From a virus, in IMG/VR virus record IMGVR_UViG_3300021963_007677, positions 1 to 38,663 of that record: a DNA stretch of 38,663 nucleotides; one strand, given 5' to 3'. Both the position numbers and the translations under genes were made by a program. Shown piece after piece: positions 1-38,663 of this stretch. Positions within the stretch are counted from its first letter, which is position 1, and every line of letters begins with the position of its first letter. The notes under the pieces are model-generated. The model was not told where the DNA came from, did not search any database, and saw nothing but the letters and a program-made list of their open reading frames with translations.

Positions 1-1
1 C

Positions 2-256
2 ACGGAGGCTATGGTGCATGGAGACACGGGTTGGAGAAATCCGACGCCCGGCAGTTACCGCATGCAGGTGTACTTCATGCTGGCTCCTGGTTTTGCCTGT
101 TGGCGTGATCCACGCGAGAACGAGCATTTACTACAATACGCCCAGACTGATTTGGAGCGTCGCATGATGGACGGTCCTTGGTCGGGTAGATTCTCTGAGA
201 CTTCCACTTCAATGGGTGTGACCAATGAGCGACGAAGGCCAACCATCACGGGCTGA
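2..256 (+). CDS. C-terminal end of a protein, possibly phytanoyl-CoA dioxygenase-like (partial)
   Basis: The reading frame is open to the left edge, so only the last ~84 residues are visible. The segment HGDTGWRNPTPGSYRMQVYF has the H...N...R spacing seen near the C-terminus of phytanoyl-CoA dioxygenase-type Fe(II)/2-oxoglutarate oxygenases, where the His binds iron and the Arg binds 2-oxoglutarate. That is a weak match from a fragment. A GGAGG stands only 2 nt before the ATG at 11, too close to be a good ribosome site, so the true start is probably outside the window. It overlaps the next gene by 32 nt. Confidence 0.4.
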   Translation, partial: TEAMVHGDTGWRNPTPGSYRMQVYFMLAPGFACWRDPRENEHLLQYAQTDLERRMMDGPWSGRFSETSTSMGVTNERRRPTITG

Positions 257-821
257 GATTCTTCACCGCAATGACTTTGCAGGCTACCTCAATCGCTACG
301 GGCTTTTGTCCTCGGCGGTTGAGGTAGGCTGTCATCGCGGTGACTTTTGCTCGCACTTACGCCAAATGTGGAATGGCGACATAGTTCATTGCGTGGACTC
401 TTATGTCACGCAAGACGGGCGAAAGCACTGGGAAGATTTCTCGATCCTGGCTGATCGCATGGACAAGGCGGCTCGTGGTCACAAGAAATGGTGGTTTCAC
501 GGCATGTCTAGCGCCGCAGCGGCGGAATATTTCACCAGTGAAAGCTTGGACTTTGTTTACCTGGACGCTTCGCACGATTACAAGAACGTGTCTGTTGATC
601 TGCGAGCCTGGTACCCAAAGTTGAAACCTGGAGCTTTGTTTGCCGGCCATGACTTTATCAACGGTGACTGGCGCAACATGGTTGCCGACCCGACCAAAGA
701 ACAGGTTCAAACCATGATTTACGGCGTCAAATTTGCCGTGGAAGAGTTTGCCAAGGAAAACGATTACAAGATTAGCCTGACACAAGAAAGCATCAAATCC
801 TGGTATTTCCATAAGAGGTAA
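225..821 (+). CDS. class I SAM-dependent methyltransferase
   Basis: A 198-aa protein with a Rossmann methyltransferase core of the Methyltransf_24 type. Motif I is AVEVGCHRGDF at residues 31-41 (SAM binding). An acidic residue ends the next strand (HCVDSY, 55-60), and the segment DFVYLDASHDYKNV at 109-122 is typical of this family, followed by PGALFAGHDF at 135-144. Family members often methylate small molecules or sugars; the substrate here is unknown. The gene overlaps the upstream partial gene and ends 2 nt before the next start, so they are probably co-translated. A related methyltransferase is at 8309. Confidence 0.8.
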   Translation: MSDEGQPSRAEILHRNDFAGYLNRYGLLSSAVEVGCHRGDFCSHLRQMWNGDIVHCVDSYVTQDGRKHWEDFSILADRMDKAARGHKKWWFHGMSSAAAAEYFTSESLDFVYLDASHDYKNVSVDLRAWYPKLKPGALFAGHDFINGDWRNMVADPTKEQVQTMIYGVKFAVEEFAKENDYKISLTQESIKSWYFHKR

Positions 822-823
822 AC

Positions 824-1600
824 ATGCACAAGTTCTGCATTGTCAGAATTATCGGTAACGAAAATCCACCGCGTGATGTTGTCGGCAGCAGACTTAGGTC
901 TTTGGAGTTCATACTGCTCAATGAGCCAAACTTTGTAGAAACAACCAAGCTATACATCCTGAACAGACTGCTTGGGCAAGAATACCGACGGCAAATCATT
1001 GATCTGTTGCGCGACCATAACCAAGTTTTTTACGAAATAGCTTTTCCGGCAACAAAGCTAAGAGCTTGCCCAAATATGACCGATGACGAGATGAACCTGG
1101 AAGTCATTGGAATCAACTCGGCACGAAACACTGGCATTGCTGTTGGGCACTCGATGGCAGACTACGCCATCATTCTCGACGGCGATTGCTTCTTTGATTT
1201 GACAGGTTGGGAAGAATTTGTGCAGGTAGTTGATGCTCGGCCTAGTGAGTATTACAGCATACCGACCATACGCATCAAACCTGAGCAGTATCAAACTGTA
1301 TTGGAGCGCAATTACACGGAGCCCATGCCCGTGTTTCACCGCGATTCGCTTGAACGGTTTGATACGAGTCGTTTGTTCGGCAACTGCGACAAACTGGAAT
1401 TGCTGTTTCGCCTTGGCCACGATGCGACGTTGAATAGCAACCATTGCTCTGTACATGGCGACAAAATTGTCCTGGCAGGCTATTGCTGTCACATGCAGAC
1501 CGGCGAGGACGCCACAGAAGAACATTTGCCTTTGCGCATGGCTTTGCGACAACAGTCTCTTGCGCACTTGTATGCCAGAGCCCGCGATAGTCTGGCGTAG
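824..1600 (+). CDS. glycosyltransferase family 2-like protein
   Basis: A 258-aa protein with a GT-A-like signature: NSARNTGI at about 98-105, followed by a hydrophobic strand and a DGD triplet in AIILDGDCFF at about 115-124. This corresponds to the metal/nucleotide-sugar binding DXD motif of family 2 glycosyltransferases. The N-terminal strand FCIVRIIGNENPP is an unusual opening for GT2. The donor and acceptor sugars cannot be read from sequence. It lies 2 nt after a methyltransferase gene, which fits a sugar-modifying cassette. The acceptor-side C-terminal half is divergent. Confidence 0.65.
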   Translation: MHKFCIVRIIGNENPPRDVVGSRLRSLEFILLNEPNFVETTKLYILNRLLGQEYRRQIIDLLRDHNQVFYEIAFPATKLRACPNMTDDEMNLEVIGINSARNTGIAVGHSMADYAIILDGDCFFDLTGWEEFVQVVDARPSEYYSIPTIRIKPEQYQTVLERNYTEPMPVFHRDSLERFDTSRLFGNCDKLELLFRLGHDATLNSNHCSVHGDKIVLAGYCCHMQTGEDATEEHLPLRMALRQQSLAHLYARARDSLA

Positions 1601-1614
1601 GCTTTTGCTTGGCT

Positions 1615-1620
1615 TATAAT
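1615..1620 (+). promoter_or_regulatory. candidate -10 box (TATAAT)
   Basis: A perfect TATAAT lies 41 nt upstream of the small gene at 1661, in the 60-nt gap after the glycosyltransferase gene. The position 17 nt upstream (CTGGCG) is a poor -35 box, so a sigma70 promoter is possible but unproven. Confidence 0.35.
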
Positions 1621-1660
1621 TGAAGCTATCTGTTTTATTTCTTTTTTAGGAGTGACAGCA

Positions 1661-1819
1661 ATGGGTGGTGAGCATCATAATGGACCACAGTGCCCGCAAG
1701 GACCGCAATGTCCACAAGGGCCGCAAAGCGATCCATTGCCGCCGGAAGATAACAATCCTGAACCGGCTTGGCCGCCTGAGGTTCCACAAGGGCCTCAACA
1801 GCCTTGGTCTATTGTTTAA
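1661..1819 (+). CDS. small Pro/Gln/Gly-rich repeat protein (52 aa)
   Basis: A 52-codon frame begins with ATG at 1661 behind an AGGAG ribosome site (1648-1652) and ends with TAA at 1817-1819. It starts MGGEHHN and then runs through GPQCPQGPQCPQGPQ, with a later VPQGPQQPWSIV, so a GPQ/CPQ triplet repeats. The chain has no predicted fold or membrane segment and is probably disordered; two cysteines lie in the repeat. The frame differs from that of the gene at 1839, whose open frame also extends back through this region. The strong ribosome site and the clean stop just before the next Shine-Dalgarno favour a real gene. Function unknown. Confidence 0.6.
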   Translation: MGGEHHNGPQCPQGPQCPQGPQSDPLPPEDNNPEPAWPPEVPQGPQQPWSIV

Positions 1820-1838
1820 CTTTAACGAGGATGTAATC

Positions 1839-2513
1839 ATGTCCAACCGCGATTCTTTGAAACGAATTGTTGTTAAGGCCGCTTCGGCCCGTCGTATCAA
1901 GATGGCTCGTCATCTGGTGAATATTCATCAGCTGGAGAAAGAGCTTTCCTTGTACAACGCTGACGGTTTGCAGAAAGCAGCTGCAACTGGCACCAATAAA
2001 ATTCAGCGTTTGAAGGTTGCTGCTCTGGCGCTGCGCCTCACCCAGGAGAAGCAGGCTTTTGCCGGGCTGATCGGCGGTTTAGGTCGTGGTGCTATGGCTG
2101 CCCTTCGTGGCATGGGCGGCATGGCTGGCGGCTTGGGTTCTGGAGCTAAGCCAGGCTTGCAGACGGCTCTTAGCGGTGCCAAGCAGGGCTTGAAAGATTA
2201 CATCATGGCTCATCCGCTGCGTGCTACCGCTGGCGGCATTGGTGCCGGTCTTGCGGGCGTTGCCGGTGCTCCGGCTCTTCTTGGCGCAGCTGGCGGTGCG
2301 CTGTCCGGTGGTTACCAGGGTGCCAAGGACACGATTAATGCTGTTGGTAACGCCGTTGGCGGTGCGGGTAGCGGCATTGGCTCTCGCATCAGCGGTGCTT
2401 ACCGTGGGTTTACTGATCCAAAGTCAATCCCCAGCAGTAGCAGCACCGCAAGCCCCAGCACCGTGAATCCTTACCTGCCTCGTGGCTACAGGGCGTTGAA
2501 CGGCGGCTACTAA
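1839..2513 (+). CDS. glycine-rich hydrophobic protein, probable virion or membrane-interacting protein
   Basis: The start is ATG 1839, preceded by AACGAGG; the longer open frame upstream overlaps the 1661 gene and is not used. The 224-aa product has a basic helical N-terminus (MSNRDSLKRIVVKAASARRIKMA), here split for length: MSNRDSLKRI then VVKAASARRI. A central stretch (~75-185) is very rich in Gly and Ala with GxxxG-like spacing, the look of glycine-zipper membrane segments, and a Ser/Pro tail follows. Motifs LQKAAA and EKQAFAG match a K-x-A motif shared by predicted virion proteins further right. A terminator follows at 2539. No known family recognised; an ejection or pore-forming role is inference. 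Confidence 0.7.
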   Translation: MSNRDSLKRIVVKAASARRIKMARHLVNIHQLEKELSLYNADGLQKAAATGTNKIQRLKVAALALRLTQEKQAFAGLIGGLGRGAMAALRGMGGMAGGLGSGAKPGLQTALSGAKQGLKDYIMAHPLRATAGGIGAGLAGVAGAPALLGAAGGALSGGYQGAKDTINAVGNAVGGAGSGIGSRISGAYRGFTDPKSIPSSSSTASPSTVNPYLPRGYRALNGGY

Positions 2514-2538
2514 GCTTCGCTGACCGGTTAATTGAGAG

Positions 2539-2569
2539 TGGCGGACCAAAGGAATGGTCCGCCATTTTT
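2539..2569 (+). terminator. rho-independent terminator
   Basis: TGGCGGACCA (2539-2548) pairs perfectly with TGGTCCGCCA (2555-2564) around the 6-nt loop AAGGAA, followed by TTTTT. It ends the transcription unit of the 1839 gene. The loop contains AAGGA, a CsrA-type ANGGA motif. Confidence 0.9.
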
Positions 2570-2648
2570 CTTTGCATAGCCTGGTTTTATGTTGTTACCC
2601 TTCGGGGGACAGGTTAGTATTGCGGGAGCTTGCAGCAAGGAGTGCATG

Positions 2649-3281
2649 ATGTCTGCTTCAGAGCCGAGCTTTGGACCTACGGTTCCTTTCAAAACCTTGT
2701 TGCCTGTGTTTGCGCCAGCATCTTCAGAGGTTTTGGACTGGGTCGCACCGATGGATTCCGCCGCTGCCAAGCATCTCAAGCTACAGCCCCTGCACGGACC
2801 TGGTGGGCAGTTGATTGGTTACGTGCATCAGACGTACAAGCCGCAATACGGTGAACATCTATGGCCAAACGCAAAAGGCAAGTGCGAGCAGAACTTTGAA
2901 GCGGTCAAGACGCACCGCAGGCGGCGCGAAGACTACATGTACGCTGATCCGGTGGAACATATACCCACCTTGAAGCCGATAGCTGTCGAAGCGACTGTCG
3001 CGGCGTTGCAGCAGATGGTCACGCACACGCTGGAAAAGCTGATCGCGCACGAGCATAACTGCGGCAAGACCCTCAAGCAGCATTCCTCAGAGCTTCGTCA
3101 CCTGCTTGAAAGGATAGGGATGCTGGAGCGGGCGCTGGACGATCACAGGACTGTCATCTATCGGTTGCAAAAGCGATTGAATATGCACAGCATACATGCT
3201 GTGTCTTCTTCTCCCGTCATTCCCAAGGCCAAGCGCAGGAAAATCAAGCCCCATGGACACCGACAAGAAAACAATGACTGA
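2649..3281 (+). CDS. hypothetical protein with C-terminal coiled coil
   Basis: ATG 2649 is chosen because AAGGAG (2637-2642) is 6 nt upstream; ATG 2646 is 3 nt away and less likely. The 210-aa product has no recognised domain. Its N-terminal half is Pro-rich and neutral. About residues 115-180 are helical with heptad-like leucines (TLEKLIAHEH, LRHLLERIGMLERALDDH), suggesting a coiled coil. The end is strongly basic (PKAKRRKIKP). Its last 29 nt overlap the CAP-domain gene. Function unknown. Confidence 0.65.
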   Translation: MSASEPSFGPTVPFKTLLPVFAPASSEVLDWVAPMDSAAAKHLKLQPLHGPGGQLIGYVHQTYKPQYGEHLWPNAKGKCEQNFEAVKTHRRRREDYMYADPVEHIPTLKPIAVEATVAALQQMVTHTLEKLIAHEHNCGKTLKQHSSELRHLLERIGMLERALDDHRTVIYRLQKRLNMHSIHAVSSSPVIPKAKRRKIKPHGHRQENND

Positions 3282-3639
3282 GTTGGTTGAGGCGCACAAC
3301 AACGTGCGCAAGCAAGAGGGCAAGCCGGCTCTCACTATTGATGTTCGCTTGATGGCTGCGGCCCAGTTGCACGCCGACTGGATGCACCAAAACAAGCGCA
3401 TGTCGCACAAGCAAGGGTGGCTCTGGGGTTCAACCCCGGCAGACAGGGTAAGCAGGCAAAAATACGCATACGCCTCTTACGGAGAAAATATCGCTTCAGG
3501 GCAAACCGAGGTTGACGAGGTGCTGTCTGTCTGGCTGAATAGCCGAGCACATCGCGCAAACATCCTTGGTGATTTCAAGGACATAGGTGTCGGGCGTTCT
3601 GGCAACTATTGGTGCGTGGTGTTCGGGACTCAATTATGA
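3253..3639 (+). CDS. CAP-domain (SCP/PR-1-like) protein
   Basis: A 128-aa protein consisting of one CAP domain: AHNNVRKQEGKPAL near the start, AAQLHADWM (~36-44), MSHKQGW (~50-56), YGENIASG (76-83) and LNSRAHRANILG (95-106), then DIGVG. The cavity His/Glu residues of the family appear to be H52, E78 and H100. Bacterial CAP proteins are usually exported, but no signal peptide is visible here. Start choice is between ATG 3253 (weak AGGAAA upstream) and ATG 3274, which would overlap the upstream stop as ATGACTGA; the domain is intact either way. CAP proteins bind lipids or glycans; the role in a phage is unknown. Confidence 0.8.
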   Translation: MDTDKKTMTELVEAHNNVRKQEGKPALTIDVRLMAAAQLHADWMHQNKRMSHKQGWLWGSTPADRVSRQKYAYASYGENIASGQTEVDEVLSVWLNSRAHRANILGDFKDIGVGRSGNYWCVVFGTQL

Positions 3640-3956
3640 CTGAAGAGACGAAGATTCACCCGAAGAGGCAAGCTCTGCTCGACCAGATCGAGTGTCAGGA
3701 GCTTGAAGAAGTTTTGCTGGCGGACGGACACGACCATGCCATCCTGGGCTTGGTCGATCTGGACTTCGGCAAAAGGACCGTTGTTGCTTACAGCACTCGA
3801 CTAATCATCGAGGGGCTGATGAACAACGACGGTATGACGTGGGAAGAGGCCCAGGAATACTTTGACTTCAACGTCAAGGGTGCCTGGGTTGGACCCAACA
3901 CGCCGATCTATGTTCAGGATGAACTGGACGGCGTGGATTCTGACGAGGCTGTTTAG
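3636..3956 (+). CDS. conserved phage-type hypothetical protein
   Basis: The start ATG 3636 overlaps the CAP stop codon as ATGA, indicating translational coupling. The 106-aa product is acidic. The segments LADGHDHAILGLV, VVAYSTRLIIEGL and EEAQEYFDFNVKGAWVG recall a small hypothetical family seen in many phage genomes, recognised by the FNVxGAWVG ending. No catalytic motif is visible and no function is known to me. Confidence 0.7.
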   Translation: MTEETKIHPKRQALLDQIECQELEEVLLADGHDHAILGLVDLDFGKRTVVAYSTRLIIEGLMNNDGMTWEEAQEYFDFNVKGAWVGPNTPIYVQDELDGVDSDEAV

Positions 3957-3965
3957 GAGATTAGG

Positions 3966-4313
3966 ATGCGTCACTTGGTTTTCGCTTTGGTGTTGAGCTT
4001 GGCTGCCAGCAGCGCGTTTGCCGGTCCGTTCGGTTTAATCCGACGGGGAGGTAATACTCAAAACACTGGCGGACAAGTCAACAGACCAGTTGCCAATGCG
4101 TTTTTGGGAAGCGCCCAGGGGGCCGCGAATTACATGGCATCCATCTGTAGGATGGGTCATTTCGGCGGCAACAGTGGCTATGAAGGCGTTGGCGTAGGCT
4201 CTTCCCCGTATCAGGCCGAGATGAACTGCTGTTTTCGCCATAAGTGGACGCCACGCGAAGTGGGCGTCGCACAAGGCGCTAATGGCCTTTGGTACGCTTG
4301 CTGCCGTTACTAA
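3966..4313 (+). CDS. small exported Cys-containing protein (Planctomycetota-like)
   Basis: A 115-aa protein with a clear signal peptide: MRHL, a hydrophobic core (VFALVLSLAASS) and a probable cleavage AFA|G near residue 19-20. The mature part has NYMASICRMGHFGGN, GYEGVGVGSS, EMNCCFRH and the ending GVAQGANGLWYACCRY. This layout resembles small secreted proteins I associate with planctomycete genomes. That is recall, not a search, but it is the best host hint in the window. Five cysteines (one CR, two CC pairs) could form disulfides outside the cytoplasm. GGAG (3956-3959) gives the ribosome site. A strong terminator follows. Confidence 0.7.
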   Translation: MRHLVFALVLSLAASSAFAGPFGLIRRGGNTQNTGGQVNRPVANAFLGSAQGAANYMASICRMGHFGGNSGYEGVGVGSSPYQAEMNCCFRHKWTPREVGVAQGANGLWYACCRY

Positions 4314-4338
4314 ATCCTTGCGAGAACGGTAAGCGTAT

Positions 4339-4375
4339 ACGCCGGGAGATTCGGAAGTGTCTCCCGGCGTTTTTT
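4339..4375 (+). terminator. rho-independent terminator
   Basis: An 11-bp perfect stem joins 4339-4349 (ACGCCGGGAGA) and 4360-4370 (TCTCCCGGCGT), with a 10-nt loop containing CGGAAG, followed by a T tract to 4375. The tRNA-like element begins on the next base. Confidence 0.9.
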
Positions 4376-4538
4376 GACCCTGTGATCTAAGTCCTACTGC
4401 AACTGAGGACCTACGGGCGACGGCTGGCTAGCTTTTGACTTTGTTGCTGACGCTGGTCGAAGGATACACCCAACAAGCTCGCATTGTCATCCATTGGCAA
4501 CGAAGGGGTGTCGTAAGAGTTCGAGTCTCTTCAGGGTC
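4376..4538 (+). ncRNA. tRNA-like structured RNA (163 nt), not a standard tRNA
   Basis: GACCCTG (4376-4382) can pair perfectly with CAGGGTC (4532-4538) as a 7-bp acceptor stem. Directly inside the 3' strand is a canonical T arm: AAGAG (4515-4519), loop TTCGAGT (4520-4526), CTCTT (4527-4531). These are exactly the tRNA spacings, but the element is about 90 nt too long for a tRNA and no D arm or anticodon arm is evident. Inside, ACACCC (4466-4471) pairs with GGGTGT (4506-4511), and GTCCT (4391-4395) with AGGAC (4406-4410). No CCA is encoded. Possibilities are an intron-bearing tRNA, a tRNA-like regulatory domain, a reduced tmRNA-like RNA, or a relic. It starts right after a terminator and ends 5 nt before the next ATG. 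Confidence 0.45.
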
Positions 4539-4543
4539 TTTTG

Positions 4544-5314
4544 ATGCGTAAGGTTATTCTCGTTACCTCTGTGATCTATCCTGACGAAAACAGCACGTTA
4601 GAGCATGGATCAAAGCGTTCGGCTTTCTTGCCGTCTGAGCGGCTGATACAAACAGTCGGCACATTCCATTCGTTGACTTTGCAACAGCCAGATGCTCAAG
4701 TTCTTTTTTGCGACGCCTCAATTCCAGATTTTGCCGAATTCTTTCGGCAATTCTTTCCTCAGTTTGGTTTTCTACACCTGCACCAGGTCAACGCGCCGCT
4801 GGCGCATCTTGTCAGGAGTTGCGACAACAAGACAGTAGGTGAATGTCACATGCTGTTGTCGCTTTGGAAAGTCTTTCGCAAAGAGATAAGCGAAGCTGAT
4901 TTTGTGCTTAAAGCCACAGGTCGATACCTGTACGAAAATTTGACTGACAAGTATTTCACACCAGACAATCTGAACCGTTATCTGTTCCAAGCTGAAACGC
5001 CTGCCGACGTTCGTGACTGGATAGACCATCGTGGTTTTGATTGGTCCCTGGCTCGCAGCGCTAAAAATCCCACGTCCAAAAGGCACATACTTAGAACAAT
5101 CTTGTACGGTTTTGGCCGTTTCAAGGTTGCCAGGTTTTTTGCAGGATTGTTTGAAATCCTGTTTAGGCTAGGGCAACCCGCTTACAAGATTTACGATATT
5201 GAAAACATGCTGCCTTATGTGCTGGCCGAAGACATCAGCAACAGAGAGTTAGTTCGCACTGACTGGCGTTGCCTTGGTTGGAACGGCGTTAATGGTGAAT
5301 TCTTTAGAATGTGA
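4544..5314 (+). CDS. probable glycosyltransferase-like protein
   Basis: ATG 4544 is used rather than TTG 4541. The 256-aa protein starts with a beta strand (KVILVTSVIYP), and the central ADFVLKATGRYLYEN segment resembles the K-x-TGRY element of some capsular-polysaccharide glycosyltransferase-like proteins. A helical, hydrophobic C-terminal third (FARVKVARFF-like, LFEILFRLG) could touch membrane. No DXD is obvious, so the assignment is tentative. There is no good Shine-Dalgarno: the tRNA-like RNA ends 5 nt upstream, so the RNA may influence translation. Confidence 0.5.
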   Translation: MRKVILVTSVIYPDENSTLEHGSKRSAFLPSERLIQTVGTFHSLTLQQPDAQVLFCDASIPDFAEFFRQFFPQFGFLHLHQVNAPLAHLVRSCDNKTVGECHMLLSLWKVFRKEISEADFVLKATGRYLYENLTDKYFTPDNLNRYLFQAETPADVRDWIDHRGFDWSLARSAKNPTSKRHILRTILYGFGRFKVARFFAGLFEILFRLGQPAYKIYDIENMLPYVLAEDISNRELVRTDWRCLGWNGVNGEFFRM

Positions 5315-5322
5315 GGTAGCTG

Positions 5323-5895
5323 ATGAGTAGTATTGCTAAACGTAAAACTTTATCGCAAGAGTTGGTTCGTGAGTTATTTACTTACGAAGACGGTAAATTG
5401 TTGTGGCTTAAACCTGGCCACCGCATAATTGTTGGCTCAAATGCCGGACATAAACGGTTTATTCAAGCAAATAATCAATTTCGTTGGGTAATTCAGTACA
5501 AAGGGAAAGAATACAAACGTTCTGTTTTAGTGTGGATATACCATCACGGCGACGTGCCAGTAGATCGTTTGGTAGATCATCGCAAAAGCACTGATACTTT
5601 AAATGATCGCATAGAAAATTTACGATTGGCAACATACAAAGAAAACGCTGAAAATAGAGTTAAAAGCTTAACTTTTAAAGGTAAGCCAACTTCTTCCAAA
5701 TATAAAGGTGTTTCCTGGCACAAAAGTAGTAATAAATGGCAATCAAGAATACTCACAAAAAAAGACGGTAAAAGTTGGCACAAGCACCTTGGTTTTTTTG
5801 ACACCGAAGAAGAAGCTTATGCTGCGTACGTAGCGGCAGCCAAGTTGTATCACGGTGAATTCTTCAACTCAGGGTTTAGGGCAGATAGCGCATGA
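5323..5895 (+). CDS. HNH endonuclease with AP2 DNA-binding domain (homing-type)
   Basis: A 190-aa protein. An HNH_3-type nuclease region spans about 50-105 (VLVWIYHHGDVP, VDHRKSTDTLNDRIENLRLAT, of which VDHRKSTDTLNDRIENLR is the core). An AP2-type DNA-binding region follows at about 120-180 (SKYKGVSWHKSSNKWQSRI, HLGFFDTEEEAYAAY). This pairing is typical of free-standing homing endonucleases in phages. The DNA is visibly richer in A/T and A-runs than its neighbours, suggesting recent acquisition. GAGGT at 5313-5317 serves as ribosome site, and the stop overlaps the next ATG as ATGA. No split gene is seen around it. Confidence 0.88.
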   Translation: MSSIAKRKTLSQELVRELFTYEDGKLLWLKPGHRIIVGSNAGHKRFIQANNQFRWVIQYKGKEYKRSVLVWIYHHGDVPVDRLVDHRKSTDTLNDRIENLRLATYKENAENRVKSLTFKGKPTSSKYKGVSWHKSSNKWQSRILTKKDGKSWHKHLGFFDTEEEAYAAYVAAAKLYHGEFFNSGFRADSA

Positions 5896-6149
5896 ACGAA
5901 CGCATGATCACTGAAGTGTGTGCCAGAGCCGCTTTGCGCACCTATGCCACAAGCCAAGAACTTGAGCACAAGTTGATTCGCGAGTTTGCCGAAGAGTTGT
6001 TGCGACTCAAGGCAGAGAACCGTGAAATGTCTGAGGCCATTCGCAAGCACAAGTCTTGCACTGAAATACGGGCTGAAACCATGCCTGACCAGTCCATCAC
6101 GTTTGCCGATAAGGAATTGTGGCTAACCTTGCCCAAAGCTTCGGAGTAA
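5892..6149 (+). CDS. hypothetical helical protein (85 aa)
   Basis: The start overlaps the endonuclease stop (ATGA). The 85-aa product has a long amphipathic helix, QELEHKLIREFAEELLRLKA, likely a short coiled coil, and no known domain. Its stop codon TAA lies inside the inverted-repeat cluster 6139-6180. Function unknown. Confidence 0.6.
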   Translation: MNERMITEVCARAALRTYATSQELEHKLIREFAEELLRLKAENREMSEAIRKHKSCTEIRAETMPDQSITFADKELWLTLPKASE

Positions 6150-6180
6150 CTCCGAAGGTAACGGCTTATCTTCGGAGTTA
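6139..6180 (+). repeat. triple inverted-repeat cluster forming two exclusive hairpins
   Basis: CTTCGGAG occurs at 6139-6146 and 6170-6177, and its complement CTCCGAAG at 6150-6157. The middle copy can pair with either side. The first hairpin has the stop codon TAA as its 3-nt loop; the second has an 11-bp stem (TAACTCCGAAG with CTTCGGAGTTA) and a 12-nt loop. There is no T tract, so it is not a standard terminator. It sits just upstream of the ATG at 6184. Confidence 0.7.
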
Positions 6181-6183
6181 GTT

Positions 6184-6360
6184 ATGTGCGAGAACTGTAT
6201 TGAATTTGAAAAGACATTCCAGTTGTTGCGGGATCGCATCCAGCAATTACAATTGTCTTTCTCGTCCGCTGTGACCGAGAACATGGCGTTACGGTTTGAA
6301 GTGCAGACATTGAAAGACAAATTGGCCAACAGTGTGCCAGTTGTTGTGGAAGGAAAGTAA
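6184..6360 (+). CDS. small coiled-coil protein with CxxC (58 aa)
   Basis: A 58-codon frame from ATG 6184 to TAA 6358-6360. It begins MCENCIEFEKTF, with CENC as a possible metal- or redox-active pair, followed by a helix (LLRDRIQQLQLSF, MALRFEVQTLKDKL) with leucine heptads. It fills the gap before thyX, which starts 4 nt later. There is no strong Shine-Dalgarno: the hairpin pair at 6139-6180 lies directly upstream and may control initiation. Function unknown. Confidence 0.6.
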   Translation: MCENCIEFEKTFQLLRDRIQQLQLSFSSAVTENMALRFEVQTLKDKLANSVPVVVEGK

Positions 6361-6364
6361 TAGC

Positions 6365-7219
6365 ATGAGCAAGTTGGCTGAGATCAAAGGCGAGAAGTTC
6401 CAAATTTTGAACGACGGATTTGTCCGCCTGGTAGACATGATGGGCGACGACTCCAGCGTTGTGCAGGCTGCTCGGGTCAGCTACGGCGAGGGTACCAAGA
6501 CAGTTAATGATGATCGCGGCTTGATTCGTTATCTGATGCGGCACAGGCACAGCACGCCGTTTGAAATGGTTGAGTTGAAGTTCCATGTCCGTGTGCCGAT
6601 GGACACATGGCGGCAGTGGATCAGGCACCGCACGGCCAACGTCAACGAGTACAGTACCCGTTACAGCGAGGCCATCGATGCTCAGCAGGTCACAGGCTTT
6701 GACCGATGGCGCAGCCAAGCTACCGGCAACAAGCAAGGAAGCGGTGATTATTTGCCTATTGAAGTGGGTACAGCGCTTAGCGACGAAGAGCTACAGCTAC
6801 ATCGGCAAGCTCGCGAGGTTTATGAGCGACGACTTGCCGCTGGCGTTGCTAGGGAACAAGCCCGCAAGGACTTGCCGCTCTCCACGTACACGGAGGCTTA
6901 CTGGAAGATTGACTTGCACAACTTGCTGCACTTCCTGGCCCTGCGCATGGACAGTCACGCTCAGGAGGAGATTCGCACTTACGCCCGCACCATCGGCTAT
7001 CAGATCGTCCAACCTGTGTTGCCCCTTGTGTGGGAAGCGTTTGAAGATTATCGTCTGAGTGCGCTGAACTTAACCAAATTGGAGGTTGAGGCGTTGCGCA
7101 AGATTTTGAAGGCGCAGTCGGTTGGTTTTAACTCTGTTGTGGATGCGCTTGGGCATATCGGCAACAAACGAGAACGGGACGAAGCTCAGGCAAAATTTTC
7201 GTTATTGCTGGGAGATTGA
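6365..7219 (+). CDS. thyX: flavin-dependent thymidylate synthase ThyX
   Basis: A 284-aa ThyX, which makes dTMP from dUMP using methylene-tetrahydrofolate, FAD and NADPH. The signature RHRx7S is present as RHRTANVNEYS, preceded by HRHSTPFEMVELKFHV and followed by STRYSE. The folate/dUMP side shows KDLPLSTYTEAYWKID and LHNLLHFLALRMDSHAQ. ATG 6365 follows AAGGAAAG (6350-6357), so the start is well supported. The enzyme is complete. With nrdJ at 17996 it supplies thymidine nucleotides for phage DNA synthesis. The next gene begins 3 nt after the stop. Confidence 0.97.
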   Translation: MSKLAEIKGEKFQILNDGFVRLVDMMGDDSSVVQAARVSYGEGTKTVNDDRGLIRYLMRHRHSTPFEMVELKFHVRVPMDTWRQWIRHRTANVNEYSTRYSEAIDAQQVTGFDRWRSQATGNKQGSGDYLPIEVGTALSDEELQLHRQAREVYERRLAAGVAREQARKDLPLSTYTEAYWKIDLHNLLHFLALRMDSHAQEEIRTYARTIGYQIVQPVLPLVWEAFEDYRLSALNLTKLEVEALRKILKAQSVGFNSVVDALGHIGNKRERDEAQAKFSLLLGD

Positions 7220-7221
7220 TC

Positions 7222-7548
7222 ATGAGCGACGGCAGCTTCATCTTCAGTGAGCATTGGAAAGACGAGCAGAGTCGTCCAACCGGCGGTGTCACCAGCGGTC
7301 GTGGCTTTCTGATCAGTTGGCAGAATGGCCCGCTGCGCATCGACGGGGAAAAGCGTGAACCCAACGGTGCTTTTGTTGAGGATGTCATCCTTGCTGCCCA
7401 AGACCGCCTGAAGTATTACCAACAAAGCATTTTCAACTGCGCTGAGAATGCTGAGGCTATTCACCATCTGGAAAAGGCCTTGGCGGTCTTGCGTTATCGC
7501 ACTGCCAAGAGGGAAGCTAGAGGAGTGGAAGGCACATACGAAATGTGA
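7222..7548 (+). CDS. conserved phage hypothetical protein (GGVTSGRGF family)
   Basis: ATG 7222 is preceded by GGGAGAT. The 108-aa product has GGVTSGRGFLISWQNGPLR, EPNGAFVEDVILAAQDRL and YRTAKREARGVEGTY. This order of motifs matches a small family I have seen repeatedly in phage genomes without a known function. The conserved SGRGF and NGAFVEDV segments suggest a ligand- or protein-binding fold. It is placed directly after thyX, 3 nt away. Confidence 0.75.
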   Translation: MSDGSFIFSEHWKDEQSRPTGGVTSGRGFLISWQNGPLRIDGEKREPNGAFVEDVILAAQDRLKYYQQSIFNCAENAEAIHHLEKALAVLRYRTAKREARGVEGTYEM

Positions 7549-7561
7549 CGCAGGATGTACC

Positions 7562-8092
7562 ATGAAAGCCATTTTTGCACGGATGTGGTGGTGGCTGTTT
7601 GGTAGCAACGACATTCACCCTTGGGGTGAAGAACTAATCAATCACACAGTAGGCCGGTTCACGTTCGTCGTGGTCCGGCCTGTTTACTGTCGCTATCGCG
7701 GCTTTTGGCGCAAACCGGAGTTTCAACACGGTTCGACGCTAGTTTCTGTTTTCTTCAACCTGGGTCGAGATTCTGACTTTTTTTTAGCTATCCAGGATGA
7801 GATTGGTCGGCTGGGTTGCGGAGAATACTTCCAATATTCTCCGCAACCTAAGCGGAATTCATTCGTGGAACGGATCAAGCTTTTGGGCACAGTCTCAGTG
7901 CCTTGGCGCTTGGAAACAACAATCGAATCTGTCCATGACTTGCAGAAAGTTAGAGATTTCTTTGGTAATATACGTAAACACCTGCTGTCAGCACCTGATT
8001 CGCTGGGCGGTGATTTACGCGAAGTTGAATACCATGCCATCGTCATTTTCTTGACTAACCTTGAGTCAAGAATCTGTCTCAAAGCCCTCTAA
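7562..8092 (+). CDS. hypothetical protein (176 aa)
   Basis: ATG 7562 follows GCAGGATGT; the frame stays open upstream but overlaps the previous gene. The 176-aa product begins with an aromatic, hydrophobic segment (FARMWWWLFG) that could be a membrane anchor. The rest is mixed alpha/beta with no known motif. Residues ~85-96 (LGCGEYFQYSPQ) are encoded by a perfect 14-bp inverted repeat (7814-7848), so the peptide there may be dictated by DNA or RNA structure. Function unknown. Confidence 0.6.
   Translation: MKAIFARMWWWLFGSNDIHPWGEELINHTVGRFTFVVVRPVYCRYRGFWRKPEFQHGSTLVSVFFNLGRDSDFFLAIQDEIGRLGCGEYFQYSPQPKRNSFVERIKLLGTVSVPWRLETTIESVHDLQKVRDFFGNIRKHLLSAPDSLGGDLREVEYHAIVIFLTNLESRICLKAL
7814..7848. 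repeat. perfect 14-bp inverted repeat inside a coding region
   Basis: GGTTGCGGAGAATA (7814-7827) and TATTCTCCGCAACC (7835-7848) are exact complements around the 7-nt loop CTTCCAA. It lies in the middle of the 7562 gene. On the - strand the loop reads TTGGAAG. No T tract follows. Confidence 0.9.
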
Positions 8093-8108
8093 TCTTGCGA
8101 GGCTAACC

Positions 8109-8306
8109 ATGAAACTTAAATTGGTCTTTGGAATGATCTTGGGGTTTTTGCTTCTTTTGAGCGCCCTGCTGACTGTGCTTGGTATTTGGGGCGTCATTGC
8201 ATTTGGCGATGTCTGGAAGTATTTGTTAACCTTCGGTGTCGTCGGCCTGACCACGTTTGGTGCTAGTTATGTGGCCGAGACGTTTTTCAAGAAGGATCAA
8301 TCCTGA
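8109..8306 (+). CDS. small membrane protein with two TM helices (65 aa)
   Basis: ATG 8109 lies behind GAGG (8099-8102). The 65-aa product has two hydrophobic helices: about 5-32 (VFGMILGFLLLLSALL then GIWGVIAFG) and about 37-57 (YLLTFGVVGLTTFGASYVA). Both ends are charged (MKLK and FFKKDQS). Size and topology would suit a holin or accessory membrane protein, but no lysis gene is adjacent, so function is unknown. Confidence 0.7.
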   Translation: MKLKLVFGMILGFLLLLSALLTVLGIWGVIAFGDVWKYLLTFGVVGLTTFGASYVAETFFKKDQS

Positions 8307-8308
8307 CT

Positions 8309-8962
8309 ATGCTTAGCGAACAAAAGGCCAAGCAACTACGGCAAGTTGCAGAGGCTTGGCCGGCTTCAAAGCCGGATTTTAAACCGAATACCTCGAAGTG
8401 GTTTGGACATTTCCACGAGCAAGTCTTTGCCAATGTCCTGCAAAGCAAGCCCAACGGTATTTATCTGGAGCTTGGAACCTGGACAGGAGCAGGCAGCACA
8501 CGTTTTGTTTCCAGGGCGTTTCCGTCCATGACGGTTATTTGCGTGGACACCTTCGCAGGTAGCCCCGAACATTTGCGTGACCCGCAGCAAAAGCTCATTG
8601 CAGCCAACCTGTGGTCAATCTTCTGTGTTAACCGATGGGAAGAGCGTGAGCGCATCTTTCCAATCAAAAAGCCTTCGGTTACCGGCATGCGCTTAGTTGC
8701 AGAGCAGGATGTAGCACCTGACTTCATCTACATTGACGCTGCCCATGACGCAGACTCTGTGTTTGCTGACTTGGAGGCGGCTTTGACTCTTTTCCCCAAG
8801 GCCGTCGTTTTTGGCGACGATTACGTGAAGCCAGGCAAAGGCCACACTGGAGTCTACGACGCACTGGAAAGAGCCAAGAAACAAAAACTGATCAGTGCCA
8901 AAGAAATCAACACTGTAAACCGTGTCTGGTACCTGACACGCAATTTAGCATGGAAGCGATAA
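8309..8962 (+). CDS. class I SAM-dependent methyltransferase
   Basis: A 217-aa protein with motif I IYLELGTWTGAGS (51-63), an acidic strand end VICVDTFAGSPEH, and FIYIDAAHDADSVFADLE at about 138-155, followed by AVVFGDDY. This is the Methyltransf_24 pattern also seen in the 225 gene, though the two are clearly divergent. The substrate is unknown; a neighbouring GT-D-like gene overlaps its end by 13 nt, suggesting joint action on a glycan. Confidence 0.8.
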   Translation: MLSEQKAKQLRQVAEAWPASKPDFKPNTSKWFGHFHEQVFANVLQSKPNGIYLELGTWTGAGSTRFVSRAFPSMTVICVDTFAGSPEHLRDPQQKLIAANLWSIFCVNRWEERERIFPIKKPSVTGMRLVAEQDVAPDFIYIDAAHDADSVFADLEAALTLFPKAVVFGDDYVKPGKGHTGVYDALERAKKQKLISAKEINTVNRVWYLTRNLAWKR

Positions 8963-9624
8963 AGCCTGATTTGGATAGCTGGCTTTCTGAGCTAGCTGAT
9001 CCGAGGAAACCGTTCACCTTCAGCCGTTGGGGTGACGGTGAGTGGCGTTCGTTACTTGGGCTTGGTGCGAACTATGCGAATTGTGACGGACATCACTTCT
9101 TTCCAGAGATGGGTTTGCAGTTACAGCAAGTTTTGCAAGCCAAGCCAGTCTATCGCTTGGGCATGCAGTCGCTAGCTGTCAAATTGTTCAAAGCTAAAAT
9201 TGAAGCATTTTTACAGCGGCATGCTTTGACAAAGCTGACTTGGTATGACGCAGACGTGTTTCACAAGGCGGCTATCTACAACAAGTTGGACAAGGTGGTT
9301 GAAGCTGTTTCCAAACGTAAAGTTTTGCTGGTAGGTCCTGCGCATCTAAGAAAAGTGCCTTTTCCCGTTTGGAAATACGTGCAAGTCCAAAGCAAGAATG
9401 TCTATCAACAGTTAAATTTGATACTCATGCAATTGTTTGAGATTCTGGCTAACGAAACTGAGCCTTTGTTGATCAGCGTTTCCGCAAGCATGCCTGCCGA
9501 GATAATAGTTGACGAGCTTTACAAACGACACGGCAGCAAGCACACCATCATAGATTTTGGTTCGCTCTGGGATCAGCTTGTCGGCGTCAAGAGTCGTTCC
9601 TACATGCGAGCCAAGCGAAAGTGA
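8950..9624 (+). CDS. GT-D-fold glycosyltransferase-like protein (DUF1792-like)
   Basis: A 224-aa protein beginning with FTFSRWGDGEWRSLL (~22-36), which matches the FSRxGDGE opening of GT-D/DUF1792-type glycosyltransferases. Near the end IDFGSLWDQLVGVKSRSYM (~200-218) matches the DxGSxxD...SRxY segment of that family. The middle holds KVLLVGPAHLRKV and LLISVSASMPAEII, the two parallel strands expected between. In characterised members the enzyme adds glucose to a glycoprotein glycan. The start overlaps the methyltransferase gene. A 135-nt non-coding gap follows. Confidence 0.65.
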   Translation: MEAIKPDLDSWLSELADPRKPFTFSRWGDGEWRSLLGLGANYANCDGHHFFPEMGLQLQQVLQAKPVYRLGMQSLAVKLFKAKIEAFLQRHALTKLTWYDADVFHKAAIYNKLDKVVEAVSKRKVLLVGPAHLRKVPFPVWKYVQVQSKNVYQQLNLILMQLFEILANETEPLLISVSASMPAEIIVDELYKRHGSKHTIIDFGSLWDQLVGVKSRSYMRAKRK

Positions 9625-9759
9625 TTGCCACTTTGGCGCTGTATGCTGTATTTCATCTACGGGTTACAATGCAGATCGTTAGTAAGCCAGGAAGGAGCCT
9701 GACTTGACCTGAAAACCAGAAATAGTGCAGAACCAACACATATCATGGAGGATCGGTGT

Positions 9760-11103
9760 ATGGCTCCCTCGCAAAAGTACACAATCAGCCCGCAAGAATT
9801 GCTGGCCATTTACAACAAGTGCGGACGTAACACAGCCGAGACTTGCAGAATTACCGGAATCAAGCAACGCTCGACGGTTTACGAGCGTTTGAAGAATGCA
9901 GGACTTTGGCCGGGTACTCCGAACAAGTATGCCAACAAGTCTGCGAAAACTGCGGCACCAACAAAACCTCAGAACAAAATAACCGTCAAGAACGACGACA
10001 AAAGCGCAAACATCGATTACTACGGCACAGAGATCACAACAGCCGAAGAATTGATCGCAAAATCCGGAATTGACATGAATATCTACGAGATTGACCGAGT
10101 CACGGTCAATCAGTGGGAATCGCCAGGCTCAAACAGCGATGGCGCTTACAAGACTGCCTTGTACCAGATCAAAGTGACTTTGCGGCGCAAGGAAGACACG
10201 CAAGTAGTGGTCGAGCGTTTGCTGGCCGATCTGGCGGCAGCAGCACCGGTGGTCAAGAAGATCAAGTATCCGCGAGCCAAAGAACAAAAAGGCCGCAAGG
10301 CGCTTGAAATATCCATTATGGACCCGCACTACGGCATGCAGTGCTACAAGGGCGAAAGCGACCATAGCTGGAGCATGGAAGAGTGCGAAAAGCTTTGCAT
10401 GTGGTCGATTGACGCGCTCTTGGAGCGAGCCAAGCAGTATGGCAGCTTTGAAGAAATCGTCATGCCTTTTGGCAACGATTTCATGCACCATGACAATTTG
10501 CAGCACACGACTACCAAAGGCACTTTCCAGTCTGAGGGCATTTCGTATTCGGTTGCCTTGCAGAATGCTGTGCGTTTGGCTTTGACGATGGTTAACAGGC
10601 TGGCAGAGGTTGCGCCTGTGCGTGTTGTCGTGGTTCCAGGCAACCATGATTACTTGTCAGTCAACGCAATTGGCATGGTTCTCGACGCGTATTTCCGCAA
10701 CGACGAGAATGTCACGGTTGATTGCGGCATATCGCCTTACAAGTTTTACCGGTTCGGCACAAATCTCATAGGATTTGATCACGGACACAATATCAACGTG
10801 ATTCGGCTTGCTGCCATCATGGCCCACGAGCGAAAGCAGGATTGGGCCGAGACAAGCTTCCGCGAGTGGCATCTTGGTGACCAGCATCGCAAGGGCAGCA
10901 GCAAACCCACAACCATGGAAGAGCAAGGCGTTAGTATCGAGTATTTGCCGGCTTTGACGCCGCCTAATGCCTGGCATCGACTTAAAGGCTTTAACTGGCA
11001 GCAGCGTGGTGCCATGGCGTTTGTTTACGACTACAACGAAGGACCAGTTGCCCGTTTGCAAGTTAATCTCAACAGCTACACTGGCAAACCGACGGGCGAG
11101 TAA
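9760..11103 (+). CDS. metallophosphoesterase with N-terminal HTH-like region
   Basis: ATG 9760 is preceded by GGAGG (9747-9751), so the ATG at 9745 is not used. The 447-aa protein has an N-terminal helix-turn-helix-like segment (~9-50: SPQELLAIYNKCG, NTAETCRITGI, STVYERLKNAGL). The calcineurin-type metallophosphoesterase domain follows: IMDPHYG (186-192), PFGNDFMHHDN (236-246), VVPGNHDY (291-298), GFDHGHN (338-344) and WHLGDQHRKG (370-379). These supply the His/Asp/Asn ligands for two metals. Phage proteins of this type may act on DNA or nucleotides; the HTH favours DNA. In the upstream gap (9625-9759) a TACAAT at 9665-9670 is a weak -10 candidate. Confidence 0.85.
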   Translation: MAPSQKYTISPQELLAIYNKCGRNTAETCRITGIKQRSTVYERLKNAGLWPGTPNKYANKSAKTAAPTKPQNKITVKNDDKSANIDYYGTEITTAEELIAKSGIDMNIYEIDRVTVNQWESPGSNSDGAYKTALYQIKVTLRRKEDTQVVVERLLADLAAAAPVVKKIKYPRAKEQKGRKALEISIMDPHYGMQCYKGESDHSWSMEECEKLCMWSIDALLERAKQYGSFEEIVMPFGNDFMHHDNLQHTTTKGTFQSEGISYSVALQNAVRLALTMVNRLAEVAPVRVVVVPGNHDYLSVNAIGMVLDAYFRNDENVTVDCGISPYKFYRFGTNLIGFDHGHNINVIRLAAIMAHERKQDWAETSFREWHLGDQHRKGSSKPTTMEEQGVSIEYLPALTPPNAWHRLKGFNWQQRGAMAFVYDYNEGPVARLQVNLNSYTGKPTGE

Positions 11104-11145
11104 CCTTGCCTGTATCCTTGGACACTCATTCGCCAAGGGGGCGTT

Positions 11146-11487
11146 ATGACTAAGCCATACGGCGGCACTTTCGACCAAGTTGTTTCAACTTTGCGCAAGC
11201 ATTGTGCCTTGACCAAGCCTGCCAAGGTCATAATCCGCAGCTTGTACAAACAACAGTTGTGCGGTTGTTGTGTGGCTTACCTGGACAACGAAGGAAAGAT
11301 AAAACGCTTCGACATTGAAATAGACCGGCAGTTGTCTCAACTCACTGCCATAGACACGTTGTTGCACGAATGGGCACATGCCTTGGATCAAGATCGCAAC
11401 GGACCGGCGCGAGAACCGCACAGAGAAAGTTGGGGTAAGTGCTACGCCAAAGTCTGGCGTGCTTACGCAAAATATCTTGATGCTTAA
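11146..11487 (+). CDS. SprT-like zinc metalloprotease
   Basis: A 113-aa protein with the zinc motif HEWAH in IDTLLHEWAHALDQD (~73-87). A downstream EPHRESWGKCYAKVW (~93-107) supplies the likely third His ligand, as in SprT-like proteins (HGxxF/W pattern). The Glu of HExxH is intact. Family members cleave DNA-bound or other proteins; many phages carry small versions of unknown role. It has a ribosome site AAGGGGG (11135-11141) and lies 42 nt after the metallophosphoesterase. Confidence 0.7.
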   Translation: MTKPYGGTFDQVVSTLRKHCALTKPAKVIIRSLYKQQLCGCCVAYLDNEGKIKRFDIEIDRQLSQLTAIDTLLHEWAHALDQDRNGPAREPHRESWGKCYAKVWRAYAKYLDA

Positions 11488-11503
11488 ATAAAGTGCTTTA
11501 CTG

Positions 11504-11532
11504 TTGACGTTGTAACCCTAAGTGGTTACAAA
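11504..11532 (+). promoter_or_regulatory. promoter with overlapping operator-like dyad
   Basis: TTGACG (11504-11509), a 17-nt spacer and TACAAA (11527-11532) form a reasonable sigma70-type promoter for the gene at 11574. Within it an 8-bp perfect inverted repeat, TTGTAACC (11510-11517) and GGTTACAA (11524-11531), spans the spacer and -10 box. A repressor bound there would block RNA polymerase. GGTTACAA also occurs at 9662-9669. Confidence 0.5.
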
Positions 11533-11573
11533 GTTGACATCTGTTTATCAATTCAGCTGAAAGGACCGATCAA

Positions 11574-12392
11574 GTGTCTTTGCCGCTTGTTTCTTGCGTT
11601 TTACCGGTAGCTAACGCTGCTCGAATGACTCTGGTCCGCAAGGCTGTCAATAACTTCATCAGGCAGCAATACACGCCTTATGAATTGATTGTTGTCAACG
11701 GTATCGGCACCAATGTGTTGACTAACGACAACATGGATAACGAAGAGATTCGTGAATCCGGCTGTAGGGTTTGGGAACTGCACGCTCCGGCGGGCCTAAA
11801 CGCAGCTGCTATGAAAAACCTTGGCTTGGAAATGGCAAATGGTGACTGGGCGATCTGCATTGATGACGACGATTACTTTCACCCCATTCGGCTCATGTAT
11901 CAGATGGCACACCGCGTTGAAGGTAAGCCATGCCTTTTGAAGTACCAGTTACGCATCGACATATCACAAGCTCTACAGCTTTCATCTGAGTCTGCGATGT
12001 GGGAACAGAGTGTCAGGCCGTTGTTGCATCTGTTGAAGATGGACAGTGGAATACCTTGCACTATGTTGTTTCCCAGGTTGCAAGCAGACAAGCAGCCTTG
12101 GCTCTTTAATCCGGATTTAAACGTCGGGGAGTACGAAGAACTGCTAGCCAGAATGAGCCAGGTAAGCGAGCCAACAGTTTGCGACAACATGCACAATCCC
12201 TTTGTTCGCGGCATGCAATGGCCCTTGCTGTCAATCGCGGTGTATCACGGCAACAACGAGCTAACCTACGATCAATTCTTTGCCAGGCTCAACCCGTTGA
12301 CCAATTCAGGAGGTTTTCCTGTCGGGTTAAACCAAGAAGACGTCGAATATCTAAAAACGGTGCTTTACTCGTACAACTTTCAAGTGTCTTGA
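11574..12392 (+). CDS. glycosyltransferase family 2 protein
   Basis: GTG 11574 follows AAGGA (11560-11564). The 272-aa product has the GT2 start LPLVSCVLPVANAA, a strand YELIVVNGIG (36-45), the acceptor-side LNAAAMKNLGLEMANGDW (75-92) and the metal-binding CIDDDDYFHP (95-104). This is the canonical GT-A order. The C-terminal half has no family match. The gene has its own promoter with a dyad operator, so it may be controlled separately. The sulfotransferase-like gene follows after 24 nt, suggesting joint work on one glycan. Confidence 0.85.
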   Translation: MSLPLVSCVLPVANAARMTLVRKAVNNFIRQQYTPYELIVVNGIGTNVLTNDNMDNEEIRESGCRVWELHAPAGLNAAAMKNLGLEMANGDWAICIDDDDYFHPIRLMYQMAHRVEGKPCLLKYQLRIDISQALQLSSESAMWEQSVRPLLHLLKMDSGIPCTMLFPRLQADKQPWLFNPDLNVGEYEELLARMSQVSEPTVCDNMHNPFVRGMQWPLLSIAVYHGNNELTYDQFFARLNPLTNSGGFPVGLNQEDVEYLKTVLYSYNFQVS

Positions 12393-12416
12393 TCCCACTT
12401 CTGTCAGAGATTTCCA

Positions 12417-13187
12417 ATGGCTTGGTACAACGAAGACCAACCTGAAAAACTTAATTTCATGGTCGCTGGCAACGCTCATTCCGGCTACGGTTTGCTGCAA
12501 GCTTCTTTGGCTGCGCATCCAAGCATTGTGTGCCACGGCGATGTGTTGCACGAAGACGACAAGATCAGGAAACGGGAACATGAGGCTTATTTTGGGCCGT
12601 GCGGCAAAGTTGCGGACCATTTCGTTCCAACGCACCTGAGCCTTGAGCAATATTTGAACAACAAGATATTCGACAACACGTTGCACAACGAGAAGGCTGT
12701 CGGAGTCAAGATTGGCTACAAGAACATGTTGCAGTATGACCTATGGGAGTACATCGACCAGAAGTATCGTTGCGGTGATTTTTGCATCCTGCATGTGATG
12801 CGTAATCCGGTGGCTTGTTTTGTTTCTTGGAAGCAACGGCAAGGTTTGGACGGTTTAGCTTCGCAACTAGCCACGACCAAGCCCATATACCTCGACCCTG
12901 CCGAACTGACAGCATTTGTCAGGGATCACGTGTCAGCCATGATGAAAATCAATCGATTGTGCCCTGACCGCGTGGTTGTGCCTTACCACGAGCTTCTTTT
13001 AAACTTTCGCAATGTTTTAGAACGCATTTTTACTTTCTTGGAAATTCCGTTTAGTCCGGCTTGCATACCAAACCGGCAGAAAGTATGGCGAAAAGACGTG
13101 AAGGCTAGAATTGCTAATTGGATTCAAGTGCGCGAAAACGTTCCGCCAGACGTTCTTGCTTTTGTTGATTGTCCATCCTTGTTTTGA
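12417..13187 (+). CDS. sulfotransferase family protein
   Basis: A 256-aa protein with the PAPS-binding 5'-phosphosulfate loop in a variant form (NFMVAGNAHSGYGLLQASL, residues 13-31; usual GxxxSGTT). The 3'-phosphate site appears as HVMRNPVACFVSWKQ (~125-139; usual RdPxxxxxS). VVVPYHELLLNFRNVLERIFTFL, of which VVPYHELLLNFRNVLERI is the core, matches the conserved helix near the C-terminus. The loop lacks the usual Lys/Arg-Ser-Gly order, so activity is not assured. Context points to sulfation of a sugar made by the preceding GT2. The ribosome site is weak. Confidence 0.7.
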   Translation: MAWYNEDQPEKLNFMVAGNAHSGYGLLQASLAAHPSIVCHGDVLHEDDKIRKREHEAYFGPCGKVADHFVPTHLSLEQYLNNKIFDNTLHNEKAVGVKIGYKNMLQYDLWEYIDQKYRCGDFCILHVMRNPVACFVSWKQRQGLDGLASQLATTKPIYLDPAELTAFVRDHVSAMMKINRLCPDRVVVPYHELLLNFRNVLERIFTFLEIPFSPACIPNRQKVWRKDVKARIANWIQVRENVPPDVLAFVDCPSLF

Positions 13188-13199
13188 GTAACTACAGCC

Positions 13200-13409
13200 A
13201 TGTCGAACAGACAAGAAGTACAACTTACAACTAGAGAGAAACAGGTCGTTAAACTGATCTGTAAAAACATGAAGTACAGGGAAATTGCCGATCAATTAGG
13301 CTTAGGCTACGAGACCGTCAAAACATACGCCAACCGCATTAGGACGAAACTGGGTTTGGACTCAAAAGTGGCTGTTGTCCTGTGGGCACAGCAGAAAGGT
13401 TTGATCTGA
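13200..13409 (+). CDS. stand-alone LuxR/GerE-type HTH regulator
   Basis: A 69-aa protein that is one LuxR-type helix-turn-helix: LTTREKQVVKLICKNMKYRE (9-28), EIADQLGLGYETVKTYANRI (28-47) and RTKLGLDSKVAVVLWA. All hallmark positions (T-x-R-E, I-A, T-V-K-x-Y, L-G) are present. There is no receiver or ligand domain, so it is either constitutive or controlled by oligomerisation. Its stop TGA overlaps the next ATG (13409). It could control phage or host promoters. Confidence 0.88.
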   Translation: MSNRQEVQLTTREKQVVKLICKNMKYREIADQLGLGYETVKTYANRIRTKLGLDSKVAVVLWAQQKGLI

Positions 13410-13996
13410 TGAGTAGTTTCAACAAGCTGGCCGTGCTGCAATCGCTGGAGAATTGGAAGCAATACAAGGAAGAACTAGCTTTTGAGCTCACCAAGGAAAA
13501 GTCGGCTTACGCTGTCGGTTTGGAATTTCCCAAAGACCCGAAAAAGTATCCGTGCCTTGTCGCGGCTCTAGCACCGAGCTTTAACTCGCTTGACTCCAGC
13601 ATTCTGACTTTTCCTCGTGTTACTTGCTGCTTTGTTTACCCGGAAGACGCGGCACGGCTATTGGACGTGGTTCAAGCCAACGATCCAAATTTTAGACCCG
13701 TCGTTGACGGTGATGGCCCGACGGAATCGCTAGAAGACGAAGTAACGTTGCTGTCCACGGCAGGAAACCCCGATAAGGTTAATGACTCTGACTATGAGTA
13801 CAAACCTTCTCACGTGGGTATTCTTGTGCTGTCTCTGATCATGGAGATGCGAGCCATAGGTGCTTTAAAGCCTGAGAGATTTGTTCAAACAGTTAACAAG
13901 ATTGAACGTTGGCTGGTTGACCACATGGCTGACAATAAAAACAAAGGGCCTATAGACGTATTGAATCGACTGTGGTCAGACAATTCGCTTGAGTAA
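13409..13996 (+). CDS. hypothetical protein (195 aa)
   Basis: ATG 13409 overlaps the stop of the LuxR-type gene (TGATG), so the two are translationally coupled. The 195-aa product is acidic and mixed alpha/beta with no recognised motif. KTYPCLVAAL-type and ILTFPRVTCCFVYPED stretches look like buried strands, and the C-terminal part is helical (HVGILVLSLIMEMRAIGALK). Coupling hints at joint function with the regulator, for example as a partner. Function unknown. Confidence 0.65.
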   Translation: MSSFNKLAVLQSLENWKQYKEELAFELTKEKSAYAVGLEFPKDPKKYPCLVAALAPSFNSLDSSILTFPRVTCCFVYPEDAARLLDVVQANDPNFRPVVDGDGPTESLEDEVTLLSTAGNPDKVNDSDYEYKPSHVGILVLSLIMEMRAIGALKPERFVQTVNKIERWLVDHMADNKNKGPIDVLNRLWSDNSLE

Positions 13997-14008
13997 AGCT
14001 TGCTAGCC

Positions 14009-14038
14009 TCGACTTGTTCAACTTTTTTTAAGTATAAT
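14009..14038 (+). promoter_or_regulatory. promoter upstream of structured RNA
   Basis: A perfect TATAAT at 14033-14038 stands 18 nt after TCGACT (14009-14014; 4 of 6 to TTGACA). It lies 5 nt before the outer stem of the predicted RNA at 14044, which is where transcription would be expected to start. Confidence 0.55.
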
Positions 14039-14043
14039 CGTCC

Positions 14044-14241
14044 AGGGTGACTTTGCCGTAGGTGTCGGCAGGTTAGGTGGTTAGTCCGTCTAAGCTGGAA
14101 GCTTAAACCGGCTGCCGTGTACTGTTGCGTGAAAAACTGGCAGTGGGAGGTGCAACGGTCACACCTGATGGACTGTTGCAGTTATAAAGGTTCGCAACCT
14201 TTGCTCGGACTCGAGGTAGGGCGATCTCGAGAAGTCACCTT
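14044..14241 (+). ncRNA. candidate novel structured RNA (~198 nt)
   Basis: A 261-nt stretch without a gene holds a predicted multibranched RNA. AGGGTGACTT (14044-14053) pairs with AAGTCACCTT (14232-14241) as a 10-bp closing stem. Inside are CGGCAG/CTGCCG (14066-14071/14112-14117), TAAGCT/AGCTTA with a GGA triloop (14091-14096/14100-14105), and TGCAAC/GTTGCA (14151-14156/14175-14180). Further hairpins are AAAGGTT/AACCTTT (14186-14192/14196-14202) and CTCGAG/CTCGAG (14210-14215/14226-14231). A good promoter is directly upstream. It is not a tRNA, tmRNA or RNase P RNA by any signature I can see. It could be a free RNA or a 5' leader of the 14263 gene. Four GGA triplets occur. Confidence 0.6.
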
Positions 14242-14262
14242 AATTATTCTTCTCTAACATGG

Positions 14263-14757
14263 ATGACGAGAAGCATGACTACTAGGCATCAGCTGGAACA
14301 GGTGCAACAACGTCTGGACAGCTTGAAGTCTTCGGTGCGTCATGAAGATGCTCCAGAAGACAACTGGGTAAGGCAGGATGAAATAATTGGCTTATTGTCT
14401 GTTGTCACAGACACGGTCAAGCAGTCATCCGAAAACCGCAGTAACCAGTATGCGCAGATAGCGCATCAGCTTGGCACGTTGGAGTCGAAGGTAGAGCACA
14501 TCATTCAAGACGTCGGTATTCTTTGCAAACTGGTTCGAGACGGCAACGGGCAACCATCTATCATTCAACGCTTGGCTAATCTTGAAACTGTCGTCAACAG
14601 CCAGCGAAAAGACATTGAAGAATGCACAAAGCACGCCAACTCCATAGCCGCCTCCAAACAATCGACTAAGGCGCAAACCGTCGCTGGTTTTGTCGGTATT
14701 GTGCTTACAGCCATTATTTCCGGCTTTGCTCTGTATGCAGCCTTGGCAAACAAGTAG
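14263..14757 (+). CDS. coiled-coil protein with C-terminal TM helix (XhlA-like layout)
   Basis: A 164-aa protein: a long helical region with heptads (QLEQVQQRLDSLKSSV, HQLGTLESKVEHIIQDVGIL, RLANLETVVNSQRKDI), then one C-terminal TM helix (VAGFVGIVLTAIISGFALYA). This order resembles haemolysin XhlA-type phage proteins, but it is larger and the match is only structural. ATG 14263 and ATG 14275 are both possible; neither has a strong ribosome site. It lies 21 nt after the structured RNA, which may act as its leader. Confidence 0.6.
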   Translation: MTRSMTTRHQLEQVQQRLDSLKSSVRHEDAPEDNWVRQDEIIGLLSVVTDTVKQSSENRSNQYAQIAHQLGTLESKVEHIIQDVGILCKLVRDGNGQPSIIQRLANLETVVNSQRKDIEECTKHANSIAASKQSTKAQTVAGFVGIVLTAIISGFALYAALANK

Positions 14758-14765
14758 GAATCAGC

Positions 14766-15338
14766 ATGAGCGTCATCTCTGTCCACGATTTGCCGGACTA
14801 TCGTCACTTTCTTTTGTACGATACGGCAAAAGACCCGGAGAAACGCGCAAACGTGAAGTTGTCAGGGCTTTTGCAGGCAACTAACTCTGGTTATCTGATT
14901 GTTGGCGTACCAACTGCTCTAGTTCGCAGCTTGTTTGACGCCATGCACGAGCCAGGCATTTCTTTGCCTTCAGCTATCGACGGCGGGGCTTTGCGTGCAG
15001 GCATTGTTGTTATGACACCTGAAGAACTTAAATCTGTCGGTGGTTCTGACAAGATTTCTGAGCGCGGCAAGCACTTCATTTACCATCTTGGTGAATTGCA
15101 GGAAACCAAGGCTGAAGGTTGGCCAGGTGTTTCTGTTTGCTGGCATTTAAGAATAAAATCGCCAGAGCTCGGTGAGCTCCGGCGATCTTACGGCTTGCCT
15201 ACGAAGATTGAAGGCAAATCAGATTTTTCAATCGTTGTGGCGTGTCGCAAAGTTGGAGTTTTGTCTACCAATGCGACAAGCAAGATTATCGAGCAGAAAT
15301 CTGATCACAAACTTCCGGATTGGACTTTGCCTGGTTAA
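14766..15338 (+). CDS. hypothetical protein, faintly 2H-phosphoesterase-like
   Basis: A 190-aa protein starting MSVISVHDLPDYRHFLLYD. GYLIVGVPTALVRSLFDAM and LRRSYGLPTKIEGKSDFSIV recall phage proteins of LigT/2H-phosphoesterase type, where two HxT/S motifs would be needed. Here the second reads FSIVV instead of HITV, so catalysis by that mechanism is doubtful. The ribosome site is GGAATC-like and weak. Its last 53 nt overlap the 3' end of the convergent csrA gene. Function unknown. Confidence 0.6.
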   Translation: MSVISVHDLPDYRHFLLYDTAKDPEKRANVKLSGLLQATNSGYLIVGVPTALVRSLFDAMHEPGISLPSAIDGGALRAGIVVMTPEELKSVGGSDKISERGKHFIYHLGELQETKAEGWPGVSVCWHLRIKSPELGELRRSYGLPTKIEGKSDFSIVVACRKVGVLSTNATSKIIEQKSDHKLPDWTLPG

Positions 15339-15504
15339 CTTGATTTTTCTCAATGGCTTGAGCCACTTCCAGGCGATGCACCGTTACAGACTTCGGTGCC
15401 TCAATACCAACCCTGACTTTGACGTTGTCGATGTCCACGATGGTGATAAAAATATCATCACCAATTTTGATGGTTTCACCGAGCTTACGACTGAGCACTA
15501 GCAT
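15286..15504 (-). CDS. csrA: CsrA, carbon-storage regulator / mRNA-binding protein
   Basis: The only convincing - strand gene. The 72-aa product starts MLVLSRKLGETIKIGDD and continues VKVRVGIEAPKSVTVHRLEV (42-61 approx.), the full CsrA core with the RNA-contacting Leu4/Arg6 and the VHRxEV strand, plus a short helical tail. CsrA binds ANGGA sites in mRNA leaders and blocks or stabilises them. The ribosome site AAGGAGG (complement of 15512-15518) is 7 nt from the start. It overlaps two GGA motifs (ACGGA, AAGGA), so autoregulation is plausible. A promoter lies at 15548-15576. The 3' end overlaps the convergent gene 14766 by 53 nt, which could allow antisense effects. Confidence 0.95.
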   Translation of the reverse strand: MLVLSRKLGETIKIGDDIFITIVDIDNVKVRVGIEAPKSVTVHRLEVAQAIEKNQVNQAKSNPEVCDQISAR

Positions 15505-15547
15505 TAGCTTGCCTCCTTCCGTGAAAGTGAATGCTGTGACCAATCAA

Positions 15548-15576
15548 ACAATAGTCCCTTTCTGGGGACAAGTCAA
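15548..15576 (-). promoter_or_regulatory. csrA promoter
   Basis: On the - strand TTGACT (complement of 15571-15576), a 17-nt spacer and TATTGT (complement of 15548-15553) match sigma70-type boxes at 5/6 and 4/6. A small dyad, GTCCC (15554-15558) and GGGAC (15565-15569), lies in the spacer. The start of the + strand SET gene at 15589 is just beyond, so this is a divergent control region. Confidence 0.6.
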
Positions 15577-15588
15577 GCAGGAGTAATC

Positions 15589-16086
15589 ATGGGACCTTTA
15601 GACCAAAGATTGCCGGCTTTGCCAGGGACTGAAGACAGTCATTCGGCTATGCACAGCTTGTTTCTAAAGGCTGCCAGCAACTCCAGCAGTTGGTATTTGG
15701 GCCAATCGGATATTCAGGGTCAGGGTATTTTTGCTGGCAAAGACTTTAAAGCCGGCGACGTAATCGGCGTGGCTGCAACGCCGGGTGATGAAGATGAGTT
15801 TGGCTCTAAAATCTGGAATTTGACCGAGTTGGCCCGCTACTGCAATCACCAATGGAAGGCGAATGCCGATTTGGTCAAAACAGACGATCAGTTTGATCTT
15901 GTCGCCACTAAAGATATTGCCGAAGACGAAGAGATCACTTCTAACTATGTTCAAGTCGGTAAAGCAATGGGTCGGCGCACACGAATGCACTGGCAAGGAA
16001 AAGACGTTCCGTCCACAGATTTCACCGATTACAAGGAACTAGAGAATGACCAAGAAGATTCTGGAGATCGGACCAGGGACGACTGA
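15589..16086 (+). CDS. SET-domain protein (lysine methyltransferase-like)
   Basis: A 165-aa protein with a compact SET domain: QGQGIFAGKDFKAGDVIGVA (~43-62), LARYCNHQWKANADLV (~82-97), DQFDLVATKDIAEDEEITSNY (~101-121, core DLVATKDIAEDEEITSNY). The RxxNHQ..N and EEIxxNY elements correspond to the SAM-binding NHS and ExxxxY motifs. SET enzymes methylate lysines in proteins; the target here is unknown. AGGAG (15580-15584) is a good ribosome site. The last 41 nt overlap the next methyltransferase gene. The acidic C-terminal tail is partly dictated by this overlap. Confidence 0.8.
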   Translation: MGPLDQRLPALPGTEDSHSAMHSLFLKAASNSSSWYLGQSDIQGQGIFAGKDFKAGDVIGVAATPGDEDEFGSKIWNLTELARYCNHQWKANADLVKTDDQFDLVATKDIAEDEEITSNYVQVGKAMGRRTRMHWQGKDVPSTDFTDYKELENDQEDSGDRTRDD

Positions 16087-16624
16087 CGGCAAATCTGTTG
16101 TTTTCCCAAACGCGGACACAGTTGACGGTAAAGTTGGCAAACCTACAGCGCCTGTTATGTGGGGTCAGTCGGCTTTACCGTTTGCAGACAACACTTATGA
16201 CTTGGTGTTTGCTTCTCACGTGTTGGAGCATGTGCCTTGGTACCGTGTTAATGCTGCGCTGCTGGAAACGTTTCGTATTTTAAAGGTTGGCGGCGAACTG
16301 GAAATATATGTACCTGACTTTGAGTACATTGTTGATTGCTACAAGAAAAAGCAGTGCGGCGATAATTGGCGCGTATTTAATCAAGAAAACAATTGGATGA
16401 CTTGGGTCAATGGTCGAATCTTCACTTACGGCGAAGACGCTGTTGAATTGCTTTCCGAAGAAAGACCCATACCTCAAACACACCATAAGACTGTGTTTGA
16501 TCGTTACTACCTAAACTACTGCTTACAAAAAGCCGGGTTTTCAAAAATTATCTGCGGCATCAAACGGCGCTACGGCCACAGACACAGTATTCCTGAAGTT
16601 GGCGCAATTGCGGTGAAATCGTGA
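16046..16624 (+). CDS. class I SAM-dependent methyltransferase (Methyltransf_11 type)
   Basis: A 192-aa protein with motif I ILEIGPGTTDGKS (5-17), ALPFADNTYDLVFASHVLEH (47-66), the post-motif helix FRILKVGGELEIYVPDF and FSKIICG near the end. This differs from the Methyltransf_24 proteins at 225 and 8309. The substrate is not evident; similar proteins occur in sugar and natural-product gene clusters. Both ends overlap neighbours (41 nt with the SET gene, GTGA with the next), so it belongs to a tightly coupled unit. Confidence 0.85.
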   Translation: MTKKILEIGPGTTDGKSVVFPNADTVDGKVGKPTAPVMWGQSALPFADNTYDLVFASHVLEHVPWYRVNAALLETFRILKVGGELEIYVPDFEYIVDCYKKKQCGDNWRVFNQENNWMTWVNGRIFTYGEDAVELLSEERPIPQTHHKTVFDRYYLNYCLQKAGFSKIICGIKRRYGHRHSIPEVGAIAVKS

Positions 16625-17502
16625 ACTTTGTAAGCCTGGAACAGTTCTACAAAGATATTGCGGCTTGGGAGCCTACCTTGCCGCACTTTGACGCCGTGTG
16701 CGGTGTGCCTCGCAGTGGTTTGATACCTGCGGCTTATTTGGCATTACGTCGTAATGTTCGTTTTGTCGAACTGGGAAGCTTGCTGCATCAACCCGAAGGC
16801 ATTATTGAACGATCAGGTCTGCGTGAAAGCAATCCTGTTGTGAAGTTGAACAAACCATACGGCAACAAACTGCTAATTGTTGACGATGCTTCCAGCGAGA
16901 ACAGCATCACGTTTACTGACTTGCGCAGTCGTTTAGCCAACCAGAAAAGTTTGGAAATAAGCTATGCCGCTGTTTATCGAGCAGCGCCTTCAAGCCGTGT
17001 GGACCATTACTACCGAGAAGTTCCTCACCCGCGAATGTTTGGTTGGAACTGGTGGCGACATACCAACATGAAATCGGCAGTTTTGGACATGGACGGCGTT
17101 ATTTGTGAAGACTGGAAATCGCGACCAGAGATGAACGAAGACCCGGAGTTTGAAAATCACGTTGTAAACGCCAAACCTTTGTACATACCTGGCTGGCCTG
17201 TTATAGCTATTTCAACCAGCAGAATTGAACGCTACAGAAAACAAACTCAAGAATGGTTAGCAAAGCATAAAGTCTATTACGAGAAATTGATAATGCACCC
17301 GGCTCCAACACCGGAAGCACGAAGAAAAATGAACGACCATGCGCAAAGAAAGGCCACGACTTATCACAAAAATCCACATGCCTTGATCTTTGTTGAGAGC
17401 GACAAAAATCAAGCTGAAAAAATATTCAAATTAACGCAGCGGCCGGTGCTTTGCGTCGATACCATGTCTATGTTCTCAAAAGAACAGCAGCTGACATCCT
17501 GA
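16621..17502 (+). CDS. phosphoribosyltransferase-HAD phosphatase fusion
   Basis: GTG 16621 overlaps the previous stop as GTGA. The 293-aa protein has an N-terminal type I phosphoribosyltransferase domain: VCGVPRSGLIPAAYLAL (26-42) and the PRPP loop KLLIVDDASSENSIT (83-97). The C-terminal HAD domain starts with AVLDMDGVICEDW (153-165, nucleophile D156, acid D158), followed by VIAISTSR and a late acidic LIFVESDKNQAEKIF. The fusion implies PRPP chemistry linked to dephosphorylation or nucleotide salvage. The sugar-related neighbours allow a role in sugar or cofactor synthesis instead. Both active-site motifs look intact. Confidence 0.85.
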   Translation: MNFVSLEQFYKDIAAWEPTLPHFDAVCGVPRSGLIPAAYLALRRNVRFVELGSLLHQPEGIIERSGLRESNPVVKLNKPYGNKLLIVDDASSENSITFTDLRSRLANQKSLEISYAAVYRAAPSSRVDHYYREVPHPRMFGWNWWRHTNMKSAVLDMDGVICEDWKSRPEMNEDPEFENHVVNAKPLYIPGWPVIAISTSRIERYRKQTQEWLAKHKVYYEKLIMHPAPTPEARRKMNDHAQRKATTYHKNPHALIFVESDKNQAEKIFKLTQRPVLCVDTMSMFSKEQQLTS

Positions 17503-17518
17503 ACTGGACGTGTGTGGC

Positions 17519-17965
17519 ATGTCGATTGAAACTCCAGAAGATGCTCCTAGATGGTTGTGCGATTTCATCAAAGAAATTGGAAAACAATTTAGGCCATTGG
17601 GTTTTATTGGACAACTGGGCTTTCGGTATTTGGCTCCCGATGCCCCGGCAAACACGACAAAGCGTTGGCTGATCGGCGTGTATTTGGTGCCTTACGAGTT
17701 AGCTGGCGGTAAAAACGACGGCGCGGCAGTCATATCCGGCTTTTGTTTTAACTTGCAAAAACTGCTAACTCTTTTTTCTTCGGTAGAGACACTGGAATGG
17801 CGTGTTCCTCGTGGCTATACTGACGGACTCTCTGGTCCTGAAGTGTGGTTAGAAGGCCATGTCAACGACTTGTCTGTGCAATTGCATATTTATGCAGATT
17901 GCCCGGCAGACGAGTTGCCGGCTCTCGTCATGGATGTGGCAACTAACACGCTAAGGGCCAAATAA
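17519..17965 (+). CDS. hypothetical protein (148 aa)
   Basis: ATG 17519 is the first good start. The 148-aa product contains RWLIGVYLVPYELAGGKNDG, ISGFCFNLQKLLTLFSSVET, LEWRVPRGYTDGLSGPEVWL and ends with a strand-rich HIYADCPADELPALVMDVA. I connect this general pattern with hypothetical proteins of planctomycete genomes, but only from memory. No catalytic motif. It lies between the fusion gene and nrdJ. Confidence 0.6.
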   Translation: MSIETPEDAPRWLCDFIKEIGKQFRPLGFIGQLGFRYLAPDAPANTTKRWLIGVYLVPYELAGGKNDGAAVISGFCFNLQKLLTLFSSVETLEWRVPRGYTDGLSGPEVWLEGHVNDLSVQLHIYADCPADELPALVMDVATNTLRAK

Positions 17966-17995
17966 TTCCTTAAAATTCGACGCAGGAGCATTTCG

Positions 17996-20263
17996 ATGCC
18001 GACCGCAGCAATCGGTGACAAGGTTGTCAAAGTTCAGCACGTCAAAAAGCGTAGTGGCGATGTTGTTTCGTTTGATTTGAACCGTATCAAGAGCGCGATC
18101 TACCGCTGTCTTAATCTGGACTCGCAGCACGACGAGAAAAAGGCACAAAATGTCAGCGAGTTGATTAGCCATCAAGTCCTGAACCTGGCTCTGGCCAAGA
18201 CTGCGCCAATCGATGTTGAAGAAATTCAAAACATGGTTGAATCTCAGTTGATGGCTAACGGCTATTACGCTGAAGCCAAGCAGTACATCTTGTTTCGTGA
18301 AACCAAGCGAAAGCAACGTGAAGAAGCGCCAATTCCTGACGAAGTGCAGGCGGCTTTTGAGCAGAACAACAAATATTTCAGCAATGAAATCCAAAAGTTT
18401 CAGGCTTTGGACAAGTTTGCCAGATTCGATCACGAATTAGGCCGACGTGAGACTTGGCCTGAAACTGTCACCCGTGTGATCGGTTTTTTCAAAGCGCATT
18501 GCCAGAACAATCAGTTGGATGTGCTGGACACTGAATGGAAGTCGCTTGAAAACGGCCTTTTGCATTTGCAAGCTTCGCCGGCCATGCGTTGTGTTCAAAT
18601 GGCTGGCCCTGCGCTTGAGCGTTGTCATGTCGGCGTTTACAACTGCTCGTTTCAGTTCATCCAGAACACTACCGACTTGGCTGAAGAACTTTATGTGCTG
18701 ATGCAAGGCACCGGCGTCGGTTTTTCGGTCGAGTACGAGTACGCGGTTGAAAAGTTTCCCAGGGTCAAGCGGCAAAAGAAGCAAAGCGAGCTTCCGGTCC
18801 AAGTCATTGAAGACACGACCGAAGGCTGGTGTGACGCTTACAAAGCTGGTCTGAATGCCTGGTGGAACGGCGAAGATTTGAAATTCGATTACAGCAAAAT
18901 TCGCCAAGCTGGCGCACCTTTGAAGATCAAAGGTGGAAAAGCTTCTGGGCCTGGTCCGTTAAAGGACTTGCTGGAGTTTGCTCGTAAGCGTATTCTTGCA
19001 CGACAGGGGCGCTATCTCTCCAGTCTCGATCTTCACGACATCAATTGCTTTGCGCATCGTATTGTGCGCATGGGTGGCGTGAGACGAGCCAGCGGTATCA
19101 GTCTTTCCGACTTGCACGACCGCGAGATGCGGGATTGCAAGCAAGGCGAGTTCTGGACCACGAACGACCAGCGGAATCAGGCCAACAACTCTGCGGTGTA
19201 TAACGAGAAGCCTGATCCGCTGGTTTGGATGGAGGAATGGTTATCACTGGCCAAGTCAGGGTCTGGCGAACGCGGTATCTTCAACCGTGGAGCCCTGAAA
19301 GGCCAGTTCCCCAAGCGTCGCAAGCATACGGGCCATTTGTTTGGCACGAATCCTTGCGGCGAGATCATTCTGCGTCACAAGCAGTTTTGCAATTTGTCGA
19401 TTGCGGTCATCCGCCCTGAAGACACCTACGAGGAGATCGAGCGCAAGGTTGTCCTTGCCACGATCTGGGGCACGATTCAATCGACCATGACCAAGTTCAA
19501 GTACATTGGCGAAGAATGGAAAAAGAACAGCGAGGAAGAGCGCCTGCTGGGCGTGGACTTGCTGGGCTTCCTCGACCATCCTTTGTTTCAAGATGATGCT
19601 GAAGCGGCTGTTGTGCTGGACAAGCTTCGCAGCAAAGTCAACGAAGTGAACGCTTTGTGGGCTGACCGCTTTGGTATCAACCATTCGGCTGCCACCACTT
19701 GCATCAAGCCGTCTGGCGACTCTAGCGTCTTTTTCGGCACTGCTGCTGGTTTTAAAGGACATCACGGTCAGTTTTATGTTCGGCGTGTTCGGGCTAATGC
19801 CACTAACCCTGTCGCTCAGATGTTGCGTGACGAGGGTGTGCCTTGTCACAAGGACTACGACGGCAGCGGCCTTGTGCTTGAGTTCCCCATGGAATCTCCA
19901 AAGACTGGTGTGTTGTTGGAAAATCAAACCGCACTTAGTCAGCTTGAGAAGTGGAGAACGTTCAAAGTGCATTGGACTGAGCACAATCCTAGCGTCACGA
20001 TCTACGTGCGACCTGAAGAATGGCTTGAGGTTGGCAAGTGGGTTTACGACAACTGGGATATCGTGGGCGGGCTTAGCTTCTTGCCTTACGATGGCGGCAT
20101 CTATCACCTTGCTCCTTACGAGGCCATCAGCAAGGAAGACTACGATAATCGCGTGTCTACTTTCCCCACAATCAACTGGGCTAAGTTGATTCGTTACGAA
20201 AAGTCTGACATGACTGATCTTAACCAACAGTTTGCCTGCACCGGCGACAAGTGCGCAATCTGA
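17996..20263 (+). CDS. nrdJ: adenosylcobalamin-dependent class II ribonucleotide reductase
   Basis: A 755-aa monomeric class II enzyme of the RTPR type, reducing ribonucleotides to deoxyribonucleotides with a B12-derived radical. An ATP-cone allosteric domain occupies about 11-100 (VKKRSGDVVSFDLNRIKSAI). The active-site loop TNPCGEIIL lies near 451, with HKQFCNLSI next (second redox Cys) and RCHVGVYNCSF near 210 (first redox Cys). The C-terminal FACTGDKCAI supplies the mobile cysteine pair. All key residues are present and the length fits the family (~740 aa). It needs host cobalamin and works without oxygen dependence. AGGAG (17984-17988) precedes the start; a terminator ends the unit. Confidence 0.96.
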   Translation: MPTAAIGDKVVKVQHVKKRSGDVVSFDLNRIKSAIYRCLNLDSQHDEKKAQNVSELISHQVLNLALAKTAPIDVEEIQNMVESQLMANGYYAEAKQYILFRETKRKQREEAPIPDEVQAAFEQNNKYFSNEIQKFQALDKFARFDHELGRRETWPETVTRVIGFFKAHCQNNQLDVLDTEWKSLENGLLHLQASPAMRCVQMAGPALERCHVGVYNCSFQFIQNTTDLAEELYVLMQGTGVGFSVEYEYAVEKFPRVKRQKKQSELPVQVIEDTTEGWCDAYKAGLNAWWNGEDLKFDYSKIRQAGAPLKIKGGKASGPGPLKDLLEFARKRILARQGRYLSSLDLHDINCFAHRIVRMGGVRRASGISLSDLHDREMRDCKQGEFWTTNDQRNQANNSAVYNEKPDPLVWMEEWLSLAKSGSGERGIFNRGALKGQFPKRRKHTGHLFGTNPCGEIILRHKQFCNLSIAVIRPEDTYEEIERKVVLATIWGTIQSTMTKFKYIGEEWKKNSEEERLLGVDLLGFLDHPLFQDDAEAAVVLDKLRSKVNEVNALWADRFGINHSAATTCIKPSGDSSVFFGTAAGFKGHHGQFYVRRVRANATNPVAQMLRDEGVPCHKDYDGSGLVLEFPMESPKTGVLLENQTALSQLEKWRTFKVHWTEHNPSVTIYVRPEEWLEVGKWVYDNWDIVGGLSFLPYDGGIYHLAPYEAISKEDYDNRVSTFPTINWAKLIRYEKSDMTDLNQQFACTGDKCAI

Positions 20264-20279
20264 TAGCGCTAACAAGTCG

Positions 20280-20313
20280 AACCCCGCCAGGAGTAAAATT
20301 CTGGCGGGGTTTT
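20280..20313 (+). terminator. rho-independent terminator after nrdJ
   Basis: AACCCCGCCAG (20280-20290) pairs with CTGGCGGGGTT (20301-20311) around a 10-nt loop, followed by TTTTGTGTTT. It separates the metabolic region from the structural region. In the rest of the gap to 20396, TTGCTA (20338-20343) and TAAATA (20361-20366) at 17-nt spacing make only a weak promoter. Confidence 0.9.
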
Positions 20314-20396
20314 GTGTTTGCGGCTCTAATCTAGCCTTTGCTACCTTTGCCAAGTTAAACTAAATAACTGCTGCGCATATTTTGGCAGGAGGCTGT

Positions 20397-21506
20397 ATGC
20401 CCGCCAGTGATATGGATTTAAACTTAGAGCAAATCCTTGACGTCCGGCTGCATTGCGACTTTCCCGGCGCAATTGATTTGCTGGTTGAGAAGTCGGCGGC
20501 TGCGGCTGCTGCACTGCGTCATGCGGTGTCTTCGTTCTATACCAAATCCGATATAAGCGTTTACTGGAATCCGGCCCAAGAAAAAGCTGGAATGTACGTG
20601 CGTCCAGAATTAAACGAAGAAGAATTCGAGCAAGGTAAGATTTTGCTGGCCGACAAGGTTGGCGCTGACCACGTTCATCCAGAACCGTTGACCGGTTATG
20701 ACCTGCAAGACTGGTGGGTAAAAGTAGCGTACTCACCGACATTGCGACGCATTGGCGAAGTTTTGCAATTCTTTCCGTCCAAAGATATTCCAGGTTTCGG
20801 TGGTCGGCCTGTTGCCGCTGCCGTTGCCAGCGGTTTACTCGGCGCAGGTATGGGCTATGGCACAGGTTTCTTGACAGAACAGTTGTTGCCGCCCTGGGCT
20901 AAAACCAAAGGCACGCTGCGTAAACGATTGGCTTTGTTGGGCGGATTGACTGGCGGCGCGTTAGGCTCGGTGCCAGGTTTGATCAATCTGTCACAAGGTC
21001 GTGAGTTCAACGACCCGATGATTCTCAGCGGTACGCCGGAAGACGGCTGGGAGCGCCATACGCCAAGCGAGCGATACAAGGATGCTGTTGATAATTTCTT
21101 GATTCGCAGAACTTTTGACAATTACCCACAACCTTACATTTGGTCGTTACCGCAAGCTTCTTCGCAGTACACGCCAATTATCAGAACTGATGCTCTTGGC
21201 GACATGATGCAGAATTACGGGGCTGACCCGCAGCTGACAGCCATGACCATGGGCTCAATTTATGGCGCTAATCAGATGCCTGACCCCACAGCTACGCCAG
21301 GTAATGTTACTCCTCATCAAACTGGCTTATTTGGTATGATGATGGGCGCTGCTGGCGGCGGTTTAAAAGGATATATCACAGGTAGAGCGGTTGGTATGGG
21401 TCTTGGCCTTTTAACCGGCATGCCAGTAGGCACACAAGAAAATCTAGGAAGAACCGGCGCGGCAATTGGTGTTGTCAACGCGCTGGTGCCACGGCTCTTT
21501 AGCTGA
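20397..21506 (+). CDS. putative virion protein with glycine-zipper segments
   Basis: ATG 20397 follows GGCAGGAGG (20384-20392). The 369-aa product has an Ala-rich helix after VEKSAAAAAALRHA (~36-48) and two or three Gly-rich hydrophobic stretches: AAAVASGLLGAGMGYGTGFL, ALLGGLTGGALGSVPGLI and FGMMMGAAGGGLKGY through MGLGLLTG. The rest is neutral, with Pro/Tyr segments. It opens the gene block that leads to the RNA polymerase. The membrane-like segments and the K-S-A motif resemble proteins at 1839, 22522 and 23349. An internal virion or DNA-ejection role is inference; no family recognised. Confidence 0.65.
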   Translation: MPASDMDLNLEQILDVRLHCDFPGAIDLLVEKSAAAAAALRHAVSSFYTKSDISVYWNPAQEKAGMYVRPELNEEEFEQGKILLADKVGADHVHPEPLTGYDLQDWWVKVAYSPTLRRIGEVLQFFPSKDIPGFGGRPVAAAVASGLLGAGMGYGTGFLTEQLLPPWAKTKGTLRKRLALLGGLTGGALGSVPGLINLSQGREFNDPMILSGTPEDGWERHTPSERYKDAVDNFLIRRTFDNYPQPYIWSLPQASSQYTPIIRTDALGDMMQNYGADPQLTAMTMGSIYGANQMPDPTATPGNVTPHQTGLFGMMMGAAGGGLKGYITGRAVGMGLGLLTGMPVGTQENLGRTGAAIGVVNALVPRLFS

Positions 21507-21516
21507 AAGGAATGCC

Positions 21517-21927
21517 ATGGGACTTTACGACAATATTCGCAAAACCATCGATTCGATCATCGACCATTACAAGGACACCGTTTCTGACGGTTCTTTGACT
21601 TTTAGCGAAGTCGGTTCTTTGGCTTTCAACGCGGCTTCTTCTTTCGTCAAGCTCGTTGAATCCATGAGTCGGGGCGACGGTGACGATAAAAAAGCTTTGG
21701 TATTGGCTGCTATCAGCAAGTTTTACGATATAGTGATCGCGCCGATTGACATCAAAATGATTCCAGACCCTTTGGAATTCATGGCAGATCAGGCTATCAA
21801 GGGTGTGCTACTTGCAACGACAAATGCCTCAATTGATGCGATAGTGAATGTGTTCAATAAGATGGGATGGACAACCGCGCAACCTGAGGGCGGTCCGGAG
21901 AAACTTGAGTTCCCCACGATCTTCTAA
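21517..21927 (+). CDS. hypothetical helical protein (136 aa)
   Basis: ATG 21517 has GAAAGG (21505-21510) upstream. The 136-aa product is mostly helical: MGLYDNIRKTIDSIIDHYK, then ALVLAAISKFYDIVIAPIDI and PLEFMADQAIKGVLLATTNA. The IAPIDIKMIPDPLE segment looks like a conserved turn. No TM helix or enzymatic motif is clear. It lies in the predicted structural block, 10 nt after the previous stop. Function unknown. Confidence 0.65.
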   Translation: MGLYDNIRKTIDSIIDHYKDTVSDGSLTFSEVGSLAFNAASSFVKLVESMSRGDGDDKKALVLAAISKFYDIVIAPIDIKMIPDPLEFMADQAIKGVLLATTNASIDAIVNVFNKMGWTTAQPEGGPEKLEFPTIF

Positions 21928-21951
21928 AATCCGGAATTGAAAGGCAAGCTG

Positions 21952-22359
21952 ATGACAGTGATACTTGGCAACAATGACGTTGTTTTCTTCGGGCCTCGCG
22001 CAAACCCAAAGGCTGTTCGTTGGTGGGCAGATCGAGGACAGTTGCATTGGGAAGACAGCAGAGACAACGGTTATGGCGTTGTTTCAGTGCGTGAATTCCT
22101 GCTGAGGTTGCAGGGAATAAGCGATATGCTGTCCAATGGACGTAAGAAAGACAACGAAGGCTTCATGCACGCAGATGAAGTTGAAAGGCACATGCGATTT
22201 ATTGAGCAAGCATTGGAGCTTGTGAAAAAGGCAAAAGACCAAGGAATACCGCAAGACCCTGAAGTTCGACGACACAAGGCTATGGATTTGCCGGTTACCG
22301 TGGTAATGCCATCTAGTTTGACAAGTTCTTTTGATGAGTTGGCGGCGAAACCTACTTGA
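21952..22359 (+). CDS. hypothetical protein (135 aa)
   Basis: ATG 21952 follows AAAGGC; the TTG at 21937 is less likely. The N-terminal third is beta-rich (TVILGNNDVVFFGPRA, AVRWWADRGQLHWEDS) and the middle is helical (HADEVERHMRFIEQALELVK). No motif is recognised. It could be a small structural or assembly protein by position only. Confidence 0.6.
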   Translation: MTVILGNNDVVFFGPRANPKAVRWWADRGQLHWEDSRDNGYGVVSVREFLLRLQGISDMLSNGRKKDNEGFMHADEVERHMRFIEQALELVKKAKDQGIPQDPEVRRHKAMDLPVTVVMPSSLTSSFDELAAKPT

Positions 22360-22372
22360 TCTGGAGGTTGCC

Positions 22373-22510
22373 ATGTTAGATAAGCTTTTGTTTTTTGGGC
22401 TGGGGCTGATTGTTGGTTGGAATGTCCTGCCTCAACCGACTTGGGTAAAAAACCTTTATGAAAAGGTTGTCAGCAAAGTCAAAAGCTTTGTGACGCCGAA
22501 AAGCGAATAA
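22373..22510 (+). CDS. single-pass membrane mini-protein (45 aa)
   Basis: A 45-codon frame from ATG 22373 to TAA 22508-22510, with a strong ribosome site CTGGAGG (22361-22367). The product MLDKLLFFGLGLIVGWNVLP has one TM helix (~4-19), then QPTWVKNLYEKVV and a basic tail. Its neighbours are 13 nt upstream and 11 nt downstream, so it fills the gap exactly. Very small membrane proteins of this shape occur in phage structural modules; function unknown. Confidence 0.7.
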   Translation: MLDKLLFFGLGLIVGWNVLPQPTWVKNLYEKVVSKVKSFVTPKSE

Positions 22511-22521
22511 CGGAGACAGCC

Positions 22522-22953
22522 ATGCAACCGCATGAGGCGTTCAAACTTGGTTTTTTGTCTCGCTGCGTGGAAGAAGGTCTTTCTCCCGAGCAAATAAATG
22601 GCCTGGCCAAGAGTGCTGCTGAGTTTCTCGGCAAGAAAGCGTTTGTTCGCGAAGCTATTGGACAAGTTACCGGTACGGTGAAAGACACCGCTGATGCCGG
22701 TAAGAGTGTTGTCGAATTCGGCAAGAGCATGTGGCCACTGGCGGCACTTGCCGTCGGTGTTCCTGCTGGTGCCGGTGCTTTGACTGCTTACTTGCAGAAT
22801 GCTGCAACTGACGTTGATGCTACTGACGTCGAAGAGGCGAAGCAGCAGGAACTGATGGACACGTATCGTCGCATGACCGACCAGCTTGGACGTAAGAAGC
22901 AGATGCGTGATTACAAGCAACAAAGGAAACGAACTGGGCAGGTATTCCTGTAA
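22522..22953 (+). CDS. putative virion protein with GFLxRCxEEGL motif
   Basis: A 143-aa protein with a CGGAGAC ribosome site. The N-terminus FKLGFLSRCVEEGLSPEQ (8-25 approx.) is a short motif I have seen at the start of phage structural proteins. LAKSAAEFLGKKAFV follows, then a TM-like segment WPLAALAVGVPAGAGALTAY (~71-90) and a charged helical C-terminus (MTDQLGRKKQMRDYKQQ). The K-x-A motif appears twice. Probably virion-associated; no specific role can be assigned. Confidence 0.65.
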   Translation: MQPHEAFKLGFLSRCVEEGLSPEQINGLAKSAAEFLGKKAFVREAIGQVTGTVKDTADAGKSVVEFGKSMWPLAALAVGVPAGAGALTAYLQNAATDVDATDVEEAKQQELMDTYRRMTDQLGRKKQMRDYKQQRKRTGQVFL

Positions 22954-22965
22954 GAAAGAGATGCT

Positions 22966-23331
22966 ATGTCAAACAGCTTGGTGAAATTCACCAGCCGCAA
23001 GGATGGCAACGGCAGAGGACAGTTATTCTGGGACAGGGCGGACATTGATGGTCTGCCCTTCCGAGGTCAACAAGCACCGCTTCTTCGTGGCGAAGAGTTC
23101 GATGAGCGGGTTGTTCGTGTTGCTGACCCAAAGAACGGCACGTTTTATACCGGTGATCCGGAAGAAAACGCTGCTTACCTGAAAGTTATGGATGGTGTTG
23201 CCAACTCATGGTATCAGCTGGTGTACGTTAACCGCTGGCGTGACAAGGGCGACAAATTTCATTACGTGTATGTAGAATGGCTGGAGTATTTCCTTGAGGA
23301 TGGAAAGCCGACGCCGTTTGAGCAAAAGTAA
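22966..23331 (+). CDS. hypothetical protein (121 aa)
   Basis: A 121-aa soluble protein, aromatic-rich and probably beta-structured (GQLFWDRADIDGLPFRG, SWYQLVYVNRWRD, FHYVYVEWLEYFLEDG). No motif is recognised. It begins 12 nt after the previous stop and ends 17 nt before the next gene in the same block. A tail or capsid accessory role is only suggested by position. Confidence 0.6.
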   Translation: MSNSLVKFTSRKDGNGRGQLFWDRADIDGLPFRGQQAPLLRGEEFDERVVRVADPKNGTFYTGDPEENAAYLKVMDGVANSWYQLVYVNRWRDKGDKFHYVYVEWLEYFLEDGKPTPFEQK

Positions 23332-23348
23332 ACTACAAGGACGTGTTT

Positions 23349-24317
23349 ATGGACGCAGCAACCGCTAAGTCGCTTTTGCAGGAAATCGAGCAGACCAAGC
23401 ATGCCGGATTTTCCGGTTTAGCTGGTTATCTGCCTACCTTCGGAGGCAAGCCGACTTCTCCTGTCGGTCAGCAGGTGCAGCAGTTCCACAATCAGCAGCT
23501 GCGATCTGACGCTACCAAGGACATCATCAAGGCCTTGTTGCTTGCCGGTGGTCTTGGTGCTGCTGCGCGTGGTGCTAGCGGTTTGCAAAGCATGTTTGGC
23601 GAGAAAAAGAAAGTCTCTCCCAAGCGTGTGGTTGAAATGCCCGTGCCGTACCCTGTCGCAGCAGACGAAAAGGAAGCTGCCAGCAAACCCGGTCTTTGGG
23701 CCAACATTCATGCCAAGCGCAAGCGAGGCGAGTCGGCGGCAAAGCCTGGTGACGAAGCTTATCCCGACGCTAAGAACTGGAAGAAAGTCACGAACGAGTC
23801 TGAAAAGAAAGCCGACAATGACTTGGCCACGTCTCGTTATGGCTTGAATTACTTTATTCCTTCCATGCTGCTTGGTGCGCCTTTGGCTGCTTATGGTGGC
23901 TGGAAAGGCGTTGATGCGATTTTGAACACGCAACGCCGCAAGGAGAAAGAGAAAGAGCTTGAGAAAGTAAAGCAAGATTATGAAAATGCTCTGCTTGGCG
24001 CGTATAAGAAAGGCACTGACGAATCGCTAGATGCGGCTTTCTCCGGCCTGGAAAAAGCAGCTTCGCCTGTTAGCTGGGCCAAAGACAAGCTTAACCAGCT
24101 ATTTCCTAACCTCGCTGGAGCAACGCAAGGTGCTTTGTTGACTACCGGTTTGGTGTCAGCGCCTCTTGGCTACATGATTGTCAACAACGCCATGAAGAAG
24201 AACAGCCAACGTGCTGTGCTTCAGAAAGCTCTGGCTGAAAGAGCTCGTCGGCAAGCTTTGGCCCAGCCACCAGAAATTTACGCGATACCAAAACCGCAAG
24301 AAGAAGAGAGCGAATAA
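23349..24317 (+). CDS. putative virion protein with three hydrophobic segments
   Basis: ATG 23349 is favoured: AAGGA (23336-23340) is 8 nt upstream, while the GTG at 23343 is only 2 nt from it. The 322-aa product has hydrophobic stretches IIKALLLAGGLGAAARGA (~59-76), NYFIPSMLLGAPLAAYGGW (~168-186) and ATQGALLTTGLVSAPLGYMI (~258-277). These are separated by charged helices (KEKEKELEKVKQDYENALL). ANIHAKRKRGESAAKPGDEA recalls a basic segment common in phage virion proteins. K-x-A motifs occur as DEKEAAS and LEKAASP. It ends 3 nt before the RNA polymerase gene, so it is likely co-expressed with it. Confidence 0.65.
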   Translation: MDAATAKSLLQEIEQTKHAGFSGLAGYLPTFGGKPTSPVGQQVQQFHNQQLRSDATKDIIKALLLAGGLGAAARGASGLQSMFGEKKKVSPKRVVEMPVPYPVAADEKEAASKPGLWANIHAKRKRGESAAKPGDEAYPDAKNWKKVTNESEKKADNDLATSRYGLNYFIPSMLLGAPLAAYGGWKGVDAILNTQRRKEKEKELEKVKQDYENALLGAYKKGTDESLDAAFSGLEKAASPVSWAKDKLNQLFPNLAGATQGALLTTGLVSAPLGYMIVNNAMKKNSQRAVLQKALAERARRQALAQPPEIYAIPKPQEEESE

Positions 24318-24320
24318 ACG

Positions 24321-27300
24321 ATGCAGCCGCTCACGCCAAACTTGCTTGAGCCAGCAGCGCCATCGTTATTGACTCCGGCTCCGGCCCAACCAATCCCGAT
24401 GCCTGCGCTCCCGGTATCGTCCGACATGGACTACCGGGAGTTTGGCGATACTAACAAGACTCGTTCTCGCATTTACGAGAATGTGCTTAACGCTGCCCGT
24501 GGCATCGAGCCTATTTCAAACGAGCGGCACACGCTGCGTCTGGTGGATGTGGATTACCAGGACCCTGATCGAGTCAGCAAACGCGATCAGAAAGCCGCTA
24601 TTTTAAACGGGTTGACTCGCGGACGAAGATTGCGCGGCACCTGGGAGTTGGTTGACAACCTCAGCCAGCAGGTGATTGATCGAAAGAAATCCGTATTGGC
24701 GACCGTACCGCATCTCACCGAGCGTGGTACGTTTATCAACAACGGCACCGAATACACGCTGAAAAACCAGCAGCGTCTGCTTCCTGGCGTCTACACCCGT
24801 GTCCGTGACAACGGCGAAATTGAATCACACGCCAACATCATGCCAGGCAAAGGCGTGTCCCACCGCTACTTCCTCGACCCCGAGAAGGGCCAGTTTAAAA
24901 TCCGGATTGGACAGGGCACGGTAAGCTTGACCCCTCTGCTCAAGGCCATGGGTGCCACGCCTGAGCAATTGAAGGAAGTCTGGGGTAGAGATTTGTTTGT
25001 CAGCAATTTCAATGACGATGATGCTGCCGAATACAAAAAGCTAAAACAAAAGTTTTTAAACACCAGAGAACTACAAGGCGACGAGAACGAGCAACGTGCG
25101 GCGCTGGTTGCCAAGTTTGCCAAGATGGAGCTTGATCCGAACGTCACCAAGCGGACGCTGGGTAAGCCTCACAACGGTTTAACGTTAGACGCTGTGCTAG
25201 ACATCACCAAGAAGCTGGTGCAAGTCAGTAAGAACGAGGCTGAGCCCGACGATCGCGATGCGTTGACGTACCAGCAGTTCATGGGGCCGGAAGACTTGTT
25301 TTCCGAGCGATTGACTCGCGATAAGGGCGGCTTGCGCCGTCAGTTGCTGTGGAAGATGTCAGGCAAAGGCGATTTGAAAAGCATGCCGTCTTCTGCGCTT
25401 AACAAGCAGCTTCAAGCTGCCTTGATGACGAGCGGACTTGGCCAAGCCATCGAAGAGATCAATCCGGCAGAACTGTACGACAAGACCACGGCTGTTAGCC
25501 GGCTGGGCGAGGGCGGTATTCCGACCACCGACGCTATTCCCAAAGAAGCACGAAGTGTGCAGCCCAGTATGTTCGGATTTATTGATCCTTTGCGTACACC
25601 AGAGTCTGGCAAGGTAGGTGTTGACACTTATTTGGCCAGAGGTGCTCGCAAAGGCAAAGATGGCAAACTTTACACACAGTTTCGTGACGTTCGTACTGGC
25701 GAATTGATGTTCAAGACACCACAGGACGTGGCTGACATGACCATCGGTTTTCCTGGTAGCCAGGAAAGCGACAGTCCGCGTGTGGCAGCCATGCGTGGCG
25801 GCAAAATGCTGTACGTTCCGAAGTCGGAGATCGACTTGGAACTGCCGGCGATGGAAGAGGCGTTTAACCCGCTGTCTAACATCATTCCGATGAAGAGTCA
25901 GGTGAAAGGTCAGCGGTTGGTCATGGCCAGTCGTATGACCACGCAAGCTTTGCCTGTCGTTGACGCTGAAGCACCGCTGGTTCAGTCAGCCATACCCGGC
26001 ACAGACGGGCTCAAGAGCTACGAAGAGCAGTATGCCGGAGCCATGGGCACTTTGCGTGCGCCTCAGGGTGGCACCGTTGTTTCGGTGACACCTGAAGAGA
26101 TCAAGGTGCGTTACAACGACGGTACAGAAGATACGCACGAGCTCTACAACAATTTCCCATTCAACCGCAAAACGTTTATTCATCAAACGGCAGCAGTGCG
26201 GCCTGGCGATAAGTTTGGACCAGACCAGCTGCTGGCTCATTCCAACTTTACCGACAAAACCGGCGCAACAGCGCTGGGTAAAAACGCCAGGGTGGCGTAT
26301 GTGGCGTGGCAAGGTAAGAACTTTGAAGACGCTGTTGTTGTTTCAGAAAGTTTTGCAAAGAAGATGGCTTCTGAGCATATGTACCAGCATGAACTGGAGG
26401 TAAACGACAAGACGAAGATCGGCAAGAAGAATTTCATTCAGACTTTCCCCGGTAAGTTCAACAAGGAAACTCTGGCAAAGCTTGATGACAACGGAGTCAT
26501 CAAGCCTGGCACTGTGGTGAATTACGGCGACCCTTTAGTCTTAGGCACAACCCTGAAGGAAACCGCGTATAACAAGGTCCACAAAAAAGGCCAGTCGGGG
26601 TACAACGATGCAACAGTTACTTGGGATCACCACGACTCTGGCGTCGTCACCGATGTTGTCATGGGGAAAACGGGGCCGACTGTCGTTGTTAAAGCGACAT
26701 CAGCCATCAAAACCGGAGATAAGCTGTCAGGTCGTTACGGGGACAAAGGTGTTGTCGCTGACGTCATCCCAGACCGTGAAATGCCGCATTCCGCTGATGG
26801 TCAGCCCTTTGAAGTTTTGCTTAATCCCCTCGGCGTAATCACTAGAACCAATCCTGCGCAAATGGCCGAACTGTTGCTGGGAAAAATTGCCGCCAAGCGT
26901 GGTAAACCCATCAAAGTTCAAGATTTTGATTCCAAGAAAGACATGGCTGAATGGGTCATGCAAGAGTTGGGCAAAGAAGGTTTGTCTGATCTTGACGACA
27001 TTATTGACCCGTCTCGAGATCAGAAAATCAAAAGCGTTGCCACTGGCAACCGATTTTTCATGAAGTTACACCATACCGCCGAGTCCAAAGGACAAGGACG
27101 AGGCGGTGGTGCTTACACCATGGAAGATACGCCGGCTAAGGGTGGCTCAGAAGGCTCAAAGCGTATTGGTATGTTGGATACCAATGCTTTGCTATCTCAC
27201 GGTGCCACAGCAACTCTGCAAGACGTTAGCACAGTGCGTGGTCAGAAGAACGACCAGTATTGGTTACAGTTCATGTCGGGCTACAACCCGCAAGCTGCCA

Positions 27301-28778
27301 AAGTTCCGTTTGTTTACCAGAAATTCGTAAATCAGTTACGAGCCGCCGGCGTTAACGTCGTCAAGCAAGGCACTCAAACCAACATCATGGCCCTGACGGA
27401 TAAGGATGTTGAGGAGTTAGCCGGTGATCGTGAGTTGACGAGTGCTGAAGGTGTGGACTGGAACAAGCAGCTGAAAGAGCTACCAAACGGCTTGTTTGAC
27501 AAAGCCAAGACGGGCGGACACGGCGGTAACCGTTGGAGCTACATCAAGCTGCACGAGCCGATGCCCAATCCAGTGATGGAAGAGCCTGTCAGGCGAATCC
27601 TTGGCCTGACGCAGAAGCAATTCCAAGGCGTTTTAGCTGGAACTGAGAACCTGTCAAAATATGGGACAGGGCCTACCGCTATCAAAAAAGCTTTATCCGG
27701 CATGAACTTAGAAGCGGAAATTGAAAAAACCAGGAACATAATCGCAGCTGGTCGAGCGTCAGAGCGCGATGCGGCTGTGCGAAAACTTGGCTACTTGAAA
27801 AGTGCCCAGAAGCTTGGGCTTAAGCCTGAGGATTACGTCCTAACCAAAGTTCCTGTCTTACCGCCAATGTTTAGGCCGGTTAGTCTGATGAGCAACGATA
27901 TGCCGCTCATCAACGACGCAAACTACCTTTACAAAGAACTTTTCGAGGCAAATCAAAACCTCAAGAGTATCCAGGCCGAGTTAGGTGCTGACGGTTCGGG
28001 GCAAGAGCGGCTCGCCACTTACAACGCTTTCAAGGCAGTCACTGGTCTTGGTGATCCGATCAGCCAGAAAACTCGTGAGAAGAATGTCAAAGGCATTCTT
28101 CAATCTGTGTTTGGTTCCAGTCCAAAGTTTGGCACGTTACAGCGCAAACTAATCTCTACCACGGTAGATAACGTAGGCCGTGCTGTGATCACGCCAAATC
28201 CGGATTTAGACATGGATTCAGTCGGCTTGCCGGAAGAGAAAGCGTTTAAAGCGTACGAGAAGTTCGTTACCAGACGATTGGTGCGCCAAGGCATGTCTTT
28301 GCGGGCGGCACGCGAGCAAGTTACTGAGAAGACCGACTTGGCTCGTAGAATCTTGCTGGAAGAAATGGATCATCGTCCGGTTTACATCAGCCGTGCGCCA
28401 GTTCTCCACAAGTTCGGCATCATGGCAATGAAACCGAGACTAACCAAGGGCGACACGCTGCAAGTCAGTCCGCTGATCGTAAAAGGCTTCAATGCCGACT
28501 TTGACGGCGATGCCATGAACTATCACGTGCCGAGCACCGAAAAAGCCCGGCAAGAGGCTTTGGAAAGACTTTTGCCTAGCCGTAACCTGTTCAGTTTGTC
28601 AGACTTTAAGTCAGTGATGCACGCACCTGCCAACGAATATGTTGGCGGTCTGTATCATGCAACTAGCTCTGCTAGCGAACGTCCTAAAAAAATATTCAGG
28701 ACTGTGCAGGACATGCGACGGGCGTACGAGCGTGGCGATATCTCTATCGAAGATAAGGTCCAAATCCTAGAATCTTGA
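24321..28778 (+). CDS. RNA polymerase beta fused to N-terminal half of beta'
   Basis: A 1485-aa chain. The beta part shows TVPHLTERGTFINNGTEYTL (~128-147), RLLPGVYTR, GKNFEDAVVVSESFAKKM (~661), GDKLSGRYGDKGVV (~799-812, nucleotide/hybrid site) and KGGSEGSKRIGMLDTNALLS (~940). It then runs directly into beta' without a stop: RWSYIKLHEPMPNP (~1071), VPVLPPMFRPVSL, LISTTVDNVGRAVI and RPVYISRAPVLHKFGI. The catalytic Mg-binding loop NADFDGD is at 1391-1397. It stops soon after, before the bridge helix. The beta N-terminal lobe is shortened and beta' has no N-terminal zinc ribbon. The missing half of beta' is the 30332 gene. All three catalytic Asp residues are present, so it should be active. No alpha, omega or sigma is seen nearby. 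Confidence 0.95.
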   Translation: MQPLTPNLLEPAAPSLLTPAPAQPIPMPALPVSSDMDYREFGDTNKTRSRIYENVLNAARGIEPISNERHTLRLVDVDYQDPDRVSKRDQKAAILNGLTRGRRLRGTWELVDNLSQQVIDRKKSVLATVPHLTERGTFINNGTEYTLKNQQRLLPGVYTRVRDNGEIESHANIMPGKGVSHRYFLDPEKGQFKIRIGQGTVSLTPLLKAMGATPEQLKEVWGRDLFVSNFNDDDAAEYKKLKQKFLNTRELQGDENEQRAALVAKFAKMELDPNVTKRTLGKPHNGLTLDAVLDITKKLVQVSKNEAEPDDRDALTYQQFMGPEDLFSERLTRDKGGLRRQLLWKMSGKGDLKSMPSSALNKQLQAALMTSGLGQAIEEINPAELYDKTTAVSRLGEGGIPTTDAIPKEARSVQPSMFGFIDPLRTPESGKVGVDTYLARGARKGKDGKLYTQFRDVRTGELMFKTPQDVADMTIGFPGSQESDSPRVAAMRGGKMLYVPKSEIDLELPAMEEAFNPLSNIIPMKSQVKGQRLVMASRMTTQALPVVDAEAPLVQSAIPGTDGLKSYEEQYAGAMGTLRAPQGGTVVSVTPEEIKVRYNDGTEDTHELYNNFPFNRKTFIHQTAAVRPGDKFGPDQLLAHSNFTDKTGATALGKNARVAYVAWQGKNFEDAVVVSESFAKKMASEHMYQHELEVNDKTKIGKKNFIQTFPGKFNKETLAKLDDNGVIKPGTVVNYGDPLVLGTTLKETAYNKVHKKGQSGYNDATVTWDHHDSGVVTDVVMGKTGPTVVVKATSAIKTGDKLSGRYGDKGVVADVIPDREMPHSADGQPFEVLLNPLGVITRTNPAQMAELLLGKIAAKRGKPIKVQDFDSKKDMAEWVMQELGKEGLSDLDDIIDPSRDQKIKSVATGNRFFMKLHHTAESKGQGRGGGAYTMEDTPAKGGSEGSKRIGMLDTNALLSHGATATLQDVSTVRGQKNDQYWLQFMSGYNPQAAKVPFVYQKFVNQLRAAGVNVVKQGTQTNIMALTDKDVEELAGDRELTSAEGVDWNKQLKELPNGLFDKAKTGGHGGNRWSYIKLHEPMPNPVMEEPVRRILGLTQKQFQGVLAGTENLSKYGTGPTAIKKALSGMNLEAEIEKTRNIIAAGRASERDAAVRKLGYLKSAQKLGLKPEDYVLTKVPVLPPMFRPVSLMSNDMPLINDANYLYKELFEANQNLKSIQAELGADGSGQERLATYNAFKAVTGLGDPISQKTREKNVKGILQSVFGSSPKFGTLQRKLISTTVDNVGRAVITPNPDLDMDSVGLPEEKAFKAYEKFVTRRLVRQGMSLRAAREQVTEKTDLARRILLEEMDHRPVYISRAPVLHKFGIMAMKPRLTKGDTLQVSPLIVKGFNADFDGDAMNYHVPSTEKARQEALERLLPSRNLFSLSDFKSVMHAPANEYVGGLYHATSSASERPKKIFRTVQDMRRAYERGDISIEDKVQILES

Positions 28779-28802
28779 CTAGGTATCAAAGGAGTTTCTC
28801 AC

Positions 28803-29477
28803 ATGGCGATTAATACTGAGTTGCTGCGTCAGGCTCGGCAGTCTGTTGCACAGCTGAACAAGTTTGCATTCGTGGCTGCTGGTGATCCTGCCATGGGTGC
28901 TCCTCCTCCTGGCGGTGACCCTGCTGCTGCGGGTGGTGCTCCTATGGACCCTGCCATGGCTGGCGGTGCTCCTCCTCCTGGCGGTGACCCGATGGCTGGC
29001 GGTGGTGGCGATCCCATGGCCGCTATTATGCCGATGATTCAGCAGGCAGTTCAGTCTGCCATGGCTGCAAATGGCGGCGGAGCCGGTGGTGCTCAAGGTG
29101 CCGGTCCTGGGTTGAAGCCCAAGATTGACGTCAATGTCGAGATCATGCAGATCAAGAAAATGCTTGCCAAGATTGTGGACGCCATGGGCATTCACATCCC
29201 GGCACAAGACATGGTTGCCACGCCTGAAGATTTGAATCAAATCGCTCAGGGTGGCGCAGGCTATGCCGCTGCCACGCCAGATAACGCTGGTCAAGGTGGC
29301 GGTGGACTCGGGCAAATATCCCCGATTGAGCCTATGAAAGCTGCGGCAGCTGAGTGGGAAAGCGGCGTGGCGTTCACGCCGCCTTCGGAATTGTCTTTGA
29401 ATCGTGCTCATGAAACGACCCGCAATAACGCTAACCTTGCCGCAGCTTTGGTTATGCGCAAACGGGTTGGAGCATAA
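28803..29477 (+). CDS. Pro/Gly/Ala-rich low-complexity protein between the RNAP genes
   Basis: ATG 28803 is behind AAAGGAG (28788-28794). The 224-aa product starts with a helix, LLRQARQSVAQLNKFAFVAA. A disordered region with APPPGGDP and PMAGG repeats (~30-75) follows, encoded partly by a 26-nt direct repeat. A short helical core (KIDVNVEIMQIKKMLAKIVD, ~111-130) and an acidic tail complete it. No family recognised. Placed between two polymerase halves, it may be a virion protein or a linker or partner of the polymerase. LNKFAF fits the K-x-A motif. Confidence 0.65.
   Translation: MAINTELLRQARQSVAQLNKFAFVAAGDPAMGAPPPGGDPAAAGGAPMDPAMAGGAPPPGGDPMAGGGGDPMAAIMPMIQQAVQSAMAANGGGAGGAQGAGPGLKPKIDVNVEIMQIKKMLAKIVDAMGIHIPAQDMVATPEDLNQIAQGGAGYAAATPDNAGQGGGGLGQISPIEPMKAAAAEWESGVAFTPPSELSLNRAHETTRNNANLAAALVMRKRVGA
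28896..28990 (+). repeat. 26-nt direct repeat in the Pro/Gly-rich gene
   Basis: The 26-nt unit at 28896-28921 recurs exactly at 28965-28990, 69 nt (23 codons) apart. It encodes GAPPPGGDP. Exact nucleotide identity suggests recent duplication. Confidence 0.9.
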
Positions 29478-29485
29478 GGTGATTA

Positions 29486-29710
29486 ATGTTTTTTGTTGAG
29501 ATTGTTGAGACAATCGGAAAACCTCCTATTAGGTTGGAGGCTTCTCAGGTTGTTATCAGAATGGCTAACGGCACTCCTGTCAGTGTCGCAGCCATGTTTG
29601 GTGGTCCTCACAGTGTCCTGGTTTCGCATTGTGAGGACCCCGGTTTCAACTCAAACTTACAGAAGCTCGGTATCAACGAAACCGTAATATCATCGAGAAT
29701 GAAGGTTTAA
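29486..29710 (+). CDS. small hypothetical protein (74 aa)
   Basis: ATG 29486 is preceded by TAAGGTGA, a good ribosome site. The 74-aa product is beta-rich with TPVSVAAMFGGPHSVLVSHC and EDPGFNSNLQKLGINETVI. The GGPxSxxVSHCxDPxFN pattern recalls small phage hypothetical proteins. Its stop is 1 nt before the next start. Function unknown; the conserved setting between the RNAP genes is of interest. Confidence 0.65.
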   Translation: MFFVEIVETIGKPPIRLEASQVVIRMANGTPVSVAAMFGGPHSVLVSHCEDPGFNSNLQKLGINETVISSRMKV

Positions 29711-29711
29711 C

Positions 29712-30308
29712 ATGGCTGACTTCAACAGAACTGCGAACAGTGCTTACTATGCCTCCAGGCAAGAGCTCAACATTGCCGGGACAAGGGAAGGTAGCAAAAC
29801 GCCGAAAATTGTTCCCAGCTACCAGCACAAGTCGTCTGACGCAAATACTTCAGCAAACAAGTATTATGCTTCAGCAGCGGCAAAGCCCGGCACGCCTAAA
29901 GCAGCCAAGTTGAAAGCCTCCAAGCACGTTCAAGTAATTTGCAGCAGCAAGTCTGTGGTGCAGTCGATTCTTGAAGAACTTAGCTCGGGAGCGACTCGCA
30001 TCACAGTTAAAGGCTCTGCCGAAGAATTGAAACAAGCCAAACTGCATGTTGATTTGGCTGTAGGGCGAAATACGTTGACTCGTGGTCAAGCCGATCAGGT
30101 TAATTACGCGCTCAAAGTTGATCCGGTGCCAATTTCGGTTCCTGAAGTTAAAGTCGAAACTGTTGAAGAAATCAAACCTGTAGAGATTCCAGAAGAACCG
30201 GAAGCCAGCATCAAGGCAGAAGAAATAACAGAAGAAGACGTCGCAGCTGCTTTCGGGGTAAAGCCTGACGAAGGTGACGACGACGGCGACGATGACGACG
30301 ATCTGTAA
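29712..30308 (+). CDS. hypothetical protein with very acidic C-terminus
   Basis: A 198-aa protein. The N-terminal ~60 residues are polar and Ala/Ser/Tyr-rich. A compact alpha/beta region (~70-130: HVQVICSSKSVVQSILEEL, ATRITVKGSAEELKQAKLHV) follows. The last 60 residues are acidic, ending in a run of Asp (GDDDGDDDDDL). Acidic tails can mimic DNA or bind basic proteins, so a partner of RNA polymerase or DNA-packaging proteins is conceivable. No family recognised. The next gene, beta' C-terminal half, begins 24 nt later. Confidence 0.65.
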   Translation: MADFNRTANSAYYASRQELNIAGTREGSKTPKIVPSYQHKSSDANTSANKYYASAAAKPGTPKAAKLKASKHVQVICSSKSVVQSILEELSSGATRITVKGSAEELKQAKLHVDLAVGRNTLTRGQADQVNYALKVDPVPISVPEVKVETVEEIKPVEIPEEPEASIKAEEITEEDVAAAFGVKPDEGDDDGDDDDDL

Positions 30309-30331
30309 GTATTTCCAATAGGGCCGGTTAA

Positions 30332-33300
30332 ATGATTTCGGCTACTGTCGGTCAAATGCTTGTTAACGACGCTCTTCCCGAAGACATGCGAGACTACAAT
30401 CGCGTGTTGGATGGGAAGAGCGTTAAAGCTTTGTTGCAACAAGTCGCAAAGAAATACCCTGAGCGGTATCGAGAAATATCGTTCAATCTAAATCAGGTCG
30501 GCAGACGCTCAGCACAAGATCAGGGCGGTATGTCTTTCGGCATTCGCCATCTGCGTCGCAGCAAAGTTGCCAACGAAGTCCGACAAAGGATTCAGGGCGA
30601 GCTTCGCAACATCTTGGCTGACGATTCGCTGACAGATCAGCAGCGTACGGACAAAATTATTCGAGTGGTGGGGCGTGAAAGCTCGCCACAGCAGAAAGCC
30701 GTTTTGGAAGAAGCGATTAAAGAAAAGAATCCTTTAGCTTTACAAGTGTTGTCAGGCAGTCGTGGCAAGCCGATGAATTTAGCCAGTCTACTGGCTGCCG
30801 ACATGCTTTATTCGGATCACAGGGACGAGGTTATCCCCATCCCTGTGTTAAGAAGCTACAGCGAAGGTTTGTCCCCTGAAGAATATTGGGCCGGCACCTA
30901 TGGTGCTCGACGTGGCATCATTGCTACCAAATTCGCCACGCAAGAAGCCGGTTTCTTGTCCAAGCAGCTGAACCAGGCTGGTCACAGGCTTGTGGTCATG
31001 GGCGAGGACGGCGAAGAAGAAGGACCCGATGCCCCAGTGCGTGGCATGATCGTCGATACCGACGATATGGACAACGAAGGCTCGTTGCTGGCGCGGGACA
31101 TCGGTCCTTACAAGAAGAACACGCCGCTCACGCCAAAGATTCTCAAGCACCTTTCAAGACTCGGCAAAAGCCGGATTTTAGTGCGTTCACCTTTGGTTGG
31201 CGGCTCACCAGAAGGCGGAGTTTACGCCCGCGACGTCGGAGTTCGTGAAAACGGAACTCTACCTGGGCGTGGCGAACAAGTCGGTTTGCAGGCTGCTCAA
31301 GCTTTGAGCGAACCTATCAGCCAAGGTCAGCTTTCTGCCAAACACTCAGGCGGTGTTGCTGGGCAAGAAAAAGCCGTAGGTGGTTTTCAGTACATCAACC
31401 AACTCATTCAAACGCCAAAACGCATGCAGGGCGGCGCAGCCCATGCCACTTTGGACGGAACCGTGCAGCGGGTTGAGCCTGCTCCGGCTGGTGGCTATTA
31501 CGTCACTATCAACGACGAAAAGCATTACGTAGGCGAAGGCTACGACCTAAAAGTTAAAAAAGGCGACGAAGTTGAAGCTGGAGACATGATTAGTGACGGC
31601 ATTCCCAACCCAGCCATAATTACGCAGTACAAAGGTGTTGGCGAAGGCCGCCGTTACTTTGTTAACGAGTTTCGCAAGGCCATGGCCAGCAGCGGCATGA
31701 TGGGCCATCGGCGCAATATTGAGTTGCTGGCTCGTGGTTTGATTAATCACGTCAAGTTGACGGAAGAAACCGACGACCATGTTCCTGACGACATCATTCC
31801 GTACTCGACATTAGAACACACGTATAAACCGCGAGAAGGGCACGAGAGGCTGGCTCCCAAGAAAGCTTTGGGCCAGTACCTGGAAAAACCTGTGCTGCAT
31901 TACACAATTGGCACTAAGATTCGTCCGTCTATGCTCAAAGACTTTGACGAATTTGGCGTCAACGAGATACCCGTACATCGCAACCCGCCGCCATTTGAGC
32001 CGCACATGGTTCGCGGCATGTATCAGTTGCAGCATGATCCAGACTGGATGACTCAGATGTATGGGTCTGGTCTCAAGAAAAGCTTGTTAGAGTCTGTGGC
32101 ACGCGGCGCAAAAAGCGAAGAGCGCGGCACCAGCTTTATTCCAAGCCTGGCAACGGGTACTGACTTTGGCGATGTGCCTAACCGCGCAGTCATTCAACCT
32201 AAGCCAGGTTATTCGTTACCGAAAGTTGATATTCCTGAAGAAGAGCCTGAGCAGCCGAAGCCAATCAAACAAGCTCCTTCTGGTTCAATGTTCTTTGGCG
32301 GCAAATTTAAAGTTGGTTCTGTCAAGAAAGCCGATTCGTCCGCGCCAACCAACACCAAAGCACCGGTGACTTCGGCTCCGGCTACACCCAGCGCTTCGCC
32401 AATACCTGCACCTAAAGCGCAAACTCAAGCGGCTTCTCCTGCCCCTTCATCGGCTGGTCAAACGTATCAACCGATGCAGACGCCCAGCCTGCAAGATTTT
32501 TCGAGGGATTACAATCTTATATCTGGCGGTGGCGCTGGCCCAACGCGAAGATTACCTTCTTCAAGGATGAACGCACCTAGCGTGCGTAATGCACCATCAG
32601 GCGGCTTGTCTCCAAACATCATGCCGCAACAGCAGCCGCAGACACCGGAAATGCAGCCACAGTATCAGCTGCCTTCTCCTGATTATTCCACTAATCCTCG
32701 ACAACCTAACTACAGCATTCCGTCTGGCGGCTTGCCAAACCCGAGCTCGATGCCGCAGCCTAACGCACAGCCAATACCTGCGCCTCAACCTACACCAACA
32801 CCGGTAGACCCGAATTCTGAAGCTGGTCAAGGCAACAGTATGAACCCGTTTAGCGGTAGCGGTACTGCGCGTGGCCTCTTAGGCATGGGTCTTGAGTATG
32901 CAGGCGGTTTGGCCGGTGCGGGTGGTGCTGCTGCTGGCGGCGCTGCTGCTGGCGGCGCTGCTGCGGGAACATCCGGCGGGATTCTTGGCGGTATTGCGCG
33001 AGCCGGTCGTAGTTTTGTTGCTCCTGGCGCAGGTCTTGGTGCTGGGGCTGGGTTTTTGCCAGCCGTAGGTGGTATGACGCTTGTCAACGCTGGAACCGAA
33101 ATGCTTGATGCCGTCGGTCTACTGCCTGAGTGGGCTGGTGGCGATGGTATGGGTAATTTTGGTTGGAATCAAAGCGGTTTCAATCAAAATATTCAAAACA
33201 GCAGTTACTTGAGCGGCGTAGGTCAAACGTTTATGAACCCGCTGAAAGGCGTCACAAACTTGGCGCAAGGTGCAGGAGAAGCGATATCTGCCGCAGGTGG

Positions 33301-33958
33301 AAAAGCTCGTGACTTAGTCACTTGGTCTGATACAAGAAGTCGTGCGGTCGCCAACGATAAAGCTAAAGTTCAAGAAATGGAAGCAAATCGACAGAAACAA
33401 CTGGAAGCTCAGCGTCAACAACTAGAGCAAGCCTCAAACGCCGGCGGTATGTCGCCACAGCAACGCCAGCAAGTTGCCAATCAAGCAACAGAAGTTCAAA
33501 ATCAAATTGAAGATTCCAAAGCGCAAGCTGCGGCTATGGAAGACGAGACCGCTAATTGGCAAATGGGTAACCGAAGTTGGGCTGGAGGCGGCTACCAATT
33601 CCGCGATAATGCGTCTAAGAGCTTGCAAAACGTCAATCAACAAATTGCTAACTTGCAGCAGCAGGGGATTACCACGCCAGAGCAGCAGGCTCAGCTTGAA
33701 ACACTAAAACGACAGCAGTCTGATTACAATCAGATCGTCAACTTGTATAACAAGGAAGTCGGCTACTTCGGAACTGGCGACTTCAGTAACTACATGCGAA
33801 ACTCGGTTAAAACTAAGAAGACAAAGATGGTCGAACTGAGCCAGCAGATTCGCAATGCCATGGCTCAAAGAGATACAGCTAAGGCACAACAGCTAAAAGC
33901 TGAATGGGAGCATCTAAACAATACGTTGCAAACGTATAGGTCGTGGGCCGGGCAATAG
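30332..33958 (+). CDS. RNA polymerase beta' C-terminal half with long virion-like tail
   Basis: A 1208-aa chain. Residues ~1-615 are the missing half of beta': SATVGQMLVNDALPEDM at the start, bridge helix SGSRGKPMNLASLLAADML (~140-160), trigger-loop region EEYWAGTYGARRGIIATKFA (~182-201), and GEQVGLQAAQALSEPISQGQ (~314-333). The bacterial zinc-site cysteines are replaced (SPLVGGSPEGGVYARDVG). The rest is not RNAP: a Pro/Ser/Thr/Gln-rich linker (~640-850), a Gly/Ala-rich hydrophobic segment (~860-935) and a Gln-rich coiled coil (~1010-1208; QKQLEAQRQQLEQ). Such a tail resembles virion-internal proteins nearby and suggests packaging of the enzyme. The ribosome site is weak (AGGG). Confidence 0.93.
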   Translation: MISATVGQMLVNDALPEDMRDYNRVLDGKSVKALLQQVAKKYPERYREISFNLNQVGRRSAQDQGGMSFGIRHLRRSKVANEVRQRIQGELRNILADDSLTDQQRTDKIIRVVGRESSPQQKAVLEEAIKEKNPLALQVLSGSRGKPMNLASLLAADMLYSDHRDEVIPIPVLRSYSEGLSPEEYWAGTYGARRGIIATKFATQEAGFLSKQLNQAGHRLVVMGEDGEEEGPDAPVRGMIVDTDDMDNEGSLLARDIGPYKKNTPLTPKILKHLSRLGKSRILVRSPLVGGSPEGGVYARDVGVRENGTLPGRGEQVGLQAAQALSEPISQGQLSAKHSGGVAGQEKAVGGFQYINQLIQTPKRMQGGAAHATLDGTVQRVEPAPAGGYYVTINDEKHYVGEGYDLKVKKGDEVEAGDMISDGIPNPAIITQYKGVGEGRRYFVNEFRKAMASSGMMGHRRNIELLARGLINHVKLTEETDDHVPDDIIPYSTLEHTYKPREGHERLAPKKALGQYLEKPVLHYTIGTKIRPSMLKDFDEFGVNEIPVHRNPPPFEPHMVRGMYQLQHDPDWMTQMYGSGLKKSLLESVARGAKSEERGTSFIPSLATGTDFGDVPNRAVIQPKPGYSLPKVDIPEEEPEQPKPIKQAPSGSMFFGGKFKVGSVKKADSSAPTNTKAPVTSAPATPSASPIPAPKAQTQAASPAPSSAGQTYQPMQTPSLQDFSRDYNLISGGGAGPTRRLPSSRMNAPSVRNAPSGGLSPNIMPQQQPQTPEMQPQYQLPSPDYSTNPRQPNYSIPSGGLPNPSSMPQPNAQPIPAPQPTPTPVDPNSEAGQGNSMNPFSGSGTARGLLGMGLEYAGGLAGAGGAAAGGAAAGGAAAGTSGGILGGIARAGRSFVAPGAGLGAGAGFLPAVGGMTLVNAGTEMLDAVGLLPEWAGGDGMGNFGWNQSGFNQNIQNSSYLSGVGQTFMNPLKGVTNLAQGAGEAISAAGGKARDLVTWSDTRSRAVANDKAKVQEMEANRQKQLEAQRQQLEQASNAGGMSPQQRQQVANQATEVQNQIEDSKAQAAAMEDETANWQMGNRSWAGGGYQFRDNASKSLQNVNQQIANLQQQGITTPEQQAQLETLKRQQSDYNQIVNLYNKEVGYFGTGDFSNYMRNSVKTKKTKMVELSQQIRNAMAQRDTAKAQQLKAEWEHLNNTLQTYRSWAGQ
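32924..32968 (+). repeat. three 15-nt tandem repeats encoding GGAAA-type units
   Basis: Three tandem units, GGTGCTGCTGCTGGC, GGCGCTGCTGCTGGC and GGCGCTGCTGCGGGA, encode GAAAG in series inside the hydrophobic Gly/Ala segment of the 30332 product. The number of copies may vary between relatives. Confidence 0.85.
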
Positions 33959-34046
33959 CTTGCTTTGTCTTGCGAGTTAAGTCAATTGACGGCTAAACTT
34001 ATTGTTTAAGCAGTCTAAATTTGCCTCGTCGGAGGATGTATCGGCT

Positions 34047-34310
34047 ATGTTGGCACATAATCAGTTTAATGCCATAGGTGCCATACCTTTGCTTGGCGGT
34101 TTTAATCCCAAGACTGCTGCGGCATATTTGTTGCCGCCGACAGACAAGGTCAAGAAGAAAAAGAAAGGTACGCCAGCCGAACAGCCGGAAGCTTTAGATA
34201 AAGAAGCTGCTTTTGCTGAAGCCGCCATCCGTGAACAACAGGCGATAATGCAACAGCAGATCAAGTCAGCAGACTTCGGCGGCGGTTGGAACCCTTTCCA
34301 ACAGTTCTAA
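34047..34310 (+). CDS. small hypothetical protein (87 aa)
   Basis: ATG 34047 follows GGAGG (34031-34035) at 11 nt; a TTG at 34002 has no ribosome site. The 87-aa product has a hydrophobic start (FNAIGAIPLLGGFNPKTAAA) and a Lys-rich stretch (VKKKKKGTP). A helix with LDKEAAFAEAAIREQQAIM follows, then GGGWNPFQQF. LDKEAA matches the K-x-A motif of the neighbouring proteins. Probably virion-related by context. The 88-nt gap before it holds TTGACG (33986-33991) but no matching -10 box. Confidence 0.55.
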   Translation: MLAHNQFNAIGAIPLLGGFNPKTAAAYLLPPTDKVKKKKKGTPAEQPEALDKEAAFAEAAIREQQAIMQQQIKSADFGGGWNPFQQF

Positions 34311-34338
34311 GCTTAAAACATACCGAGAGCCACGGACC

Positions 34339-36924
34339 ATGGAAGGAAACATGAAAAACAGCTTAGTTAAAGTTGCTAACCTTGGCGGTAGCGGCGGTGA
34401 GACCGAATTTGAGCAGGCTTTTTCCAGCCTGGCCTACGCTTACTTGCGAGACAAGGCTCCTCGGTTGTTGGACTACATGCTGGGTTTTCAGCTAGTTGAC
34501 CGCAACGAAGACAATACCAAGGCCATGGGTGTCTTCGGTTTTCAGATCGACAAGCAGTGGCTCTATGCTCCTGTGTTCTTCCTGAACGGCGACCTAAAAG
34601 GTCACGAACTGCTGTACATGAAGAACAACGATTCTTTCGTTCCACTAAAAGAGAACTGGATCAACTACATTATGAGCCGCAAGCCTCACGTGCTTGGCGA
34701 GCCTTCTGCTCGCAAGTTGCGTGAGCTTGGCGGCATTTATCCTGACGTTCGTACGCTTTCTATCCCACCGTCCATTGGTGGTGGCAAGCGTGCCAGCGAT
34801 AACAGCTGGTTTAAAGACGTGTTGCCTATGGTGGCAGCGTTTAAAACCAAGATGGCCAACTCTCTGTACCGTGGTGCAGGTGATCGCAAACTGAACCAGG
34901 CGGCAGTTGTTGCCGATCCGTTTGGAGCCGCCCTAGCCAAGCAAGCTTCAATTCTGGATTTTAACGTCGTCATGCCGCAGAGCCTGGAACTGCTCAAGCT
35001 GGCTCACGCCATCTCGGAGCGGTATCCGACCATCAAGCAAGGCATGCAAAAGTTCTACGGCGTTGACTGCTTCTCTCGTTGGGGTGCCGAACTGAAGGCC
35101 AACACTGAGAAGTCCGCCGAAAGCATCATGCCGGTCAAGCAAGCCAAGGCCAAGCCTTACATGCCTGGCAACTTGCTGATTCCAACTGCACCGCCTGCCG
35201 GTCCTGTCGATCACGTCAAGGAAGGCAAGCTCCGTCTGTACGTCTCTGAGTTTGTCATCGAGAATCGCGTGCCGTTCGGTGAACGAGCCAACGAGAACGC
35301 CGCAGACGTCAAAGCTGACGAAGGTCCTGCTTCGGTAGACAGCGCCAACCTGAACACCGACGAGCGTGAGAAGCTGTTGCGTGAGCGCTCGCTGATCAGC
35401 GATGGACGCAGCGACGACGAGACTAGCAAGGCTTATAAGGTCCAGGTTGAGGCCAAGCTGACAAACCCCAGCGAAACTGCCCTCTACCGCGTGCTTGAGA
35501 AACCGGGCAAGTTCAGCAAGATGCTGGTTGCCATGCACGGCAGTAGCAACCGTGGTCGCGAACCGATGGTAACGCTCGTCCGGCTTGACGACAGCGGTTC
35601 AAAGAAAGAGTGGCTCAATACTTACGCCACTAACGTCTTTGCCGATCAAATTTGCGAGAAAGACGAATGGCAGGAGTGGTTTGACAGCTTGGGTAGCGCT
35701 GATTCTTTGCAAGAAGGCGGCGAGTATGTAGGTATCGACCAGTACGGCTCTTCCACCGCTCCTTTTCACGTGCAGTCCAACTATGGCGAAGGTCGCTATC
35801 GTGTGGACTTCCGCACCAACATCAACTTTGACGAGAACAGGCCAAGCACTGCGCCGCGTCTGGCAAAGCGCTATGACCCGTTCACCGAAGAAAGCTACCA
35901 CATGCCGAGCCCGTACGGCGCAATGCTGTACATCAACAAAGAAGGCGATCGCGGCACTAAGTTGCGGGCTATCGGAGGTGAACTGCGCGTTCCTTCCTCG
36001 TTCAAGTTCTTGAAGTTGAGCGACCCGCAGAAGCCTAAACCCGGCGAATTGATGTGTTCCAGCAACTACGACAGCCGCAGCGACATGCCGCCGATCCAGC
36101 TTGGCAAGATTGACGACATTCAGCTGCTGTTCCACGAGAAAACAGCTGGACTCAAGCTTCACAACAACGGCACAGACGTTTATCTGGATTCTGCGCTTGG
36201 GCAAACTCGCTTAAGCAAGCAAGCTGCCGTTTGGCATCTTGTGAGCGTCCATGGTTTGCGTGAAAAGGCGGCGCGTGAAATTTTGGCGACAGCCGAACAC
36301 AAGGGTCACGCAAGCTACCGAATTGCTTATGCTCCCGGTTATGGCACGCAGAAATCAGCTGCTCCAAACGCCAGCATATTGGCTCACGGACCTAACGCTC
36401 CTATCTATGACGATTACGGTGATGAGCGTAGCGTTGAACAATACGGGCCAAGTACGGCTGTGCCGACTCAGTTCACGTCATCGGCAGCTTATCGTCTGAG
36501 CGGCTTGACTGCCGATCAGACTGACCCTGGCGTATGGGACCCGTGGCAGAACTTTGAAGCGCGAGATTTTCAGAAGAACTTCCAGGTTGCTCAGCAGGCG
36601 GCCATGGGCGGACAGAAGGAAGTCTTTGATACTTCGATGATTTCTGGCATGCTTAAGTCAGTGCGGCAAGATTCTTTGGTTGAGCGCCATCTCGCTCCGC
36701 TGGTTGAAGCACTGGATTCGCTTGGCCGGTTGCTGATGAATTTCTACTGGCACCAAGAAGAGTTTGAAGATCGTTACGGCAAGAGCGATTTGCCAGAGTT
36801 GGAAGACAGCTTGCGCAACGCTTTTGAATCGCTTGGCGATATCACACTCTTCTTGAAAGAGAAGACAATAGAATCGCCTTTTGACCAAGGCGATGTTAAC
36901 CTGGAAGAAACCGCAAGGAACTAA
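34339..36924 (+). CDS. large protein of unknown function, probable virion component (861 aa)
   Basis: ATG 34339 or ATG 34351 may be used; AAGGA lies between them, too near the second and after the first. The 861-aa product matches no family I recognise. The start has LVKVANLGGSGGETEFEQA and FSSLAYAYLRDKAPRLLDYM. LYAPVFFLNGDLKGHELLYM and WINYIMSRKPHVLG look globular. Residues ~300-360 are charged and perhaps disordered. The middle is beta-rich, and the C-terminal 60 residues are helical (LVEALDSLGRLLMNFYWHQE). K-x-A motifs recur at least six times (LAKQAS, TEKSAE, HEKTAG, LSKQAA, TQKSAA, LVKVAN). Size and position suggest an abundant or internal virion protein; portal or tail-tube functions cannot be shown. 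Confidence 0.7.
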   Translation: MEGNMKNSLVKVANLGGSGGETEFEQAFSSLAYAYLRDKAPRLLDYMLGFQLVDRNEDNTKAMGVFGFQIDKQWLYAPVFFLNGDLKGHELLYMKNNDSFVPLKENWINYIMSRKPHVLGEPSARKLRELGGIYPDVRTLSIPPSIGGGKRASDNSWFKDVLPMVAAFKTKMANSLYRGAGDRKLNQAAVVADPFGAALAKQASILDFNVVMPQSLELLKLAHAISERYPTIKQGMQKFYGVDCFSRWGAELKANTEKSAESIMPVKQAKAKPYMPGNLLIPTAPPAGPVDHVKEGKLRLYVSEFVIENRVPFGERANENAADVKADEGPASVDSANLNTDEREKLLRERSLISDGRSDDETSKAYKVQVEAKLTNPSETALYRVLEKPGKFSKMLVAMHGSSNRGREPMVTLVRLDDSGSKKEWLNTYATNVFADQICEKDEWQEWFDSLGSADSLQEGGEYVGIDQYGSSTAPFHVQSNYGEGRYRVDFRTNINFDENRPSTAPRLAKRYDPFTEESYHMPSPYGAMLYINKEGDRGTKLRAIGGELRVPSSFKFLKLSDPQKPKPGELMCSSNYDSRSDMPPIQLGKIDDIQLLFHEKTAGLKLHNNGTDVYLDSALGQTRLSKQAAVWHLVSVHGLREKAAREILATAEHKGHASYRIAYAPGYGTQKSAAPNASILAHGPNAPIYDDYGDERSVEQYGPSTAVPTQFTSSAAYRLSGLTADQTDPGVWDPWQNFEARDFQKNFQVAQQAAMGGQKEVFDTSMISGMLKSVRQDSLVERHLAPLVEALDSLGRLLMNFYWHQEEFEDRYGKSDLPELEDSLRNAFESLGDITLFLKEKTIESPFDQGDVNLEETARN

Positions 36925-36926
36925 TC

Positions 36927-37595
36927 ATGGCCACAGGTTATTCAAAGATTGTTTCTTTTACCGTTCTCTGCGGTACACCGGCTCACGTCGAGTTGCCGAT
37001 GCCGCCTCGCGGCATTTTGGATCGCGTCATTGTCACGCAGACCGCAGGCGGACCAGAAGAAGCTGATCTGAATATCTATGATCGTCGTGGTGCTTGCATC
37101 TCGGCCGTTGACTTGAATGTCAAAGCCAGCGGCATAGTCACTAACATCTCAGATTCAAGCGGTTATGTTCTGTTGGAAACCGACGTCGAGCACAACTTGA
37201 AAGTCGGTGATCAGATTGAGCTAAAAAACAGTTCGCAGGACAACTACAACGTCCTACAGACTGTTACCGCTGTTGTTTCTGACACGGAAGTGGTAACGGA
37301 TGTTGCTTTCACCATTCCGGGTTCAACGCCGCCGAACGTTGCTGTTCTGTGGCAAACAAAACCATTTGACCCGACTACCAGTCCTGTCACGCACTTGGTT
37401 TACGCCGCTACTAAGCTCACTTCCGGCGATTACGTGCAATTTGACATTAACAGGGCTTACGAAAACAAGGACAATCAAAGCGAAACAATGCGTTGCCGCT
37501 ATTCTGCGCTTTGGTTAGAAGTTTTGACGGTAGGCGGCGCTGAATCTTTGACTTACGAGATTGCCTACACTTGTCGCGCTGACGCGACAATTTAG
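36927..37595 (+). CDS. beta-rich putative structural protein (222 aa)
   Basis: ATG 36927 follows AAGGAAC (36914-36920). The 222-aa product is dominated by short strands: YSKIVSFTVLCGTPAHVELP, GILDRVIVTQTAGG, GYVLLETDVEHNLKVGDQI and TVTAVVSDTEVVTDVAFTI. It lacks charged helices. This is the usual look of phage decoration, tail or adaptor proteins with jelly-roll or Ig-like folds. No K-x-A motif is present. A structural role is inferred; the precise part of the virion is not known. Confidence 0.65.
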   Translation: MATGYSKIVSFTVLCGTPAHVELPMPPRGILDRVIVTQTAGGPEEADLNIYDRRGACISAVDLNVKASGIVTNISDSSGYVLLETDVEHNLKVGDQIELKNSSQDNYNVLQTVTAVVSDTEVVTDVAFTIPGSTPPNVAVLWQTKPFDPTTSPVTHLVYAATKLTSGDYVQFDINRAYENKDNQSETMRCRYSALWLEVLTVGGAESLTYEIAYTCRADATI

Positions 37596-37604
37596 GAGTT
37601 GATT

Positions 37605-38621
37605 TTGAATAACTACACGGAAGTAGTTGTGTTTGACCCGTTCATGCGGCCATACTGGCGGCATGAACGTGGTTTATCTATTGCCGAGTCGGGCGGTTCA
37701 CAGCGCATTACTCGTCACGACGATGAATACATCAAAGAGTATCGTATTTTTTTAGCGCAGCTGAAGAAGCCAAATGTGGACCGTCGTCGCCTGTTAACCG
37801 ATAACCCTGGGCTTTACTACGCGCACAGCATTCACAGCAGAATGCAAACTGATCCAGAAGTCGGTTTGACAATTGAAGCCAGACTTCTTGCCGGGTTTAA
37901 AACCGAGCAAATTGCCGCAGCTTACAAGACGTTGCCAGAAACGATTGAATGGTATGAGCGTATCTTTTTTAACGTTCAACCTTTTATGTCTCACAGGGAT
38001 TGGATCGTAAGAAATGTTCTTGTGCCGGCATCTGACAGTTTTGCCTTACAGACAACACCTCGCCCCAACGCCGACACTGAGGCGGCAACTCGTGTGGTGC
38101 AGCCAATCATCGTGCCTTACTACGACATGTCGTTAAAGCTGTTTGCTTATTTCGGCGGTCCGCTAGTTTGCGACATGATGATCAGCGGTTTTCAAGATCG
38201 TAAGCACGTACAGAAAGCAGAAGATTTAAATGATTATTTTGACAATCAGTTCTCCTTGCAAATAAAGCGGCGAAGCTTGCAAGCTTCGACTCGCTTTGAT
38301 GTCACAAAGTACAATGTCATGGAACTGTTTGCTTTGAACTCAAAACTTATCGAGATTCAACGCTCAGACATGAGCCAAGACGACAAGCACACGGCAGTTG
38401 AAAAGAATATCCATGCAATGATGAACGATTTCGATTGGCGTGTTGGTTTGGACGGTGTCAAGGCTTACGAAGGGACTGAACTGGGTAATCTCGATAAAGG
38501 AAAAGCCGAGCTTGATCCTGAAGAACTTCTGTTCCTCAGGACAGGCGCTAAACCTAACTTGCTTGGCTTAAACGAGAAACCAATATTTCGTACGGAGTTG
38601 GTAAGCAATGCAAAGTCTTAG
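37605..38621 (+). CDS. hypothetical protein with HTH-like segment (338 aa)
   Basis: TTG 37605 is chosen because AGGAG (37594-37598) lies 6 nt upstream. The 338-aa product has EARLLAGFKTEQIAAAYKTL followed by PETIEWYERIFFNVQPFM (~90-125). This is a helix-turn-helix-like element with the LLAG...IA...PE.....YE..FFNV pattern seen in bacterial and phage proteins of unknown role. The rest is helical with no enzyme motif (ELFALNSKLIEIQRSDMSQD). It could be a DNA-binding or packaging protein; its place among structural genes argues against a simple regulator. The stop overlaps the next start by 14 nt. Confidence 0.65.
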   Translation: MNNYTEVVVFDPFMRPYWRHERGLSIAESGGSQRITRHDDEYIKEYRIFLAQLKKPNVDRRRLLTDNPGLYYAHSIHSRMQTDPEVGLTIEARLLAGFKTEQIAAAYKTLPETIEWYERIFFNVQPFMSHRDWIVRNVLVPASDSFALQTTPRPNADTEAATRVVQPIIVPYYDMSLKLFAYFGGPLVCDMMISGFQDRKHVQKAEDLNDYFDNQFSLQIKRRSLQASTRFDVTKYNVMELFALNSKLIEIQRSDMSQDDKHTAVEKNIHAMMNDFDWRVGLDGVKAYEGTELGNLDKGKAELDPEELLFLRTGAKPNLLGLNEKPIFRTELVSNAKS

Positions 38622-38663
38622 CAAATCTGACGAGCAGCAGTTGCTTGATGGGGTAAAAATGGC
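38608..38663 (+). CDS. start of a further gene (partial)
   Basis: ATG 38608 opens a frame that runs off the window edge (MQSLSKSDEQQLLDGVKM). GGAG (38595-38598) is a suitable ribosome site and the 14-nt overlap with the previous gene matches the local style. Too short for a functional call. Confidence 0.5.
   Translation, partial: MQSLSKSDEQQLLDGVKM

Follow-up and report, generated by a model that had tools for sequence, protein, structure and literature searches.

Organization of the split RNA polymerase locus

The stretch of DNA analyzed here (the window; IMG/VR virus record IMGVR_UViG_3300021963_007677, 38,663 bases) is probably a phage genome fragment, and its RNA polymerase (RNAP) is encoded by two genes on the plus strand. 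The first, RNAP_N (24321..28778), encodes a single chain that joins beta to the N-terminal half of beta-prime, matches the Pfam domains Rpb2_6 (E 2e-50) and Rpb1_2 (E 4e-25), and shares approximately 30–32% identity with Arash gp206 and its D69 counterpart. The second, RNAP_C (30332..33958), encodes the C-terminal half of beta-prime (approximately residues 1–627) followed by an extension, and matches Rpb1_5 (E 7e-18); we take RNAP_C to be the half that carries the trigger loop. The RNAP_N translation contains NADFDGD, presumably the catalytic-type DFDGD motif of beta-prime, and this motif together with the three domains identifies a two-barrel multisubunit phage-type RNAP. Because RNAP_N matches Rpb2_6 and Rpb1_2 and RNAP_C matches Rpb1_5, the split is assigned to the interior of beta-prime and not to the beta/beta-prime boundary. 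Among relatives, the RNAP_N matches are approximately 1 kb longer than usual in L052, L055–L059, L062, L063, L066, L070, and L081, a surplus that an intein or comparable in-frame insertion would explain, and RNAP_N lies in many pieces in the L099 record.

The RNAP_C extension comprises approximately 580 residues (approximately 628–1208), is rich in Pro/Gly/Ala and Gln, and is absent from the 654-aa homologue in L005. Treatment of the extension as a single family was rejected: only those of the window, L006, L007, L008, and partly L009 align mutually, and no similarity was detected between the window extension and the long extensions of L041, L070, L118, L126, and L178. Sequence comparison thus marks the extension as lineage-specific. 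Downstream of RNAP_C lies a gene for an 861-aa protein (34339..36924, plus strand) with remote homology to Arash gp218 (hhalign E 3e-6, probability 88%) and to D69_266 (E 2.2e-9, probability 96%); a gp218-like gene also follows RNAP_C in Arash and D69. A gene located before the RNAP module, at 17996–20263, encodes a large ribonucleotide reductase (PHROG 367, E 1e-129). A promoter and terminator scan gave 10 versus 6.4 and 18 versus 13.0 expected, and nothing decisive.

Three open reading frames (ORFs) with ATG starts, pA (28803..29477, 224 aa), pB (29486..29710, 74 aa), and pC (29712..30308, 198 aa), lie between the RNAP halves on the same strand with the tight spacing originally predicted: 24 nt between RNAP_N and pA, 8 nt between pA and pB, 1 nt between pB and pC, and 23 nt between pC and RNAP_C. 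Shine–Dalgarno-like stretches were recognized by eye upstream of pA (AAAGGAG) and pB (AAGGTGA). The predicted Pro/Gly-rich composition of pA and beta-rich nature of pB are likewise borne out, the latter in its structural model. The longest competing ORF (minus strand, 28779–29513, 244 aa) is very likely spurious because the antisense frames of pA each hold at least two stops in all five relatives checked.

Conservation of pA and pB and the variable slot of pC

A scan with RNAP_N yielded five close relatives, IMG/VR contigs of 157–205 kb with 73–83% RNAP_N identity, and the order pA-pB-pC is kept in all five. By full-length alignment, identity to the window is 57–74% for pA, 58–81% for pB, which shows the highest conservation in most close-relative pairs, and 32–44% for pC, the least conserved. 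The dN/dS of the window versus L009 was undefined for most genes owing to saturated dS, and closer pairs were taken; for pairs with unsaturated dS, values of 0.03–0.09 for pA and 0.03–0.11 for pB, compared with 0.015–0.05 for RNAP_C, place both small genes under strong purifying selection, and the single pair available for pC (L006/L008) gave 0.36. The kept order in the five relatives and the selection on pA and pB mean that the three ORFs go beyond chance.

Wider sampling comprised the best 80 of 142 loci from a scan with alignment A1, which included Arash and D69, the best 80 of 176 loci from a scan with RNAP_C (A7), and 4 further loci from a scan of genome contigs. With iterated profiles, pA and pB were each detected in 72 of the 84 sources examined (the window, three phages, and 80 loci). 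For the synteny tally, 115 sources were taken, one per contig (the window, L002–L084, and 31 additional loci). Of these, 20 lacked one RNAP end or showed none in the expected order and were excluded, 18 as truncated, rearranged, or with the other RNAP half elsewhere and two (D69 and D181) through the profile-start filter; the latter two were re-added by hand to give 97 contigs with both RNAP halves in order. Between the halves, 88 carry both pA and pB, 4 only pB, 1 only pA, and 4 neither, such that pA is found in 89/97 and pB in 92/97. When RNAP_C sequences were clustered, both genes were kept in 60/68 clusters at 90%, 25/33 at 70%, and 8/15 at 55% identity, with the mutually alike L183 and L184, whose translation at that place is too short, tallied as two partial clusters. 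Neither gene lies between the halves in Arash, D69, D181, and the Dependentiae metagenome-assembled genome (MAG) contig L193, and the RNAP_C of all four is at most 35% identical to that of the window; at 38% identity or more, every contig has at least one of the genes, as judged among the 25 lowest-identity contigs listed. Relatives with an intact RNAP and these genes absent or elsewhere were the counterexample named in advance, and it applies in part, to these four distant RNAPs.

The pair itself is tighter than its flanks. The pA-pB gap exceeds 60 nt in 1 of 88 contigs, with a median overlap of 11 nt, whereas the RNAP_N-pA junction exceeds 130 nt in 26/89 and the pB-RNAP_C junction exceeds 80 nt in 26/92, including the pC clade of the window. 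Ten genes inserted at these junctions were scanned against Pfam. They encode SNF2-type helicase domains (L021:14416-15906, L024:14417-17902, and L027:4313-5794), exonuclease-like RNase_H_2 domains (L031 and L168), an Fe-S biosynthesis domain (L168), an RF-1 domain (L062), and a Gly-zipper with a sub-cut-off match (L026), and the inserts of L037 and L118 gave no Pfam match. An SNF2-type helicase related to Arash gp217 was found in 4 of the 8 family genomes searched, and additionally in Arash, though not in D69. Its gene immediately follows RNAP_N in some relatives and is located elsewhere in others, whereas in Arash it immediately follows RNAP_C; we regard the helicase by analogy as a possible RapA-like partner. 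As a control, the gp218-like gene was followed and is located downstream of RNAP_C in 90/100 contigs, 74 of which have it no more than 500 nt away, so synteny is high in general as well.

Rearranged loci are also informative. In the 69-kb contig G002 (the source of L073), RNAP_N ends at approximately 22,448 and RNAP_C starts at approximately 56,180, approximately 32 kb apart, and ORFs resembling pA (profile E 1e-7) and pB (E 5e-5) lie shortly before RNAP_C, one 281-aa gene separating pB from RNAP_C; the pA-like ORF was assigned from the iterated profile and from its MDPAM repeats, the broader A6 profile having missed it. In L195, an alphaproteobacterial MAG contig, the pA-pB pair is inverted as a unit and still lies between the halves. 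In L193, RNAP_N is in pieces, and the sole pB-like match is weak (E 0.004) and far away. Profile searches with A6 and A5 found no pA or pB in the whole Arash, D69, and D181 records. Arash gp215 and D69 genes 262 and 263 were considered as positional orthologues and rejected, showing no resemblance to pA/pB by eye, and hhalign probabilities of the pA/pB profiles stayed at 20% or below against Arash gp210 and gp213 and the two D69 genes. The MAGs of L195, L194, L193, and L192 are labelled Alphaproteobacteria, Methylococcales, Dependentiae, and Flavobacteriales, respectively, labels that are possible host hints or binning errors.

The third gene behaves differently. pC is found in the window, the five close relatives, and approximately four to five cousins, and comprises two YY motifs approximately 31–56 residues apart, a small alpha/beta domain (approximately residues 69–135), and an acidic tail. 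Its model has an overall pLDDT of 63 with a low-confidence N-terminus and tail, and the best structural match (IspD, Z 5.9, rmsd 2.9, 57 aligned residues), obtained with this low-confidence model, is within the range of common arrangements; Pfam and PHROG each returned one weak match (E 0.04) for the window protein. Alignment-alignment comparison links pC to the same-slot genes of L041, L068, L070, and L180 (96%, E 4e-9), comparisons with single cousin sequences give 22–84% versus <1% for shuffled controls, and the same-slot gene of L178 shows no link (0.4%). In other contigs, the slot holds an exonuclease, an Fe-S protein, or an RF-1-domain protein, and pC is accordingly best described, from these comparisons, as a lineage-specific occupant of a variable slot. 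The proposal that its Asp-rich tail mimics nucleic acid is weak, because the long Asp run, itself a GAC-type repeat, is unique to the window. The close relatives end in DDSDD, DDSDE, or DDSDA, and the last 20 residues carry a net charge of −9 in the window and of −2 to −8 in the five close relatives, whereas among five cousins they are basic in three (+4 to +5) and acidic in two (−5 to −6); a conserved long acidic C-terminus was thus not found.

Features of the pA and pB proteins

pA is variable in length and repeat-rich. A K-x-A motif marks its N-terminal stretch; variable (GG-APP-MDPAM) repeats, a conserved stretch judged by eye to be amphipathic, and an Ala-rich C-terminal end make up the rest, and its DNA contains a tandem repeat of approximately 36 bp. 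The K-x-A motif lies near the N-terminus in nearly all pA members, and an initial count suggested enrichment in neighbour proteins; a shared N-terminal packaging tag was rejected, as the excess over 36 families is not significant (Wilcoxon p 0.19). pB was modelled by AlphaFold2 with a pLDDT of 90.5 as five strands and one helix. Foldseek found no match for this fold at E 0.001 in BFVD and the PDB, and the best VIA-align match, to FHA domains, is weak (Z 2.6, rmsd 4.3, 53 aligned residues).

Sequence databases yielded little for either protein. The window pA and pB matched nothing in Pfam and PHROG at E 1; 27 pA members and 41 pB members gave no PHROG match at E 0.01; 2 of the 41 pB members had single, mutually unrelated Pfam matches; and an NCBIfam search of eight proteins gave none. 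Against PDB sequences, the pA profile A6 had no match better than E 0.16, and the best match of the pB profile A5 (E 0.17) is unconvincing. A literature search, for which subscription journals and preprints were mostly beyond reach, found, among the papers listed, none on genes of the pA/pB type.

Known phage RNAPs and the proposed role of pA and pB

In Arash (gp206/gp216), D69, and D181, beta and the N-terminal part of beta-prime likewise form one chain and the C-terminal part of beta-prime a second, encoded on the same strand, although other genes stand between the halves, where pA, pB, and pC were not detected; the RNAP_N counterpart of D181 is interrupted by further ORFs including a homing endonuclease, and the likeness of D148 is known from the match list alone. 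In the Arash proteomic account, gp206 leads all virion proteins in detection (3516 spectra), followed through the module by gp216 (1210), gp217, the helicase (1148), and gp218 (1149), and the authors caution that highly expressed proteins could also be carried into the preparation (PMC10585845). The window RNAP is probably a virion RNAP by homology to these abundant proteins gp206 and gp216. The homology of its halves to the Arash virion RNAP also makes co-packaging of pA and pB plausible, although no homologue of either was detected in Arash. Between the Arash halves, gp210 (111 spectra) and gp213 (143) were detected, and the other genes are absent from the table (PMC10585845).

The phiKZ and AR9 RNAPs resemble the window family in a beta-prime split after the DPBB region and in lacking alpha and omega, and differ in that their beta/beta-prime comes as at least four polypeptides in the nvRNAP and five in the vRNAP, compared with two chains in the window; their nvRNAP has an extra subunit that is neither beta nor beta-prime. 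The P23-45 virion RNAP is a single chain fused to the tape measure. Shared with the window are the presence of both catalytic barrels in one chain and a long non-RNAP extension on an RNAP chain, the latter a resemblance that is architectural only; the window differs in having the trigger-loop half of beta-prime on its own chain and an extension that is lineage-specific. Multisubunit RNAPs of phages function without alpha and omega. According to a review, it had not been established by then what keeps the split beta/beta-prime chains of nvRNAPs together, and purification of a vRNAP had yet to be achieved (PMC7598289).

Alpha (PF01000) was found in 0 and omega (PF01192) in 0 of 23 genomes over the cut-off, with one sub-threshold omega match, in records that are possibly incomplete and outside of which lies the window's own genome; these counts, and those for sigma, apply to the records as they stand. 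Sigma region 2 exceeds the Pfam cut-off in 4/23: two of these, Arash and D69, are without pA and pB, and the other two have them (2/21 family genomes), whereas region 4-like matches occur in 16/23 at E ≤0.01, four over the cut-off and several in frames of 250–320 aa. As for a reciprocal absence of pA/pB and sigma, region 2 is rare and weak region 4 matches in sigma-sized frames are widespread; divergent sigma factors may be present in the family genomes. No sigma domain was found by Pfam hmmscan in the window pA, pB, and pC at E 1 or in the 41 pB members at E 0.01.

The original prediction proposed all three genes as assembly partners, specificity factors, or co-packaged proteins and suggested synteny in relatives as a check. 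Its support is now firmer for pA and pB, which keep their position between the halves, both together in 88/97 contigs, and weaker for pC, which is restricted to the close relatives and cousins. Our tentative preference, held at slightly less than even confidence, is that pA and pB serve a packaged two-chain RNAP as dedicated accessory proteins, a reading drawn from gene order, purifying selection, homology, and the lack of recognizable alpha and omega in the genomes searched and strengthened because the genes follow RNAP_C when the halves are 32 kb apart and because the inverted pair stays between the halves. It is weakened because the late module is generally syntenic, because pB has no fold match, and because most Arash genes between the halves are undetected in virions. 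Equally tentatively, and as part of the same reading, pC would be not a core RNAP partner but a later addition in one lineage. pA and pB are not essential to every RNAP of this type, given that the Dependentiae contig and the phages Arash, D69, and D181 encode the RNAP with neither gene between its halves.

A serious but rather unlikely competitor is that pA and pB are ordinary virion proteins of the inner head or ejection apparatus, encoded in a shared late operon and never binding RNAP. The persistence of the gp218-like gene points to synteny of the whole module, structural linkers are often repeat-rich and variable in length like pA, and neighbouring slots hold proteins without obvious link to RNAP; this account is countered by the attachment of the pair to RNAP_C when RNAP_N is distant, by its inversion in place, and by its far rarer separation than that of the flanks from the RNAP genes. 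Less probable again is a stronger form of partnership, in which pA and pB would be obligate new subunits replacing alpha, omega, and perhaps sigma, pB fastening the two beta-prime halves and pA anchoring the holoenzyme in the capsid and leaving with it on ejection; the operon between the halves would then supply a large group of uncultivated phages with a ready-made, injectable apparatus for transcription. It is quite improbable that pB, alone or with pA, acts as a promoter-specificity or initiation factor analogous to AR9 gp226 or phiKZ gp68. The scarcity of sigma region 2 and the use of a fifth, non-obvious subunit by jumbo-phage nvRNAPs (PMC7598289, PMC8287921) are compatible with such a factor; the widespread region 4-like matches, the size of pB, which at 74 aa is far smaller than gp68, and its best match of only E 0.17 among solved structures argue against one. 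gp68 and gp226 did not emerge as relatives of pA or pB in the profile and fold comparisons described above. Passing insertions (morons or remains of homing elements) at an RNAP break point are very improbable for the three genes together, since pA and pB are nearly universal down to approximately 38% RNAP identity and under strong purifying selection, even though the junctions accept unrelated inserts (SNF2-type helicase, 3′-5′ exonuclease, Fe-S, and RF-1-domain proteins) and pC, with its dN/dS in one pair, fits such an origin.

If pA and pB are accessory partners, RNAP_N and RNAP_C would be produced late from one operon of virion genes, and pB, whose translation in the most frequent arrangement immediately precedes that of RNAP_C, is predicted to bind RNAP and may help to join or stabilize the two parts of beta-prime where alpha and omega are missing. 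The predicted amphipathic stretch and flexible Pro/Gly/Met spacer of pA might allow it to work together with pB and to tether RNAP inside the capsid, so that the enzyme is packaged and injected. With only two chains and a pair of very small, conserved candidate partners, this virion-type RNAP would provide a simple system for studies on assembly, packaging, and injection.
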